Shown here: in pieces, positions 1-64,000 of the stretch | How the letters are laid out: each line of letters starts with the position of its first letter | How positions within the stretch are numbered: the first letter of the stretch is position 1 | NCBI RefSeq assembly: GCF_025457605.1 | Contig: NZ_JAMZFY010000001.1 | Coordinates: forward strand, 372,001-436,000 | Source of the DNA: Haloarcula laminariae | GTDB taxonomy: Archaea; Halobacteriota; Halobacteria; Halobacteriales; Haloarculaceae | DNA: 64,000 bases | Direction of reading: 5' to 3' | Made by a program: the position numbers and the translations under genes | The notes under the pieces: generated by a model | Told to the model about the DNA's origin: nothing | Database searches by the model: none | What the model saw: only the letters and a program-made list of their open reading frames with translations

Positions 1-1
1 A

Positions 2-439
2 GAGATCGTCCAGAACCCCGACCTGAAACTGGCCGCCGTCGCCTTCGCGCTGGTGTGGCAGTTCAGCGGCTACGCGATGGTCGTCTATCTGGCGGGGCTG
101 CGCGCCATCCCCGACAGCCACTTCGAGGCCGCCCGCGTCGACGGGGCCTCGACGGTGCGGATGTACTGGCGGGTCATCATCCCCCAGCTCCGCACCGCGA
201 CCGTCAGCGCGCTCGTCGTGTTGACGGTGTTCGCGCTGAAGGCCTTCGACTTCCTCTACTCGATGTACGGCTACCAGCCCGGCCCCTCGGCGGACATCCT
301 GGCGACGCGGATGGTCCGTGAGGCCTACAGCAACGGGAACTGGGCGTACGGCTCGGCTATCGCCGTCGTCCTCTTCCTGATGGCGCTGGCCATCGTCTCG
401 CCGTACATCTACTCCCAGTACAAGCGAGGTGCGCTATGA
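2..439 (+). CDS. Sugar ABC transporter permease, MalF/UgpA type (3' part only)
   Basis: The gene enters the window already open, and only the last 145 codons are present. The translated part has several hydrophobic helices and a clear EAA loop (EAARVDGAST followed about ten residues later by IIPQL), the segment through which permeases of this family contact the cytoplasmic ATPase. Its stop overlaps the start of the next permease in an ATGA, so the two are translationally coupled. With the following permease and ATPase it forms a carbohydrate importer; the substrate-binding protein is probably upstream of the window. The internal Met at 53 is not the start, because the frame is open and homologous-looking back to base 2. 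Confidence 0.9.
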   Translation, partial: EIVQNPDLKLAAVAFALVWQFSGYAMVVYLAGLRAIPDSHFEAARVDGASTVRMYWRVIIPQLRTATVSALVVLTVFALKAFDFLYSMYGYQPGPSADILATRMVREAYSNGNWAYGSAIAVVLFLMALAIVSPYIYSQYKRGAL

Positions 440-1362
440 GCTTCGGCACCTCGACCGATGAGGAGTCAGAGATAGACACCGGCTACCCGCTTCGCCGTAT
501 CGCCCTGTATATCACGCTCGTGGCGATGGCGGTGTTCTACCTCATCCCCATCGAGACCGGGGTCGTGACCTCCTTCACGAACCCGGCGTCGTACACGGGA
601 CAGTACCCCTACCTCCCGCCGCTGGAGCCGCTCCTCTCCGGGACCGGGGAGTTCTCGCTACAGTCCTGGACCAGCGCGTTCGACCTGCTCGGTCAGGGTC
701 TGGTCAACAGCGTCATCCTCGTCGTCCCGGCGACCATCCTCTCGGGGCTGCTCGGGAGCATGGCGGCCTACGGGCTGACGACGGTGAGCTGGCGCGGCCA
801 GATCGCCGTCTACATCACCTTCGTCGCGGGCATCTTCATCCCCTACCAGGCGGTGCTGGTGCCCCTGACGCAGTTCTGGTACAACGTCGTCCCGCTACGG
901 ACGGCGTTCCAGCCTGTCACCGTGTTGCCGTTCGTCCAGGGCTACCACTGGAAACTGGTCGCGCTCATCGTCACGCACACGGCCTACGGGCTCCCCATCT
1001 GTACGCTGCTGTTCCGCGCGCACTACAAGAAACTCTCCGACGAGATGATAGAGGCCGCCCGGCTGGACGGGGCCTCCATCTACCGCATCTACCGGCGCAT
1101 CATCCTCCCGCTGTCGGTGCCGATGTTCGCGGTGGTGTTCATCTACCAGTTCACGCAGATATGGAACGACCTCCTCTTTGCGCTGACTATCGTCCAGTTC
1201 GGCGACGCCTCCGTCGTCACGCAGGACCTGGTCGGACTCGGCGTCTCGCAGTCGGGGACGAACTTCCCGCTCCGGATGGCCGGAGCCCTCGTCGCCGCGC
1301 TCCCGACGCTGCTGGTCTACGTCCTGTTCGGCGAGAAGTTCGCCAAGGGGGTCGCAGCGTGA
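436..1362 (+). CDS. Sugar ABC transporter permease, MalG/UgpE type
   Basis: A 308-residue inner-membrane permease, the second half of the heterodimeric channel. It has an N-terminal cytoplasmic tail of about 25 residues, a first membrane helix near residues 27-45, a long extracytoplasmic stretch, and then further helices. The EAA loop EAARLDGASIYRIYRR with ILPLS matches the CUT1 sugar-importer family. The start codon overlaps the previous stop by 4 bases. An ATPase gene follows 86 bases later. Substrate cannot be read from the sequence; glucose, maltose/trehalose or glycerol-3-phosphate are all possible for this family, and the downstream TrmB gene favours a sugar. Confidence 0.93.
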   Translation: MSFGTSTDEESEIDTGYPLRRIALYITLVAMAVFYLIPIETGVVTSFTNPASYTGQYPYLPPLEPLLSGTGEFSLQSWTSAFDLLGQGLVNSVILVVPATILSGLLGSMAAYGLTTVSWRGQIAVYITFVAGIFIPYQAVLVPLTQFWYNVVPLRTAFQPVTVLPFVQGYHWKLVALIVTHTAYGLPICTLLFRAHYKKLSDEMIEAARLDGASIYRIYRRIILPLSVPMFAVVFIYQFTQIWNDLLFALTIVQFGDASVVTQDLVGLGVSQSGTNFPLRMAGALVAALPTLLVYVLFGEKFAKGVAA

Positions 1363-1448
1363 CTGTCCGCCGTTCGCACGCGACCGAGACCGTCGGACGG
1401 TCACGACGCCACAGCCACCGGTCTGAACCAACCACATAGCACACAACA

Positions 1449-2597
1449 ATGGCAGAACTAACACTCGACAACGTAACGAAGGTCTTCACCGAGGACGACG
1501 GTAACGAGATCGTCGCGGTCGACGACGTGAGCATCGACATCGAAGACGGGGAGTTCCTCGTGCTGGTCGGCCCGTCGGGCTGTGGAAAGTCCACGACGCT
1601 GCGGATGATCGCCGGCCTCGAAACGATTACCTCGGGCGAGATATCGCTCGGCGGCCGACGGATGAACGAGAAACCGCCCGCTGAGCGGGACATCGCGATG
1701 GTGTTCCAGTCCTACGCGCTGTACCCCCACATGACAGTGCGGGAGAACATGAGCTTCGGGCTGGAGGAGTCGACCGACATGGCCGACGACGAGATATCGG
1801 CGACCGTCGGGGACACGGCCGACATGATGGGTATCGGCGACCTGCTGGACCGAAAGCCCGCCGACCTCTCGGGCGGCCAGCAACAGCGCGTCGCGCTGGG
1901 GCGGGCCATCGTCCGGGACCCCGAAGCGTTCCTCATGGACGAACCGCTCAGTAACTTGGACGCGAAGCTCCGGGCGACCATGCGGACCGAGCTCCAGCGC
2001 CTGCAGGACGAACTCGGCGTCACGACGGTCTATGTCACCCACGACCAGACCGAGGCGATGACGATGGGCGACCGCATCGCCATCCTCGACGACGGCGTCC
2101 TCCAGCAGGTCGGGACGCCGCTGGAGTGTTACCACGCCCCGAACAACCAGTTCGTCGCCGGCTTCATCGGCGACCCGTCGATGAACTTCTTCGAGATGGA
2201 CGTTCGGGACGGCACCCTCGTCTCCGACCACTTCGAGTACGGCCTCACGCCCGAGCAGCGCGACGCAGTCGGTGGCGCCGACCGCGTCACGCTCGGCGTC
2301 CGGCCGGAGGACATCGAACTCGACGTCGAGGGCAGCGGGACCCACGCCTACGACGTGTTCGTCGACGTGGTCGAACCCCGCGGCGACGAGAACACGACCC
2401 ACCTCACCTTCGACCGGGACGTCGACGAGCCCGACACCTTCACCGCGACCATCAGCGGCCTGCGCCACATCCGGGCCGGCGAATCCGTGGTGGCGACGCT
2501 CCCGCCCGAGTCGGTTCACCTGTTCGACGCCGAGACCGGGGCGGCGCTGCACAACCGCTCGCTGGAGACCACCGAGGTCACCGAACAGCTCACCTGA
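1449..2597 (+). CDS. Sugar ABC transporter ATP-binding protein, MalK/UgpC type
   Basis: A 382-residue ATPase that would power the two upstream permeases. Walker A is GPSGCGKST at residues 41-49, the signature motif is LSGGQQQR, Walker B is FLMDEPLSNLDAKLR, and the switch histidine lies in THDQ. The C-terminal 140 residues form the TOBE/regulatory domain typical of MalK-like proteins. The length is normal for the family. It is followed 86 bases later by a TrmB regulator, the usual arrangement of archaeal sugar-import operons. Haloarchaeal glucose importers are named tsg, but orthology to a particular one cannot be decided here. Confidence 0.95.
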   Translation: MAELTLDNVTKVFTEDDGNEIVAVDDVSIDIEDGEFLVLVGPSGCGKSTTLRMIAGLETITSGEISLGGRRMNEKPPAERDIAMVFQSYALYPHMTVRENMSFGLEESTDMADDEISATVGDTADMMGIGDLLDRKPADLSGGQQQRVALGRAIVRDPEAFLMDEPLSNLDAKLRATMRTELQRLQDELGVTTVYVTHDQTEAMTMGDRIAILDDGVLQQVGTPLECYHAPNNQFVAGFIGDPSMNFFEMDVRDGTLVSDHFEYGLTPEQRDAVGGADRVTLGVRPEDIELDVEGSGTHAYDVFVDVVEPRGDENTTHLTFDRDVDEPDTFTATISGLRHIRAGESVVATLPPESVHLFDAETGAALHNRSLETTEVTEQLT

Positions 2598-2683
2598 TTC
2601 GCCGTGGCACCGCTATTCACCGTCCGATATCGCCCGCCGACGCGGACCGCGGGACCACAACCGGCCAGCCGAAACGGGCTCCG

Positions 2684-3748
2684 ATGACACGGGACCGGCT
2701 CCGCGAGAACCTGCGGCTGCTCGGCCTCTCGGCCAAGGAGATAGCCGTCTATCTCACCATCCTCGACCACGGGACGGTGACGGTCAGCCGCGTCGTCGAC
2801 GAGTCCGACGTCTCACAGCGGCACGTCTACCAGATGTGCGAACAGCTCGACGAGCGCGGGCTGGTCGTGCTCAACGACCACGTCAGGCCCTCGGTGGTCC
2901 GGGCCCAGCGGGCCGACAGCGCCGTCAGCAGCATCGACGCCCGCCTCGCCGAACTCGAAGCGGACATCGAGAGCGAGCTCGCCGACCAGGACGTCGCTGA
3001 CCTCGAAGTCGAACTGATAAAGTCCGGCCAGACGCTCGCCAAGCGCTGGCGCCGCGATATCGACGCGGCCGAGGCGGAGGTGTTCATCTGTCTGCCCGCC
3101 GCGGTGTTCGACCGGTTCACCGACGCGCTGGCCGACGCTCTCGACCGAGGCGCCGCCGTCTACGTCCTCGTGACCGACCCGGGCCTCGACGCGTTCGACA
3201 CGGCCGCGCTCGAGGAGTGTGCGACGCTCGCGCGCACGTGGGCGTACGAACCGCAACCGCTGCTCACCGTGGACCGCGAACGGATGGCGCTGGACGACCC
3301 GGGCTTTCTCGTCGGCGGCGGCGACGGCAGCGCCATCTCGCTCACCCGGTCGGCCGTCACCGGGAACCTCTTCAGCACGTATCTCGGCAACTTCTGGCGG
3401 CTCGCTACGGAGGTGTACCGCTGTGACCGCGACCCGCTCCCCCAGTCGTATCCGACGCTTCGCAACGCGCTCGTGCAGGCGACCCTGTACGAGCGCGCCG
3501 GCGTCGACCTGACCGCGACTATCACTGCCAGGGACATGACGACCGGCGAAATCGTCGAACTGGCGTCGGTCCCGATTCTCGAGGTCCGACAGGGGCTGAT
3601 GGACCCGTTCAGCAACGAGTTCCCCATCGAGAACAGCGTCCACGTCGGACACGACGGCGAGGTGGTCACCGTCGGCGGCGTCAGCGCCGTTATCGAGGAC
3701 TACGAGGCGATGGATATCCGGCTCGAACGAGCCCCTCAAAGCGAGTAA
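2684..3748 (+). CDS. TrmB family sugar-sensing transcriptional regulator
   Basis: 354 residues. The first 75 or so form a winged helix (LGLSAKEIAVYLTILDHG, then VTVSRVVDESDVSQRHVYQMCEQL). Residues 115-350 match the TrmB sugar-binding half, ending in the beta-rich module seen in this family. The open frame extends upstream to 2126 inside the ATPase gene, but that extension is arginine-rich shadow sequence. The Met at 2684 starts exactly at the winged helix and lies 86 bases after the ATPase stop. By context it probably regulates the sugar importer just upstream. The effector is unknown. Confidence 0.9.
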   Translation: MTRDRLRENLRLLGLSAKEIAVYLTILDHGTVTVSRVVDESDVSQRHVYQMCEQLDERGLVVLNDHVRPSVVRAQRADSAVSSIDARLAELEADIESELADQDVADLEVELIKSGQTLAKRWRRDIDAAEAEVFICLPAAVFDRFTDALADALDRGAAVYVLVTDPGLDAFDTAALEECATLARTWAYEPQPLLTVDRERMALDDPGFLVGGGDGSAISLTRSAVTGNLFSTYLGNFWRLATEVYRCDRDPLPQSYPTLRNALVQATLYERAGVDLTATITARDMTTGEIVELASVPILEVRQGLMDPFSNEFPIENSVHVGHDGEVVTVGGVSAVIEDYEAMDIRLERAPQSE

Positions 3749-3757
3749 AACTCGGAC

Positions 3758-4150
3758 CTACCCGTCACGGCCGAGCGGTTCGCGCTCCAGCCGCTCCGCG
3801 ACTGTGCGACCCAGTGTCGCCAGCTCCGACTCGGCTCCCTCGATGTCGGCCCCGCTTCCCAGCGCCTCGCGGGCGTCGTCCGAGAGCGTCGGCACGTGGT
3901 AGTCGACCCCGTCGCCGCCCGGCCCCACGTAGAAGTCGAACTGCTCGATGAGCCCGTGCCGGACCAGCAGGTCGAACTCGCTCTCGGCCAGGTCGGTCTC
4001 CGACGCCCACTCCTCAAACCCCTCGGCCCACGCGCCGTCGGCCAGCGCAGCCTCGATGTCGTCCCGGTGATAATCCTCGTCGGCGTCGTTGTCACGTGAC
4101 TCGTCGTCGGTGAGCTCGGGCCGGTCGGGCGTCTGAACGTCGATTGCCAT
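3758..4150 (-). CDS. Conserved haloarchaeal protein of unknown function
   Basis: 130 residues, very acidic and soluble, with no membrane segment. The first 30 residues are a disordered acidic tail (TDDESRDNDADEDYHRDD). The rest is predicted mixed helix, with motifs such as EFDLLVRHGLIEQFDFYVGPGG. Codon use and acidity match neighbouring genes, and an AT-rich element (TATAAT in minus orientation) sits just before the start, so it is real and probably has its own promoter. It converges with the TrmB gene, leaving only 9 bases between stops. I do not recognise the family. Confidence 0.7.
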   Translation of the reverse strand: MAIDVQTPDRPELTDDESRDNDADEDYHRDDIEAALADGAWAEGFEEWASETDLAESEFDLLVRHGLIEQFDFYVGPGGDGVDYHVPTLSDDAREALGSGADIEGAESELATLGRTVAERLEREPLGRDG

Positions 4151-4195
4151 GCCCGATATTATAGCCCAGATGACAAATATGTCGGGGGCGCCTCG

Positions 4196-4789
4196 CTACA
4201 GTCGGGCGAACGCGAACTCCGTGGCACTGCCCAGCGGGTCGTCGGCCGTCTCGGTCCGTATCTCGTCGAAGCCGGCGGCGGCTAACTGGTCGAGCGTGGC
4301 CCGCCGGCCGGGCGAGGAAAAGAACATCGAGCCGCCCATCCACCCCCGGCGGACGGTCTCGAAGTCGCCGCTCGGAAGCGTCAGCAGGGCGACCCCGCCC
4401 GGCCGGAGCACGCGGGCGAACTCGCGGTACACGTCGGGGTGGCGCGCCCGGGGAACGTGGAAGACGGCGTGGTAGGCGGTGATGCCGTCGACGCTGCTGT
4501 CGGCCACGGGCAGGGCGGTCATATCGCCCTGGACCAGCCGTGCGTCGGGCACCGTCTCGGCCGCGAGTTCCAGCCCCCGCCGGGAGAAATCCAGCCCGAC
4601 GGCGCCGGCCGGGAGGTTCGCCAGCGTCCGCGCCCCGTCGCCACAGCCCACGTCCAGCACGGTGGGCGAGTCGGGAAGCGTTGCGAGCAGGTCGTCGACC
4701 AGGTCGGCATCGGAGCCGTCGGGGTTCCTGCGTGCGGCGTAGGTCTCGGCCACCTCGTCCCAGGCGCGCCGCACGTCGTTTCTGTCCAT
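4196..4789 (-). CDS. Class I SAM-dependent methyltransferase
   Basis: 197 residues with the SAM-binding motif I VLDVGCGDGAR near residues 44-54, motif II around GLDFSRRGLELA, and the motif IV/post region VLRPGGVALLTLPSG, typical of the Methyltransf_11 fold. The N-terminal AWDEVAETYAARR is the common opening of small-molecule or tRNA methyltransferases of this class. The substrate is not evident. It is shorter than most family members because the C-terminal cap is minimal. It is probably monocistronic: a 45-base gap separates it from the next minus-strand gene, and 40 bases from the upstream one. Confidence 0.85.
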   Translation of the reverse strand: MDRNDVRRAWDEVAETYAARRNPDGSDADLVDDLLATLPDSPTVLDVGCGDGARTLANLPAGAVGLDFSRRGLELAAETVPDARLVQGDMTALPVADSSVDGITAYHAVFHVPRARHPDVYREFARVLRPGGVALLTLPSGDFETVRRGWMGGSMFFSSPGRRATLDQLAAAGFDEIRTETADDPLGSATEFAFARL

Positions 4790-4829
4790 ACCCGCCGTAG
4801 GGCTGCTCTCGGTATCAGTGCTGGCCCGC

Positions 4830-5336
4830 TTATTCCAGCACCGACCGGGGTCGTTTCAGGTAGAAGTCCTGGTCGACGGCCCGCTGGTACACCTCGACCA
4901 GCGTCTCGACGCTCCTCTCGTCGGGCGCAAACCCGATGTGCGGGGCGACGTGGTAGGCCTTGCAGCTCGTCAGGAAGAAATACAGCGTCCGGAAGTGGGC
5001 CGGCGTCACGTCGACGACGCCCAGCGAGTCGTCGCCGAGGGCCTCCGAGAAATCCGAGAGCATGTCGGCGATATCGTCGTGCAGTCGCTCGTCGGGTCGC
5101 TCCAGGGTCGTCCCGAACGTCTGCTCCAGGAACTCGCTGGTCGCCCGCACGAACGGGTTCGAACTGGCCCCGGTCGGGTCGACGGCCGCGAACGTCTCGT
5201 AGAGGTCGAGCAGCGCCGTCAGTTCCGCGGCGGTCACCGCGACCGGACGCACGGGGTCGCCCTGTGGCAGCGCGTAGTCGGGAAAGGAGTAGGAGCTGGG
5301 GTCCGGCACCTCTCCGAAGATGCTGTCGAGGCTCAT
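4830..5336 (-). CDS. Conserved protein of unknown function
   Basis: 168 residues, soluble, mostly predicted helix, acidic. A Pro/Tyr-rich start (DPSSYSFPDYALPQGDP) precedes helical segments such as ELTALLDLYETFAAV and HFRTLYFFLTSCKAYHVAPHIGF. There is no recognisable catalytic motif. Codon bias is normal for the window. It lies on the minus strand 40 bases before the methyltransferase and could share its transcript. I cannot assign a family. Confidence 0.65.
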   Translation of the reverse strand: MSLDSIFGEVPDPSSYSFPDYALPQGDPVRPVAVTAAELTALLDLYETFAAVDPTGASSNPFVRATSEFLEQTFGTTLERPDERLHDDIADMLSDFSEALGDDSLGVVDVTPAHFRTLYFFLTSCKAYHVAPHIGFAPDERSVETLVEVYQRAVDQDFYLKRPRSVLE

Positions 5337-5514
5337 GCCGGTGCTTCGGCCCGGCGCAGTCTAACTGTTGGGGGAAAACAGCCGTGACAGCTGTGATAGC
5401 ACAGGGACGGCCGTCAGAAGCGCCGTGTCGCCGACCGGTACACGCGCCACGTCTCGCGATTGTCCCATAGCGGACTGTCCGCCGTCACGGACGACAAACT
5501 GCCGCCGCGGCGAC

Positions 5515-6756
5515 CTACCGCTCGTCGATAGCCGCCAGTAGCTCCATCCCGTAGACGATACGGAGGACGGTGCTGGCCTCGCCGGCCGTGTACACCAGCC
5601 CGTCCCGGTCGGTCACGTGGTCCAGCACGGCCTCGGAGGCGTGTTCCGGGGCCGCGGCGATACCGCAGTCGGTCTCGGCGAGCCACTCCATCACCCGCAG
5701 GTCGCTCTTGGAGTCGCCCATCGCCAGGGCGAAGGGGTCCTCGATACCGAGCACGTCCAACGCCTCGCGCACGCCCGTGGGCTTGTCTAGTTCGAGGCTG
5801 ACGAGTTCGGCGGCGTCGCCCTCGTAGTACCCCACGTCGAGGCGTTCCAGGGTAGCCGTGAACGGCTCGGGCGCCCCGTCGAGGTCGCCGTCGCGGGCCA
5901 CGTCGCCCTCGTCGAGGACCCGTGCTATCTCCGGGTCGTTCGCGAAGTAGGTCCGCGCGAGCAGCGCGGGGTCGGTCACGTCCGCGTCGACCGCGTCGGC
6001 CAGTGCCTCGCCGACGAGCCCACAGAAGTAGCGGATGGCCTCGTCGATGACCGCGACGGCGGCCTCGCTGCCCACCTCGGCGTTGGGCTTGAGGGTGACG
6101 TTGAACTCGTTGCCCTGCAGGTGACAGCCCCGACGGACCCGGTCGGGGGCGTCGGAGAGGACCCGCCCGCGCACGTCGTCGAACGTCTCGACGATGACCG
6201 GGTCGAGCCCCTCGTACAGCAGCCGTTTCGTGTCGGGGCCGTGGTCCGGCGTGAACACGGCGTTGCCCGTCTCGTAGACGATGCTCATCGAGCCCGACTC
6301 GACGATGTCGTTGCCAAGCCCCTGTATCATGAACCCCTTGACGTTCTCCAGGGTCTGGCCGGTACAGACGACGATAGGGACGCCGCGCTCGTGGAACTCC
6401 GTCAGCAGGTGCAGCGTCGAGCGCGGAATCTCGTTGTCGGTGTCGCCGGCCGACCGGAGCGTCTCGTCGACGTCCAGCACGAGGACGTTCACCGTCCGGC
6501 CGTACTTCGAGTACAGGTCCAGCGCGGTGAAGGCCTCATCACGGGACAGATGGGCGGCGAGCTCGGCGTAGGGTTCGGGGTACCGCTCGGCGATGGCCGA
6601 CTTCCGCTCGTCCAGTTCCCGCCGGGCGCTCTCCCACTGGCTCAGCCCGACGGTCGAGCGCAGCGGCGGGAAGAGGTCGACGACCTCCTGGTAGGCCCGC
6701 ACCGTCTCCGTGTCCACCGTCTCGTAGAGCTCGTAGAGGCGGTCGTACTGCTCCAT
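5515..6756 (-). CDS. HAD superfamily hydrolase (Cof-like phosphatase)
   Basis: 413 residues. HAD motif I is DVDETL at residues 95-100, motif II is VVCTGQT, motif III is the lysine region ELDKPTGVREAL, and motif IV is MGDSKSDLRVMEW. A cap domain of about 150 residues lies between motifs II and III, as in Cof/trehalose-phosphatase-like enzymes. The first 90 residues are a helical extension outside the HAD core. The expected reaction is hydrolysis of a phosphomonoester; the substrate is unknown. The start at 6756 is the only Met before the helical extension. Confidence 0.85.
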   Translation of the reverse strand: MEQYDRLYELYETVDTETVRAYQEVVDLFPPLRSTVGLSQWESARRELDERKSAIAERYPEPYAELAAHLSRDEAFTALDLYSKYGRTVNVLVLDVDETLRSAGDTDNEIPRSTLHLLTEFHERGVPIVVCTGQTLENVKGFMIQGLGNDIVESGSMSIVYETGNAVFTPDHGPDTKRLLYEGLDPVIVETFDDVRGRVLSDAPDRVRRGCHLQGNEFNVTLKPNAEVGSEAAVAVIDEAIRYFCGLVGEALADAVDADVTDPALLARTYFANDPEIARVLDEGDVARDGDLDGAPEPFTATLERLDVGYYEGDAAELVSLELDKPTGVREALDVLGIEDPFALAMGDSKSDLRVMEWLAETDCGIAAAPEHASEAVLDHVTDRDGLVYTAGEASTVLRIVYGMELLAAIDER

Positions 6757-6822
6757 CGGTACTGGCCCGCTCGCTGCGCGCGTACTTGATACCTGCGGGG
6801 TGACACGCTGGTCGATATATCG

Positions 6823-6978
6823 CTATTCCCCGCCGTCGGTCAACACCGACATCTCATCGCCGTCCTCGTTGAGGAACTCCGGCAGTTCCTCGTCGTCGAG
6901 CGCTTCCTCGGCTTCGTCCGCCCGCTCCATCGTCCAGTCGGGCATTTCCTCGGGGATGTCGCCTCTGTGGTGACACAT
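6823..6978 (-). CDS. Small acidic protein, 51 residues (unlisted short ORF)
   Basis: An ATG at 6978 opens a 51-codon frame ending in TAG at 6823. It begins MCHHRGDIPEEMPDW and continues as a highly acidic chain (ADEAEEALDDEELPEF) with third-position G/C bias and an amino-acid make-up like other haloarchaeal proteins. The Cys-His-His start could bind a metal. It fills the otherwise empty gap between the HAD gene and mutL, divergent from mutL. It is supported only by coding character and the lack of any competing feature; function unknown. Confidence 0.55.
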   Translation of the reverse strand: MCHHRGDIPEEMPDWTMERADEAEEALDDEELPEFLNEDGDEMSVLTDGGE

Positions 6979-7085
6979 GTGGGCTCACCGGTCGTCCCTA
7001 TGGGCTCTACTATGTTAATTATTGACACTACTGGCTCCCCCTGGGACAGTCTCAAGTCGACCGACCCGTTACCGGGGACAAGAGC

Positions 7086-9206
7086 ATGGGGGAGACGCCA
7101 GAAGACATCCGGCAACTCGACGAGCGGACCGTCGAGCGCATCGCCGCCGGCGAGGTCGTCGAGCGGCCGGCCTCGGTGGTGAAAGAGCTGGTCGAGAACG
7201 CCGTCGACGCCGACGCCGACCGGGTCACGGTGAGCGTCGCGGACGGCGGCCGCGCGGGGATTCGTGTCACCGACGACGGCGTCGGCATGGCCCGCGACGC
7301 CGTCGAGCGCGCCGTCGAGCAACACACGACCTCCAAAATCCGGGACATCGAGGACCTGGAGGGCGGCGTCGGGACGCTCGGCTTCCGCGGGGAGGCGCTG
7401 CACGCCATCGGCGCGGTGTCCAGAATGACCATCACTACGCGCCCGCGAGAGGGCTCAGCGGGCACCGAACTCGTCGTCGAAGGCGGCGAGGTCACGTCGG
7501 CCGGCCCGGCGGGCTGTCCCGAAGGGACGAGCATCGAAATCGAGGACCTGTTCTACAACGTCCCCGCCCGCCGGAAGTACCTCAAGCAGGCCGCGACGGA
7601 GTTCGCCCACGTCAACACCATCGTCACGAGCTACGCGCTGGCCAACCCCGACGTGGCCGTCACCCTCGAACACGACGGCCGCGAGACGTTCGCCACGACC
7701 GGGCAGGGCGACCTCCGGGAGACGGTGATGTCGGTGTACGGCCGCGAGGTGGCCGAATCAATGATAGCGGTCGACGGCAAGGACCTCCCCGATGGCCCGC
7801 TCTCCGGCGTCACCGGGCTGGTCTCCCACCCCGAGACGACCCGCGCCGGCCGGGAGTATCTCTCGACGTACGTCAACGGCCGCTACGTCCGCGCGAAGAC
7901 CGCCCACGACGCCGTCGTCGACGCCTACGGCACCCAGATAGCGCCGGACCGCTACCCCTTCGCCGTCCTCTTTCTCGACGTTCCCGCAGGTGACGTCGAC
8001 GTCAACGTCCACCCTCGGAAGATGGAGGTCCGTTTCGTCGACGACGAGGGCGTCCGCAAGCAGGTTCGGACCGCTGTCGAAGATGCACTGTTGGAGGAGG
8101 GACTGCTCCGCTCGACGGCACCGCGGGGCCGCTCCCAGCCCGAACAGACCGAGATTACCCCCGAGCGGTCGGGAAGCGACTCGCCGACGGACGACTCGGC
8201 GCCGACCAGCCACAGGGATGAACGGGAAGCGTCGGCGGGGGAGCCGTCGACCGAGTCCCCGTCGGGGGACCGCCCCACGAAATCCACGGGGACCGACTCG
8301 ACCCCCGACACCGCCGTTTCGGGTCGAACCGCCGACGAGCCGCCCACGGAGACGAGCGCCGACAGTCGGCCCGCGTCGGACGCGGCCGCCGACGAGCCGG
8401 CCCGGTCGGTGACCGACGGCACGGACGGGACAGTCGAGCCGGCACAGAGCGGCGCCACGGACGGAACAGCCGAGCCGGCACAAAGCGGCGCTACGGACGG
8501 CACACCCGAGTCGACACCGACCGACCCCGACCGGAAGTTCTCGGGCGGCCACGACCAGGCACATCTGGGCGACGCGCCCGAGACGGCCCACGACACGCTG
8601 CCGTCGATGCGGATACTCGGGCAGCTCCACGACACCTACGTCGTCGCGGAGACCGACGATGGACTCGTGCTTATCGACCAGCACGCCGCCGACGAGCGGG
8701 TCAACTACGAACGGCTCAAGCGGCAGTTCGCCGGCGAGACGACGACACAGGCCCTGGCCGAGCCGGTCGAACTCGAACTCACCGCCCGCGAGGCCGCCGT
8801 CTTCGACGAGCGAAGCGACGCCTTGGCGAGTCTGGGCTTTCACACCGCCCGGACCGGCGAGCGCATCGTCGAGGTGCGCACGCTGCCCGGCGTCATCGCC
8901 GACGCCGCCGGCCCCGACATCGTCCGCGACGTGCTGAGCGCCTTCGTCGGCGGGGAGAGCGAGGCCGCGACCACCGTCGAGGCGGCCGCCGACGAACTGC
9001 TGGGCGACCTGGCCTGTTACCCGTCGGTCACGGGCAACACCTCGCTGACGGAGGGGTCGGTGCGGGACCTGCTCGCGGCGCTGGACGACTGCGACAACCC
9101 CTACGCCTGTCCCCACGGCCGGCCGACGGTCATCGAGGTCGACTTCAACGAACTGGAGGACCGCTTCGAACGGGACTATCCGGGGCACGCCGGCCGTCGG
9201 CAGTGA
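7086..9206 (+). CDS. mutL: DNA mismatch repair protein MutL
   Basis: 706 residues. The N-terminal GHKL ATPase has RIAAGEVVERPASVVKELVENAVDA, VTDDGVGM and GTLGFRGEAL. The transducer domain includes FLDVPAGDVDVNVHPRK. The C-terminal dimerisation/nuclease domain carries DQHAADERVNYE, which fits the DQHA-x2-E-x4-E endonuclease motif of MutL proteins from organisms without MutH, plus the downstream CPHGRPT element. Between the halves is a long acidic Ser/Thr/Pro linker (about residues 340-490) with 12-residue tandem repeats. No mutS is adjacent. The 3' end of the gene is duplicated downstream as a short non-coding repeat. Confidence 0.97.
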   Translation: MGETPEDIRQLDERTVERIAAGEVVERPASVVKELVENAVDADADRVTVSVADGGRAGIRVTDDGVGMARDAVERAVEQHTTSKIRDIEDLEGGVGTLGFRGEALHAIGAVSRMTITTRPREGSAGTELVVEGGEVTSAGPAGCPEGTSIEIEDLFYNVPARRKYLKQAATEFAHVNTIVTSYALANPDVAVTLEHDGRETFATTGQGDLRETVMSVYGREVAESMIAVDGKDLPDGPLSGVTGLVSHPETTRAGREYLSTYVNGRYVRAKTAHDAVVDAYGTQIAPDRYPFAVLFLDVPAGDVDVNVHPRKMEVRFVDDEGVRKQVRTAVEDALLEEGLLRSTAPRGRSQPEQTEITPERSGSDSPTDDSAPTSHRDEREASAGEPSTESPSGDRPTKSTGTDSTPDTAVSGRTADEPPTETSADSRPASDAAADEPARSVTDGTDGTVEPAQSGATDGTAEPAQSGATDGTPESTPTDPDRKFSGGHDQAHLGDAPETAHDTLPSMRILGQLHDTYVVAETDDGLVLIDQHAADERVNYERLKRQFAGETTTQALAEPVELELTAREAAVFDERSDALASLGFHTARTGERIVEVRTLPGVIADAAGPDIVRDVLSAFVGGESEAATTVEAAADELLGDLACYPSVTGNTSLTEGSVRDLLAALDDCDNPYACPHGRPTVIEVDFNELEDRFERDYPGHAGRRQ
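8421..8507 (+). repeat. 36-bp in-frame tandem repeat in the MutL linker
   Basis: Two nearly identical 36-base units (8421-8456 and 8457-8492) plus a decayed third encode TDGTVEPAQSGA, TDGTAEPAQSGA and TDGTPESTPT. They lie in the flexible linker between the ATPase and nuclease domains, so length change here should be tolerated. The units differ at only a few positions, mostly third bases or Val/Ala. Confidence 0.8.
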
Positions 9207-9422
9207 GCGGAGCCTGTGGCTCCGCGAAGGTCGGAAGTCGCGAAGCGTCTTCCGGAAGTGACGCCGCGGCCGTGCACGCCGGCCGCCGGCAGTGAGCGGA
9301 GCCTGTGGCTCCGCGAAAGCCGGGAGACGCTCGGCATCTCCCGGAAGTGAGCGAACGCGGAGCGTTCGCGAGGCCGCGTCGCGCGAGGCCGGCGTTTGAC
9401 CGGCCTCTCCTGTCGCGCTCCC
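9207..9422 (+). repeat. Hairpin cluster downstream of mutL with an 89-bp tandem duplication
   Basis: This stretch fills most of the 345-base gap to the next gene. The block at 9186 (last codons of mutL onward) recurs at 9275 with period 89. Each copy has an 8-bp hairpin GCGGAGCC-TGT-GGCTCCGC (9207-9225 and 9296-9314) followed by a second stem: CGGAAG/CTTCCG in copy 1 (9232-9254), CGGGAG/CTCCCG in copy 2 (9321-9343). Two further hairpins follow: GCGAACGC/GCGTTCGC at 9351-9369 and GAGGCCGG/CCGGCCTC at 9385-9407. The last may act as transcription terminator. No reading frame in 9207-9551 looks coding. The end of the gap, 9423-9551, holds the glycosyltransferase promoter region. Confidence 0.75.
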
Positions 9423-9551
9423 GGAACCGCGTCTCCTTCCCTTTAGCCCGGTTTATTCGGCTCAAGCGGCGTTAAATGGGCGGAAAACGGGCCCAATGCG
9501 GGCTGAGCGCCGGCCCGCATGAAGTGGGTGGACGCCCCGGTACCGGGCACG

Positions 9552-10742
9552 ATGAAGACCGAGCGAATCACACTGACCGGGGTCGGCGGGCTCTTCCTCG
9601 TCGCCGCCGTCGCGACGCTACTCCCGTCGCTCGCCCCGAACGTCGTCGACTGGGGACAGCTGTTCAACTATCTGCTGTGGGGGACCACGCTGCTGTTCAC
9701 CGGGACCGCCCTCGTCTGGGTCGTCTTGACCTACGTGGTCGGACGGGGGTACGAGGCGCCCGACCCCGTCCACGGCGGCGACGACATCCAGGTCCGCGTC
9801 CTGACCGTCGACGCCGCCGCGGTCGTCCAGCGGACCGTCGACTCGCTGCCGGACGAACTCGACGATGTCCACGTCGTCGCGGAGGCGGACATCGACGTGG
9901 CCGGCGCGGCCGTCCACGTCGTCCCCGAGGAGTTCGACTGCGACGCGGTCCGGAAGGGCCGGGCCATCGAGTGGGCCCGCCGGGCCCTCGACTGCGAGCG
10001 GGAGTACGTGCTGTATCTCGACGAGGACAGCGTCGTCGACTCCTTCGGGGGGCTGCCCGACGCCGACATCGTCCAGCTGCGCGAACAGCCCCGCCGCACG
10101 GGGTCGGTCTGGACCTATCTGGCCGACGTCTACCGGATGGGTGTCCAGGTCGAACAGCGCGCCTTCGCCCGTCTCTCCATCCCGCTGTTCGCGTGGGGCG
10201 GCGGCATCGCCGTCCGCAGCGACCTCGAAGACGCGGTGACCTGGGACCGCGAGACCATCGTCGAGGACACCGCGTTCGTCTGGACGGCCGCCCAGCGGTT
10301 CGATATCGACTTCGAGCTGGCGACGGCGACCTGCCGGAACGAGGCGCCGCCGTCGCTGACCGAAATCGCCCAACAGCGCCGCCGGTGGGCCGCGGGCAAC
10401 GTCGAGGCCTCGACTGCGCTCCCGCTCGGGTACCAGCTGCTCACCCGCGTGCGCAACTACGCGTGGGCGCTCTCGCCGGTCGTGACGCTGGTCGTCGTCC
10501 CGCTGTCGCTGCTGGGCGTCGGCGTCGGCGCCGGCGGTCTGTTCGCCACCGTCTCACTGCTGCTCGGTGCGCTGACGCTGTTCTGGTATCTCCGCGGCGT
10601 GCGCTACTACGGCCGGGACAAGCTCGTCTGGGCCGCCGCGGTGCCGCTGGCGCCGCTCGTCACCGTCGTCCACTCGATGGGCACCGTCGCCGGCATCCTC
10701 GCGCCGCCGACTGAGTTCCGCGTCACCGAGAAGGTGGGCTAA
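9552..10742 (+). CDS. Membrane glycosyltransferase, family 2
   Basis: 396 residues from the Met at 9552 (an in-frame Met at 9519 adds 11 unlikely residues). Two N-terminal membrane helices (about residues 8-27 and 35-62) precede a GT-A domain with YLDEDSVVDS as the acidic metal/nucleotide site, ETIVEDTAF as the catalytic acid region and QQRRRWAAGN as the QxxRW acceptor motif of processive GT2 enzymes. At least two more helices close the C terminus. It probably transfers sugar from a nucleotide or dolichol donor at the cytoplasmic face of the membrane; the product is unknown. It is solitary, followed by a sugar-kinase-like gene 53 bases on. Confidence 0.85.
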   Translation: MKTERITLTGVGGLFLVAAVATLLPSLAPNVVDWGQLFNYLLWGTTLLFTGTALVWVVLTYVVGRGYEAPDPVHGGDDIQVRVLTVDAAAVVQRTVDSLPDELDDVHVVAEADIDVAGAAVHVVPEEFDCDAVRKGRAIEWARRALDCEREYVLYLDEDSVVDSFGGLPDADIVQLREQPRRTGSVWTYLADVYRMGVQVEQRAFARLSIPLFAWGGGIAVRSDLEDAVTWDRETIVEDTAFVWTAAQRFDIDFELATATCRNEAPPSLTEIAQQRRRWAAGNVEASTALPLGYQLLTRVRNYAWALSPVVTLVVVPLSLLGVGVGAGGLFATVSLLLGALTLFWYLRGVRYYGRDKLVWAAAVPLAPLVTVVHSMGTVAGILAPPTEFRVTEKVG

Positions 10743-10795
10743 CGACGCCCGAAACAGCCGGTTGAACTAAACCCCCGTCGGTCCATGGGAGGCAC

Positions 10796-11737
10796 ATGTC
10801 GATTGTTTCCTTCGGTGACACGGCGCTTCGCTTCGCGACACGCGATGGCGAGCGGTTCGAGACGGCCCGCGAGGTCGGGCTCCACGTCGACGGGATATCC
10901 AGCAACGCCGCGGCCGTGGCCGGCCGGCTGGGCGCCGACGCGGTCTGGCTCTCGAAGCTCGCCGACACGCCGCTCGGCCGGCGGGCCGTCGCCGAACTCC
11001 ACGAACACGGGCTGGAGACCGAGATAGACTGGGCCGACCCCGGGGCCGGGCGCCAGGGGCTGACGTTCCACGAGAGCGGGGCCCCGCCCCGCGAGCCCCG
11101 ACTGCTCCAGGACCGGGGCGATACGGCGATGGCGGCGGTGTCGCCGGGGGACTTCCCGGTGGGTCGCATCCAGGAGGCCGACGCGGTCTTTACAACGGGG
11201 TCGATGGCGGCCCTGTCCGACGAGGCGGCCGAGACCGCCGGGGCCCTGCTCCGTTCGGCCCCCGGGCTCCGGGCGATGGACCTCGATTTCCACCCCGGAA
11301 TCTGGAGCGCGGAGACGGCCCACGACACCCTGTCAGACCTCTTCGACCCGGTCGAGCTGCTGTTTGCCAGCGAGGCACAGGCCACGGCGGTGTTCGACCG
11401 GACGGGCTCGCCCCGAGAACTGGTCCACACTATCGCCAGTGACTACGACTTCTCCCACGTCGTCCTCACCCGCAACGAGTACGGCGCCGTCGGCTACCAC
11501 GACGGCGTCCTCCACGAACAGGACGCCTTCGAGACGCCGGAAATCGACAGCGCCGGACAGCACGCCGCCTTGGTCGGGGCCGTCCTCCAGCAGCTCACCG
11601 CCGGCGCTTCGACCGACGAGGCCCTGGCCCACGGCGCGGCGGCAGCGGCGCTGGCACGGACGATGAACGGCCCGCTGCCCCCCATCGAACCGGCCGACGT
11701 CGAGCGGCTCATCGCCGCGGAGTCAGGCGGTCGCTAA
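10796..11737 (+). CDS. PfkB family carbohydrate kinase homologue with altered active site
   Basis: 313 residues with the PfkB N-terminal pattern (FGDTALRF, then SSNAAAVAGRLGADAVWLSKLADTPLGRR) and the expected ribokinase-fold length. Overall it resembles haloarchaeal 2-keto-3-deoxygluconate/fructose kinases. The C-terminal signature, usually D-T-x-G-A-G-D, reads DSAGQHA at 251-257: the catalytic base Asp aligns with Ala257 and the anion-hole Gly-Ala-Gly is Gly-Gln-His. Surrounding residues (ALVGAVLQQL) still fit the helix that follows the motif, so this is a true substitution and not a frameshift. It may be inactive, regulatory or use another base. Confidence 0.75.
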   Translation: MSIVSFGDTALRFATRDGERFETAREVGLHVDGISSNAAAVAGRLGADAVWLSKLADTPLGRRAVAELHEHGLETEIDWADPGAGRQGLTFHESGAPPREPRLLQDRGDTAMAAVSPGDFPVGRIQEADAVFTTGSMAALSDEAAETAGALLRSAPGLRAMDLDFHPGIWSAETAHDTLSDLFDPVELLFASEAQATAVFDRTGSPRELVHTIASDYDFSHVVLTRNEYGAVGYHDGVLHEQDAFETPEIDSAGQHAALVGAVLQQLTAGASTDEALAHGAAAAALARTMNGPLPPIEPADVERLIAAESGGR

Positions 11738-11791
11738 CCGCAGGGCTAGAATAGCCATACTGTTAAGGGTGTCCGTTGTTACCACTCGGAT

Positions 11792-13009
11792 ATGGGTTCG
11801 ACACGACTTTCAATCGGTCTCTGTCTCGTGATGCTCGTCGGGATGGTCGGCGCGCTCCCGGCGGCCGTCTCGGCACAGCAAGACCAGGTCACCATCACCG
11901 CGACCGTCGTCGACCAGGACGGTCGCTCCGTCGGTGGCGGCGTCGACGTGACTGCCTCCTGGCAGGGCGGCTCGGTCAACGGGACGACGGCGTCGAGCGG
12001 TCAGGTGCTTCTCGACGTCCCCAGGGGTGCGAACGTCTCGATACAGGTCGACGACGACCGGTACGTCAGGAACATCCCCTACGAGGTCAGTGACGCCAGT
12101 ACACAGTCGGTCGACGTACCCGTCACCGACGCCGGCACGGCGACGGTGACCGTCCGGAACGCCCAGAACGAGACGGTCGAAGACGCCCGCGTGTTGCTGT
12201 ACCGCGGCGGGCAGTTCGTCACGGACCAGCGCACCGACGCCGACGGGACCGTCACGACGCCGGCCGTCGAACAGGGCAACTACCGCCTCGACATCTACAA
12301 GGCCGGCTACCTCGACAACCGGACGCAAATCACCGTCGGTAGCCAGACCGACATCAACCGGACCATCCAGCAGGACGAGGTGTTGCTCACAGTCGAAGTG
12401 GTCGACGACTACTTCGACCCCGCCGAGCCGCTCAACGCCTCCGTCCGTATCCCGTCGGTCGGGACGCTCCAGACCACTGACGGCGACGCGGCGACGACGG
12501 TCCCGGTCAACACGAAGTACAACGTCGACGTGACCAAGGACGGCTACGACCAGGCCACACAGACTGTCACCGTCAAACAGCGCGACCTCACCGAGACCAT
12601 CAGCATCAACCGCACCGACAGCCTCTCGATATCGACGCAGGACCGGGTGCTGCTCGGCAACTCGATAACCCTGGAAGTCACCGACGAGTACGACGACCCC
12701 GTCGAGGGCGCGACGGTGTCACAGGACGGCCAGGAGGTCGGCACGACCGACGCTGACGGCCAGTTGGAGGTCGATACCGAGTCGGCCGGGTCGGTGAGCT
12801 TCACCGTCGACGACGGCACCGTCCAGGAAGAGGTCACCGTCAGGGTCGTCGACGCTCCCGAGGAGCTGACGGGGACGCAGATTCCCGACTCGACCGGCAC
12901 CGACGCCGAACCGACCGGGACCTCGGGCGGGAGCGGTCCCGGCTTCACGCCCGTGACGGTCGCCGCCGCGCTCGCCCTGCTCTCGCTGGTCGCCGCCCGA
13001 CGCCGGTAA
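11792..13009 (+). CDS. Secreted surface protein with carboxypeptidase-regulatory-like repeats and PGF-CTERM tail
   Basis: 405 residues. A Sec signal peptide (about residues 1-28, ending VSAQ) is followed by four or five beta-sandwich repeats of the CarboxypepD-regulatory/Ig-like type, each carrying V-D-x-D-G-x-turn motifs such as VVDQDGRSVGGGV and DADGQLEVDT. A Thr/Gly/Ser-rich stalk (near 365-385) leads to PGFTPVTVAAALALLSLVAARRR: the PGF-CTERM signal for archaeosortase-mediated anchoring to the cell surface. Several N-x-S/T sites could be glycosylated. A TATA-like element (CTGTTAAGG, about 11760) precedes the start. Confidence 0.85.
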   Translation: MGSTRLSIGLCLVMLVGMVGALPAAVSAQQDQVTITATVVDQDGRSVGGGVDVTASWQGGSVNGTTASSGQVLLDVPRGANVSIQVDDDRYVRNIPYEVSDASTQSVDVPVTDAGTATVTVRNAQNETVEDARVLLYRGGQFVTDQRTDADGTVTTPAVEQGNYRLDIYKAGYLDNRTQITVGSQTDINRTIQQDEVLLTVEVVDDYFDPAEPLNASVRIPSVGTLQTTDGDAATTVPVNTKYNVDVTKDGYDQATQTVTVKQRDLTETISINRTDSLSISTQDRVLLGNSITLEVTDEYDDPVEGATVSQDGQEVGTTDADGQLEVDTESAGSVSFTVDDGTVQEEVTVRVVDAPEELTGTQIPDSTGTDAEPTGTSGGSGPGFTPVTVAAALALLSLVAARRR

Positions 13010-13056
13010 CGGACGAGAGCGGGACGCTTTTTGCCGCGAGGCTCCCAGCCGTTCGC

Positions 13057-14142
13057 ATGACTGTTATCGAGGGCGTCCACGCCGACCACGGCGCGGCCTT
13101 CCGCGAGGTCGGCGGCCGCCGCGTCGTCGACCACTACGGCCGGCCCGAGCGGACCCACCGGGCCGTCCGAAACGTCGTTGGCGTCTGTGAGTTCGGCTAC
13201 GGCGTCCTCGTCGTCACCGGCGAGGACCGGGTCGAGTACGTCGACAACGCCGTCTCGAACCGCGTCCCCGACGCCGACGGCGAGGGCACGTACGCCCTTC
13301 TACTGGACCCGCAGGGCCGCGTCGAGACGGACATGTACGTCTACAACGCCGGCGAGCGGCTGCTCGTGTTCACTCCGCCCCAGGAGGCCGCGGACCTGGC
13401 CGAGGACTGGCGGGAAAAGACGTTCATCCAGGACGTCGATATCCGCCTCGCGACCGAGGAGTTCGCCGTCTTCGGCGTCCACGGCCCGAAGGCGACCGAG
13501 AAGATAGCGAGCGTCCTCCACCAGGCGGCTTCGCCCGAAGCGCCCCTCTGCTTTAACCGCGGCGAGCTGGGCGACGCCGGCGTCTCCGTCATCCGGACCG
13601 ACAACCTCGCCGGCGAGGAGAGCTACGACGTGGTCTGTGGCGCCGACGACGCCGAACGGGTCTTCGACACCCTGGTCAACCGGGGGCTAAACGCCGTCCC
13701 CTTCGGCTACCGCACGTGGGAGGCGCTCACGCTGGAGGCCGGGTCGCCCCTCTTCGACACCGAAATCGACGGGGCGCTGCCCAACGACATCGGGCTTCGC
13801 AACGGGCTGGACTTCGAGAAGGGGTGTTACGTCGGCCAGGAGGTCGTCTCCCGCGTCGAGAACCAGGGCTACCCCGGCTCCCGTCTCGTCGGGCTGACCG
13901 TCGACGCCGTGCCCGACCCCGGAGCGGCCGTCTCGGTCGGCGACGAACACGTCGGGGAAGTCACGCGGGCCGTCGACAGCCCGGACGTCGCCGGTCCCAT
14001 CGCCATGGCGGCGCTGGACTGGGACTACCCCGACGGCGCCCTCACGGTTCGCATCGACGGCGAAGCGGTTCCCGCCGAGCGCCGCGAACTCCCGTTCGTC
14101 GAGGGGTCGGCGGTGTCGGCGCGCCTGCCCACCTACGAGTAA
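13057..14142 (+). CDS. YgfZ/GcvT-like folate-binding protein
   Basis: 361 residues. The motif KGCYVGQEVVSR near residue 254 is the hallmark K-x-C-Y-x-G-Q-E of YgfZ/IBA57 proteins, which use tetrahydrofolate and help assemble or repair iron-sulfur clusters. The fold is that of the glycine cleavage T protein (aminomethyltransferase), with which these proteins are often confused in annotation, but true GcvT lacks this cysteine motif. Length is slightly above the bacterial homologues. It stands alone, with no gcv genes nearby, which also speaks for the YgfZ role. Confidence 0.88.
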   Translation: MTVIEGVHADHGAAFREVGGRRVVDHYGRPERTHRAVRNVVGVCEFGYGVLVVTGEDRVEYVDNAVSNRVPDADGEGTYALLLDPQGRVETDMYVYNAGERLLVFTPPQEAADLAEDWREKTFIQDVDIRLATEEFAVFGVHGPKATEKIASVLHQAASPEAPLCFNRGELGDAGVSVIRTDNLAGEESYDVVCGADDAERVFDTLVNRGLNAVPFGYRTWEALTLEAGSPLFDTEIDGALPNDIGLRNGLDFEKGCYVGQEVVSRVENQGYPGSRLVGLTVDAVPDPGAAVSVGDEHVGEVTRAVDSPDVAGPIAMAALDWDYPDGALTVRIDGEAVPAERRELPFVEGSAVSARLPTYE

Positions 14143-14203
14143 CCGATAGCGTCTCTGTCTCCGTCTGTGCCGTCGCTCGCGGCACCCGTCTGTCTCCGTT
14201 CGC

Positions 14204-14599
14204 TCAGTCGGAGGTCTCCAGGTGGTCGGCCCCGCCGCTCGCGCCGAAAACCCTCTCGACGGCGACCAGTGCCGAGTACGCCGAGAAGGCCGCCAGACAC
14301 ATCCCGCCGAACTGGGTGACCGCGGTCAGGGGCGCGCCGACGGTCTCGTACTGCAGCGGCGCGACGATGAGCCACAGCCCGAGGACGGTGGCCATGGTGC
14401 CCGCCGCGAGGCTCGGGACGCCGCGCTCGCGGATGGTCTGGAAGTTCTTCCCGGCGAAGACGGCGCCGACGACCGCCGAGAGCGTCACGCTCCCGCGGAT
14501 GCCGGGTTGGGCGCCCAGCGCCAGCGGCGCGACGAACGCGACCAGACAACCGAGCAGTGCGACGACGGCCGAGGCGACGGTGAAGCGACTCGCATCCAT
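14204..14599 (-). CDS. Small integral membrane protein
   Basis: 131 residues from the Met at 14599 (an upstream in-frame Met at 14614 would add MLPSG). Four hydrophobic helices are visible, near residues 8-27, 36-50, 62-80 and 88-105, resembling SPW-repeat-like membrane proteins. No catalytic or binding residues stand out. It converges with the YgfZ-like gene and lies 44 bases downstream of another small membrane protein on the same strand, so the two may be co-transcribed. Function unknown. Confidence 0.7.
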   Translation of the reverse strand: MDASRFTVASAVVALLGCLVAFVAPLALGAQPGIRGSVTLSAVVGAVFAGKNFQTIRERGVPSLAAGTMATVLGLWLIVAPLQYETVGAPLTAVTQFGGMCLAAFSAYSALVAVERVFGASGGADHLETSD

Positions 14600-14642
14600 A
14601 CCTGACGGTAACACCGCACACGGTAAACACGTTTGGCGCCGC

Positions 14643-14852
14643 TCACTCCACGAGCGGGAGCACGATGCCGAACACGAGCGGGGAGAAAAGCCCCAGCAGA
14701 ATACCCAGCGCCTCCATGTCGGTCAACAGCATGTTCCCCCAGCCCGGCAGCGGGCCGAGCAGTGTGTGCGCGGCGAGTTCGCCGAGCGCGCCCAGCGCGA
14801 ACAGTCCGACGCCGAGCAGGAAGCCGCGTTTGGCAAGCGTCGCGTGGTCCAT
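14643..14852 (-). CDS. Small two-helix membrane protein
   Basis: 69 residues from MDHATLAKRGFLLG at 14852. The longer frame to 14897 adds basic residues that do not fit the family style. Helix 1 covers about residues 10-28, helix 2 about 45-66, separated by a short loop with GWGNMLLTDMEA. It is probably in one transcript with the membrane protein that follows at 14599. I do not recognise a function. Confidence 0.65.
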   Translation of the reverse strand: MDHATLAKRGFLLGVGLFALGALGELAAHTLLGPLPGWGNMLLTDMEALGILLGLFSPLVFGIVLPLVE

Positions 14853-14951
14853 ACTTCGATACTGGCCCATACGAGTGCCCAGACGACAACCGAACAAACC
14901 GGTTACGTTTCGGGCGGAAGGATTATACCGTTCGTTGGCATAGGGCCGCCG

Positions 14952-15197
14952 ATGAACGGTCTGGGCTCACTGTCGGAACTGCTATCGCTAGTGCTGAGCG
15001 CTTTGGCGGCCGGTCTGCTGACGGCCGTCGGTGCGCTCACGGAGAACGCCGGGGTCGCGGACATGCTGGTGGAGCCGTCCGCCTTTGCGGTCTGGGAGGT
15101 CGGAATGGGGCTGCTCCTGCTGTACACCGGTATCTACATGCTCGGGTACAAGCAGGTGTGGCTCGGGCTGCGTGGTGCCCGGACGGACGCCGCCTAG
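14952..15197 (+). CDS. Small membrane protein of unknown function
   Basis: 81 residues from the Met at 14952; the much longer open frame upstream is shadow of the opposite strand. Two hydrophobic helices (about residues 8-30 and 47-67) with a short soluble tail RGARTDAA. It is transcribed divergently from the two-helix protein, with an AT-rich TATA-like element (GGATTATACC, about 14919-14929) about 25 bases before the start. Its stop codon overlaps the stop of the convergent flavoprotein gene in the tetranucleotide CTAG. Confidence 0.65.
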   Translation: MNGLGSLSELLSLVLSALAAGLLTAVGALTENAGVADMLVEPSAFAVWEVGMGLLLLYTGIYMLGYKQVWLGLRGARTDAA

Positions 15198-16279
15198 GAC
15201 CGCGACAGCAGCGCCTTCAGCTGCTCGCGCGAGAAGAGCGTCGAGGGGCGGTCCATGTGGACGCCGATTTCCCCCTCGAAGGCCGTCATGCCGGCTTTCT
15301 GCACCGCTTCCGGTACCGAGTAGCCCGCCCGAACGGCGTGACCCAGTCGGATGTCGCCCCGGAGGTCGTCGCGCCAGGCCCGCTCGTAGTCCCCCAGCGT
15401 CGCGGGGTCGTCGGGGTCGATTTCGCGGGCCGCGTGGTCCGCCGCGGTCATGCCATAGAGGATGCCGCCGCCGGTGAACGGTTTGGTCTGGGCGGCGGCG
15501 TCCCCGACGAGGAACGACCGGCTGCCCGTGACGCGTTTGGGCGGCCCGATGGGAATGAGCCCCGAACAGCGCCGGCTCACGTCGGCGTCGTAGCCCGCAC
15601 AGAACGCCTCGAACCGCCCGCTGGCGTCGTCGCCCGGCGGCACCGCCAGCCCGTACTCGACGCCGGCCTCGCCGCGGGGAATGCGCCAGGCGAAGAACGT
15701 CGGGACGGTGAGGTGAACGTCCACGAACTCCTGGTGGTCGGGGGTCTCGTCGAACCCCAGCACCCCGTGGAGCAGTTCGTCGGGTTCGGGCAGACCCAGT
15801 TCCCGACGCACGCGGCTCTTGGGGCCGTCACAGCCGGCCACGAGCTTCGCGCGGTAGGTCTCGACATCGCCGTCGGGACCGCGGGCGTCGACGGTGACGT
15901 GGTCCCGGTGTTCCGCGACGGCAACGACGGTGTGGTGTTCCCGGAGGTCGGCCCCGGCCTCGCGGGCCAGCTCCGCGAGATGCCTGTCCAGCCCCACGCG
16001 GTCGATGACGTTCGAGATGACTTCGTCCTTGTAGAAGGGGTGAGCGTCGCTGTCGGGGCCGCCGGTGTGGAAGCGCGCCCCCGATATCTCGTTCTGGAGC
16101 AGCGTCTCGCGGGCGCCCTCGGTGTACTCCCAGATATCCGTGCTGACGTGCCCCGAGCAGGCCAGCGGCTCGCCGACTTCGCCCTGCTCGAAGACGAGCA
16201 CACTCTGCCCGCGCTCGGCGGCCCGGCGGGCGTACCGCGAACCGGCGGGGCCGGCGCCGACGACGACGACATCGTGCAT
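15194..16279 (-). CDS. FAD-dependent geranylgeranyl-reductase-family oxidoreductase
   Basis: 361 residues from MHDVVVVGAGPAGS at 16279, which begins exactly at the Rossmann GxGxxG dinucleotide site; the annotated longer frame adds MPPDTLPVG before it. The next motif, FEQGEVGEPLACSGHVS, is characteristic of archaeal geranylgeranyl reductases (cysteine after the ribose-binding acid), and GDAAAQTKPFTGGGI is the second FAD motif. Members saturate the isoprenoid chains of archaeal lipids or of menaquinone. Which substrate this copy reduces cannot be told. Its stop shares CTAG with the facing gene. Confidence 0.88.
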   Translation of the reverse strand: MHDVVVVGAGPAGSRYARRAAERGQSVLVFEQGEVGEPLACSGHVSTDIWEYTEGARETLLQNEISGARFHTGGPDSDAHPFYKDEVISNVIDRVGLDRHLAELAREAGADLREHHTVVAVAEHRDHVTVDARGPDGDVETYRAKLVAGCDGPKSRVRRELGLPEPDELLHGVLGFDETPDHQEFVDVHLTVPTFFAWRIPRGEAGVEYGLAVPPGDDASGRFEAFCAGYDADVSRRCSGLIPIGPPKRVTGSRSFLVGDAAAQTKPFTGGGILYGMTAADHAAREIDPDDPATLGDYERAWRDDLRGDIRLGHAVRAGYSVPEAVQKAGMTAFEGEIGVHMDRPSTLFSREQLKALLSRS

Positions 16280-16381
16280 ACCGACGGGGAGGGTGTCAGG
16301 AGGCAAATACCTTCCCGATTCTGGCGGGCCAGCTACGCGCGGTCCGGGGCGGGTCGGCGCTGCGCGTCGGGAGTATCGGGC

Positions 16382-16846
16382 TCATGGGTCAGCGCTCGGG
16401 ACGGCACGCGGATGTCCGCCCCGCTCCGCCAGCCAGCCGCCCAACCGCCCGCTCAGCGCACCGACGACGGCGGTGACGCCGACGAAAACGGGGAGCATGA
16501 GCGCCACCAGCGCGAGCTGTAGCGCGGTGAACCAGGCGGGCTGGGTGAACGAGAGGACAACCGGGACCAGTTCGGCGACCGACAGCAGGACCGGGAACGC
16601 GCCGACGGCACCGGCTCGGAGGCCGACCGGGGTGCTCTCTAGGCCGCGGCGTTTCGCCAGATAGCCGACCGCGAGCGCACAGAGCGCGATTCCCGAGGCG
16701 TCCCAGGTGGTGCCGGGCGCCCGCAGGTGGAGGACGAGCGTGAGCGGGACCGATGCGAGCCCACCGAGGATGGCGTACTGCCACGTCGGGGACCGCAGTC
16801 GCTGGAGGAGGGGCGACATGGTCGCCCGTTGGACCGTGCCCGACAT
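16382..16846 (-). CDS. Integral membrane protein (DUF5518-like)
   Basis: 154 residues from Met 16846; a second Met at 16819 (MSPLLQRLRSPTW) is an equally plausible start. Four hydrophobic stretches are visible, with loops such as APGTTWDASGIALCALAVGYLAKRR. The GYLA-K-R pattern and hydropathy recall the haloarchaeal DUF5518 family, but I cannot confirm this without a search. The large open frame extending to 18157 is shadow. It is transcribed divergently from the next membrane protein, with 60 bases between. Confidence 0.65.
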   Translation of the reverse strand: MSGTVQRATMSPLLQRLRSPTWQYAILGGLASVPLTLVLHLRAPGTTWDASGIALCALAVGYLAKRRGLESTPVGLRAGAVGAFPVLLSVAELVPVVLSFTQPAWFTALQLALVALMLPVFVGVTAVVGALSGRLGGWLAERGGHPRAVPSADP

Positions 16847-16906
16847 ATTTCCATTGGTTGACAGCACCGGACAGACGCTAAGAGGGGGGCCCGCCAACGG
16901 TGTGGC

Positions 16907-17293
16907 ATGGCGGAGTACCAACCCGGCGTCTGCAACATCGGCGCCGAGCAGCGCCGCGCCCGGCGGCTGTCGGGTATCGGCTCGTTCGGTCTCGCTCTCG
17001 GGGTCGTCCTCGCGGTCGTACTCGACGTGGTCCCGGCGACGACGCTGTGGGCGACCGCCCCCTTCGTCTTCGGCGGCTGGGTCGGTCTCGTCCAGGACTA
17101 CTACGGGTTCTGCGTGGCCTTCGGCGCGCTGGCCCGCTACGACCTCTCGGGGTCGGGCGGGGCGACGGGGTCGGTGGCCGAGGCCGAGGCGGTCGCCGCC
17201 GACCGCAGGCGGGCGGTGACGATTCTGGCTGTCGCCGCGGTCCTGACGGCCGTAACGACCGCGCCCATCGTCCTGCTCGGCGGGGCGGTCTAG
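16907..17293 (+). CDS. Four-helix membrane protein with N-terminal CNIG motif
   Basis: 128 residues. A short conserved-looking cytoplasmic start YQPGVCNIGAEQRRARRLSG, with a single Cys, precedes helices near 22-42, 47-62 and 105-126. Similar openings (QPGVCNIG) occur in small membrane proteins of several bacteria and archaea, from memory; the role is not known. The stop overlaps the stop of the convergent BNR-repeat gene in CTAG. Confidence 0.7.
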   Translation: MAEYQPGVCNIGAEQRRARRLSGIGSFGLALGVVLAVVLDVVPATTLWATAPFVFGGWVGLVQDYYGFCVAFGALARYDLSGSGGATGSVAEAEAVAADRRRAVTILAVAAVLTAVTTAPIVLLGGAV

Positions 17294-18243
17294 ACGACCG
17301 CGAGCCCGCGGGGCACCTGGTCGTAGGCGTCGGCCCACGTCCCCACCCGCGACCACGAGGCGCCGTCGGGCGACCGGAAGAGCCCGCGGTTCGTCAGCGC
17401 GGCGAAGCCGTCGCCGTCGGCCGAGAGCACCGCCCGCGCCAGCCCGTCCGGGTCTGGTAGCCCGTCCATCGCCGGTTCCCAGCCCTCGCCCGTCGTCCGG
17501 TAGACGTAGCTCTCGCCGCGCGTCGAGTGGGCGGCTCGCGCGCCCCGGGCCGCCGAGACGACGACCGTGTCCGGGTCGTCGGGGTGGACCGCCACGCTCC
17601 AGACGTAGCGGTGCTCCAGCCCGTCCTGCGGGTACGTCCACGTCCCGCCGCGGTCGGTCGACAGCGCGTAGCCGTCGCCGGCGGCGGCGTAGACGCGGTC
17701 GGGGGCCTTCGGGTGCGTGGCGATGGTGTGGGTGTCCCGGCGGCCGCCGTCGGGGTGGTCCAGCCACGTGTCGCCGCCGTCCTCGCTCCGGACGAAGGCG
17801 CCGGCCTCGACGGCGACGTACAGCCGTTCGGGGTCGTCGGGCGCGAGGGCGAGCCAGCGGACGTGATGGGTGTGTGGTCGGGGCGGGAACGACCACCGCG
17901 AGGCCGAGTCGAGGCCGGTCAGTCCCTCGCGTTCCCGCCAGGATTTGCCGCCGTCCGTCGAGCGGTAGACGGCGCTCGGTTCGGTGCCGGCCCAGACGAT
18001 GTCGGGGTCGTGGGGACTGACGGTGACGCTGGTTGTACGGTCGCCGTCGCCGAGAACCCGCTCCCACGTCTCCCCGCCGTCGGTCGTCCGCTGGAGCCCC
18101 GCGTCGGCGGTCCCGGCGAACGCGCGGTCGGGCGCACGCCCGTCGGCCGCGACGCATTCGAGCGTGTGGTCCGCCAGCCGCTCGGTCAACTCTCTGTCGC
18201 CGACGAGCAGGCGGTCCGAGAGTGCGGCGTAGTACGTGGGCAT
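17290..18243 (-). CDS. BNR/sialidase-like beta-propeller protein
   Basis: 317 residues from MPTYYAALSDRLLVG at 18243; an upstream extension to 18366 is low-complexity and rejected. It contains five or so copies of the Asp-box BNR motif (S/T-x-D-x-G-x-T/S-W), for example TTDGGETWERV, STDGGKSWRE, SEDGGDTWLDH and STDRGGTWTYP, typical of a six-bladed propeller such as VPS10/sialidase/photosystem-stability-type domains. There is no signal peptide, so it is predicted cytoplasmic. The catalytic residues of sialidases are not evident, and binding or scaffold roles are as likely. Confidence 0.8.
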   Translation of the reverse strand: MPTYYAALSDRLLVGDRELTERLADHTLECVAADGRAPDRAFAGTADAGLQRTTDGGETWERVLGDGDRTTSVTVSPHDPDIVWAGTEPSAVYRSTDGGKSWREREGLTGLDSASRWSFPPRPHTHHVRWLALAPDDPERLYVAVEAGAFVRSEDGGDTWLDHPDGGRRDTHTIATHPKAPDRVYAAAGDGYALSTDRGGTWTYPQDGLEHRYVWSVAVHPDDPDTVVVSAARGARAAHSTRGESYVYRTTGEGWEPAMDGLPDPDGLARAVLSADGDGFAALTNRGLFRSPDGASWSRVGTWADAYDQVPRGLAVV

Positions 18244-18286
18244 ACCACCCGGTACGGGCTCGCCGGACAGAAGCGTGTCGTCCGTC

Positions 18287-21253
18287 TCAGTCGTCGTCCG
18301 CGGCGGGCTTCGGCGCGTCCCGCTCGGAACGGGGTCCCTCCAGCTCGACCGCTGGCAGGTGGTCACGCAGATACTGTCCCGTGTACGACTCGTCGGTCCG
18401 GGCGACCTCCTCGGGCGTGCCCTCGGCGACGAGGTCGCCGCCGCCCTCGCCGCCCTCGGGGCCGAGGTCGACGACGTGGTCGGCGTTCTTCACGAGGTCG
18501 AGTTCGTGCTCGATGACGACCACGGTGTTGCCGTCCTCGGTGAGCCGATGCAACACGTCGATGAGCTTGCGCTCGTCCTCCGGGTGGAGCCCGGTGGTCG
18601 GCTCGTCGAGCAGGTACAGCGTCTCGCCGGAGTCTTTCTTGCCCAGCTCCTCGGCGAGTTTCACCCGCTGGGCCTCCCCGCCCGAGAGCGTCGTCGAGGG
18701 CTGCCCGAGCGTCATGTACCCCAGCCCCACGTCCTTCAGCAGCTGCAGGCGCCGGCGGAGGCCGCTGTGGCTCTCGAAGAAGTCGTAGGCCTCCTCGACG
18801 CTCATATCGAGGACGTCGGCGATGGTCGCGCCCTTGTAAGTCACGTCCAGGGTCTCGTCGTTGTAGCGGGCCCCGCCACACTCCTCGCAGGGGACCTGCA
18901 CGTCCGAGAGGAAGTTCATGTCTATCGTCACTGTCCCCTGGCCGCCACAGGCCTCACACCGGCCGCCCTTGACGTTGAACGAGAACCGCCCCTTCTCGTA
19001 GCCCCGCTGCTTGGCGAGGTTCGTCTCCGCGAACAGCTCGCGGACGTGGTCGAAGACGTTGGTGTAGGTCGCCGGGTTCGAGCGGGGCGTCCGGCCGATT
19101 GGCGACTGGTCGATGAGCCGCACGGTCTCGATGTTCTCTATCCCGTCGATGTCGTCGTGCTCGCCAGGGTTGACGTCGGTGTCGTTCATCCGCCGGACCA
19201 GGCCCTTATAGAGGATGTCGTGCATCAGCGTCGACTTCCCGGACCCGGAGACGCCCGTAATCGCCGTGAACGTCCCCAGCGGGAACTCGACGTCCAGGTC
19301 ACGGAGGTTGTGCTGGCGGGCGCCCCGCACGGTGAGGTGGTCGCCGTCGCCCTCGCGGCGCGTCTCGGGGACCGGAATCGACCGCTCGCCCGAGAGGTAC
19401 TTGCCCGTCACCGACTCGTCGGTCGCCATCAGCTCCTCCTGTGGCCCGTTGACGACGACTTCGCCGCCGCGCTTGCCCGGCCCCGGCCCCATGTCGATAA
19501 TCTGGTCGGCCCGCCGCATCGTCTCGGTGTCGTGTTCGACGACGATGAGCGTGTTCCCGAGGTCCCGAAGCTCCGCCAGGGTGTTCAGTAGCTTGTCGTT
19601 GTCCCGCTGGTGGAGCCCGATGGAGGGCTCGTCGAGGACGTACAGCACGCCAACGAGCCCGGAGCCGATCTGCGTGGCCAGCCGGATGCGCTGGCTCTCC
19701 CCGCCCGAGAGCGTGGCGGCCTCGCGGTCGAGCGTGAGGTAGTCGAGGCCGACCTCCTCCATGAACCCCAGGCGGGCGCGTATCTCCTTCAGAATCTCCT
19801 CGGCTATCTTCTTGTCGCGGGCCGAGAGGTTCGCCTCCAGCCCCTCGAAGTGAGCCAGGGCGTCGCCGATGGACAGCTCGTTGACCTCGGTTATCGAGGT
19901 GCCGTCGACCAGCACGGCGCGGGACTCGGCTTTCAGCCGGGTCCCCTCGCAGGTCGGGCACGTCGTCGTCGCCATGAACTCCTCGATGTGCTCGCGGGCG
20001 CGGTCCGAGTCCGTCTCGACGTGGCGCCGTTCGAGGTTCGGAATCACGCCCTCGAAGCGCTCGGTCTTCTCGCGGGTGCCGTTCTTCGTAGTCCACTCGA
20101 AGTGGACAAGGTCGTCGGTGCCGTAGAGGAACTGGCGACGAATCGACTCGTCGAGCTCCTCGAACGGCGTATCGAGCGAGACGCCGAAGTGGTCGGCGAC
20201 GTTGTCCAGCTGGCGTGAGTAGTAGGTCCGGTCGTAGCTCCAGGGCTCGAAGACGTGCTTGAGCGGCTTCCCGGGGTCCGTGACGACGAGCTCCTCGCTC
20301 ACCTCCTTGGTCTCGCCCAGCCCCTCGCAGTCGGGACAGGCGCCGTGTGGCGAGTTGAAGGAGAACGAACGGGTCTCGACCTCGGAGATGTCGATGCCAC
20401 AGTGGGTACAGGCCAGGTCCTCGGAGAGTTCGACGACGAGGCGGTCCGCCGTCGATTCGTCCGTCTCGGCCAGGTCGCCGGTCGCGCGAGCGGTCGCCCC
20501 GCCCAGCGCGTCGGCGGCGCCCGCCGGCGGGTCCGGCAGGACGACTTTGAGGGTGCCGTCGGCCTCGCCGAGCGCGGTCTCGACGGAGTCGTTGATGCGC
20601 GAGCGCGCGTCGGTCGATATCTTCACGCGGTCGACCACCACGTCGATAGTGTGGTCGTAGTTCTCGTCGAGGTCGGGCCGGTCCATCGTGAGGTCGTACT
20701 CCTCGCCGTCGACCTCCACGCGGGAGTACCCCTCGCCCACGAGGTCGTCGAAGAGGTCCTCGAAGGCGCCCTTCTGGTCCCTGACGACGGGGGCACACAG
20801 CTTCGCTCGGGTGCCCTCCGGCAGTTCGAGCAAGCGCGTGACCATGTTCTGGGCCGACTGCTCGCCGACCTCGCGGCCACACTCCGGGCAGTGGGGCACG
20901 CCGACGCGGGCGTACAGCAAGCGGAGGTAGTCGTGCAGCTCCGTGACGGTGCCCACCGTCGAGCGGGGGTTGTTCGCGGCGTTTTTCTGGTCGATACTGA
21001 TGGCCGGCGAGAGCCCCTCGACGTTCTCGACCTGCGGTTTGTCCATCTGGCCCAGGAAGTTCCGGGCGTAGGCCGACAGCGACTCGATGTAGCGCCGCTG
21101 GCCCTCCGCGTAGACCGTCTCGAAGGCGAGCGACGACTTGCCCGACCCCGACAGCCCCGTGACGACGGTGAGTTCCTCCCGGGGAATCTCCACGTCGACG
21201 TCCTTGAGGTTGTGTTCCTCTGCGCCGGTGACCTCGATGACGTCCTTGCTCAT
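18287..21253 (-). CDS. uvrA: UvrABC excinuclease subunit A
   Basis: 988 residues, normal for the family. Two ABC ATPase modules: Walker [10 protein letters not shown] at 33-41 and GVSGSGKST near 675, with signatures LSGGESQR and LSGGEAQR. Zinc modules CTHC...CPDC, CPTC and CEAC...CEEC are all present. It recognises bulky lesions and loads UvrB in nucleotide excision repair. Here uvrA stands alone; uvrB and uvrC are not in the window. It is transcribed divergently from the LURP-one gene. Confidence 0.98.
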
Positions 21254-21312
21254 CTATAGGTTCCCCAAGGAATGAAGGCGTGAAACCCTGTCGGTTGGCT
21301 GCGGTGGGACGG

Positions 21313-21319
21313 TTTATAT
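21313..21319 (+). promoter_or_regulatory. TATA box for the LURP-one gene
   Basis: TTTATAT lies 53 bases before the start codon, in a short AT-rich island within the uvrA divergent gap. It would place transcription start near 21342, giving a leader of about 30 bases. Confidence 0.5.
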
Positions 21320-21371
21320 CGCCGCTCTCGCAGTGCAAACTTTCAAGGCATTTTCCGAACGATACGCGCCC

Positions 21372-21953
21372 ATGAGACAGCAGGGGTCCTACGACATCCA
21401 GGGCATCGAACTCACGGACGACAGCTACGTCGTCGAACAGAGCCTCGTCCGGAACAAGTACAAGGCGATGGACAAGGCCGGCAACGTCGTCATCCGGGGG
21501 AAACAGAAGATGTTCAAGCTCAAAGAGGAGTTCCCCTTCGTCGACGACGCGGGCAACGAGGTCTTCACCGTCAAGGCCGGCAGCATGCTCGACGTGGCCG
21601 GCAACTACGTGCTGTCGGACGCCCAGACGGGCGAGGACCTCGTCATCCTCGACAACGACTACTCCCTCTTCCAGGACACTTGGAAGATTCGCGACGCCCG
21701 CACCGAGGCCAAACTCGCGGAGATAAACTCCCAGGGCGCGCTCGTCACCATCGCCCGCAACGTCGTCCCCTTCGGCGGCTGGATTCCCCACAAGTACGAG
21801 ATAACCGACGTCGACGGCAACCACGTCGGCAACATCGACGGCCAGTTCTCGCTGAAGGACCGCTACGAGATAACCATCGACGACGCAAGTTCGGTTCCCA
21901 AGGAGGCCATAATCGCCGCGGCGATGGTCATCGACGCCATCCAGGGGAACTAG
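21372..21953 (+). CDS. LURP-one-related family protein
   Basis: 193 residues from MRQQGSYDIQGIELTDDSY; an in-frame Met 13 codons upstream is less likely because it would sit too near the TATA box. The sequence is a chain of beta hairpins (SYVVEQSLVRNKYKAMDKAGNVV, KQKMFKLKEEFPFVDDAGNEVF, GNHVGNIDGQFSLKDRYEITID) closed by a hydrophobic helix (AIIAAAMVIDAI), the tubby-like LURP-one/phospholipid-scramblase fold. Archaeal members have no assigned role; membrane or lipid association is possible. Confidence 0.85.
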   Translation: MRQQGSYDIQGIELTDDSYVVEQSLVRNKYKAMDKAGNVVIRGKQKMFKLKEEFPFVDDAGNEVFTVKAGSMLDVAGNYVLSDAQTGEDLVILDNDYSLFQDTWKIRDARTEAKLAEINSQGALVTIARNVVPFGGWIPHKYEITDVDGNHVGNIDGQFSLKDRYEITIDDASSVPKEAIIAAAMVIDAIQGN

Positions 21954-21996
21954 GCCCCACCGCAACCCTTCTTGCCGTCGCCCCCTATCGACCGGT

Positions 21997-23370
21997 ATGC
22001 GCCGCCGCACCCTCCTGCAGTCGCTCGCGGCTGCGAGCGCGGCCGGGACCGTCGGCTCCGCCGCCGCCCACCCGCTTCCCACCGACAACGGGGCGACCCC
22101 GGCCGCCACGCCGACGGGCGGCGAGCCCCTGGGGACCCTCGCCCTGTCGGGTGCCCGCGAACTCGTCACCAGCCCCGACGGCCACACGGCCTACGTCGCG
22201 ACCGGCGACGGCATCGCCGTCGTCGACCTCGTCTCGCCGGCGGAGCCCCGCCTCCTCGCGGCGCGGACCGACCTGCTCGCCGACAGCGCCGACGGGCCGA
22301 TGCGGGTGGTGCAGGACCTCGCTCTCGTCGGTGACCGGCTGCTCGTGGCAGGTCCCGCAAACCCCGCCGAGGGCGCCCACGGCGTCGTCGTCTTCGACGT
22401 GAGCGACCGGCGCGAGCCCGAACGGACCGCCGCCGTCGAACTGGACACGCGGATACACAACTGCGACTTCGACGGCCGCTACGCCTACGTCACCGCCAAC
22501 AGCCGCGCGGAGAACCCGCTCGCCGTCGTCGACACCGAGCGCGGCGAGGAGGTCGGCTCGTGGTCCCTGCTCGACGCCGACGAGCGGTGGGCCGAGGTCA
22601 GCCCCACACTGCGCCCGCTCCACGACGTGTGGGTACAGGACGACCGCGCCTATCTCGCCTACTGGGACGCCGGCACGTGGATACTCGACGTGAGCGACCC
22701 CGCCGACATCTCGCTCGTCTCCCGGGTCCGAGGGCGCAGTCGCGAGGCCCTCTCCGCCATCGACGACCCGGGCACCGAGCGCACCGAACCCCCGGGCAAC
22801 GACCACTTCGTCACGGTTGACGAGGACGCTGAACTGCTGGCCGTCACCGGGGAGTCCTGGGACGCCGGCGACGACGGCAGCGGCGGCCCCAGCGGCATCG
22901 AACTGTTCGACATCAGCGACCCCCGCGCCCCGGCGTCGCTGGCTACCATCGACCCGCCGCCGACGAGCGACCCGACGCGCGGCGGCGTGTTGACGACCGC
23001 GCACAACATCCAGCTCACCGGCGGGCGGTGTTACTCCTCCTGGTACCAGGGCGGCGTCCGGGTCCACGACCTGCGCGAGCCGAGCGAGCCCAGACAGATA
23101 TACCGGTGGCGCGATTCGGCGACGACCTCGTTCTGGACCGCCCAGCGGGGCGCCGGCTGTTTCGTGGCGTCGAACACCGCCGCGCTGGACGACAGCGTCT
23201 CCCCCGGCGTCTACACTTTCCCCGACCCCGCTGTGGACGCCCCGGCCCGGACGCCGCCACCGACCGACGGCGGCCTTCTCGGGGCGGCCGGCGACGGCTT
23301 CGGCGTCGCGGCGGCGCTGGCGGCTGTTGGGCTGGGGGCGTGGCGGCTGGGCCGGCGGCGCGAGCGGTAG
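21997..23370 (+). CDS. Secreted LVIVD-repeat beta-propeller protein with surface-anchor-like tail
   Basis: 457 residues. An N-terminal twin-arginine-type signal (MRRRTLLQSLAAASAAG) exports the protein folded. The body has repeated V-V-D-L/I-x-D-x-x-x-P elements (AVVDLVSPAEPRLL, VVFDVSDRREPER, WILDVSDPADISL, ELFDISDPRAPASL, VHDLREPSEPRQI), the LVIVD propeller repeats. The C terminus ends DGFGVAAALAAVGLGAWRLGRRRER, a PGF-CTERM-like transmembrane sorting tail, though with DGF in place of PGF. Predicted extracellular, ligand unknown. Confidence 0.85.
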   Translation: MRRRTLLQSLAAASAAGTVGSAAAHPLPTDNGATPAATPTGGEPLGTLALSGARELVTSPDGHTAYVATGDGIAVVDLVSPAEPRLLAARTDLLADSADGPMRVVQDLALVGDRLLVAGPANPAEGAHGVVVFDVSDRREPERTAAVELDTRIHNCDFDGRYAYVTANSRAENPLAVVDTERGEEVGSWSLLDADERWAEVSPTLRPLHDVWVQDDRAYLAYWDAGTWILDVSDPADISLVSRVRGRSREALSAIDDPGTERTEPPGNDHFVTVDEDAELLAVTGESWDAGDDGSGGPSGIELFDISDPRAPASLATIDPPPTSDPTRGGVLTTAHNIQLTGGRCYSSWYQGGVRVHDLREPSEPRQIYRWRDSATTSFWTAQRGAGCFVASNTAALDDSVSPGVYTFPDPAVDAPARTPPPTDGGLLGAAGDGFGVAAALAAVGLGAWRLGRRRER

Positions 23371-23416
23371 CGAGGCCACTCACGCCCGCGAAGCGAAGGG
23401 AACCGCACAGCGGCGG

Positions 23417-24817
23417 CTACGACAGCGCGCTCGCGACCGCGGCGGCCACGCTCCGGGCCCGATCGGCCAGGGCCTCGGGGACCTGCCCCGCCGCGACGGC
23501 GGCGTCGAGTTCGTCGTCGTCGACCCGCTCGACCGTCCCGTCGGCGTGTTTGAGCACGTCGACGTGAAGGTCGACGTAGCGGGCGGTGTCCGGGAATATC
23601 TCGACTGGCGTGCAGACGTTGACGTAGGTCCCCTTCCGCTCGCCCTCGCTGTCGCGGTACACCGTCGGATACCACCACCGCCCCTCCTTCAGTTTCGTCT
23701 CCGCGATATCGCCGGCCTCCTTCGGCACGCCCAGCCCGTCGTACTCGCCGCCGGCGGACATCTCCCGCTCGACGGTGACGGTACCGTCGGCCTCGACCGA
23801 CTGCACGGTCGCCCGGCCCAGCGTGATGAGCCGGCCGTCGGGCTTCCCGTGGCCCAGCGTCAGCGACCCGCCGGCCCGCGGGCCGAACTGCCGGGCCGTG
23901 ACGGCGAAGGGGAAGTCCGTCCCGCCGTCGCCGCCGGGGGCCTCACACAGCGCCTCGACGTAGTCGACCGCCACGCTCGCGCTCCGCGAGCCCGCCTTCA
24001 CGCGGTGGTGGCCCGCCATCGTCGTCGTCACCGCGCTGCGGCGCTCGTCCAGTTCGAAACGGCTCTCCCGGCCGAACCACACCCACGTCGTCTGCCCCCC
24101 GTCGTACTGCCGGGCCGGTGCGGCCTCGGCCGGGTCGTCGGCGCCCGCGAGCGCGTCGTCGATGGCCGCCGCCCGCTCGTTTGCCGCCTCCAGCGCGTCG
24201 GCGATGGCGTCGAAGCCGGCGTCGTCGCTGGCTCTCTCCCAGGAGACGCCCCATCCCTCCCGCGGGTCGGCCGCGACGACGTCGAGCATCGCCGGTCCCG
24301 CCGCCGTCGCGCTGTTCGAGCCGCCCCGGGACAGGGTGAGCAGTTCGCCCCGGACCGCGATGGTCGTTTCCAGCACGGGGCGGCCGTCGGCCCACGGCGC
24401 CGCCCCCTCGACGACCTGGACCCGAAGCCGGTCGCCGGTCTCGACGCGTTCGTCGCTGTTCGAGTAGGGGAGAAACCCCTCGCCGTCGCCGCAGTCGACG
24501 ACGGCGCCGCTGGAACGCGTCTCGGTCACCTCGCCGGCGTAGACCGCGCGGACCGGGAGCGGGTCGGCCCACGCCAGCGTGTCCCGGCCGAGGTCCCGCA
24601 GTTCCGCGACCACCCGTTCGACCGTCCCGCGGTCGCCGCTGACGCCCACGCCCTGCCGGTCGTCGGTCGTCCCGACGGCGGCGCCGGCCCGCTCGACGGG
24701 AAAGTCGGCGTCGAAGCGCTCCTCGATGGGGCCCGACGCCTGGACCACGTCGACGCCGGCCTCGGTCAGCAGCCGGGTCAGCGCCGTCGCGTAGATGCCC
24801 CTGACCCGGACGCTCAT
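23417..24817 (-). CDS. FAU-1 family RNA-binding protein / probable ribonuclease (DUF402)
   Basis: 466 residues from MSVRVRGIYATALTRLL. The N-terminal half has the RNase E/G-like organisation with an S1-type segment (VYAGEVTETRSSGAVVDCGDGEGFLPYSN). The C-terminal 140 residues are a DUF402 domain (WWYPTVYRDSEGERKGTYVNVCTPVEIFPDTARYVDLHVDV). Together this is the FAU-1 architecture, described in archaea as an AU-rich RNA binder and involved in 5S rRNA maturation. The start overlaps the stop of the upstream 124-residue gene in ATGA, so the two are coupled. Confidence 0.88.
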   Translation of the reverse strand: MSVRVRGIYATALTRLLTEAGVDVVQASGPIEERFDADFPVERAGAAVGTTDDRQGVGVSGDRGTVERVVAELRDLGRDTLAWADPLPVRAVYAGEVTETRSSGAVVDCGDGEGFLPYSNSDERVETGDRLRVQVVEGAAPWADGRPVLETTIAVRGELLTLSRGGSNSATAAGPAMLDVVAADPREGWGVSWERASDDAGFDAIADALEAANERAAAIDDALAGADDPAEAAPARQYDGGQTTWVWFGRESRFELDERRSAVTTTMAGHHRVKAGSRSASVAVDYVEALCEAPGGDGGTDFPFAVTARQFGPRAGGSLTLGHGKPDGRLITLGRATVQSVEADGTVTVEREMSAGGEYDGLGVPKEAGDIAETKLKEGRWWYPTVYRDSEGERKGTYVNVCTPVEIFPDTARYVDLHVDVLKHADGTVERVDDDELDAAVAAGQVPEALADRARSVAAAVASALS

Positions 24818-25188
24818 AGGGCGTCCCTGTCGGCGGCAAACCGGACCCGACCGTCCACGGTCGGGCCGAGCGTCAACTCGACTTTCGCGTCGGTGAGGAC
24901 GCGCCCGCCCTCGACGGGAACGCCCCACGAGTCGAAGCGGACGTACCCGCGGATGTCGTCGGCGTGGGTGTAGAGGTCGACGTAGTCGAGGGTGTGCTCC
25001 TGAATCTCGCTACTGCTGTGGGCGATGTCCATATCGGAGTAGACGGTCTCTCTCCCGGCGAAGAACGCTTCGAGGTCGTCGGCGGCTTCCTTCGTGGCCT
25101 CGACCACGGCGTCCGAGGCGGCCTCGATGGCGTCCTGGGCCAGTCCGGCGTCCCGGAGCGCGGCCTGTTCGCGCTGTGTGAAGTGCAT
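24814..25188 (-). CDS. Conserved haloarchaeal protein coupled to FAU-1
   Basis: 124 residues, acidic and soluble. An N-terminal helical half (EQAALRDAGLAQDAIEAASDAVVEATKEAADDLEAFF) is followed by a beta-rich half (YVRFDSWGVPVEGGRVLTDAKVELTLGPTVDGRVRF). No catalytic motif recognised. It precedes FAU-1 with a 4-base ATGA overlap, which suggests a common function, perhaps in RNA processing. This coupling is seen directly; the role is inference. Confidence 0.75.
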   Translation of the reverse strand: MHFTQREQAALRDAGLAQDAIEAASDAVVEATKEAADDLEAFFAGRETVYSDMDIAHSSSEIQEHTLDYVDLYTHADDIRGYVRFDSWGVPVEGGRVLTDAKVELTLGPTVDGRVRFAADRDAL

Positions 25189-25270
25189 ACGCGCTCAAGG
25201 ACTCGGATTTAGTTAAACGGGGCGACTACGGCCAGCGCCCGGCTAGCAATCACCGCGTGTGAGAGTGCAA

Positions 25271-25355
25271 ACAGCCAGTCGCCCCTTTCAGTCCTGCCCA
25301 GCACTGTTCGACCAACCGTCCACGGGTGGAACTGAACGGGCCGGGGCTTTCCGGC
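25271..25355 (-). repeat. Dispersed repeat, truncated copy (partner of the element at 26795)
   Basis: Read on the minus strand, this 85-base block matches 26795-26866 along its length: GCCGGAAAGCCCC at one end, CGGTTGGTCGAACAGTGCTGGG inside in near-identical form, and GGACTGAAAGGGGC with GGCTG at the other end. It carries a 14-base insertion relative to the second copy and lacks the second terminal inverted repeat. It occupies most of the 230-base gap between the 124-residue gene and secG; the rest of that gap shows nothing coding. Confidence 0.6.
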
Positions 25356-25418
25356 TCTCAGCGGTCGCTGCTCGACTGCTGTCGGAACACGATTCCAGAG
25401 AAGGAAAACTACGGTTTT

Positions 25419-25589
25419 CTACAGGCCGCCGGACTGAATCATCGCGTTCAGCACGAGGACGAGCGCGCCAAAGAGGACGCCGAAGGCGACGATGGTTCGC
25501 GGGTCGATGCGGATTGTGTTGCTGTCTTCGGCGTCGAAGTACCGGACCAGGCCGGCACTGGACATCAGTCCGCCGCTGTCGCTGCTCAT
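25419..25589 (-). CDS. secG: Preprotein translocase subunit SecG (Sec61-beta)
   Basis: 56 residues: a short cytoplasmic start with the typical [19 protein letters not shown], then [25 protein letters not shown] as the single tail-anchor membrane helix. This is the archaeal Sec61-beta pattern, the third subunit of the SecYEG translocon. The start at 25589 was preferred over an upstream Met because homologues begin with [15 protein letters not shown]. It is monocistronic and divergent from the thioredoxin-like gene. Confidence 0.92.
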
Positions 25590-25693
25590 GTCCGCAACTC
25601 CACCCTCACCCGGAGTAAGCCTTTCGGCTTTGTTCGGGTCGTACCCGCATGGACAATCCTTATCCGACCTCACAGTTTAGGCTGAGAGGAACC

Positions 25694-25960
25694 ATGGCTG
25701 TCACGCTCAAGGACTTCTACGCCGATTGGTGTGGCCCCTGCAAGACACAGGACCCGATTCTCGAAGACCTCGAAGAGGAGTGGACCGACGTCGAGTTCGA
25801 GAAGATCGACGTCGACGAGGAACAGGACGTGGCCAACGAGTACCAGGTCCGGTCGCTCCCGACGCTCATCGTCGAGAACGACGACGGCATCGTCGAGCGC
25901 TTCGTCGGCGTCACGCAGGCCGACGACATCGAGGACGCGCTGACGCAGGCCTCGGCGTAA
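25694..25960 (+). CDS. Thioredoxin family protein
   Basis: 88 residues starting MAVTLKDFYADWCGPCK; the active-site cysteines are Cys13 and Cys16 in WCGPC. The cis-proline motif SLPTLIV is also present. The short N terminus lacks the first beta strand of classic thioredoxins, as in many archaeal redoxins of about 90 residues. An in-frame Met 15 codons upstream adds a non-homologous MDNPYPTSQ segment and overlaps the probable promoter. Cytoplasmic disulfide reductase; partner reductase not in the window. Confidence 0.9.
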   Translation: MAVTLKDFYADWCGPCKTQDPILEDLEEEWTDVEFEKIDVDEEQDVANEYQVRSLPTLIVENDDGIVERFVGVTQADDIEDALTQASA

Positions 25961-26002
25961 CGACCCCACAGTTCTATCGGCGTTACCCCCGCCAGCGACC
26001 GC

Positions 26003-26725
26003 TCAGTCCGTCGACGACGCCTCGAACCGGCTCGCCGGCAGGAGGAGGTCCTGCACGGCGGGCAGGTGTTTGACGTTGTAGACGATTTTCGCGTCCGTCT
26101 CCGGCGCGACGATACACGAGAGGCGGATGCCGCGGTCGTGGAGTTCGCTCGGGAGGACGTGGCTCGACGGCGAGGGCATCTCCCCCTCGACGACGGCGAC
26201 GGCGCAGTTCGTGCAGGCGCCGCCGCGGCAGGCGAAGGGCCAGGCGTACCCCTGGCGCTCCGCGGCCTCCAGCAACGACTCGCTGTCCCTGACGTAGAAC
26301 TCCCCGTAGTCCTCGGGGTCGAGACCGCCGTCGGCCGCCTTCTCGAAGAGGTCGTCGTCTGTCAGCTCCCAGAGCTTGTCGGCCATCACCTCGTAGTTCA
26401 GGTACTCCACCTTGACGCCCTCGGGCTCCGGCGGTCGCTCGGGCTCGGCCGGCTCCGCGGCGTCCGTCGGGTCCGCCCGCTCTCCGGGCGCGTCGCGCTC
26501 GGGGACCGCGTTGCCCGGCTCCCACCCGTTCTCGATGCGCTCGAAGGCCGTCTTCACCGCGCGGAACGCCTCCGTCGACCCGCCCTGGTCCGGATGGGTC
26601 TCCTTGACGCGCTCCCGGTAGGCGTCGACTATCTCGGCCTCGTCGGCGTCCGGGTCGACGCCGAGAATCTCGTATGGGGACGCCACACCCGCCCGTAGGA
26701 CCCTGCCGGCAAAAACGGTGTGCAA
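26003..26725 (-). CDS. J-domain / 2Fe-2S ferredoxin fusion protein
   Basis: 240 residues. Residues 16-70 are a J domain (SPYEILGVDPDADEAEIVDAYRE, with the HPD tripeptide in THPDQGG). A charged Pro/Glu linker follows, then a plant-type 2Fe-2S ferredoxin domain with CRGGACTNC (C-x4-C-x2-C) and a fourth cysteine in RLSCIV. Such fusions are known in haloarchaea as a second ferredoxin type. The first 13 residues (MHTVFAGRVLRAG) are outside the J domain; a GTG at 26686 would give a start directly before SPYEIL and may be the true one. Confidence 0.85.
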   Translation of the reverse strand: MHTVFAGRVLRAGVASPYEILGVDPDADEAEIVDAYRERVKETHPDQGGSTEAFRAVKTAFERIENGWEPGNAVPERDAPGERADPTDAAEPAEPERPPEPEGVKVEYLNYEVMADKLWELTDDDLFEKAADGGLDPEDYGEFYVRDSESLLEAAERQGYAWPFACRGGACTNCAVAVVEGEMPSPSSHVLPSELHDRGIRLSCIVAPETDAKIVYNVKHLPAVQDLLLPASRFEASSTD

Positions 26726-26794
26726 TCCCCCCGGAATTGCGGCTGGGAATATTTGTGCTAGCTACTATCAGGGCTGCTAACGCGACTTAGTACC

Positions 26795-26955
26795 GCCAGA
26801 AAGCCCCCGACCGTGGCCGGTTGGCCAATCAGCGCTGGGTGGGACTGAAAGGGGCGGCTGGCTGAACGAAGGCGGGCGACGCAAGCACCGAAACGAGCGC
26901 AGCGAGTGAGGCGCGCAGCGAGCCCCCCGAGTTCAGCCAGTCGGGGCTTTCTGGC
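26795..26955 (+). mobile_element. MITE-like element, 161 bp, with 13-bp terminal inverted repeats
   Basis: GCCAGAAAGCCCC at 26795-26807 is the exact reverse complement of GGGGCTTTCTGGC at 26943-26955. A second, inner inverted repeat (GGCTGGCTGAAC / GTTCAGCCAGTC, one mismatch) follows inside. No ORF fits within. Its left half is repeated on the other strand at 25271-25355. It lies between two minus-strand genes without breaking either, and its interior holds GAGCGCAGCGAGTGAG, a short palindromic pattern frequent in haloarchaeal intergenic DNA. No clear target-site duplication could be settled by eye. Confidence 0.55.
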
Positions 26956-27000
26956 TGTGAGCAACCGAGCCGTTTCCCGAAACAAAAGCGTCTACGTCAG

Positions 27001-27666
27001 CTACCGGAACTGCACGCCCAGGTCGTGCAGGCCGTCGTTGTGGCGGGCGACGTTGATGAGCAGGGGAGTCAGCCCCTCGATTTCGGCGGCGTTGGCGAGC
27101 GGGCCGCCGTCCAGCGCCCGGAGCCCTTCGATGCCCTCGGCGAGTTCCGAGACGGTGGCCTTCGCGTCCCTGTCGTCGCCGACGACGATGGTGTCCCAGT
27201 CGAGGTCGGCTTCGAGGTCGGCCAGCCGGCCGGCCGCGAGGTTGTGGAAGGCGCCGACGACCGGGACCCCGTCTGGGGCGGCTTTGGCGGCCAACTGGGT
27301 GACGCTGCCGACGCCGGGGCGGTTGTAGTGGAAGCCGTCCTCGTCGCGTTTCATCCCGACGGCGGGGGAGACGAGGATGGCGTCGTCCAGTTCGTCGGCG
27401 ACGGCCTCGACGGTGTCCGTGAGGTGGTAGGCCGGGACCGCAGTGACGACCACGTCCGCCCTGGCGGCCGCGGCTTCGTTCGCCAGTCCGGCGACCTCGA
27501 CCTCGCGGCCGCGACTCGACAGTTCGGCCTCGTACTCCTCGGCTTTCGCCTCGGCCTTCTCGGCGTCGCGCGAGCCGACGATGACCGTGTGGTTGGTGTC
27601 GTCCGCCCAGCGCAGGGCGAGCCCTTCGCCGATGTCGCCGGTGCCGCCGAGTAGCGCGATGTCCAT
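27001..27666 (-). CDS. npdG: F420H2:NADP+ oxidoreductase
   Basis: 221 residues from MDIALLGGTGDIGEGLALRWA, the glycine-rich NADP-binding loop of this family; SRDAEKAEAKAEEYEAEL carries the residues that bind the NADP 2'-phosphate region. The motifs VVTAVPAYHLTDTVEAV and VVGAFHNLAAGRL are typical of the F420-dependent enzyme. It passes hydride between reduced coenzyme F420 and NADP+. The 47-codon extension upstream in frame (to 27807) is rich in Cys/Arg, unlike haloarchaeal protein, and is rejected. Confidence 0.9.
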   Translation of the reverse strand: MDIALLGGTGDIGEGLALRWADDTNHTVIVGSRDAEKAEAKAEEYEAELSSRGREVEVAGLANEAAAARADVVVTAVPAYHLTDTVEAVADELDDAILVSPAVGMKRDEDGFHYNRPGVGSVTQLAAKAAPDGVPVVGAFHNLAAGRLADLEADLDWDTIVVGDDRDAKATVSELAEGIEGLRALDGGPLANAAEIEGLTPLLINVARHNDGLHDLGVQFR

Positions 27667-27828
27667 ATGCTGGGGTAGGGCGAACCGCGAATAAGCGTTG
27701 TGCGACCGGACGTGCTTGCCACCGTCGGAGGCCGGACGGGGTTCGCCGTCGACGACACAGCGGCGTCCGGTCCGACACCGCACTGGCGTATCCAGAAAGC
27801 ACTTCACACAGCGTTGACACGCGGAGGT

Positions 27829-28599
27829 ATGCGCCGCCGGACCCTCCTCGCCGCCAGCGGAACCGCCCTCGCCGGACTCGCCGGCTGTTCCTCACGACGG
27901 AGCGGCGACGCCCCGTCGCCCGCCGGCGGCACCCAGTCCGGTTCGCTTGCTGTCGAGTTCGACGCGCTCCAGCCGGCCGTCTTCGACCTGTTCGTCGACG
28001 CCTACGAACTCGACGGCAGCGACGGTTCGCAGTACCTCTTTCTGACGGGTACCGACGCGGCTGGACCGGCCCGCCGCTTTCGCTTCGACGGGACCGAACA
28101 CGACCCGGGGGACGCCGCGTCCAACGAACTCGCCCGGGCCCCGTCGACGTTCGGTCCCGCCGCCGAGGGCGGCGACGCCGCGGTGTTCGAACTGCCCGCG
28201 ACCGGCGACGCGAGCGACGCGGCGCTGGTCACGCCCGACGGCGAGTGGCGACCGGACGACGCCTTGCGGGCGCGACTCGCCGGTCCGCTCCCGTCGCTGC
28301 AGGTCGGCTTCGAGGGGCCGTCGTCCGTGTCGAACGGGTCACCGCCGTCCTTTACCGTCACCGTCAGCAACGAGAGCGAGACAGACGGTCGGTTTCTGGG
28401 CCTCCTTCGTCGGCGATACGGGGCGCTCATGACCGGACAGCTCGTCTCCCGCTCCATCACGGCCGGAGCGACAGCCACGCTGGAGCCGACCGGCGACGCC
28501 GCCGAGGCGCCCACGCCCGGAAGCGGCCGCGGGGACACGCTGACCTACGACCTGGTCTGGCCCGGCGGCACCGAGTCGATTGCCGTCACTGTCGACTGA
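27829..28599 (+). CDS. Tat-exported lipoprotein of unknown function
   Basis: 256 residues. A twin-arginine motif (MRRRTLLAASG) precedes the lipobox LAGC near residue 19-22, so the protein is predicted to cross the membrane folded and be lipid-anchored. The body is beta-rich, with a C-terminal Ig-like section containing FTVTVSNESETDGRFLGLL. A strong Shine-Dalgarno sequence (GGAGGT) lies directly before the ATG at 27829, which decides the start against the longer frame from 27700. It is divergent from npdG. Confidence 0.8.
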   Translation: MRRRTLLAASGTALAGLAGCSSRRSGDAPSPAGGTQSGSLAVEFDALQPAVFDLFVDAYELDGSDGSQYLFLTGTDAAGPARRFRFDGTEHDPGDAASNELARAPSTFGPAAEGGDAAVFELPATGDASDAALVTPDGEWRPDDALRARLAGPLPSLQVGFEGPSSVSNGSPPSFTVTVSNESETDGRFLGLLRRRYGALMTGQLVSRSITAGATATLEPTGDAAEAPTPGSGRGDTLTYDLVWPGGTESIAVTVD

Positions 28600-28621
28600 G
28601 ACGTTCCGGCGGCCTGCCCTC

Positions 28622-29482
28622 TCACTCCAGCAACTCGGGCAGGTCCTCGACGCTCTCGACGACGGCGCTGGCTCCCGCCTCCGCGTAAGTCGCCCGGCCG
28701 TCGTCGCCGGTCAGCCCGCCGGTCAGGACGCCGACGCCGTAGTACACCCGGTCGTCGTCCTCGTCGTCGGCGTTGACGGCGGTCCCGATGTCGTCCAGCG
28801 TGTCGCCGACGAAGGCGAGCCGCCGGGCGTCGAAGCGCTCGGCCAGGGTCAGGAGCGCGCCCGGGTGTGGCTTCCCCTCCTCCCAGTCGTCCATCGTGAA
28901 CCGGTGTTCCTCGGGGATATCCAGTCCCACGCGGTCCATGGCGATGTCGGCCTCAGCGGCGGGGCGGCCGGTGACGACGCCGACCGCGTAGCGCTCCTGT
29001 AGCTCCGCCAGGGTCGCCTCGCTGACGAGCACCGGCTCGTCGTTGATGTAGCCCGGCGCGTCGAAGGCCGGTTCCCCGCCCTCCAACTGCCGGTACAGCT
29101 CGTCGCCCAGATACAGCGTCTGGAACACTTCCCGGAGGCCGCTGGGGTCCCACGCCGCGAAGACCCCGTCGGCGTCGTCCCCGAGGGACTCCCGGACGAC
29201 GGCTTTCGCCGCGTCGAGGCCGCCGCCCCGCTGGCCGATAGCGTCGGTAAAGGCCGCCACGTCCACGTCGGTCTCGCGGGCCGTGAGCACGTACAGCGCC
29301 GCCGCGTCGGTGAGTTCCCAGTCGTTGTTGAACCCGCCGGCGTTCTTGAACCGCTGAATCGCCCCCTTCTCGATGGTGTCGCCGTACACCTGTTCGACGG
29401 ACTCGACGATGGCCCGCCGGTAGGAGTCGGCGACGTCCACGAGCACCCCGTCGATGTCCAGCACGACAGCGTCCACTTGCAT
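28622..29482 (-). CDS. HAD superfamily hydrolase, TIGR01548-like
   Basis: 286 residues. HAD motif I is DIDGVLVD at residues 9-16, motif II is VVTGRP, the motif III lysine lies in [12 protein letters not shown], and motif IV is [19 protein letters not shown]. The helical cap (about 20-170) with [22 protein letters not shown] matches the TIGR01548 group of haloarchaeal and bacterial phosphatases, some of which lie near histidine or aromatic biosynthesis genes. Substrate unknown. A 34-base gap separates it from the UPF0146 gene upstream, so a shared transcript is likely. Confidence 0.85.
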
Positions 29483-29516
29483 ACCCGGACCTCCGCGCGC
29501 TCGTTGAAGCGCCTTG

Positions 29517-29921
29517 CTATCTCCGCCCCGGGCCGTCGGTCACCCGGTACAGCGTCACCCCGCCCGGAAGCTGCTCGCGCTCGACCGACAGCATCGGCGG
29601 GTCCCCGCCCAGCGTGGTGAACCAGCAGTCGGCGTCGACCCGCCGGGCGACCCGGGCCGCCGGCCGCTGTAGCTCCGGCGGGAGGTTTCGGGCGAAGACG
29701 ATGTCGGCCCCCCGGTAGACCGACAGCGTCGGCTCGGTCACGTCGTCGCGGACGAACGCCACCCCGTCTGGGACCGGCCGGTCGCGGATGTCCGTCGCGG
29801 TCACGTCGACGCCTCGGTCGGCCAGCTCGCCGGCGACGCCGGGCCGGTTTCCGACGCCGATTTCGACGACAGAACCGACAGCGGACAGCCGGGTGACCAG
29901 CGCGGTCTCGGGGTCAGCCAT
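29517..29921 (-). CDS. UPF0146 family protein
   Basis: 134 residues with a truncated Rossmann methyltransferase-like core: [31 protein letters not shown], then VRDDVTEP and [22 protein letters not shown]. These are the conserved blocks of archaeal UPF0146. The SAM-binding glycine loop is present, but the length is too short for a complete methyltransferase, so catalytic activity is uncertain. It sits divergent to the archaemetzincin gene with only 39 bases between starts, suggesting overlapping promoters. Confidence 0.88.
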
Positions 29922-29960
29922 GGCGGGAAACTTATGCCCCGGTGGCGTTTAGGGGTTGGC

Positions 29961-30482
29961 ATGCACGTCGACATCGTACCGGTCGGCGAGGTCTCCAGCC
30001 TCGTGAAACGGGAGGCCTCCGAGGGCCTCCGGCAGACGTACGACTGCGAGGTCTCCATGCACGAACCGCAGTCGGTCCCCGCCGGTGCGTACCACAGCGA
30101 CCGCGAGCAGTACCGTGCCGAGGAGTTCATCGACCTCGCACAGCGGGTCGGCTCGGGCGAGAAGAACATCGCCATCACGCCGAAGGACCTCTTCTACCGC
30201 CGACGGAACTACGTCTTCGGACTCGCGTATCTCAGCGGCTCCGGGAGCGTCATCTCCACGTACCGGCTCCAGACCTCCTCCGACGGGGGTTTCTCGGACC
30301 AGTCCGCCGGCGATATCTTCTCCGCTCGCGTCCGCAAGGAGGTCGTCCACGAAATCGGTCACACGCTCGGGCTGGAACACTGCGACAACAAGCGCTGTGT
30401 GATGAACTTCTCCCCGACGGTGCGACAGGTCGACGTCAAGGAGTCCTCGCTGTGTGGCTCCTGCCAGCGCTCGGTGCTGTAA
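29961..30482 (+). CDS. amzA: Archaemetzincin metalloprotease
   Basis: 173 residues. The metzincin zinc site HEIGHTLGLEHC is at residues 130-141, followed by cysteines C146, C165 and C168 in the C-x4-C-x18-CxxC arrangement that binds a second zinc in archaemetzincins. The conserved N-terminal VDIVPVGEV and VFGLAYLSG blocks agree. Cytoplasmic zinc peptidase of unclear physiological substrate. The start at 29961 begins right at MHVDIVPVG; the in-frame Met at 29934 adds nine residues not typical of the family. Confidence 0.95.
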   Translation: MHVDIVPVGEVSSLVKREASEGLRQTYDCEVSMHEPQSVPAGAYHSDREQYRAEEFIDLAQRVGSGEKNIAITPKDLFYRRRNYVFGLAYLSGSGSVISTYRLQTSSDGGFSDQSAGDIFSARVRKEVVHEIGHTLGLEHCDNKRCVMNFSPTVRQVDVKESSLCGSCQRSVL

Positions 30483-30554
30483 CCGCCGGACGGCGGCGTG
30501 CCTAACGAGTTAGGCCGTGCTGGTATGTTCCCTTAGTCTGTATGACTAATCGCA

Positions 30555-30770
30555 ATGAGCACGAGTCAGTCACGCGACCGAATCGCAGAGCTCGGTGACA
30601 TCTTCGTCGCGGTCACGGGCGACGAATCGGTCACAGAAACGCAGGCCGGGGACTCCCCCGACCGGGAGCTCCGGCCCGACGAGGAGTTCGACCCGGACGA
30701 GGTCGCTGACGGGCTCGACGACGCCGTCGCCGGCTCCGAAACCGGCGACACGAGCGACCCCGCCGCGTAG
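30555..30770 (+). CDS. Small acidic haloarchaeal protein
   Basis: 71 residues, strongly acidic, probably disordered after residue 25 (DEEFDPDEVADGLDDAVAG). The first 22 residues (SQSRDRIAELGDIFVAVTGDESV) may form a helix. No cysteine or other binding motif. Codon bias supports coding. It follows amzA after 72 bases and converges with a membrane protein. Function unknown. Confidence 0.6.
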   Translation: MSTSQSRDRIAELGDIFVAVTGDESVTETQAGDSPDRELRPDEEFDPDEVADGLDDAVAGSETGDTSDPAA

Positions 30771-30833
30771 GCCGGCCATCGCGCACCGACGCGGCCCCAC
30801 GTGTTCTCCACCCGTTCGAACCGCCACGAGTGG

Positions 30834-31211
30834 CTAAGCCAGGTTCTCCCGCCGCAGGCGCGCCTCGGGCAGCGGGTAGACGACGCCGAACACCAGCCGG
30901 TTCGCGGCCGTCCCGACGCCCAGTCCGAACAGCAGCGGCGGAAACACTGCCAGCGGTGTGCCGGGTACGAGCCACCACAGTACCGCGGTCAACGCGAGGA
31001 TGCTCCCCACCAGCCCGGCTGTGAGGCCGTAGGCCCCGGCGGTGCTCCGGTCGACGACCGCAAAGACGACGACACCGAACGCGACGGCGACGGCCCCGAG
31101 CGACCACGCCGTCGGGCCGTCGAGCGAGTACGCTATCAGTCCGCTCGTCACGACACTCGACGTCCCGACGAACAGGTCCCGGGCGACGACGGTGCGTCTG
31201 CTGTGTGCCAT
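30834..31211 (-). CDS. Small membrane protein following ABCE1
   Basis: 125 residues from MAHSRRTVVARDLFVG. Four hydrophobic helices, roughly residues 13-30, 36-52, 58-78 and 82-105, and a basic tail (PEARLRRENLA). The open frame that continues to 33011 is shadow of the ABCE1 gene. Only 26 bases separate it from the ABCE1 stop, so it is the third gene of the EMC6-like/ABCE1 transcript. Function unknown. Confidence 0.75.
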   Translation of the reverse strand: MAHSRRTVVARDLFVGTSSVVTSGLIAYSLDGPTAWSLGAVAVAFGVVVFAVVDRSTAGAYGLTAGLVGSILALTAVLWWLVPGTPLAVFPPLLFGLGVGTAANRLVFGVVYPLPEARLRRENLA

Positions 31212-31237
31212 GTTGTTGGTGGGAGGCCGGCGGTCGG

Positions 31238-33076
31238 TCAGTTCTCGTCGGGGGCGTAGTAGTACTCGCCGGCGTTCTTCTGTTGCCGGTCGAGCTGGGA
31301 CCCCGGTTTGTTGATGCGGGGCCGGGAGGTGCGCTCGTCCCGGCGGAAGGTGATGTCGAGGTTCGCGAGGAACTCGTTCATCCCCTCGCGCATCCCCTGT
31401 GGCGGAGCGGCGTGGCCGGACTTGGCGGGCTCGCCGTCGAAGACGAGCAGGCGGTCGGCGAGCAGGTCTATCATGTAGATGTCGTGGTCGATGACCAGCG
31501 CCGTCGCGTCGTGGTTCTCGGCGTAGCGCCGAATCGCCGACGTGGCCATCACTCGCTGCTCCACGTCGAGGTGGGCCGAGGGCTCGTCCAGCAGGTAGAG
31601 GTCGGCGTCCTTCGAGAGACAGGCGGCGATGGCGACGCGCTGGCGCTCCCCGCCGGAGAGGTCCGTCAGTTGCTGTTCCATCACCGCGTCGAGCTGGAGC
31701 GGGTCGGCGATTTCGGTGGTCCAGTAGGAGCTGCCGAAGTCGTCCGTGATGGAGGAGAGGAAGGCGTCGACCCGCATCGGCTGGTCTATCTCGATGTACT
31801 GGGGCTTGTAGGCGATGTCGAGCTCGCTGTCGACCTCGCCGCTGGTGGGTTCGAGCCGGCCGGCGAGCATCTTCGCGAACGTCGACTTCCCGATGCCGTT
31901 CGGGCCGACGACGCCAAGCACCTCGCTCTCGCGGATGGTGCCGGCCTCGACGTCGAGGCTGAACTCGCCCTCGCCGTAGGACTTCGTGAGCTCGGGGTAC
32001 TCGATGACCACGTCGCCCGTCGAGCCGGGCCGCGGGGCGTGTTCCTCGAACTGTATCTCCGTCTGCCGGATGCGCATGTTCTCGTTTTCGAGGTAGCCCG
32101 AGAGGTACTGGTTGATACCCTTCTTCGTCGACTTGGGCGGCGTGATGATACCGAAGGCGCCGGGCGACCCGTAGGCGACGTTGATGTTGTCCGCCAGCAG
32201 GTCCAGGATGGCGAGGTCGTGCTCGACGACGAGCATCGACCGGTCGCCGTCCTCGGCGAGCTCCCGGATGAGCCGGGCGGCGGTCATCCGCTGGCCGATG
32301 TCGAGGTAGGGCGTGATCTCGTCGAGGAAGTAGAAGTCGGCGTCCCGCGCCAGCGTCGCGACCAGCGCGACCCGCTGTAGCTCCCCACCCGAGAGGTCGT
32401 CGATGTGGTTGTCGACGACCGGACGGATGCCGGTGCGGTCGATGAGCTCGTCCAGGGCGCCCCGCTCGTCGGTCTGTTCCAGCAACTCGCGGGCCGGCCC
32501 GTCGAACTGGTCGGGGATACGGTCGACGTACTGGGGCTTCCGGGCGACGGTCACGTCGCCGTCGCGCATCTGTTCGAGGTAGTCCTGCAGGGCCGTCCCG
32601 CGGTACTCGTCGAGAATCTCGTCCCAGCTCGGCTCGGTGCCGTACTGGCCCAGATTCGGCGCCATCTCGTCGGCGAGGATGCGGACCGCGGTGGTCTTCC
32701 CGATGCCGTTCGGGCCCAGGATGCCGGTGACCTGCCCCTCCGCGGGCGACGGGAGCCCGTACAGCGAGAAGGCGTTCTCCCCGTAGCGGTGTACCGGGTC
32801 GTCGTCGAGCTCCTGGGGGAGGTTGATAATCTCGATGGCGTCGAACGGGCACTTGTTGACACAGATGCCACAGCTCTCGCCCAGACAGATCTCCTCGCTG
32901 ATGCGGACCTGCTCGGGCTTGCCCTCGAACTCCTCGTCGTCCTCGTAGGTGTCGCCGCGTTTGACGATGCACTCCTTCCCGCTCCGGTTGGGCGGGCAGT
33001 AGTTCACACACTCGTAGTTACAGCGGTCGGGCTGGCACCGCTCCAGGTCGACCACTGCGATGCTGTCGTCGGCCAT
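31238..33076 (-). CDS. ABCE1/Rli1 ribosome recycling ATPase
   Basis: 612 residues. Two 4Fe-4S clusters are encoded by the cysteines between residues 14 and 76 (C-x4-C-x3-C-x3-C region and CLGESCGICVNKCP). NBD1 has Walker A GPNGIGKTT at 121-129, signature LSGGELQR and Walker B FLDEITPYLD; NBD2 has GPNGIGKST near 395, LSGGERQR and YLLDEPSAHLD. The hinge sequences are intact. It splits archaeal ribosomes after termination together with aRF1/Pelota. A single base separates the upstream EMC6-like stop from this start. Confidence 0.97.
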   Translation of the reverse strand: MADDSIAVVDLERCQPDRCNYECVNYCPPNRSGKECIVKRGDTYEDDEEFEGKPEQVRISEEICLGESCGICVNKCPFDAIEIINLPQELDDDPVHRYGENAFSLYGLPSPAEGQVTGILGPNGIGKTTAVRILADEMAPNLGQYGTEPSWDEILDEYRGTALQDYLEQMRDGDVTVARKPQYVDRIPDQFDGPARELLEQTDERGALDELIDRTGIRPVVDNHIDDLSGGELQRVALVATLARDADFYFLDEITPYLDIGQRMTAARLIRELAEDGDRSMLVVEHDLAILDLLADNINVAYGSPGAFGIITPPKSTKKGINQYLSGYLENENMRIRQTEIQFEEHAPRPGSTGDVVIEYPELTKSYGEGEFSLDVEAGTIRESEVLGVVGPNGIGKSTFAKMLAGRLEPTSGEVDSELDIAYKPQYIEIDQPMRVDAFLSSITDDFGSSYWTTEIADPLQLDAVMEQQLTDLSGGERQRVAIAACLSKDADLYLLDEPSAHLDVEQRVMATSAIRRYAENHDATALVIDHDIYMIDLLADRLLVFDGEPAKSGHAAPPQGMREGMNEFLANLDITFRRDERTSRPRINKPGSQLDRQQKNAGEYYYAPDEN

Positions 33077-33077
33077 G

Positions 33078-33374
33078 TCAGGCCCCCGAAGTCAGCAGGA
33101 TACCCCACGACACGAACCAGAGGGCGAAGGTCATGAAGGAGACATAGAGATAGTCCTTTCCCGAGAAATCGTCGTCCAGGATACCGATACCCCGCAACAG
33201 CGGGAGCTGCGCGAAGATGGCGGCCAGGACGACGAGCAGCGCGAGCGTGTCGGTCGCGCCGCTCGCGACGGCGTTCGACACGAACGCCGCGCCGATACCG
33301 GCGATCGCCGTTATCGTCGTGACAGTGAGCCCCCGCATGTGGGAACTCATTCCGTCCGCCGATTCCGTTGCCAT
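33078..33374 (-). CDS. EMC6-like membrane protein
   Basis: 98 residues from MATESADGMSSHMRG. A short polar start, then three membrane helices (about 17-34, 38-52, 70-92) linked by RGIGILDDDFSGKDYLYVSFMTF. Size, three-helix topology and the acidic loop agree with archaeal EMC6-like proteins, a homologue of a subunit of the eukaryotic membrane protein insertase EMC. It lies one base upstream of the ABCE1 gene. A search would be needed to confirm the family. Confidence 0.65.
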   Translation of the reverse strand: MATESADGMSSHMRGLTVTTITAIAGIGAAFVSNAVASGATDTLALLVVLAAIFAQLPLLRGIGILDDDFSGKDYLYVSFMTFALWFVSWGILLTSGA

Positions 33375-33494
33375 ATCCACAGTTGGACGACCCGCCACCA
33401 AAAGGGGCGCGGTTCCGGGACAGAACCTGCGCGAACGCCCGTCTGCCGACCCACTCCTCAATCTTTATGCATCCGGCGACATTCGTAGGAGGTA

Positions 33495-33761
33495 ATGACG
33501 GAAACCGATGGCGAGGGCATCACAGACCTGCCACCCAGCGCGAAGCTCGTCTACAAGGTACTGGAGTACGACGGGCCGCTGACGCAGAAGGGGATTGTCG
33601 AGGAGTCGATGCTCTCGGCCCGAACGGTCCGCTACGCGCTCGAACGGCTCGACGAAATCGGCGTCATCGAGGAGGACGTCTACTTCGCCGACGCCAGACA
33701 GAACCTCTACGAGCTGAGCGAGCTGCCGGCGGAACAGGCCGACCCCGCTATCTCGGACTGA
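33495..33761 (+). CDS. MarR/winged-helix small transcriptional regulator
   Basis: 88 residues; nearly the whole chain is a winged helix: SAKLVYKVLEYDGPLTQKGIVEES, then the recognition helix ARTVRYALERLDEIGVIEED and the wing VYFADARQNLYEL. This is the compact haloarchaeal HTH type found as stand-alone regulators. Translation signals are strong: AGGAGGT at 33486-33492 just before the ATG and a TATA-like CTTTATGC near 33463. It is divergent from the EMC6-like operon and may act on it. Confidence 0.85.
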   Translation: MTETDGEGITDLPPSAKLVYKVLEYDGPLTQKGIVEESMLSARTVRYALERLDEIGVIEEDVYFADARQNLYELSELPAEQADPAISD

Positions 33762-33766
33762 ACTTT

Positions 33767-33892
33767 CTACCGTGTCTCGTCCGCACAGGCCGGGCAGGTC
33801 CGGCGCCGGCCATCCGTGCCCGTGTGACAGAACCCACAGCCCCGTCTCGAACGGTTCCTGAGCGACGCGCGGATGCTCCGGCGGACGCTCAT
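33767..33892 (-). CDS. 41-residue CxxC zinc-finger-like microprotein
   Basis: Not long enough for usual gene calls. From the ATG at 33892 it reads a basic start (MSVRRSIRASLRNRSRR) and then CGFCHTGTDGRRRTCPAC, a compact pair of CxxC knuckles, ending ADETR. Its start overlaps the stop of the next gene upstream in ATGA, so the two are translationally coupled. It closely resembles the size and layout of haloarchaeal small CPxCG-related zinc-finger proteins. A regulatory or RNA/protein-binding role is possible; unproven. Confidence 0.6.
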   Translation of the reverse strand: MSVRRSIRASLRNRSRRGCGFCHTGTDGRRRTCPACADETR

Positions 33893-34056
33893 GCCAGCTC
33901 CCCGCAGGACCGACAGCGCGCCCGGTCCGCCGACGGGTCGTACGCCAGCGCGATTTCGCTACAGTGTCGGCAGTAGCGGTCACCGGTCATCTCCGCGGTC
34001 CCGGAGGCGACCGATGGTACGGTCGATTCGACAGCGTGTGATTCGTGCACTGCCAT
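33889..34056 (-). CDS. 55-residue CxxC zinc-finger-like microprotein
   Basis: From MAVHESHAVESTVP at 34056 the chain runs through a short polar segment to YCRHCSEIALAYDPSADRARCRSCGELA, a four-cysteine zinc ribbon of the CxxC-x15-CxxC kind. An in-frame extension to 34122 would start within the promoter region and looks non-haloarchaeal (MFKEITRRMST). A TATA-like GTTTAAGG (minus orientation, 34113-34120) lies about 60 bases upstream. First gene of a two-gene unit with the 41-residue protein. Confidence 0.65.
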   Translation of the reverse strand: MAVHESHAVESTVPSVASGTAEMTGDRYCRHCSEIALAYDPSADRARCRSCGELA

Positions 34057-34134
34057 GTCACTACCCAACACAGACCGGTACAAAAGTACTGTGGACATAC
34101 GTCTGGTAATCTCCTTAAACACTACCCCTCTCTA

Positions 34135-34182
34135 TTGATGCTAGCTCCGATGCGGGACGAACGTGTCGATACTAGCCCCGAT
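34135..34182 (-). promoter_or_regulatory. Two direct 17-bp repeats upstream of the zinc-finger pair
   Basis: On the + strand TTGATGCTAGCTCCGAT (34135-34151) and TCGATACTAGCCCCGAT (34166-34182) match at 13 of 17 bases, start-to-start spacing 31 bases (about three helical turns). They lie just upstream of the TATA-like element of the zinc-finger unit, a suitable place for an activator. Confidence 0.4.
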
Positions 34183-34208
34183 TCGGCACAAACGAAACTA
34201 CTGCCCGC

Positions 34209-36086
34209 TCACGACGGAACGACCGTAATCGTGCTCCCGCGGTCGATGGCCCGCTCCAGCTCTTCGGCGATGCCCGACCCACGGGAGACCTGAATCTCCC
34301 CGCCCCGGGAGACGGTCGCGGTAAAGAGGTACTCGCCGTCGGCCTGCACCTCGACGGTGTCGCCCGCGTGGCCGTTGAGCGGAATCATCACGTGTCGTGA
34401 GGTGACCTCCGGGTTGACGATTTCGCCCTGGCCGCCGCCGCTGTCTTTCTGTGGGCCGCCCGACGGCCCCGTGGGTTTCTCGTCGAGCGTGCGCACGTCG
34501 ATGTCGATACCCAGGCGGTTCTCCACGTCGGTGATGCGGCCGCCGCCCTTGCCGATGACCTGCGGGATGTCGTCCTCCTCGACCCAGACGACAGCGGTGT
34601 CCGGACCGCGCAGTTCCACGTCGACGTGGCCCCGAGCGATGGACCGAATCTCGCGTTCGACCTCCTGTTTGGCGAGGCGGTCGACGCCGCTGTCCTGCTG
34701 GTCCTCGTCCTCGTTGAGCGGCACCGTGACGACCTGGCGGTTGAACGTGTATATCTCGTACTCGGGCTGGCCGGTCTCGAAGTCCCGGACCACGATGACC
34801 GGGCGGGCGAGGTCCTCCTCCATCAGGCCGTGGGGGACCTTGACCTCGGTCTTCACGTCGTAGACGGTGTGGACCTCCCCGGCCTCGATGTAGACGACGG
34901 TGTCGACTATCTGCGGGATGAGCCCGAGCTCGACGCGGCCGATGAGCCGCTGGAGGGCGTCGACGGCCCGCGTCGCGTGGACGACGCCGACCATCCCGAC
35001 GCCGGCCAGGCGCATGTCGGCGAAGACCTCGAAGTCGTCGGTCTTGCGGACCTCGTCGTAGATGGTGTAGTCGGGCCGGACCATCAGCAGGGAGTCGGCC
35101 GTCTTCTCCATCGACCCGCCCAGCGCGGTGTACTGGGTGATGTCGGGGCCGACCTGGAGGTCCCGCGGTTTCTCCATCGTCTTGACGGAGTAGTCGGAGT
35201 CGACGAGGAACTCCCCGACCGCCTGTGCGAACGTGGACTTCCCGGCGCCGGGCGAGCCGGAGATGAGGACGCCGCGCTGTTGCTCGGTAAAGCGCTGGCG
35301 CAGCTCGTCGGCGTGGTCGTAGTCGTCGAGCTCGGTCTTAACGATGGGCCGGACTGCGGTTATCTCCCGGGCGTCCGAGAACGGCGGCCGGGCGATGGCG
35401 ATACGCATGTCCCGGAACTGGACGATGCTCATCCCCGGCTCGTCGAGTTCGAGGAACCCCTCCGGCGAGGCCTCGGCGGCTTCCATGATGTCCTCGGCGT
35501 ACCCCCGGAGCTCGGCCTCCGTGGCGATATCGTCGCGGATGGGCTGGTAGTGCATGTCACCGATGGAGCCCTTCTTGGCGTAGGGCTTGACGCCGACCTT
35601 GAGGTGGACGCTCATCGTCCCCTCGTCGAAGAAGTTCTCTATCTCCAGGCGGTCGACGGTGCGCCCGCGCGGTTCGATGAACTCCACGTCCAGTCCCTTC
35701 GCGCGGGCGACCTCGGCCTGTACGTCGTCGCTGGTCACCAGCGTCGCTCCGCGGTCGCCGGCGATGTCGCGGATGAGCGCGTCGATTTCGCCCTCGCCGG
35801 CGTCGCGCTTCTCGACGGCGTCGGGGCGGCGGCCGACGTACTCGACGTCGATGGTGCCCCCGTCGGCCAGTTCGACCAACGCCTGGAGCTCTTCGAGCCC
35901 CTCCCAGCCGGTCTCGCGGCCGTCGTTGGCCTGTGCTTCGAGCTCGCCGACGACGGCCTCGGGGACGACGACCGTCGCGCCCGCAAAGCCCATGCCGTCG
36001 ACCTCGCTGTCGGGGTCGGCGTCGGCGGCAACCTGTGTGGACACGCGGCCGTCGATGACCACGCTCGTGTCCGGGACGATTTCCAT
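34209..36086 (-). CDS. PINc domain, PilT-like ATPase with KH domain
   Basis: 625 residues. Residues 1-140 form a PIN nuclease-like domain with the acidic set D6, D102 and D120. After a linker comes a secretion-type (PilT/VirB11) ATPase with Walker A GSPGAGKST at 277-285 and downstream YDEVRKTDDFEVFADMRLAGVGMVGVVHATRA. A KH RNA-binding domain (DIPQVIGKGGGRITDVENRLGIDIDVR) and a C-terminal beta tail follow. The combination is archaea-specific, suggesting an RNA-directed nuclease or helicase; the biological role is not settled. Confidence 0.93.
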   Translation of the reverse strand: MEIVPDTSVVIDGRVSTQVAADADPDSEVDGMGFAGATVVVPEAVVGELEAQANDGRETGWEGLEELQALVELADGGTIDVEYVGRRPDAVEKRDAGEGEIDALIRDIAGDRGATLVTSDDVQAEVARAKGLDVEFIEPRGRTVDRLEIENFFDEGTMSVHLKVGVKPYAKKGSIGDMHYQPIRDDIATEAELRGYAEDIMEAAEASPEGFLELDEPGMSIVQFRDMRIAIARPPFSDAREITAVRPIVKTELDDYDHADELRQRFTEQQRGVLISGSPGAGKSTFAQAVGEFLVDSDYSVKTMEKPRDLQVGPDITQYTALGGSMEKTADSLLMVRPDYTIYDEVRKTDDFEVFADMRLAGVGMVGVVHATRAVDALQRLIGRVELGLIPQIVDTVVYIEAGEVHTVYDVKTEVKVPHGLMEEDLARPVIVVRDFETGQPEYEIYTFNRQVVTVPLNEDEDQQDSGVDRLAKQEVEREIRSIARGHVDVELRGPDTAVVWVEEDDIPQVIGKGGGRITDVENRLGIDIDVRTLDEKPTGPSGGPQKDSGGGQGEIVNPEVTSRHVMIPLNGHAGDTVEVQADGEYLFTATVSRGGEIQVSRGSGIAEELERAIDRGSTITVVPS

Positions 36087-36158
36087 ACCGGGGCTTTGTC
36101 GCAGGCGGTGAAAAGGGTGTGGAGTCGTACGGCTGCGGTGGCCGCCGCCCGGGGCCGG

Positions 36159-36872
36159 CTACGCCAGCAGGGCGACCCCGTCGACGAGCAGCGAGCCGGC
36201 CAGGGCCGCGATGGCGACGCCGGCGACGAGCTTCGCGCCGGCGTGGACCCGGCCGCTCCACTGCCGCGCGGTCCCGAACACCGCCCCGGCCCCGGCGCCG
36301 ATGGCGCTCATCGTCGCGGTGATGGCCACGCCGTACGTGAGGACGGCCAGCCCGACGACGCCGACCCCGTACTCGGGGAACAGGGTCGCCGCGAACACCA
36401 TCATCGACACCGGCGGCGAGAGGGTAAACAGCGCGCCGACCAGCCCGGTCTTGAGGTAGGCGCGGGTGTCGTGGGCGTGGTTCGCCGGGTCCAGGCCCGG
36501 GAGACTGATGTGGGGGTGGCTGTGGCTCCGGTCGCCGTGGTCGTGTTCGTCGGTCCGGACGACGCTGCGCAGGCCGCCAAGCGCCATCGTGGCGCCCAGC
36601 AGGCCGAGGACGACGCCGACCCCGACGGTGCCGACGGCGTCGAACACCGGTGGGAACTCGGTCTGCCCCAGCACCGCGTAGGCGACGGCGAGCCACGCCA
36701 CGACCAGGGCGACGTGGCCGAGGCTGAAACACGCGCCGACCAGCGCCGAGAGCCGCGAATCGCCGTACTCGCTGGTCAGCGAGGAGATGCCGGCGACGTG
36801 GTCCGGTTCGATGGCGTGGGTGACGCCCAGTACTCCCGCGGTGGTCAGTGCGCCGGCGACGGTGAGACTCAT
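36159..36872 (-). CDS. NicO/UreH-like metal transporter family membrane protein
   Basis: 237 residues with six or so membrane helices. The first helix carries HAIEPDH (H-x4-DH) as in nickel/cobalt transporters of the NiCoT/NicO superfamily. A histidine-rich cytoplasmic loop (HDHGDRSHSHPH) between helices 3 and 4 would bind divalent metal, and SPPVSMMVFAATL lies in a later helix. It probably exports or imports Ni2+ or Co2+. No urease or hydrogenase genes are adjacent. It is solitary. Confidence 0.85.
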   Translation of the reverse strand: MSLTVAGALTTAGVLGVTHAIEPDHVAGISSLTSEYGDSRLSALVGACFSLGHVALVVAWLAVAYAVLGQTEFPPVFDAVGTVGVGVVLGLLGATMALGGLRSVVRTDEHDHGDRSHSHPHISLPGLDPANHAHDTRAYLKTGLVGALFTLSPPVSMMVFAATLFPEYGVGVVGLAVLTYGVAITATMSAIGAGAGAVFGTARQWSGRVHAGAKLVAGVAIAALAGSLLVDGVALLA

Positions 36873-37024
36873 TGCCCGAATATCTGCGGTGATTGACCTG
36901 AAACTTTCCGTTCCCGCCGGACAGCGGCTGGTTCACACCTCGTTCAGTCACCCCCTGTGTCTCCGCCGGCCCCCTCTCACACAGAAACGCGGGGACTCTT
37001 GCCCCGCCGGCTCCACCGCCCGGT

Positions 37025-38137
37025 ATGGACGTCGTCTCACTCACCGAGGAGCTCGTCGCGATTCCGAGCCACGACGACGAGACGGCCGCCGGCGACTTCG
37101 TCACGACGTGGCTCCGGGACCACACCGACGCCGCCGTCACCCGCGACGACCACGGGAACGTCATCGCTCGCAAGGGGTCGGGCGAGCGGTCGCTCGCCCT
37201 GGTCGGCCACCACGACGTGGTGCCCCCCGACGAGTCCCAGGTCGACGGCGGCGAGTACGTGGTCGAGCACCGCGAGACCACGGAACGCGCGAACGGGAGC
37301 GAAACGACACGCGGGCGCCTCCACGGCCGGGGCACCGCGGACATGAAGGGGTCGCTCGCGGCGGCGATGCTCGCGTTCGCCGACGCGGAGCCGACCGACG
37401 GCGAACTCGTCTTCGCCTCCTTCGCCGGGGAGGAGCAGGGCGGGGTCGGCTGTCAGGCCGCCATCGAGGACGGCTTCGAAGTCGACTACGCCGTCGTCGG
37501 GGAGGGGTCGACGGGCTACTCCGCGCCGGGCGTGACCGACGTGGCCGTCGCCCACAAGGGCCGCCGGGGCTCGACCGTCGTCGCCGAGGGCGAAGCGGCC
37601 CACGCGAGCGAGGTCGAGGCCGGCGAGAACGCCATCTACCGGGCGACCGACGCGGTCGATATCGTCCGGGACCTCGACTTCCCGACGACCGAGGTGCTGG
37701 GCCACGAGCTACGGGGGAGCGTCGCCGTCACGGAAATCGACGGCGGCTCGGCCTGGAACGTCGTCCCCGAACGCTGTGAGGCGACCGTCGACGAGCGCAC
37801 GGTGCCGGGCGAACGCGCGCCGCTCTCCCGGGTCGAGACTATCGACGGGGTCACCTGGCGGGTCGACCAGGACCTCCCGCCGATGGCCTGTGGCGACGCC
37901 GACTTCGCCGACGCGGTGCTGGAGGCCGCCGCCAGGGCCCAGGACGGAACCCCCGCCCACGTCGTCAAGCCCCACGCCACCGACGCCGGCTGGCTCGGCG
38001 CCGCGGGCACCGACTGCGTCGTCGTCGGCGCCGCCGAGCCCGGCGAGGCACACACCGCCGACGAGAGCGCCGACATCGAGGTTCTGGAGCGCTGTCGGCG
38101 CATCTACGACGGCGCCGTCACCGAGTGGCTGGGCTGA
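37025..38137 (+). CDS. M20 family metallopeptidase / ArgE-DapE-like deacylase
   Basis: 370 residues. Metal ligands are visible in LVGHHDVVPP (first His and bridging Asp), in GRGTADMKG (Asp), in FAGEEQGGVG (Glu-Glu, catalytic base and ligand) and in a C-terminal EAHTADES (His). A dimerisation domain with AHASEVEAGENAIY sits between the halves. The enzyme hydrolyses an amide bond of an N-acyl amino acid; candidates are succinyl-diaminopimelate or acetylornithine/acetyl-lysine substrates. No biosynthetic neighbours settle this. Confidence 0.88.
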   Translation: MDVVSLTEELVAIPSHDDETAAGDFVTTWLRDHTDAAVTRDDHGNVIARKGSGERSLALVGHHDVVPPDESQVDGGEYVVEHRETTERANGSETTRGRLHGRGTADMKGSLAAAMLAFADAEPTDGELVFASFAGEEQGGVGCQAAIEDGFEVDYAVVGEGSTGYSAPGVTDVAVAHKGRRGSTVVAEGEAAHASEVEAGENAIYRATDAVDIVRDLDFPTTEVLGHELRGSVAVTEIDGGSAWNVVPERCEATVDERTVPGERAPLSRVETIDGVTWRVDQDLPPMACGDADFADAVLEAAARAQDGTPAHVVKPHATDAGWLGAAGTDCVVVGAAEPGEAHTADESADIEVLERCRRIYDGAVTEWLG

Positions 38138-38217
38138 CCGGCCGGTCGCGGCGACACGCCGCGCCGAACTGTACACCACCCGACATTATTTCCGCGGCCG
38201 CTCGCAACCGTTGCTGT

Positions 38218-39492
38218 ATGCGCTTGTCGGACGCCACACGGTCGCCAGTCACTCGCCGGGCCCTGCTCGGTAGCGTGGCCGGGGCCGCTGCCGGAATCAC
38301 CGGCGTGGCCGGGACTGCGAGCGCCGACCAGTCGGCGACCGCGACGGTCATGACACAGAACGCGTATCTCGGCTTCGACGTCGCGGAGCTGTTGGGGGCG
38401 GAGTCGCTGTCCGAGGTCCGCGAGGTGACCGGCGGGTTCCTCGCCGATATCGAGCCCGAACTGTACGCGGCCCGCGCCGAGCGTATCGCCGCGGCCGTCG
38501 AGACCGCCGACGCGGACGTGGTCGCGCTGCAGGAGGCGGTGTTGCTTCGACGCCAGCGACCGGGCGATTACGGGACGGAGTCCAGTTCAGCGGCCACCGA
38601 CGTGGTCGTCGACCTCCTCGATTTGATACGGACGGCGCTGGCCGAGCGGGGGCTCGACTACACCGTCGCCGCCGAGTCGGTGGCCAACGACTTCGAGCTG
38701 CCCGCCGAGACCGACGGCGGTCCCGCTGACCTCCGTATCACCGACCGGGACGCCCTCCTCGTCCGGAGCGACCTCGACACCGCCGACCCCGTGTCGGGGA
38801 CCTACGACGCCGCGCTGGCGCTCCCGATTCCGGACAGCGACCGGACGCTGACTATCACCCGCGGCTACAGCGCGGTCGACGTGACCGTCGGCGGCGTCGA
38901 GGTACGGGCCGTCTCGACGCATCTGGAGTCGGCCCTGTCCCAGTACCGACGCCGACAGGCCCGGGAACTGCTCGACGCGCTCCCGGCAGAGGGCCCGGTG
39001 GTCGTCGGCGGGGACTTCAACAGCGCTCCCGGCGAGACGACGTACGACCTGCTGACCGACTCGCTGCGCGACCCCTACGACGGGCTCCAATCCGAGGCGG
39101 GCGGCGCTACCTGCTGTCAGGCCAAGGACCTGCAGAACGACGAGTCGCTGCTCGACCGCCGCATCGACGCCGTGCTGTACCGCGGGCCGGTCACGCCGAC
39201 GGCCATCGACCGCGTCGGCGACCGGCCCGGCGACCGCACCGCGGTCGAGGTCGACGGCGAGACGGTCCGGGCGTGGCCGTCGGACCACGCTGGCGTCGTC
39301 GGGACCTTCGACCTGTCGGGGCCCCCGGCAACTTCGGCCACCCCGTCACCGACGGCGAGGGACTCCACGGCGACGACGGCGACCGATGGGACCGCGTCGC
39401 CCGCGGCGGGCGCGTCGGGCCCCGGATTCAGCACCGGCTCGGCGCTTCTCGGTCTGGTACTGGGCGCCGGTGCGTGGCTGCGGCGCCGGTGA
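38218..39492 (+). CDS. Secreted endonuclease/exonuclease/phosphatase-family protein with PGF-CTERM-like tail
   Basis: 424 residues. A twin-arginine signal (SPVTRRALLGSVAGAAAG) is followed by an EEP domain with all usual blocks: MTQNAYLGFDV, DVVALQEAVLL (Glu), VVGGDFNSAPGE (Asp-Asn) and SDHAGVVGTF (Asp-His). After residue 365 comes a Thr/Ala/Ser-rich stalk and GPGFSTGSALLGLVLGAGAWLRRR, a PGF-CTERM-type cell-surface sorting signal. Predicted surface-anchored metal-dependent phosphodiesterase; extracellular DNA, RNA or phospholipid could be the substrate. Confidence 0.85.
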   Translation: MRLSDATRSPVTRRALLGSVAGAAAGITGVAGTASADQSATATVMTQNAYLGFDVAELLGAESLSEVREVTGGFLADIEPELYAARAERIAAAVETADADVVALQEAVLLRRQRPGDYGTESSSAATDVVVDLLDLIRTALAERGLDYTVAAESVANDFELPAETDGGPADLRITDRDALLVRSDLDTADPVSGTYDAALALPIPDSDRTLTITRGYSAVDVTVGGVEVRAVSTHLESALSQYRRRQARELLDALPAEGPVVVGGDFNSAPGETTYDLLTDSLRDPYDGLQSEAGGATCCQAKDLQNDESLLDRRIDAVLYRGPVTPTAIDRVGDRPGDRTAVEVDGETVRAWPSDHAGVVGTFDLSGPPATSATPSPTARDSTATTATDGTASPAAGASGPGFSTGSALLGLVLGAGAWLRRR

Positions 39493-39601
39493 CGGAGGTC
39501 GCTGTCGCCGCCCGGTCGGCTCATACGGAGTAGCGTAGCGATTACCGGTAGCCGCCGACCCCGAGCCGGCGGTATCCGGAAATAAGCTACAGCAAACCGT
39601 A

Positions 39602-40672
39602 TCAGTCGTCGGCGAGACTGCCGGGCCGGCGGGGCTCGGTGTTGTGCTCGACCAGGTCCTGGCCGATTCCGAGCGCCTGGTTGGTCCGCTGGACGCTCGT
39701 CTCAGCGCTCGTCGTCCGTCCACAGACCGCCCGAATCGCGTCGACGTTCTCGGGGACGACGTCGGCTTCCTGGTGAATCGCCTGGAAACAGTAGAGGTCC
39801 CCGTCCTCGACCGTGACCGACTCGGCCCAGATGCAGTTCTCCCAGATGTCACCGCGCGCGCGGCCCGTGTCGCGAGTGTACTCCTTGAGCTTCCCCGCCC
39901 CGTCGATATCCAGATGCTCCGGGAGCAAGAACAGCCGCGACTCCCGGGCCAGAACGTCCCGGACTTCGTCGGCGGTGGGGTCGGCGTCGAGCGTGACGTT
40001 GACGCTGTGGGTGTGCATCTGCGTCGTCGGCACTTTCATCCCCATCGTGTCGATATCGATGTCGGGGAACACCGTCTCCACGTCCGGCCCGTGGTGGGAC
40101 GGAATCTCGACCGGGTCGGGCAGCGTGTCGTTTATCGGCCCCCGCCCCGTGTCGCCGGGGTCGCCGCCGCGGCGGACGAGCGTGACGCGGGCCTTCTCGA
40201 TGCCGAACTGCTCGCGAATCGGGGCGAACAGCCGCGAGAGCCCCGTCGTGTTACAGGAGACCACGCGGGCGGAGTCCGCGCCGACCGCCCGCTCGTAGTT
40301 GGCCCGGGCGTTGAAGCTCACCTCGGCCACGTCGGCGTCCTCGCCGCCCTGGAAGAGCGCCGGCGTCTCGTACTCGCTGTAGAGGTCGGCGTACGTCGCG
40401 CCGACGCCGCTGGGCGTCGCATCGACGACGACGTCGCTTTCCTCGACGAGGTCGGCGACCACGCCCTGTGTCGGCACGTCGATGGCCTCGAACTGCGTCC
40501 GACTGTCCTCGTCGGCCGCGTAGAGGTCGTATCCGCGGTCGTCTGCCACGACCGCTTCGAAGTTCGGGGAGCGTTTCGTGACGCCGGCGACCGTCATATC
40601 CGGCTGTAGTCGAACCGCATCGGCGACCCGCTTGCCGATGGTTCCGAAGCCGTTGATGCCCACGTGGAGCAT
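39602..40672 (-). CDS. gapII: Type II glyceraldehyde-3-phosphate dehydrogenase
   Basis: 356 residues from [18 protein letters not shown](P)-binding [11 protein letters not shown] is at 5-15 and the catalytic Cys is C140 in [10 protein letters not shown], the archaeal (class II) signature. The 16-codon upstream extension is rejected since it starts inside the TATA region. Haloarchaea carry a bacterial-type glycolytic enzyme and this archaeal type, which in studied species works in gluconeogenesis. Being next to PEPCK supports that direction. It has its own promoter with a TrmB-like site. Confidence 0.95.
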
Positions 40673-40720
40673 GGACGTGTGTTCTCGGGGATGTGGCATA
40701 TTTGTTTCGTATTTCGACAA

Positions 40721-40744
40721 TATTTTTTAACTCAAACTGTAGTA
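40721..40744 (-). promoter_or_regulatory. gapII promoter: TATA box with TrmB-like TACT-N7-GAGTT element
   Basis: On the minus strand TTAAAAAATA (40730 to 40721) is a strong TATA box 50-58 bases before the ATG, predicting transcription start near 40695. Directly upstream, overlapping the BRE position, is TACT-N7-GAGTT (40744 to 40729). The published Halobacterium TrmB consensus is TACT-N7/8-GAGTA; this site deviates at the last base only. In that system a site upstream of the TATA box accompanies activation of gluconeogenic genes. Confidence 0.55.
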
Positions 40745-40775
40745 ATCCTTCTGAAGCAGAAAACCCCGGCCGACC

Positions 40776-42281
40776 TCAGTACCGGGCGTCCCTGATAGCC
40801 GGGTCGAGGTCGTCGAACCGGGCGAGATAGCTATCGCGCTCGTCCCGCAGCGCGTCCAGCGTCGACTGTGGATCGGAGAGCGCGGTGGCGACGTCGAACT
40901 CGTCGATGTCCATTCCGGGGACGTCGCTCGGGACGGTGAGCCCCGTCGTCCCGTCGCGCTCCCAGTCGAGTGACTCCCGTGCGACGGTGCGCAACAGCGT
41001 CACCGTCTCTTCGACCCCGACGTCGAGGGGGCCGACGCTGCCGGTGTTCAACACGAAACAGTCGACGTCGAGGTCGGTTATCAGCTCGCGGAACCGGTTG
41101 CCCTCCTCGCCTTCCGACCCGATGATGAACGGGTTCGTCCCGACGACACGAATCGACTCCCCGGCAGCGCTCGGGTCGCCGGCGCTCGTCTGGACCGACT
41201 CGCCGAGCATGAACGCCACCGCGGCCTCCTCCGGCGTGAGCTTGGCAATCGGCGGCATCGCCGGGTTGCGCGTGATGAAGAATATCTGGTCGACCTCGGG
41301 CAGGTCGATGTCCGCTCCGGCGGAGGAGAGCCGCTCGCGCTGGATGATGGCCCGCCCGTTCGTCGTGTACCGGTCGCTGTCGAAATCGACCGCTCCGTCC
41401 CCGTCGACGTCGACGTTTTCCAGCACCGCCGACTCGTCGGTCACCGCGTCGTACATCGCGGGTTCGGTCTCGCTGTCGAGGCCGTGGGTCTTGACGAACA
41501 GCCCCTGCCCTTCGCTGCCGGCCACGGTCCCGTCGGGGCCCAGCGCACAGACGTCATCCTGCAGCATCGTCGCGCCCTCGGGCTCGTCGAGCCACAGCCC
41601 GTGGGCGGTCAGCGTGGACTTGCCGGTCCCCGAGAGCCCGAGAAACAGCTGGCCGACGGTTTCGAGCCCGTCGTCGGTCTCCAGCTCGACCCGCTTGCTC
41701 CCCGCGTGGAGGCCGAGCCCGCCCTGTCGCTTCGCGTAGTACATGAACAGCCTGAGAAACGACTTCTTGGCTTCGCCGGTGTAGTCGCTACCGACGACGG
41801 CGGTGAACCCCTCGTCCGGGAAGACGCGGACGCCGACTTCCTCCCGGTCCGGGAGCTGGACGGTGTGGAAGTCCGGCTCGCGCTCGCCCTCGACGGGTTC
41901 GAAGAGCTTCGCCCACCCCAGCGCGATGCGGCTGTGCGCTTTGGGCACGTAGTAGCGGCAGACGTACGTGTGGTCGGGATGGCGACCCATCTGTCGGTCC
42001 AGGCAGACGAGCTCCCTGTCGTCGAGGTCCGAGAGGGCGCCGTCGACGAGCTCGTAGTCCGCCGCGTCGAACTCGTGGTCGACGGTGTTTTTCGTCCGCT
42101 CGGCGTTCCGTGACCGCTCCCGGCTCACGTACGACGGCGAGCCGAATTCGGTCGTCGTCTCGTGATGCCGCGAGAACTCCCGTAGTTGCTCCAACGACGG
42201 ATTGTACGCCACGTTATCGGCCGTCTCCGGGTCTGGCAATGCAGCCACGTAGTCCGAGGCTGGCACCGATGGCTGTTGCAT
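40776..42281 (-). CDS. pckA: Phosphoenolpyruvate carboxykinase (ATP)
   Basis: 501 residues. Kinase-1a loop GLSGTGKST at 215-223, kinase-2 metal site LQDDVCAL at 240-247, and substrate/metal residues in GRAIIQRERL and FFITRNPAMPPIAKLTPEEAAVAFMLG match the ATP-dependent class. Converts oxaloacetate plus ATP to PEP, the entry step of gluconeogenesis from C4 acids. It lies 103 bases upstream of gapII on the same strand, with separate promoters. Many haloarchaea rely on PEP synthase, so the enzyme's presence beside a C4 transporter is informative. Confidence 0.95.
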   Translation of the reverse strand: MQQPSVPASDYVAALPDPETADNVAYNPSLEQLREFSRHHETTTEFGSPSYVSRERSRNAERTKNTVDHEFDAADYELVDGALSDLDDRELVCLDRQMGRHPDHTYVCRYYVPKAHSRIALGWAKLFEPVEGEREPDFHTVQLPDREEVGVRVFPDEGFTAVVGSDYTGEAKKSFLRLFMYYAKRQGGLGLHAGSKRVELETDDGLETVGQLFLGLSGTGKSTLTAHGLWLDEPEGATMLQDDVCALGPDGTVAGSEGQGLFVKTHGLDSETEPAMYDAVTDESAVLENVDVDGDGAVDFDSDRYTTNGRAIIQRERLSSAGADIDLPEVDQIFFITRNPAMPPIAKLTPEEAAVAFMLGESVQTSAGDPSAAGESIRVVGTNPFIIGSEGEEGNRFRELITDLDVDCFVLNTGSVGPLDVGVEETVTLLRTVARESLDWERDGTTGLTVPSDVPGMDIDEFDVATALSDPQSTLDALRDERDSYLARFDDLDPAIRDARY

Positions 42282-42565
42282 CCGTACGAGAGGGGCCGCT
42301 CCCTATACTAATAAGATTGATAGGACTGTGATAGTAGTAAACATCTACAGCGACTCGGAATATAACGAAAGAAAATTCAATATGCGGCCGGAACGGCCGG
42401 GAAAATTCTACGATTGAACAGGGCGGATACGGACGACAGCGGCCTTCGCTCCGGTCGCGCCGGTGGCTCAGAGGCGGCTATTCGGGCACAGCACCACTCC
42501 CGGGCGGTACATGCTGTCGGCTGTACCACCGGCGGGCGAGAACATTACCAGTACAGCCGACAGTT
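42282..42565 (-). promoter_or_regulatory. pckA upstream region with hairpins (no gene)
   Basis: No convincing ORF in these 284 bases. The pckA-proximal part (about 42300-42380) is AT-rich with a TATA-like CTTATTAGTATA (minus) some 25-35 bases before the ATG and the repeated hexamer TGATAG (+ strand, about 42318-42336). A 6-bp hairpin CGGCCG-GAA-CGGCCG sits near 42386-42400 flanked on both sides by GAAAATTC. The distal end holds a perfect 13-bp inverted repeat described separately. Confidence 0.4.
42514..42563 (-). terminator. Perfect 13-bp inverted repeat after the tautomerase gene
   Basis: CTGTCGGCTGTAC (42514-42526) and GTACAGCCGACAG (42551-42563) are exact reverse complements with a 24-base loop. 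The structure begins two bases after the tautomerase stop codon on the minus strand, so it would form at the 3' end of that transcript and may terminate or stabilise it. It has no clear T-run, so a binding site is also possible. Confidence 0.45.
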
Positions 42566-42943
42566 TCAGCTATCCGGGGTCCACTCGCCGCCGACCCGGT
42601 CGACGCCCATCATCGCGTCCCCGGGGTGTTCGGTGAACACGACTTTCATGTTCTCGTCCGGGATGTCGAACTCGTCGGCCGCGTACTCCATCGTGGCGAG
42701 CGCGAACGCGCGTTTCCGGTCGACGGACCGGCCCTGCCGGATTTCGGCGTCGAGAAAGAGCAAGGGCCCGTCGACGGCCCGCCCGAGATGCATCTCCGCC
42801 GAGTCACGTTCTCGGATAGTGACCGCGACGTGGCCGCTGGTCGTCCGCATCTCCGTCGTGTAGAGCTCCGTCACCCGTTCGGCGAACGAGGTTTTCTCCG
42901 CCGCCGATAGCGACCGTGCGATGTCGAACTGTAACAACGGCAT
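42566..42943 (-). CDS. Tautomerase superfamily protein
   Basis: 125 residues from MPLLQFDIARSLSAAEK; after Met removal Pro2 becomes the catalytic N-terminal proline of 4-oxalocrotonate tautomerase/MIF-like enzymes. The 17-codon extension upstream would bury this proline and is rejected. It has the two beta-alpha-beta units of a full-length (two-repeat) monomer: AERVTELYTTEMRTTSGHVAVTIRERD and KRAFALATMEYAADEFDIPDENMKVVFTEHPG. Keto-enol tautomerisation of an oxo-acid is likely, fitting the organic-acid locus; exact substrate unknown. Confidence 0.8.
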   Translation of the reverse strand: MPLLQFDIARSLSAAEKTSFAERVTELYTTEMRTTSGHVAVTIRERDSAEMHLGRAVDGPLLFLDAEIRQGRSVDRKRAFALATMEYAADEFDIPDENMKVVFTEHPGDAMMGVDRVGGEWTPDS

Positions 42944-43181
42944 ACCCACAGTCGCGTCGAGAGCGGCTTTTACCTTCCCTCTCTGTCTGCCCATGCCGTG
43001 GTCGATACCCGCGAGACTGCACGACCGACGCCGCCAAGGGGGCCCTCGCCGCCCGCCACTCCAAGCAACACCATTTAAATCGTGGCTTCACTTACTGCAG
43101 GTTGATTGGGTATCTCGCACATGCGTCTGGATCCCTGGCTGACAGGCGGTTTGTGGCCTGTAACACCTCGGTGGTGGTACT

Positions 43182-43442
43182 GTGGCGACAGATGACTCCA
43201 ACCCCGTCGACTACGCGGACATAGATGACATCTCGCCGGCGGCGTGGCGACTGCTCCGGGTCGCTGCCGGCTACGAGCAGCGGGGCGTCGAACGGGAGGT
43301 CGACGACCTCATGCAGGCGCACCTCTCGATGCTCGAAAACGGAACGCGCGGCCTGTCACAGTCCCGCCGCCAGGTCCTGTTCGAGCTGTACACCGCTGAC
43401 CTCAGCAGGGCCCAGGTCGAGGCGTTAGTTACCAACTTCTAG
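43182..43442 (+). CDS. Small HTH (XRE-like) DNA-binding protein
   Basis: 86 residues, starting at GTG (an in-frame TAA lies eight codons upstream and no ATG intervenes). The helical chain SPAAWRLLRVAAGYEQRGVEREVDDLMQAHLSMLENGTRGLSQSRRQVLFELY resembles the five-helix XRE fold: helix 2-turn-helix 3 around RGVEREVDDLMQAHLSMLENG. It is the first gene before the carboxylate transporter with 72 bases between. Its role as local regulator is inference from position. GTG and a long leader (TATA-like ATTTAAAT at 43074-43081) hint at translational control. Confidence 0.65.
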   Translation: MATDDSNPVDYADIDDISPAAWRLLRVAAGYEQRGVEREVDDLMQAHLSMLENGTRGLSQSRRQVLFELYTADLSRAQVEALVTNF

Positions 43443-43507
43443 TAACATAACCATTCATAATTCATGTTCCTCCACAAAGCTTAATAGCCGCGACTGGAGA
43501 TTACGGC

Positions 43508-43522
43508 TGTATCAATGATACA
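43508..43522. promoter_or_regulatory. 15-bp palindrome across the DASS transporter start codon
   Basis: TGTATCAATGATACA, a 7-1-7 perfect palindrome whose centre contains the ATG (43515) of the transporter. A bound repressor would block the start of the mRNA, as the TATA-like CTTAATAG lies near 43480-43488 and transcription should begin close by. The same 15 bases recur at 48866. Confidence 0.6.
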
Positions 43523-45146
43523 CCGCAATCTGAGCGAGGCACAGCAACGATTAGTGAAATTCGCCATCGCTTCTCTCGGGGCGATACTCATCGCGGCCGC
43601 CCCGTCTCCGTCCGGGCTCTCGCTGGCCGGACAGTACACGCTGTCGACGATGTTCTTCGCCGGGTTCCTGTGGGTGACGGGGGCGCTGCCGCTGGCCGTG
43701 ACGGCGCTGTCTATCCCGGTGTTGCTCACCGCCACCGGCGTCTACGACGACATGGACGCGGCCCTTACGGGGTTTGCCGACCATCTCATCTTCCTGTTCA
43801 TGGCCGGCTTTATGCTGGCAAACGCCCTCCAGAAGTACGACATCGACCGCCGGATTGCGCTGTACACCATGGCGAAGATGGGGAGTTCACCGCGTCGCCT
43901 GATCGGTGCCGTCATGATCTCCACTGCGGGGCTGTCGATGTGGGTCTCGAACACGGCGACCACCGCCATGATGACGCCCATCGCCGTCGGCGTCCTCACA
44001 CAGGTGCTCGGCAGTGAGAGTGTCGCAGCCGTCGGGGACGAGTCCCCGGACGACGCCGCCTCGGGGGCGATGACGGACGGCGGGTTCGGAACCGCCGGCA
44101 TCGAAACCGCGGACGACTTCACCAACATGCAGATCGGGATGTTGCTCGGGACGGCCTACGCCGCCAGTATCGGCGGCGTCGGGACGATAATCGGCACCCC
44201 GCCCAACGCCGTGCTCGTCGGGCAACTCAATGCGATCCTGAACTACGAGATCGGCTTTGCCGACTGGCTGCTCATCGGGCTGCCAGTGGTCTTCGTCACC
44301 TTGCCCATCGTCTGGTATCTCCTCACCTTCGTCCTGTACCCGCCACAGATCGACAACGTCGACGAGGCACAGGCACAGGCCCAGGCGTACCTCGACGAGG
44401 AGGACGATCTCGACCCGCGAGGTCGCCGCGTCGCGGTCATCTTCGGCGTCACGGCCGGTCTCTGGGTGCTGGGCGGTCTCGGGACGTTCCTGGAGCCGTA
44501 TCTGCCGAGTGCGTGGATGACCACGCTCTTCGGCGGTAGCGGGATGACGGTGTTCGGACTCGAAGGCCATCAGGGCATCCTCTACTACGTGATGGTCGGT
44601 GTGATGGCCATCCCCGCGCTCGTGCTGGCCGACACCATGGAGTGGGACGAACTCGTCGACATCGACTGGGGGACGCTCCTGCTGTTCGGCGGTGGTATCG
44701 CGCTGGCCGATGCGCTGGCGAACACCGGCACGACGGAGTGGATCGCCAACACGGTGTTCAGCGGGCTCACCGGGATGCCGATCGTGCTCATCATCGCCGC
44801 CGTCGTGCTCCTGGTCGTGTTCCTGACCGAGATGACCTCGAACACCGCGACGGCGACCATCCTCGCGCCGATACTCATCGGCCTCGGAAGCGTCTTCGCG
44901 GCCACCGTCGGCCTGACGGAGTTCAAGACGGCCATCTTCCTCTCGGTCGCCGGCACGATTGCGGCCAGCTTCGCGTTCGCGCTCCCCGTGGCGACCCCGC
45001 CGAACGCTATCGTCTTCGGGAGCGGGTACATCAAGCAAAGCCACATGTTGCGAACCGGCATCATCCTCAACATCCTCATGACGGCGGTGCTGACGGGGCT
45101 TATCTGGCTCCTGTTTACCTTCGTCTGGCCGATGTTCCTCTGGTGA
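43515..45146 (+). CDS. DASS/SLC13 family carboxylate transporter
   Basis: 543 residues, about 11-12 membrane helices. Both substrate/sodium clamshell motifs are present: SMWVSNTATTAMM and LTEMTSNTATATI (SNT motifs), each followed by Pro-rich hairpins GTIIGTPPNAV and ALPVATPPNAIVFGSG, exactly as in the VcINDY/NaDC type. It should import di- or tricarboxylates such as succinate, malate, fumarate or citrate with sodium. An extra acidic loop (residues 168-200, DESPDDAASGAMTDGG) is a haloarchaeal-looking insertion. Downstream malic enzyme fits malate or succinate as substrate. Confidence 0.93.
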   Translation: MIHRNLSEAQQRLVKFAIASLGAILIAAAPSPSGLSLAGQYTLSTMFFAGFLWVTGALPLAVTALSIPVLLTATGVYDDMDAALTGFADHLIFLFMAGFMLANALQKYDIDRRIALYTMAKMGSSPRRLIGAVMISTAGLSMWVSNTATTAMMTPIAVGVLTQVLGSESVAAVGDESPDDAASGAMTDGGFGTAGIETADDFTNMQIGMLLGTAYAASIGGVGTIIGTPPNAVLVGQLNAILNYEIGFADWLLIGLPVVFVTLPIVWYLLTFVLYPPQIDNVDEAQAQAQAYLDEEDDLDPRGRRVAVIFGVTAGLWVLGGLGTFLEPYLPSAWMTTLFGGSGMTVFGLEGHQGILYYVMVGVMAIPALVLADTMEWDELVDIDWGTLLLFGGGIALADALANTGTTEWIANTVFSGLTGMPIVLIIAAVVLLVVFLTEMTSNTATATILAPILIGLGSVFAATVGLTEFKTAIFLSVAGTIAASFAFALPVATPPNAIVFGSGYIKQSHMLRTGIILNILMTAVLTGLIWLLFTFVWPMFLW

Positions 45147-45166
45147 TACGACGATAGCTATCCGAT

Positions 45167-46384
45167 ATGAACCAGTACCGAACGATTTCGCTCGTCTTCC
45201 TGTGGCAACTCGCCGCGAGTATCTGTTACTACGCTGTCTTCGCCGCCACGCCGTTTCTCCGCGACGAGTTCGGGCTCACCGGGACGACGGTCGGTCTCGT
45301 CGTCACGGTGCTCACGCTCGGGTACGCGGTGTTTCTCCTCCCGCTGGGCGCGGTCACGGACCGCTACGGCGAACACAAGGTCCTCACGGTCGGGCTTCTC
45401 GGCCTCGCTGGGGGCGCGTTGCTCGTCCCGCTCGCGGGTACGTACGCGGTGCTCCTGGGGAGCGTCTTCGTCCTCGGCGCTCTGTACGGGACGGCGATAC
45501 CGGGCACGAACAAGGCGATATTCGGCAACGTCCCCGTCGGTCGGCAGAACCTCGCGACCGGAATCAAGCAGGTCGGCGTCACGGCGGGCAGCGGCGTCAG
45601 CGCGGTGCTGCTGACGAACGTGGCCGCGGTTCTGTCCTGGGAGGCCGGGTTCCACGCCGCCGCGGTGCTCGCCGTCGCGGTCGCGCTGCTCTTTGCGCTC
45701 GTCTACACTCCCGCGACGACGGACCGAGCGACGGAGTTCCCCGACTTCCGCGTCCTGTTTCGAAACCGGGCGTACCGGTCGCTCTGTCTCGCCGGGTGGT
45801 TCCTCGGCGCCGCGCTGTTTACCACCGTGGGCTACACGATAATCTACCTCGAGGAGTCCATCGGCCTGTCGGTCGCACTCAGCGGGCTCGTCCTCGCCGG
45901 GCTACAGGTGTCCGGGAGCGCGGGCCGCATCGTCACCGGCTGGCTGAGCGACGCGCTGCCCGGCGACCCGCGCCGACGTATCGGGGGGATTCTCCTCGCC
46001 CAGGCGCTCGGGAGCGCCGTGCTGTTCGTGACCGTCGCATTCGTCGACCAGCGGCTCGCGGCTATCGTGGCGTTCGTCACCCTGGGATTCTTCATTCTGG
46101 GCTTTACCGGCGTCTACTACTCCTGTATGGCGACGATCGTCCCCAACGAGAAGATGGGCGGTGCGACGGCCGGCGGCCAGTTGGCACTCACGTCCGGGGC
46201 GCTGCTCGCACCGCCGGCCTTTGGCTTTCTCGGGGAGTCTATCGGCTACCGAGCGAGCTGGCTGTTGCTCGCCGGCATGACGGCTCTCTCCTCTGTTTTC
46301 GTCGTCCGAGTCGTTCGCACACCCGAACCGAACGCCGCTGAGTGCGGCGACACGCCCTCCTGCAGCAGTTCGTCCGATGACTGA
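45167..46384 (+). CDS. Major facilitator superfamily transporter
   Basis: 405 residues with 12 predicted helices in two halves. The loop 2-3 signature is GAVTDRYGEHK, the related loop in the second half is TGWLSDALPGDPRRR. A short Cys/Ser-rich acidic tail ends the chain (CGDTPSCSSSSDD). It follows the DASS gene after 20 bases, thus in the same transcript, and precedes malic enzyme. Substrate probably an organic anion by context, not by sequence. Confidence 0.88.
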   Translation: MNQYRTISLVFLWQLAASICYYAVFAATPFLRDEFGLTGTTVGLVVTVLTLGYAVFLLPLGAVTDRYGEHKVLTVGLLGLAGGALLVPLAGTYAVLLGSVFVLGALYGTAIPGTNKAIFGNVPVGRQNLATGIKQVGVTAGSGVSAVLLTNVAAVLSWEAGFHAAAVLAVAVALLFALVYTPATTDRATEFPDFRVLFRNRAYRSLCLAGWFLGAALFTTVGYTIIYLEESIGLSVALSGLVLAGLQVSGSAGRIVTGWLSDALPGDPRRRIGGILLAQALGSAVLFVTVAFVDQRLAAIVAFVTLGFFILGFTGVYYSCMATIVPNEKMGGATAGGQLALTSGALLAPPAFGFLGESIGYRASWLLLAGMTALSSVFVVRVVRTPEPNAAECGDTPSCSSSSDD

Positions 46385-46482
46385 TACGGCTCGGCGTGGT
46401 AACCGCCGGCTGGAAACGACGATAGCGGAACGAAACTACGGCAACCGATTTGTGGACCCGATTCACAACGGAGACAAACACA

Positions 46483-48750
<2,268 letters not shown>

Positions 48751-48865
48751 CTCCGCCCCGGAGACTGTCGCGCCGGTAGTCACGAACGGCGGTCCGGATG
48801 CGCGCGGAATTCCCCGCTCTGCGGGCCAGCGAGCGGAGATACCGGTACGTTTACAATCGGAGGTG

Positions 48866-48880
48866 TGTATCAATGATACA
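48866..48880. promoter_or_regulatory. 15-bp palindrome directly before uspA
   Basis: TGTATCAATGATACA, identical to the one at 43508-43522; its last base is the first base of the uspA ATG (48880). GGAGGTG lies immediately before the palindrome. Occlusion of the leader or the ribosome site is the simplest model. Confidence 0.6.
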
Positions 48881-49323
48881 TGGCGCTCGAAACGGTACTC
48901 CTCGTCGGTCGGCCCGGTGACGAGGGGCACGGCACGAAGCTCGCAGAGGCGGCAACTGACATCGCGAAGCCGGCGAACGCTCGCGTCATCGTCGGCCAGA
49001 TATTCACCGACGACGAGTACGAGAACGCGCTCGCCAGCCTGGGTCTCACGGACGAAGTCGGGGACCTGTCCGCGGAGATAGCGCGCGAACACGGGATATT
49101 CAGCTCGATGACCGCCGAGCTCGACGAGGCGGGCGTCGACTACGAACTGCGAACGGCCGTCGGCCAACACGCAAACAGCATCGTCGACATGGCGGCCGAC
49201 GCGGACCTCGTCATCATCGGCGGCGCGAAGCGGTCGCCGGCGGGGAAAGCCGTCTTCGGGTCGTCGACCCAGGACGTCCTCCTCGAAGCGCCCTGTCCGG
49301 TAGTGTTCGTCCGGCGAGAATGA
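48880..49323 (+). CDS. Universal stress protein (UspA family)
   Basis: 147 residues with the alpha/beta Usp fold. The C-terminal nucleotide motif is VIIGGAKRSPAGKAVFGSSTQDVLL, which fits the ATP-binding G-x2-G-x9-G-(S/T) class. The first strand TVLLVGRPGDEG departs from the usual start by lacking the D after VLVPVD. Adjacent Usp proteins often tune transporters in archaea. It lies 129 bases after malic enzyme, with its own control site, and 30 bases before the TrmB gene. Confidence 0.9.
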   Translation: MALETVLLVGRPGDEGHGTKLAEAATDIAKPANARVIVGQIFTDDEYENALASLGLTDEVGDLSAEIAREHGIFSSMTAELDEAGVDYELRTAVGQHANSIVDMAADADLVIIGGAKRSPAGKAVFGSSTQDVLLEAPCPVVFVRRE

Positions 49324-49353
49324 CCGGCGTCGTGCTCCGACCGCCCGCCCCCC

Positions 49354-50406
49354 ATGGCAGCTGACGACCTGGAGGCGGCGCTGGACGGGGTCATCGCGCG
49401 GTTCGACCTCGGCGAGTACGAGATAACGGCGTATCTGGCGGTCCTCCAGCACGGGGAGCTGACCGCGTCGGAGATAGCCGAGCGGACAGACATTCCCCAG
49501 CCGCGGGTGTACGACACCGTCCGGAGCCTGGGCGATGTCGGCCTGGTCGAACTCAAGGAGGCCCGGCCGATGAAGGTCCTCGCTATCGACCCGCGGGAGG
49601 CGTTTGCCGACTTTCAGGCGTCGCTGGACGAGCTGGTCGAGGGCCTCTCGGCGCGCTACACCGCCCCCGCCAGGGAACCCGAAGCCGTCTCGCTCGTCAA
49701 GTCCCGTCCCACCATCCTCCGCTATCTGGAGGACATCGTCGACGCCGCCGAGTACGAACTCCAGCTGTCGCTGACGCCCGCTCTGCTCGCCCGCTTCGAG
49801 GGCGCGCTACGGCGTCGGGAGGACGACGGCATCGCCACGGAAATCCTGCTGTCGCCGGCCGCCGACGCGCCCGACCCCGACACGTTCGATTACGATGCCG
49901 TGGCGACCACGGTGAAGGGGCGCCGGGGCATCACGACGCCGGTGGTGGCCGTCGCCGACGGGGACTACTCGATGTACGCCACCCGTGAGTCGGTTCGGGG
50001 CGACAACGACCGGTACGGCGTCGTCTTCAACCGGACGGAGCTCGGCTTTCTCGTCTCGGCCTTCCTCAACACCGTCCTCTGGACGACGGCGGAGACCATC
50101 GCAAGCGACGGGTCCGAACTCCCGTTTCCGCGGCGCTACGGCACCATCCGTCGGTGTATCTCCGACCTGGCCGCGCTGGAGGGGGAGTTCCACGCGACCA
50201 TCGAGGGGCGAAACGTCGCGACCGGCGACGACTGGGTCGTCGAAGGGCGGGTCGGAACGGTCTCGTTCGGTCCCAATCGGTCGGTGGCGACGCTGGTCGT
50301 CGAGACCGAGGACGGGCCGGTCGACGTGGGCGGGCAGGTCGCCGCCTACGAGGACATCGAGGCCTACGAGATTCGGGTCGGTCGGGACGCGCCGCCGGGC
50401 GTGTAG
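49354..50406 (+). CDS. TrmB family transcriptional regulator of the C4/gluconeogenesis locus
   Basis: 350 residues. N-terminal winged helix: LGEYEITAYLAVLQHGELTASEIAERTDIPQPRVYDTVRSL. Sugar-binding TrmB domain: SRPTILRYLEDIVDAAEYELQLSLTP and the C-terminal beta module. It sits 30 bases after uspA, in the island with pckA, gapII and maeB, and is a good candidate for the factor that binds the TACT-N7-GAGTT site of gapII. In Halobacterium, TrmB senses glucose and switches glycolysis and gluconeogenesis; orthology is inferred only. Confidence 0.88.
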   Translation: MAADDLEAALDGVIARFDLGEYEITAYLAVLQHGELTASEIAERTDIPQPRVYDTVRSLGDVGLVELKEARPMKVLAIDPREAFADFQASLDELVEGLSARYTAPAREPEAVSLVKSRPTILRYLEDIVDAAEYELQLSLTPALLARFEGALRRREDDGIATEILLSPAADAPDPDTFDYDAVATTVKGRRGITTPVVAVADGDYSMYATRESVRGDNDRYGVVFNRTELGFLVSAFLNTVLWTTAETIASDGSELPFPRRYGTIRRCISDLAALEGEFHATIEGRNVATGDDWVVEGRVGTVSFGPNRSVATLVVETEDGPVDVGGQVAAYEDIEAYEIRVGRDAPPGV

Positions 50407-50563
50407 CGCCCCCGACTCGCCACGTACTGACTCCGGGCCATCCGAAAAGTGAGACAGCAGTTTCGTGCCGCGGTCTTGCTTCGTGTATCCGCCGCGCCGT
50501 CATCGCGGACAGGTGGTCATGAACTGCCCGACAGCGTCTACGGGCCCACGCTTACCAACGCCG

Positions 50564-50595
50564 CCGGCTCCGCCGCGACGGACGCTCGGAGCCGG
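50564..50595 (-). terminator. 9-bp stem-loop after katG
   Basis: CCGGCTCCG (50564-50572) pairs perfectly with CGGAGCCGG (50587-50595), loop 14 bases. It lies 27 bases past the katG stop on the minus strand, inside the 215-base convergent gap with trmB. Could end transcription from either side; no T-run, so support is moderate. Confidence 0.4.
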
Positions 50596-50621
50596 AAGAC
50601 AGCACGGAGCCGAGACGACGC

Positions 50622-52811
<2,190 letters not shown>

Positions 52812-52983
52812 TCAGTTCCAAACAATTCTTTATCCATATGGAAAACAACTTCTCCAGTATCGGTCTACAGACCGGGGCAGTTCGTCTCCGGCCGAGCTGT
52901 GTCCTGGACTCCGTAGGGAGCCGGCTGTCGGAAGTCTTTCCGGCGGCAACGCGTCTATAGGCGTGCCAGTCTAACGCCCCGCC

Positions 52984-54474
52984 ATGGCAACGACGACCGA
53001 GACCTACGAGCAGTTCCTGGAGCACGTCCGACAGCTCCACTACGTCTCCGACGCCGGCAGCGTCCTCCAGTGGGACCAGCAGGTGATGATGCCGAGCGGC
53101 GGGACGCCCGCCCGCGCCAAACAGTCCTCCGCCCTCTCGACGCTGCACCACGACCTGTTGACCGACGACCAGTTGGGCGAGTGGCTGGACGAACTCGACG
53201 GGGCCGACCTCGACGCCGAGCAGGCGGCCGTCGTCCGCGAGGTCCGCCGGGACCACGAGCGGGCCGTGCGAGTCCCCTCTGACCTCGTCGAGCGCATCTC
53301 GGAGGCCTCCTCGAACGCCCTTCCCGTGTGGGAGGAGGCCAAGGCCGAGGACGACTTCGAGATGTTCGCCGACACGCTCGAAGAGATGGTCGAGCTCCGG
53401 CGGGAGTACGCCGCCGCCATCGACCCCGACCGGGACCCCTACGAGGTCCTCTTCGAGGAGTACGAACCCTATCTCGGTGTCGACACCGCCGAGCAGGTCC
53501 TCACCACGCTGCGGGACGCGCTCGTTCCGCTCGTCGACGACATCGCCGACAGCGACGCGACGCTGGCCGACCCCTTCGAGGGGACCTACGACGACGACAC
53601 CCAGCAGGCCCTCGTCGAGGACGCGCTGGACACGCTGGGATACGACTGGGACCACGGCCGGCTGGACACCGCGCCACACCCGTTCTCGACGGGGACGCAG
53701 TTCGACGCCCGCGTCACCACCCGGTTCAAGCCCGACGACCCGATTGACGCCGTCGGCTCGACCGTCCACGAGTTCGGCCACGCCACCTACACGCTCGGGC
53801 TCCCCCGCGAGGCGTACGGCACCCCGCTTGGCGACAACCGGGACCTCTCGGTCCACGAGTCCCAGTCCCGCTTCTGGGAGAACCACATCGGCCGAACCGA
53901 GGCGTTCTGGGACCACTTCGCCGACACGGCCAACGGCCACCTCGGTACCGACGCGACGCCGCGGGAGTTCTACGAGGCCGCCAACACCGTCCACCCGGAC
54001 AACCTGATTCGCGTCGAGGCGGACGAACTCACCTACCACATGCACATCGTGTTGCGCTTCGAAATCGAGCGCGACCTGATTCGGGGCGACCTGGCCGTCG
54101 AGGACGTGCCCGCGGTCTGGAACGAGAAGATGGAGGAGTACCTCGGCGTCCGCCCGGAGACCGACGCGGCGGGCTGTCTGCAGGACATCCACTGGACCAA
54201 CGGCGCCATCGGCTACTTCCCCACCTACACGCTCGGCTCGGTGCTGGCCGCCCAGCTGGACCACCACCTCCGGGCCGACGTGGGCGACGTGGACGCGCTC
54301 GTCCGCGAGGGCGACTTCGACCCGATTCACGACTGGCTCACCGAGAACGTCCACCGCCACGGCGCCCGCTACGAGACCGACGACCTCGTCCGGGAGGCCA
54401 CCGGCGAGCCGTTCACCGCCGACCACTTCTTCGACTACGCCGACGCGAAGTACCGCGACCTCTACGACTGCTGA
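52984..54474 (+). CDS. Carboxypeptidase M32
   Basis: 496 residues, normal for the family. Zinc site HEFGH at residues 262-266 with the third ligand in VHESQSRFWENHIGR, the M32 hallmark. Conserved IRVEADELTYHMHIVLRFEIE and MEEYLGVRPETDAAGCLQDIHWTNGAIGYFPTYTLG are intact. Cytoplasmic metal carboxypeptidase releasing C-terminal residues from peptides. Divergent from katG with a 229-base shared promoter region. Confidence 0.95.
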   Translation: MATTTETYEQFLEHVRQLHYVSDAGSVLQWDQQVMMPSGGTPARAKQSSALSTLHHDLLTDDQLGEWLDELDGADLDAEQAAVVREVRRDHERAVRVPSDLVERISEASSNALPVWEEAKAEDDFEMFADTLEEMVELRREYAAAIDPDRDPYEVLFEEYEPYLGVDTAEQVLTTLRDALVPLVDDIADSDATLADPFEGTYDDDTQQALVEDALDTLGYDWDHGRLDTAPHPFSTGTQFDARVTTRFKPDDPIDAVGSTVHEFGHATYTLGLPREAYGTPLGDNRDLSVHESQSRFWENHIGRTEAFWDHFADTANGHLGTDATPREFYEAANTVHPDNLIRVEADELTYHMHIVLRFEIERDLIRGDLAVEDVPAVWNEKMEEYLGVRPETDAAGCLQDIHWTNGAIGYFPTYTLGSVLAAQLDHHLRADVGDVDALVREGDFDPIHDWLTENVHRHGARYETDDLVREATGEPFTADHFFDYADAKYRDLYDC

Positions 54475-54522
54475 TACGATTCCCCGGCCCGGTTTTCAGA
54501 ACTGATTCCAGTAGGCACACTG

Positions 54523-54530
54523 CTTTTTAT
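54523..54530 (+). promoter_or_regulatory. TATA box for the soluble transducer
   Basis: CTTTTTAT lies 26-33 bases before the ATG at 54556, which predicts a transcript with almost no leader. Confidence 0.5.
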
Positions 54531-54555
54531 GTAGTCCCGCATTGGCAGTCATATC

Positions 54556-55542
54556 ATGGCCAGAACGGACCCCGAGACAACGGGCGTCTCAGGAAGCGCC
54601 GACATCGACGACGATATCGACGCCGACATTCAGGACGATATCGCCGAGAACATCGACAAGCAGGCCGGCTACGACCACGAGAGCGCCAGCGAGATACAGA
54701 CGCTGCTGGCCGAACTCGAGAACTCCTCGGTCGATATCGCTCGGGAGACGGCCGACATCCGCGAGCAGACGGCCGAACAGTACGAGGGGATGTCCGAGGT
54801 CGCAAGCGAGGTGTCGAACCTCTCGGCCTCCGTCGAGGAGATCGCCTCCTCCGCCGAGGAGGTGTCGGCGGCGACCCGCGAGGCGACCGAACTGGCCGAG
54901 CGGGGCCAGGAAAACGCCGACGACGTCCACGACGCGATGGAGGCCATCCAGGGGGCCGCCGACAGCGTCGCCCAGGACGTCCGCACCATCCAGCAGAGCG
55001 TCCGGGAGATAGACGAGATAGTCGAGGTCATCAACGACATCGCCGACCAGACGAACATGCTGGCGCTGAACGCCTCCATCGAGGCCGCCCGCGCCGGCGA
55101 GGCCGGCGAGGGCTTTGCCGTCGTCGCCGACGAGGTCAAGTCCCTCGCCGAGGAGTCCCAGCAGCAGGCGACCGCCATCGAGGGGATGATAGACGGCATT
55201 CAGGACGACACCGAGAACGCCGTCGAGAGCCTCGAAACGAGCAACGAACAGATAGACGACGGCATCGAGACCGTCGAGGAGTCGACGGAGATACTCTCGG
55301 ACATCGACGACGCCGTCCGCGAGGTAAATCACGGCATCGACGAGGTCGCGACCGCCACTGACGAGCAGGCCGCGTCCACCGAGGAAGTCGCCAGTATGGT
55401 CGACCAGGCGACCGACGTCGCCGAGGAAATCGCGGACTCGACGGCCGACATCGCCGACGAGGCCGAGGGCCAGACCGACCAGATAGCCGACATTAACAAG
55501 CAGATGGACGACCTCGTCGCGGACCTCCAGCGCAACAACTGA
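54556..55542 (+). CDS. Soluble methyl-accepting transducer without sensor domain
   Basis: 328 residues, no membrane helix and no HAMP or PAS segment. After about 45 acidic residues (DDDIDADIQDDIAENID) the chain is one long coiled coil. The signalling hairpin tip is near residues 150-200 (EVINDIADQTNMLALNASIEAARAGEAGEGFAVVADEVKSLAEES), with Glu/Gln pairs around it suited for methylation. It ends TDQIADINKQMDDLVADLQ. It should dock CheA/CheW in the cytoplasm. The input is unknown, and no che genes are nearby. Confidence 0.9.
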   Translation: MARTDPETTGVSGSADIDDDIDADIQDDIAENIDKQAGYDHESASEIQTLLAELENSSVDIARETADIREQTAEQYEGMSEVASEVSNLSASVEEIASSAEEVSAATREATELAERGQENADDVHDAMEAIQGAADSVAQDVRTIQQSVREIDEIVEVINDIADQTNMLALNASIEAARAGEAGEGFAVVADEVKSLAEESQQQATAIEGMIDGIQDDTENAVESLETSNEQIDDGIETVEESTEILSDIDDAVREVNHGIDEVATATDEQAASTEEVASMVDQATDVAEEIADSTADIADEAEGQTDQIADINKQMDDLVADLQRNN

Positions 55543-55591
55543 GTACACGACGCCGACCGCTCCCGCTCGGCCCTTCGACGTACGGCCGGTG

Positions 55592-56134
55592 TCACGACAG
55601 CAGGTCACGAGCGCGGGCCTGCGCTCGCGCCTGGTAGAGCCCGATACCTCCGACGAGACAGACGACGAGTCCGACGACGAAGGCCCCGGTTGCCTGCCCC
55701 GACCGGGTGTCTTCGAGGAACGCCTCCCCCGGCGCCTCGGGGTCGACGTACGCGGTCACCTCCTCACCGACGGCGTACGCCGACACCCGCTCCTGTGCGG
55801 TCGCGTTGTCGTAGTACTGGGGCCGGGAACTGTCCGGATAGAGCCTGTCAGAGCTGTAGCTGGTCCCCCGAAAGCGGTACTGGAACCGTACGGTCGGGAC
55901 GTACGTGTCCCTGCCCCGGGACCCTTCGACCCGTTCGACACCGACGTCGGTGACCTCGGCGGTGACCGCTACGTTGCCGTCCAGCCTCGCGGAGTCAGCC
56001 AGATACGTGTAGGCCCCCACGCCGACGAAAGCGAGACCGAACAGCAGGACGACGACGCTCATCGCCGTCCCCGGCTTCGGCGGCCGGACGGGGGGCCGGC
56101 CGGAGCCGCCCTCGTCGGTCCCGCTGCTTGCCAT
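55592..56134 (-). CDS. DUF3592-type membrane protein
   Basis: 180 residues from MASSGTDEGGSG. Helix 1 (about 26-45) and helix 2 (about 150-170) flank an extracytoplasmic beta domain with TYVPTVRFQYRFRGTSYSSDRLYPDS and VTAYVDPEAPGEAFLE, the pattern of DUF3592 proteins. Function unknown. It faces the UbaA gene divergently with 103 bases between starts. Confidence 0.8.
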   Translation of the reverse strand: MASSGTDEGGSGRPPVRPPKPGTAMSVVVLLFGLAFVGVGAYTYLADSARLDGNVAVTAEVTDVGVERVEGSRGRDTYVPTVRFQYRFRGTSYSSDRLYPDSSRPQYYDNATAQERVSAYAVGEEVTAYVDPEAPGEAFLEDTRSGQATGAFVVGLVVCLVGGIGLYQARAQARARDLLS

Positions 56135-56237
56135 GCACCGGATAGGCGGTCGCGGAAAATAAACCCCGGCGCCGGTCGTGCGGGGCCGCTGCCGACCCAT
56201 CCAGTCGTTTATACCCCCCGATGGCCAAGACGCCGCT

Positions 56238-57044
56238 ATGCGACCGGACCTGGACCCCGAACAGCTCGACCGCTACTCCCGACACATCATCATGGACGAC
56301 GTGGGGCCGGCGGGGCAAGCGGCGCTGCTTGACACCGCCGTTCTGGTGGTCGGCGCCGGCGGGCTCGGGTCCCCCGTCCTGCAGTATCTCGCGGCCGCCG
56401 GCGTCGGCCGGCTGGGCATCGTCGACGACGACCGCGTCGAGCGGTCGAACCTCCAGCGCCAGGTCATCCACGGCGACAGCGACGTGGGCCGGCCGAAAGT
56501 CGAGAGCGCCCGCGAGTTCATCGCCGACCGCAACCCCGACGTGACCGTCGACAGCCACGAGCTGCGCTTCTCGGCCGACAACGCCGCCGACCTCGTCGAC
56601 GACTACGACATCGTCGTCGACGCGTCCGACAACTTCGCCACCCGGTTCCTGGTCAACGACGCCTGCACGCTCGCCGGCGTCCCCTTCTCCCACGGGGCCG
56701 TCTTCCGCTTCGAGGGGCAGGTGACGACATTCACCGGCGACGGCCCCTGCTACCGGTGTCTGTTCCCGAAGGCCCCGCCCGCGGGCACGGTCCCGGACTG
56801 CTCGACGGCCGGCGTACTCGGGGTCCTCCCGGGGACCATCGGCTGTCTGCAGGCCACGGAGGTCTGCAAGCTCGCGCTGGACTACGGCGACTCGCTCGAC
56901 GGCCGGCTGCTGGCCTTCGACGCCGGCTCGATGTCGGTCGACGAGGTCCCCATCGCGCCGAACCCGGACTGCCCGGTGTGTGGCGACGACCCCGCTATCG
57001 AGGCCGTCGCCGGGGCGAGTTACGACGGCCGCTGTGAGCTGTAG
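56238..57044 (+). CDS. ubaA: SAMP-activating E1-like enzyme
   Basis: 268 residues, MoeB/ThiF fold. ATP-binding VVGAGGLGSPVLQYLAAAGVGRLGIVDDDRVERSNLQRQ; zinc cysteines C171/C174 (CYRC) and C245/C248 (CPVC); the adenylate-accepting cysteine is probably C188 in PDCSTAGVLGVLPG. UbaA activates ubiquitin-like SAMPs for protein conjugation and also drives sulfur transfer to tRNA thiolation and molybdopterin. The start at 56238 matches the family opening LDPEQLDRYSRHIIMDDVG. Confidence 0.93.
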   Translation: MRPDLDPEQLDRYSRHIIMDDVGPAGQAALLDTAVLVVGAGGLGSPVLQYLAAAGVGRLGIVDDDRVERSNLQRQVIHGDSDVGRPKVESAREFIADRNPDVTVDSHELRFSADNAADLVDDYDIVVDASDNFATRFLVNDACTLAGVPFSHGAVFRFEGQVTTFTGDGPCYRCLFPKAPPAGTVPDCSTAGVLGVLPGTIGCLQATEVCKLALDYGDSLDGRLLAFDAGSMSVDEVPIAPNPDCPVCGDDPAIEAVAGASYDGRCEL

Positions 57045-57118
57045 CCGGATTTCAGTCCCGATAACCGGACGCGGACGTTTAGGGCCGGGAGCACACAACG
57101 GCCGGTAGAGCCCGCGCA

Positions 57119-57481
57119 ATGTCCGCCCTGCCTTCCCCGCTGACGACGCGGCTGCAACGCCCCGATTACGTCGACCTCGTCTTCGGTATCGTGTTCGTCT
57201 GGGGGACCGGCGACCTGTTTTCCACCTTCGCCGCACTGTACGTTACCGGCATCGGCGCCGAGGCGAACCCGCTGATACGGACGCTGCTCGCCCACGACCC
57301 GCTCCTGGTCGTGGCGCTGAAAGGCGCCGTGATGCTCGTCGTCGGGCTCACTCTCGTCAGATACCGGGCCGCCGTCGAGCGGCTCCCGCGCTGGCGGCTG
57401 TGGCTCGGCGGTCTCATCGGCGTCGGTACTGTGGTCGTGGCGCTCAACCTCTACGTGGCGGTCGCGGCCGCCGGGGTCTAG
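57119..57481 (+). CDS. Small membrane protein (DUF5658-like)
   Basis: 120 residues with four helices: residues 20-38 with VFVWGTGDLFSTFAALYV, 60-80, then 92-116. The G-D-x-x-S/T-T pattern followed by EANPL agrees with DUF5658-type proteins by memory; search needed. Its stop shares a CTAG with the convergent BtuF-like gene. Confidence 0.7.
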   Translation: MSALPSPLTTRLQRPDYVDLVFGIVFVWGTGDLFSTFAALYVTGIGAEANPLIRTLLAHDPLLVVALKGAVMLVVGLTLVRYRAAVERLPRWRLWLGGLIGVGTVVVALNLYVAVAAAGV

Positions 57482-58389
57482 GCCCGCAGCGGCGCCAGCT
57501 CGACCACCGCGTCCCGCGGCGGCGCGTCGAACAGGTCGGGGTGACAGAGCGCCGCCAGGTATTCGAGCGTGTCGACCAGCCGCGGGCCCGACCGGTTGAC
57601 GTAGTGGTGGCCGTCGACGACGTAGGCCCGCCCCTCCCGCACCGCCCGGAGGTCGTCGAACTCCGGCCGGTCGGCCACGTCGGCGAGGTTCTCGCGGGTC
57701 TGGTCGATGTCGAAGCCACACGGCGCGGCCACCAGCACGTCCGGGTCGTAGGCCGTCACTTCGGCCCACTCGCGGGGCCGGGAGTGTGCGCCGCGGTCGG
57801 CCATGCCGTACTCGCCGCCCGCTCGCTCGACCATCCCCGGAACCCAGTGGCCCGCGACCATCACCGGGTCCAGCCAGTCCAGCACGGCGACGCTGGGGGT
57901 CGAATCGGCGCGGGCGGCCGTCGTCTCGACGGCGGCCACCCGCTCGCGGAGGGTCGCCACGAGGTCGGTCGCCCGCTCGTCGCGGTCGATAGCCGCGCCG
58001 ATGCGATGGATGCTCTCGAAGAGGTCCGCCAGGCTGTGGACGTCGAGCGTCAGCACCTCGGTGTCCAGCCCCAGCTCGGCGACGGCGTCGGCCACCAGCA
58101 CGTGGTCGACGGCACAGACGTCACACACCCCCTGCGTGACGATTACGTCGGGGTCGAGCGCCGAGAGCGTCCCGCGGTCGACCGCATAGACGCCGTCGCC
58201 GTCCTCGGCCGCGGCGACCTGCTCGTTTATCTCGCTGCTTGAGGCCTCGGGGTCCACCCGTGAGCGGTTGACCGCGGGCTGCTCGCGGGCCGCCGGCGGG
58301 TAATCACACTCGTGTGACACCCCGACCGGCTCGACCCCGAGCGCGTAGACGATTTCCGTCGCGGACGGCAGGAGCGTGACGACGCGCAT
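57478..58389 (-). CDS. BtuF-like cobalamin/iron-chelate binding domain protein without signal peptide
   Basis: 303 residues from MRVVTLLPSATEIVYALG, the typical beginning of the mature periplasmic-binding domain of the BtuF/FhuD type. Further motifs are SHECDYPP, DPDVIVTQGVCDVCAV and AYDPDVLVAAPCGFDI. There is no secretion signal or lipobox before it, and the open extension to 58704 is shadow. It therefore stays in the cytoplasm, if the start is right. Cobalamin-related by homology; ABC partners are not in the window. Confidence 0.8.
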   Translation of the reverse strand: MRVVTLLPSATEIVYALGVEPVGVSHECDYPPAAREQPAVNRSRVDPEASSSEINEQVAAAEDGDGVYAVDRGTLSALDPDVIVTQGVCDVCAVDHVLVADAVAELGLDTEVLTLDVHSLADLFESIHRIGAAIDRDERATDLVATLRERVAAVETTAARADSTPSVAVLDWLDPVMVAGHWVPGMVERAGGEYGMADRGAHSRPREWAEVTAYDPDVLVAAPCGFDIDQTRENLADVADRPEFDDLRAVREGRAYVVDGHHYVNRSGPRLVDTLEYLAALCHPDLFDAPPRDAVVELAPLRA

Positions 58390-58477
58390 GGCCGTGGTAC
58401 GGTCGCCCGGACCTAAAGCCTCGCGTCGTCCGGTCACCTTCGTTACGCTTACACCCCGTGGCCGCGGAGTCGGCCGT

Positions 58478-58975
58478 ATGAACGTCAAATCGCGCCACCA
58501 CCTCCGCTCGGACGCGGTCGCGGACATCGCCGACGCCCTCGCGGACAACCTCGGTGTCGAACTCGACGCCGACAGCTTCGAGAAAGTGGAGTTCGAGGAC
58601 AGCGACTGGGACATCGTCCTCGTCGACGGCGAGCCGTACGTGCTGTACGTCGAGAGCGAGGCCGACGGCGCCGCCGAGCCGTTCCTCACGGTCCAGGGCG
58701 CCAACGCTCACCCGCCGGAGAAACACGTCGTCACCGTCGACACCGGCGCCATCTCCTTCGTCTCCGACGGCGCGGACATCATGCGTCCCGGCATCACCGA
58801 GGCCGACGACGACATCAGCGAGGGCGACCTCGTCGCCGTCAACGAGGAGGCCCACGGGAAGTTCCTCGCCATCGGGCGGGCGATGGCCGCGGGGTCGGAG
58901 ATGGTCGGCGAGTCGGGGAAGGTCGTCAAGTCCATCCACCACGTCGGCGACGACCTCTTCGAGTTCTCGGTGTAG
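58478..58975 (+). CDS. PUA-domain RNA-binding protein
   Basis: 165 residues from MNVKSRHHLRSDAVADIADALADNLG. The C-terminal PUA domain is clear (KHVVTVDTGAISFVSDGADIMRPGITEADDDISEGDLVAVNEEAHGKFLAIGRA). The N-terminal half is the pre-PUA domain of the MCT-1/Tma20 type. Archaeal members are thought to work in translation or RNA modification. It precedes sepF after 129 bases and faces the BtuF-like gene divergently. Confidence 0.9.
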   Translation: MNVKSRHHLRSDAVADIADALADNLGVELDADSFEKVEFEDSDWDIVLVDGEPYVLYVESEADGAAEPFLTVQGANAHPPEKHVVTVDTGAISFVSDGADIMRPGITEADDDISEGDLVAVNEEAHGKFLAIGRAMAAGSEMVGESGKVVKSIHHVGDDLFEFSV

Positions 58976-59104
58976 ACGGCGATACGAGGGTTCGGGGGCG
59001 AAGCCCGCTTCCCACAGCGCCAGGACGCGTCGCGAGGACGGGCGACGCAGAACAAAGTGATGTCTGACGTAAAGTTGAAACCGGTAGCGCCCGCTCTCCG
59101 TGAT

Positions 59105-59464
59105 ATGGGACTAATGAGCAAGATTCTCGGTGAGTCGGGGCCCTCTCGCCAGACCGACGACTACGTCGAGCTGAACGCCGACAACTTCGATACGTCGAAC
59201 GTGGAGTCCGAACGGCAGGTCCGAATCGCCCGTATCAGCGGGTCGAAGGACGTCGTGGACATCAAGGACGCCGTCTACGACGGCGACATCGTGGTCGCCG
59301 ACATCACCCGCCACTCCACGCAGGACACCACGATGGAACGCATCAGCGACGAGCTCAAGCAGGTCGCCGATGAGGTCGGCGGCGACATCGTCCAGAAGGA
59401 CGACGACCAGCTCATCATCACGCCGGCCGGCGTCACGGTCTCGCGGGAACGGCTCGGCCAGTAA
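59105..59464 (+). CDS. sepF: Cell division protein SepF
   Basis: 119 residues. The N-terminal amphipathic membrane-targeting helix MGLMSKILGESG comes first; 16 upstream codons in frame are rejected as this helix must be at the terminus. The DUF552 core VRIARISGSKDVVDIKDAVYDGDIVVADITRHSTQDTTMERISDELKQVADEVGGDIVQKDDDQLIITPAGV is complete. In haloarchaea SepF anchors FtsZ2/FtsZ1 to the membrane. No ftsZ lies in the window. Confidence 0.93.
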   Translation: MGLMSKILGESGPSRQTDDYVELNADNFDTSNVESERQVRIARISGSKDVVDIKDAVYDGDIVVADITRHSTQDTTMERISDELKQVADEVGGDIVQKDDDQLIITPAGVTVSRERLGQ

Positions 59465-59545
59465 CATCCGCGTCACCGGCTAACACGGTCGTCACCGGCG
59501 GAACGGTCCAATGTCCTTTTTCGTCCTGGGCCGGTAGGGACGGCA

Positions 59546-60490
59546 ATGACTGACCCGGCGATTCGAACACGGGATTTACGGAAGAGCTACGGCGACGTAC
59601 AGGCCCTGGACGGGCTGGACCTCACCGTCGACCGCGGCGAGTTCTTCGGACTGCTCGGCCCCAACGGCGCGGGCAAGACGACGTTCATCAACACGCTCGT
59701 CGGGCTCGTCCACAAGAACAGCGGCACGGCCGAGGTCTTCGGCTTCGACGTCGAGGACGACTACCGCGAGGCCAGGGACCGCATCGGCCTGGCGCCCCAG
59801 GAGTTCAACGTCGACCGCTTTTTCCCCATCATCGAGGTCTTAGAGCACAAGGCCGGCTACCACGGCATCGGCAGCGAGGAGGCCCGACGCCGGGCCGAGG
59901 ACGCCCTCAAAACGGTCGGCATCTGGGAGAAGCGGGACACCCGCTTCGACTGGCTCTCGGGGGGGATGAAACGCCGGTTCGTCCTCGCGCGTGCGCTCGT
60001 CTCGGACCCCGACCTGCTGATTCTGGACGAGCCCACCGCCGGCGTTGACGTCCAGCTGCGCCACGACCTCTGGGACATCATCAACCGGATGAACGACGAG
60101 GGGACCACCATCCTGCTGACCACCCACTACATCGAGGAGGCCGAGCGGCTCTGTGACCGCGTCGCCATCATGGACAGCGGGCGGAAGGTCGAGGTCGCCG
60201 CCCCCGACGAGCTGATGGCTCGCGGCACCGACACCATCGATATCGGGCTGGCGGACCCGCCGCGGACCGCGCCGCGTCTCGACGTGGAGGGGGTTGCCGA
60301 GATAGCCGTCACCGATGACGGGCTCAGCGTCACCGCCGCCGGCGGCAGCCAGACCGCGCCCGCGCTCCTGCGGGCCCTCGAACGACAGGGCCACACCGTC
60401 ACCTCGCTCGACATCCGCCGGGCGTCGCTCGAAGAGGTGTTCGTCGACCTGACCCGCGACGACCGCGAGTACGCGGAGGTGTCGGCATGA
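59546..60490 (+). CDS. ABC-2 type exporter ATPase
   Basis: 314 residues. Walker A GPNGAGKTT at 36-44, signature LSGGMKRR, Walker B LLILDEPTAGVDVQLR and switch TTHYIEEAERL; the last 90 residues are the DrrA/NatA-type C-terminal domain (RRASLEEVFVDLTRDD). It would power export of a small molecule, such as a drug or lipid, with the permease whose start overlaps its stop by ATGA. Confidence 0.93.
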   Translation: MTDPAIRTRDLRKSYGDVQALDGLDLTVDRGEFFGLLGPNGAGKTTFINTLVGLVHKNSGTAEVFGFDVEDDYREARDRIGLAPQEFNVDRFFPIIEVLEHKAGYHGIGSEEARRRAEDALKTVGIWEKRDTRFDWLSGGMKRRFVLARALVSDPDLLILDEPTAGVDVQLRHDLWDIINRMNDEGTTILLTTHYIEEAERLCDRVAIMDSGRKVEVAAPDELMARGTDTIDIGLADPPRTAPRLDVEGVAEIAVTDDGLSVTAAGGSQTAPALLRALERQGHTVTSLDIRRASLEEVFVDLTRDDREYAEVSA

Positions 60491-61254
60491 ACACGAACAC
60501 GGTCCAGTTTGCGACGCTGGTCCGGCGGGAGATACTCCGGTTCGTCCGACGGCCGTACAACACGTTCCTGCCCCCCATCATCACGAACACGCTGTATTTC
60601 TCCGTGTTCGGCGTGATACTCGGCAGCCGAATCGGTGAGATTGCAGGGGTGAGTTACCTCCAGTTCGTGCTGCCGGGGCTGGTCGTGCTGGGGGCTATCT
60701 CGGACAGCTTCGAGAACGCGTCGTTCACCATCTTCCACGGCCGCTGGAACGACTACATCCAGGCCGTGTTGACCTCGCCGATGTCGAACCGGAGCATGGT
60801 GACGGCGTACGTCTCGGCGAGCGCGCTCCGGGGTATCGTCACGTCCCTGCTCATCGTCGGGGTGGGACTGGTGTTCACCTCGGTCCCCCTCGCCAATCCG
60901 CTGTATCTGGTCGCGTTCCTGCTGGTAATCACCACGCTGTTTGGCGGTCTCGGTGTCATCGGCGGCCTCTGGGCGAGCGACTTCGACTACCTCACCGTCA
61001 TGAACCAGTTCATCCTCCGGCCGCTGGTGTTCTTCGGCGCGGTGTTCTATTCGCTCGACGTGCTCCCCCCGCTCTGGCGGAACGTCTCGCTGCTCAACCC
61101 GATGGTCTACATGGTCAACGGCGTCCGCTACGGGATGATCGGCGTCACGGAAATCGACCCCAACACGTCGCTGGCCGTACTGACCGGCGTGACGATGGTC
61201 GTTCTGGCCATCGACTTCCTGCTGTTCAAGCGCGGGTACGGTCTGGCCGAATAG
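60487..61254 (+). CDS. ABC-2 type exporter permease
   Basis: 255 residues with six membrane helices and the ABC-2 signature near the end: FILRPLVFFGAVFYSLDVLPPLWRNVSLLNPMVYMVNGVRYGMIG. The first helix begins after a short cytoplasmic segment (REILRFVRRPYNTFLPP). Overlap of ATGA with the ATPase implies equal synthesis. Substrate unknown. A 242-base gap follows with no ORF; AGATATTTAGG around 61450 is a promoter-like element without a gene in front. Confidence 0.92.
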   Translation: MNTNTVQFATLVRREILRFVRRPYNTFLPPIITNTLYFSVFGVILGSRIGEIAGVSYLQFVLPGLVVLGAISDSFENASFTIFHGRWNDYIQAVLTSPMSNRSMVTAYVSASALRGIVTSLLIVGVGLVFTSVPLANPLYLVAFLLVITTLFGGLGVIGGLWASDFDYLTVMNQFILRPLVFFGAVFYSLDVLPPLWRNVSLLNPMVYMVNGVRYGMIGVTEIDPNTSLAVLTGVTMVVLAIDFLLFKRGYGLAE

Positions 61255-61496
61255 GGCCACCTGCCGGTCGATATCGCGCTGTGCGCTGCCGACCGACGGC
61301 TGAAAAGTGGACGTGCCGTCCGGTGCCGGATTGGGGCCGCCTCCGGCGGGGCGGACAAACTATGACAGGGGGACGCCCTCGGGCAGGGGCGTCAGCGGTC
61401 CGGATACTTCTGTTCGCCTCCGGCCAGGCGTGTGTGAACGTGTGTCACGGAGATATTTAGGAATGTCGGCAGAGTGCCGCTCCGGGCGCCGACGAT

Positions 61497-61889
61497 TCAG
61501 ACGTTGTCGGGCGCGTCGGCGTCGTCCTCGACGTCGCGTTTCAGCGAGTCACGGCGGGCCTTCGCGTCGCGGCCGGTCGCCTCCTCGAGGAAGTTGTTCT
61601 TCTTGCTGACGGCGTCCTCGGCGGCGTCGACGTGACCCTCGGCGATGACCTCCTCGGCCGGGCGCTCGTCGATGTGTAGCGCCAGCTTGTCCTTCTTGCT
61701 GCCGTAGGAGACCGTCCCGGCCACGACGCGCTCGAAAACGGGGTTGTCGGGCTCGTCGACGACCAGGAGGTCGCTACCGTTGTGTTCCTCGGTGTCGGTT
61801 ACCTCGCCGAAATACTCCTCGACGAACGCATTCATGTCCGGAACGCGGTCTTCGAGGTGCTCGCCGCGGCGCATCTTGTACTCTCGCAT
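61497..61889 (-). CDS. DUF5611-like protein
   Basis: 130 residues from MREYKMRRGEHLEDRVPDM; the 51-codon extension upstream is Cys/Arg-rich and rejected. Soluble, mixed alpha/beta with LLVVDEPDNPVFERVVAGTVSYGSKKDKLALHIDERP in the centre and a charged tail (GRDAKARRDSLKRDVEDD). The opening motif matches haloarchaeal DUF5611 as I remember it. Function unknown. Confidence 0.75.
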   Translation of the reverse strand: MREYKMRRGEHLEDRVPDMNAFVEEYFGEVTDTEEHNGSDLLVVDEPDNPVFERVVAGTVSYGSKKDKLALHIDERPAEEVIAEGHVDAAEDAVSKKNNFLEEATGRDAKARRDSLKRDVEDDADAPDNV

Positions 61890-62005
61890 GGGCGACGTTT
61901 TGCAAGGCGCCGTCTTACCCTTTGCGTTCACCGGCTTCGAGGCGGCGGCCCAGCCCCCGACGAGCGGGCGGGCCATCGGCCCCGAGCGCGAGAAGGCAGG
62001 GCAGG

Positions 62006-62860
62006 TTACTCCGCAGTGTTGACGAGTGCGCCCTTGTGGCACTCGGGGCAGAAATCGCCCGCCCGTAGCGAGCTGGAGGCCACGTCCGTGGTGAACTCAC
62101 ACTCCGGACAGCGGAACTGGCCCTCGGGCACGGTGACGGCGCTGCCACCGAAGGGTTCGACCTCCGGCGACTCGTCGTCCTCGCTCGTGCCATCGTCGGC
62201 CGACTCGCCGGTCTCGGGCGCCCAGCCATCACCGTCGTCGCTGGGCTCTTCCGGCCACTCGCCGGGCTCGCGGTCGTCGACCGGCGACTCGTCCTCGTCG
62301 CCGTCGATTATCATCCCGTCGTCGGACTCCGGGTCGGTGGCGACCGCCGACTCCTCGGCGTCCAGCGCCGGCTCGGGCTCCTCGCTCCCGCCGACCGACA
62401 CCTCGGTCGAGGGGTCGTCGAGTTCGCTGTCGCCGCTTCCCGCCCCGTCGTCGTCGAGAATCTCCGCATCGTCGGCGTCGGGGTCGACGGCGTCGACCAC
62501 AGCGTCGTCCGTCTCGCTCTCCCCGCTCGGGGGCGCTGACTCCGCTTCGTCCGGCGCCGCCGGCGCTTCGTCGTCCGGTGTCGTCTCGTCCGACGCACTG
62601 CCGGCCGCCGGTTCCCCGCTGTTGTCCCCGTCCTCGTCCGCCGCCGGGCCCCCCTCGTCGATCATATCGCCCGCGATGTCCGACGGCGTCTCGATGGCAG
62701 TTACTTCCTTGTTCTCGGAGACGATACGCGTCTTCCCACAGCGCTCGCAGGTCTCCCGTTCCTGAATCGTGATGACGACCTCGCTGCCCTGTTCCTCCCG
62801 CTCGCGTTCGACTTCCGCCTCACCGTACTTGTGCCCGATGACGGAGCATTTGAGACCCAT
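62006..62860 (-). CDS. Zinc-ribbon protein with long acidic linker
   Basis: 284 residues. N-terminal 60 residues contain CSVIGH and CERCGK, likely one metal site (MGLKCSVIGHKYG...RETCERCGKTR). Residues 65-235 are low-complexity Asp/Glu/Ser/Pro. The C-terminal 45 form a second ribbon, FRCPECEFTTDVASSSLRAGDFCPECHKG (CxxC-x17-CxxC). TATA-like GGGTTTAAGT lies 25-35 bases upstream of the start on the minus strand. Haloarchaea-specific family; role unknown, perhaps nucleic-acid or protein binding. Confidence 0.75.
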   Translation of the reverse strand: MGLKCSVIGHKYGEAEVEREREEQGSEVVITIQERETCERCGKTRIVSENKEVTAIETPSDIAGDMIDEGGPAADEDGDNSGEPAAGSASDETTPDDEAPAAPDEAESAPPSGESETDDAVVDAVDPDADDAEILDDDGAGSGDSELDDPSTEVSVGGSEEPEPALDAEESAVATDPESDDGMIIDGDEDESPVDDREPGEWPEEPSDDGDGWAPETGESADDGTSEDDESPEVEPFGGSAVTVPEGQFRCPECEFTTDVASSSLRAGDFCPECHKGALVNTAE

Positions 62861-62971
62861 TGTCAGTCAATGTTGCCGTGACCTACTTAAACCCTGCCCG
62901 TCAGCCGCCGATGAGGACACCGCCGTCTCCGCCGATCCCGGCCTGTTCGTTTCTCTATCACCTTTCCGTAA

Positions 62972-62979
62972 TTTTATAA
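62972..62979 (+). promoter_or_regulatory. TATA box for the PKD surface protein
   Basis: TTTTATAA lies 26-33 bases before the ATG at 63005, which predicts a leaderless transcript. Confidence 0.5.
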
Positions 62980-63004
62980 CGGAGACCGTTCCCAGTGCCC
63001 ACCA

Positions 63005-64000
63005 ATGCGCTCGGGGACGCTCTGTCTGCTCGTGACCGTCGCCCTGTTGGCAACGGCCGGCACGGCTGTCGCAGCGGACAACACCGCTCCGCTGGCCGAC
63101 GCCGGTGTCGACCAGACGGTCTCGGTCAACTCGACGGTGTATCTCGACGGCAACGCCTCGGTCGACCCCGACGGCGCGATTACGCGCGTCGAATGGGCAA
63201 TCGAGGCGCCCGACGGCGCGACGACGACGCCCGACTGTGTCGACTGCCGGCGGACCGAGTTCGACGCCACCACCGCCGGTCAGTACACGGTCACGCTCAC
63301 TGTTACTGACGACGACGGCGCCGCTCGTTCGGACACGCTGTATGTCACCGTCACCGACGAGACCGGGCCCAACGTCACACTGTCGGGTCAGAGTTCGACG
63401 CGGCTAGGTACTAACACGACTATCGTCGCGAACGCCTCGAACGACGACACGCCGCTGCAGACGATTACGTGGCTGGTCAACGGGACCGTAGCCGAACGTA
63501 ACTCACTCAACGGGACAGGGGCCACCAGTTCGTTTACCCACTCCTTCGACAGCGTCGGTGAGGTGCCCGTCGCGGCGGTGGTGTACGACACGCTCGGCGA
63601 GCGTGGGCGTGCGACGAGACGGGTTCTGGTGGGTAACAACGGTGGGGACAGCTGCCACGCCATCTGGTGCGGGAGCGAAGCGGACATGCAATATTCGTAC
63701 GATGGAGAGCAGACCTTCGTCGATACTAACAACGACGGCAAGATTACAACTTATCAAGACAGCCAGCTCGTGGACATCGACCTGGAAGCAAGCAACGTGA
63801 AAGAGCTCGGCAGCAACAGATACAAAATTGAGGGCGGTCCTGAAGCCGTTAGCGACCAGCACAAATCTCCAGCTGATAGTGTGGGGATTGGAACTGGTGA
63901 TTCTGTTGATGACGTTGAAGACAATTCTGATGATGGAGGTAGATCCGATGACGATGACGGCAGTCATTCCGATGACAATGATAGTATTGGTTCCAACCCT
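63005..64000 (+). CDS. Secreted PKD-domain surface protein (5' part; runs off the window)
   Basis: 332 codons are present without a stop. A Sec signal peptide (MRSGTLCLLVTVALLATAGTAVA) is followed by a PKD domain (ADAGVDQTVSVNSTVYLDGNASVDPDGAITRVEWAI ... YTVTLTVTDDDGAARSDTLYVTV) and a second PKD-like domain to about residue 215. Then comes an unassigned region with a calcium-loop-like DTNNDGKIT and an Asp/Ser-rich stretch, opening a likely stalk. Codons become clearly AT-richer after about 63690. Several N-x-T sites are present. It is not in the supplied frame list because it has no end inside the window. Confidence 0.8.
   Translation, partial: MRSGTLCLLVTVALLATAGTAVAADNTAPLADAGVDQTVSVNSTVYLDGNASVDPDGAITRVEWAIEAPDGATTTPDCVDCRRTEFDATTAGQYTVTLTVTDDDGAARSDTLYVTVTDETGPNVTLSGQSSTRLGTNTTIVANASNDDTPLQTITWLVNGTVAERNSLNGTGATSSFTHSFDSVGEVPVAAVVYDTLGERGRATRRVLVGNNGGDSCHAIWCGSEADMQYSYDGEQTFVDTNNDGKITTYQDSQLVDIDLEASNVKELGSNRYKIEGGPEAVSDQHKSPADSVGIGTGDSVDDVEDNSDDGGRSDDDDGSHSDDNDSIGSNP

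Follow-up and report, generated by a model that had tools for sequence, protein, structure and literature searches.

A short inverted repeat stands upstream of a gapII gene in a 64-kb window of the Haloarcula laminariae genome (the window being the whole stretch of DNA that was analyzed). It raises the question of whether it is an operator for a TrmB regulator and, if so, whether its position relative to the core promoter would serve to activate or to repress the gene. The operator of Halobacterium salinarum TrmB (VNG1451C) reads TACT-N7/8-GAGTA (PMC3794607, PMC4158304), and a site located upstream of the BRE/TATA accompanies activation (PMC4158304, PMC10817205). The TrmB targets found by ChIP-seq in Haloarcula hispanica include gapII, fbp and ppsA, which carry a similar motif; gapII expression falls in that species when TrmB is missing, and the motifs of repressed targets overlap the BRE (PMC10817205). 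We consider it very probable that the element described here serves as a TrmB operator through which this gapII copy is activated in gluconeogenic conditions.

Methods

Promoters of gapII from 80 named haloarchaeal loci were compared with those of 30 other Haloarcula gapII copies, the latter including the canonical copy of the same genome. A profile was trained on 73 other gapII promoter sites, with the window copy left out. Co-occurrence of site and regulator was scored in 50 other haloarchaeal genomes, in which a protein above the NF047392 cut-off defined a TrmB-positive genome (n = 41), and a gapII site was called at a score of at least 7 of 9 and a distance of 40–85 bp from the ATG.

Results

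Sequence and conservation of the probable operator at gapII promoters

The gapII gene of the window (39602..40672, minus strand) encodes a type II phosphorylating glyceraldehyde-3-phosphate dehydrogenase (TIGR01546, 409 bits; NF003251, 500 bits) and is the second copy in the genome. Directly upstream on the same strand is pckA (40776..42281), encoding an ATP-type PEP carboxykinase (PF01293; NF006821, 580 bits). The 103-bp intergenic gap between the two genes holds TACTACAGTTTGAGTT (40729..40744, minus strand), an imperfect inverted repeat of the form TACT...AGTT that was designated a TrmB-type operator by its best profile match and its fixed distance from the start codon: exactly 56 bp separate its 3' end from the ATG of gapII. 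As the sequence-only reading of this DNA had noted, the site reads TACT-N7-GAGTT and is one base away from the haloarchaeal consensus; judged from the promoters compared, GAGTT is what the right half usually reads at gapII. The N8 spacing was discarded, as the best gapII sites found have N7.

Alignment of gapII promoters across haloarchaea, which had been proposed as a check, showed the element to be conserved. Of the 30 other Haloarcula promoters, 28 have a site (mostly TACAACTATCYGAGTT) whose end is exactly 56 bp from the ATG, and one has it at 57 bp; in the last (locus L118), TACAACTATCCGAGTG occupies the same place and was outscored by a neighboring match, and by inspection the operator is found in all 30. 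Most other genera have the gapII site 55–60 bp from the ATG. A site was called in 39 of the 41 TrmB-positive genomes and in none of the nine TrmB-negative ones (Fisher p = 2e-8), and at a threshold of 8 of 9 the figures were 31/41 and 0/9 (p = 4e-5); the negative genomes are mainly Natronomonas and Halovenus/Salinibaculum, the genomes are related and the counts not phylogenetically independent, and both p values overstate independence.

The profile ranks TACTACAGTTTGAGTT first among approximately 128,000 window positions, with 21.15 bits, followed by a site at pckA with 13.54 bits. In related Haloarcula DNA (624,000 positions), nothing reached 15 bits apart from gapII sites. The window site lies below the training median (21 versus 29 bits) because it is missing a conserved 3' extension, AATTTCT (profile positions 17–23), in place of which it reads AAAAAAT. 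This extension was seen in the profile built here and is outside the published short consensus, so it is not strictly defining; by its score, the window operator may be weaker than that of the canonical gapII copy. The third-best match in the window (13.0 bits, 52787-52802) is a near-palindrome, TTATTCAAACGCGAATGATA, that closely precedes katG and is possibly the site of another regulator.

The same element occurs elsewhere in the genome. An extended pattern derived from the gapII sites has three matches in 3.69 Mb, two of which are those of fbp (TACTACAAAGCGAGTAAATTTCT, 34.4 bits) and ppsA (GACTCGTAATCGAGTTAATTTCT, 24.3 bits, at 73 bp from its ATG), each upstream of its gene; the third, at C1:1182041, has no clear target gene. 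At fbp the AATTTCT extension points away from the gene, and it is therefore read as part of the operator and not of the core promoter.

TrmB paralogs and the pckA island

The sequence-only reading had placed a trmB gene 9 kb away in the same island. Such a gene is present (trmB2, 49354..50406, plus strand), with a product above the cut-offs of the haloarchaeal TrmB model (NF047392, 609 bits), PF01978 (72 bits) and PF11495 (207 bits); it is a paralog, however, and one of two trmB genes in the genome above the NF047392 cut-off. The other, trmB1 (C1:1570793), adjoins a glucose dehydrogenase gene and an ABC transporter, the neighborhood reported for HAH_1548, and by this linkage is the gdh-linked ortholog of the characterized TrmB. 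TrmB2 is 88% identical to TrmB1, and the two share the helix-turn-helix stretch PQPRVYDTVRSLGDVGL without a difference. Since the genome also encodes TrmB1, the local trmB2 product need not be the protein that binds the gapII operator; judging from these sequences, either could bind. A single origin of the TrmB2 proteins found no support in a tree with weak inner support. A further TrmB-family gene near the start of the window (2717-3733; G000:C1:374717-375733) scores 112 bits with NF047392, which is below the cut-off.

The island (40776-50406) comprises pckA, two small ORFs, a DASS-family anion symporter, an MFS transporter, a malic enzyme/phosphotransacetylase fusion (maeB), a universal stress protein and trmB2, and is common to Haloarcula rara at 80-91% protein identity. 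The order of the symporter, MFS and maeB genes (43515..48750, plus strand; TIGR00785, PF07690 and NF009501) is kept in H. rara, where the island runs from pckA to trmB2 without gapII (locus L182). In another Haloarcula genome (G021), trmB2 and pckA adjoin divergently and the island gapII is again absent. The window gapII is 77% identical to the other copy (G000:C2:396782-397849) and groups in a tree with gapII of another species (G010; support 97/95), on a long branch. This grouping, the long branch notwithstanding, rules out a recent duplicate of the genome's own canonical copy, and on the tree the window gapII is a second, xenologous copy.

Upstream of pckA, a probable weaker TrmB site, TACTACTATCACAGTC (42324..42339, minus strand), lies 42 bp from the ATG. 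It had been described as only a weak resemblance and is better than that: it is the second-best in the window, and in H. rara and G021 the best site of the locus likewise lies 42 bp from the ATG. The three score 13.5, 10.0 and 12.4 bits, values that are insufficient by themselves. Two further genera of the family (loci L132-L134, L137, L139, L142, L143 and L145-L147) have TrmB-like sites in their pckA promoters, fixed at 80-82 bp from the ATG, with 9.6-17.4 bits. By profile, no TrmB site was found at the promoters of the DASS symporter, maeB, the universal stress protein or trmB2, and there is therefore no sign of trmB2 autoregulation. An inverted repeat, GTTAC-N9-GTAAC, lies upstream of the symporter (43422-43445); it is unmatched by the TrmB profile and is not intact in H. 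rara.

Could TrmB2 alone control a self-contained pckA-gapII island, leaving the rest of the genome to TrmB1? The linkage of trmB2 to pckA in three Haloarcula genomes, in two different gene orders, would fit such a division, as would the presence of sites at both pckA and gapII. We regard it as unlikely, however, given that an identical helix-turn-helix stretch gives no reason to expect the two proteins to differ in their targets and that the islands of the two relatives are without gapII.

Core promoter geometry

The direction of control predicted for TACTACAGTTTGAGTT depends on where the gapII core promoter lies. An AT-rich run, AAAAAATATTG (40718..40728, minus strand), abuts the operator and had been taken for the gapII TATA box. 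That assignment was not supported by alignment: the run takes the place of the AATTTCT extension, and the columns C..AA....TAT, which do not vary among the 11 gapII promoters aligned, correspond to 40698-40709 of the window. They place the probable BRE/TATA, ATACGAAACAAATAT (40698..40712, minus strand), 17-31 bp downstream of the operator and approximately 26-40 bp from the ATG, and on this alignment the AT run is unlikely to be the working TATA box. By the same alignment the operator lies upstream of the probable BRE/TATA, which is the arrangement that goes with activation, and the activation-type position first suggested for gapII is supported, with a different TATA box.

If AAAAAATATTG were the TATA box, the operator would overlap the BRE, an arrangement linked to repression in H. 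hispanica (PMC10817205), and TrmB bound there would repress gapII or barely affect it, with translation beginning at an ATG at 40699. The spacing from approximately 40723 to that ATG fits a leaderless transcript, and the frame is open there. We nevertheless find this reading quite improbable, since the core promoter conserved in other gapII genes aligns with 40698-40712 and not with the AT run, the ATG at 40699 overlaps the TATA in that segment, and the GAPDH proteins of relatives start at an M-L/I that corresponds to the ATG at 40672.

Chance level of the short consensus

The bare string, with one mismatch, was expected 2.5 times in the window and found three times, and the genome (3.69 Mb) holds 68 copies of TACT-N7/8-GAGTW, compared with 54 of a reversed control pattern. 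The short consensus was rejected as stand-alone evidence on account of this chance-level frequency in window and genome. A fortuitous resemblance in an AT-rich intergenic region, devoid of a regulatory role, would accord with these counts and is scarcely credible against the profile rank, the fixed position, the conservation and the dinucleotide shuffles of the 103-bp region, of which 6/20,000 reached 21.15 bits.

Discussion

What the DNA itself shows is a conserved site in a fixed position that goes together with TrmB across genomes and recurs at fbp and ppsA; orthologous promoters, co-occurrence and the fbp and ppsA elements together lend strong support to a TrmB-type site with activator geometry at gapII. 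Binding, sugar response and direction of control are inferred by analogy with work in H. hispanica and Halobacterium. By that analogy, a TrmB protein would, when glucose is lacking, bind the TACT-N7-GAGTT inverted repeat upstream of the BRE/TATA and help to recruit the basal transcription machinery, which would turn on phosphorylating GAPDH for gluconeogenesis; sugar would release TrmB, and gapII expression would go down.

The closest known operators are those of the HAH_1548 regulon of H. hispanica, in the same genus and with gapII as a target, where activation without glucose is associated with a similar motif, partly palindromic, that lies upstream of the promoter (PMC10817205). Unlike in that species, the gapII gene here is an additional, xenologous copy downstream of pckA, its site has no AATTTCT extension and the genome encodes two TrmB proteins of the haloarchaeal type. 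The half sites and N7 spacing resemble the H. salinarum VNG1451C operator, whereas the right half differs in reading GAGTT, and, in the genomes compared here, the pckA/trmB2 island arrangement was limited to Haloarcula relatives. The TrmBL1/Tgr sites of Thermococcales (TGM) likewise activate gluconeogenic genes from upstream of the BRE/TATA; their motif, however, is TATCAC-N5-GTGATA (PMC4158304), and the regulator is distant, the 49354 protein scoring 44 bits with the TrmBL1 model versus 609 with the haloarchaeal one.

The switch predicted at gapII is of a known type, expected and well conserved, and what is mildly notable is an extra gapII in the neighborhood of a spare regulator gene. We offer, as a tentative scenario that we rate as somewhat unlikely, that a mobile gluconeogenic island (pckA, malic enzyme and transporters) carries its own TrmB paralog and has acquired a foreign gapII whose operator is in register, such that two near-identical sugar sensors, possibly with different ligands, would act through a single operator type and divide carbon control between them.

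The site at pckA extends the predicted TrmB regulon to the PEP carboxykinase island. The gapII-promoter profile, with its AATTTCT extension and nearly fixed position of 55-60 bp, is sharper than the short consensus and should help to predict TrmB targets elsewhere among the haloarchaea. The locus itself would offer a clean natural experiment on the division of labor when a sugar sensor and a target gene are both duplicated.
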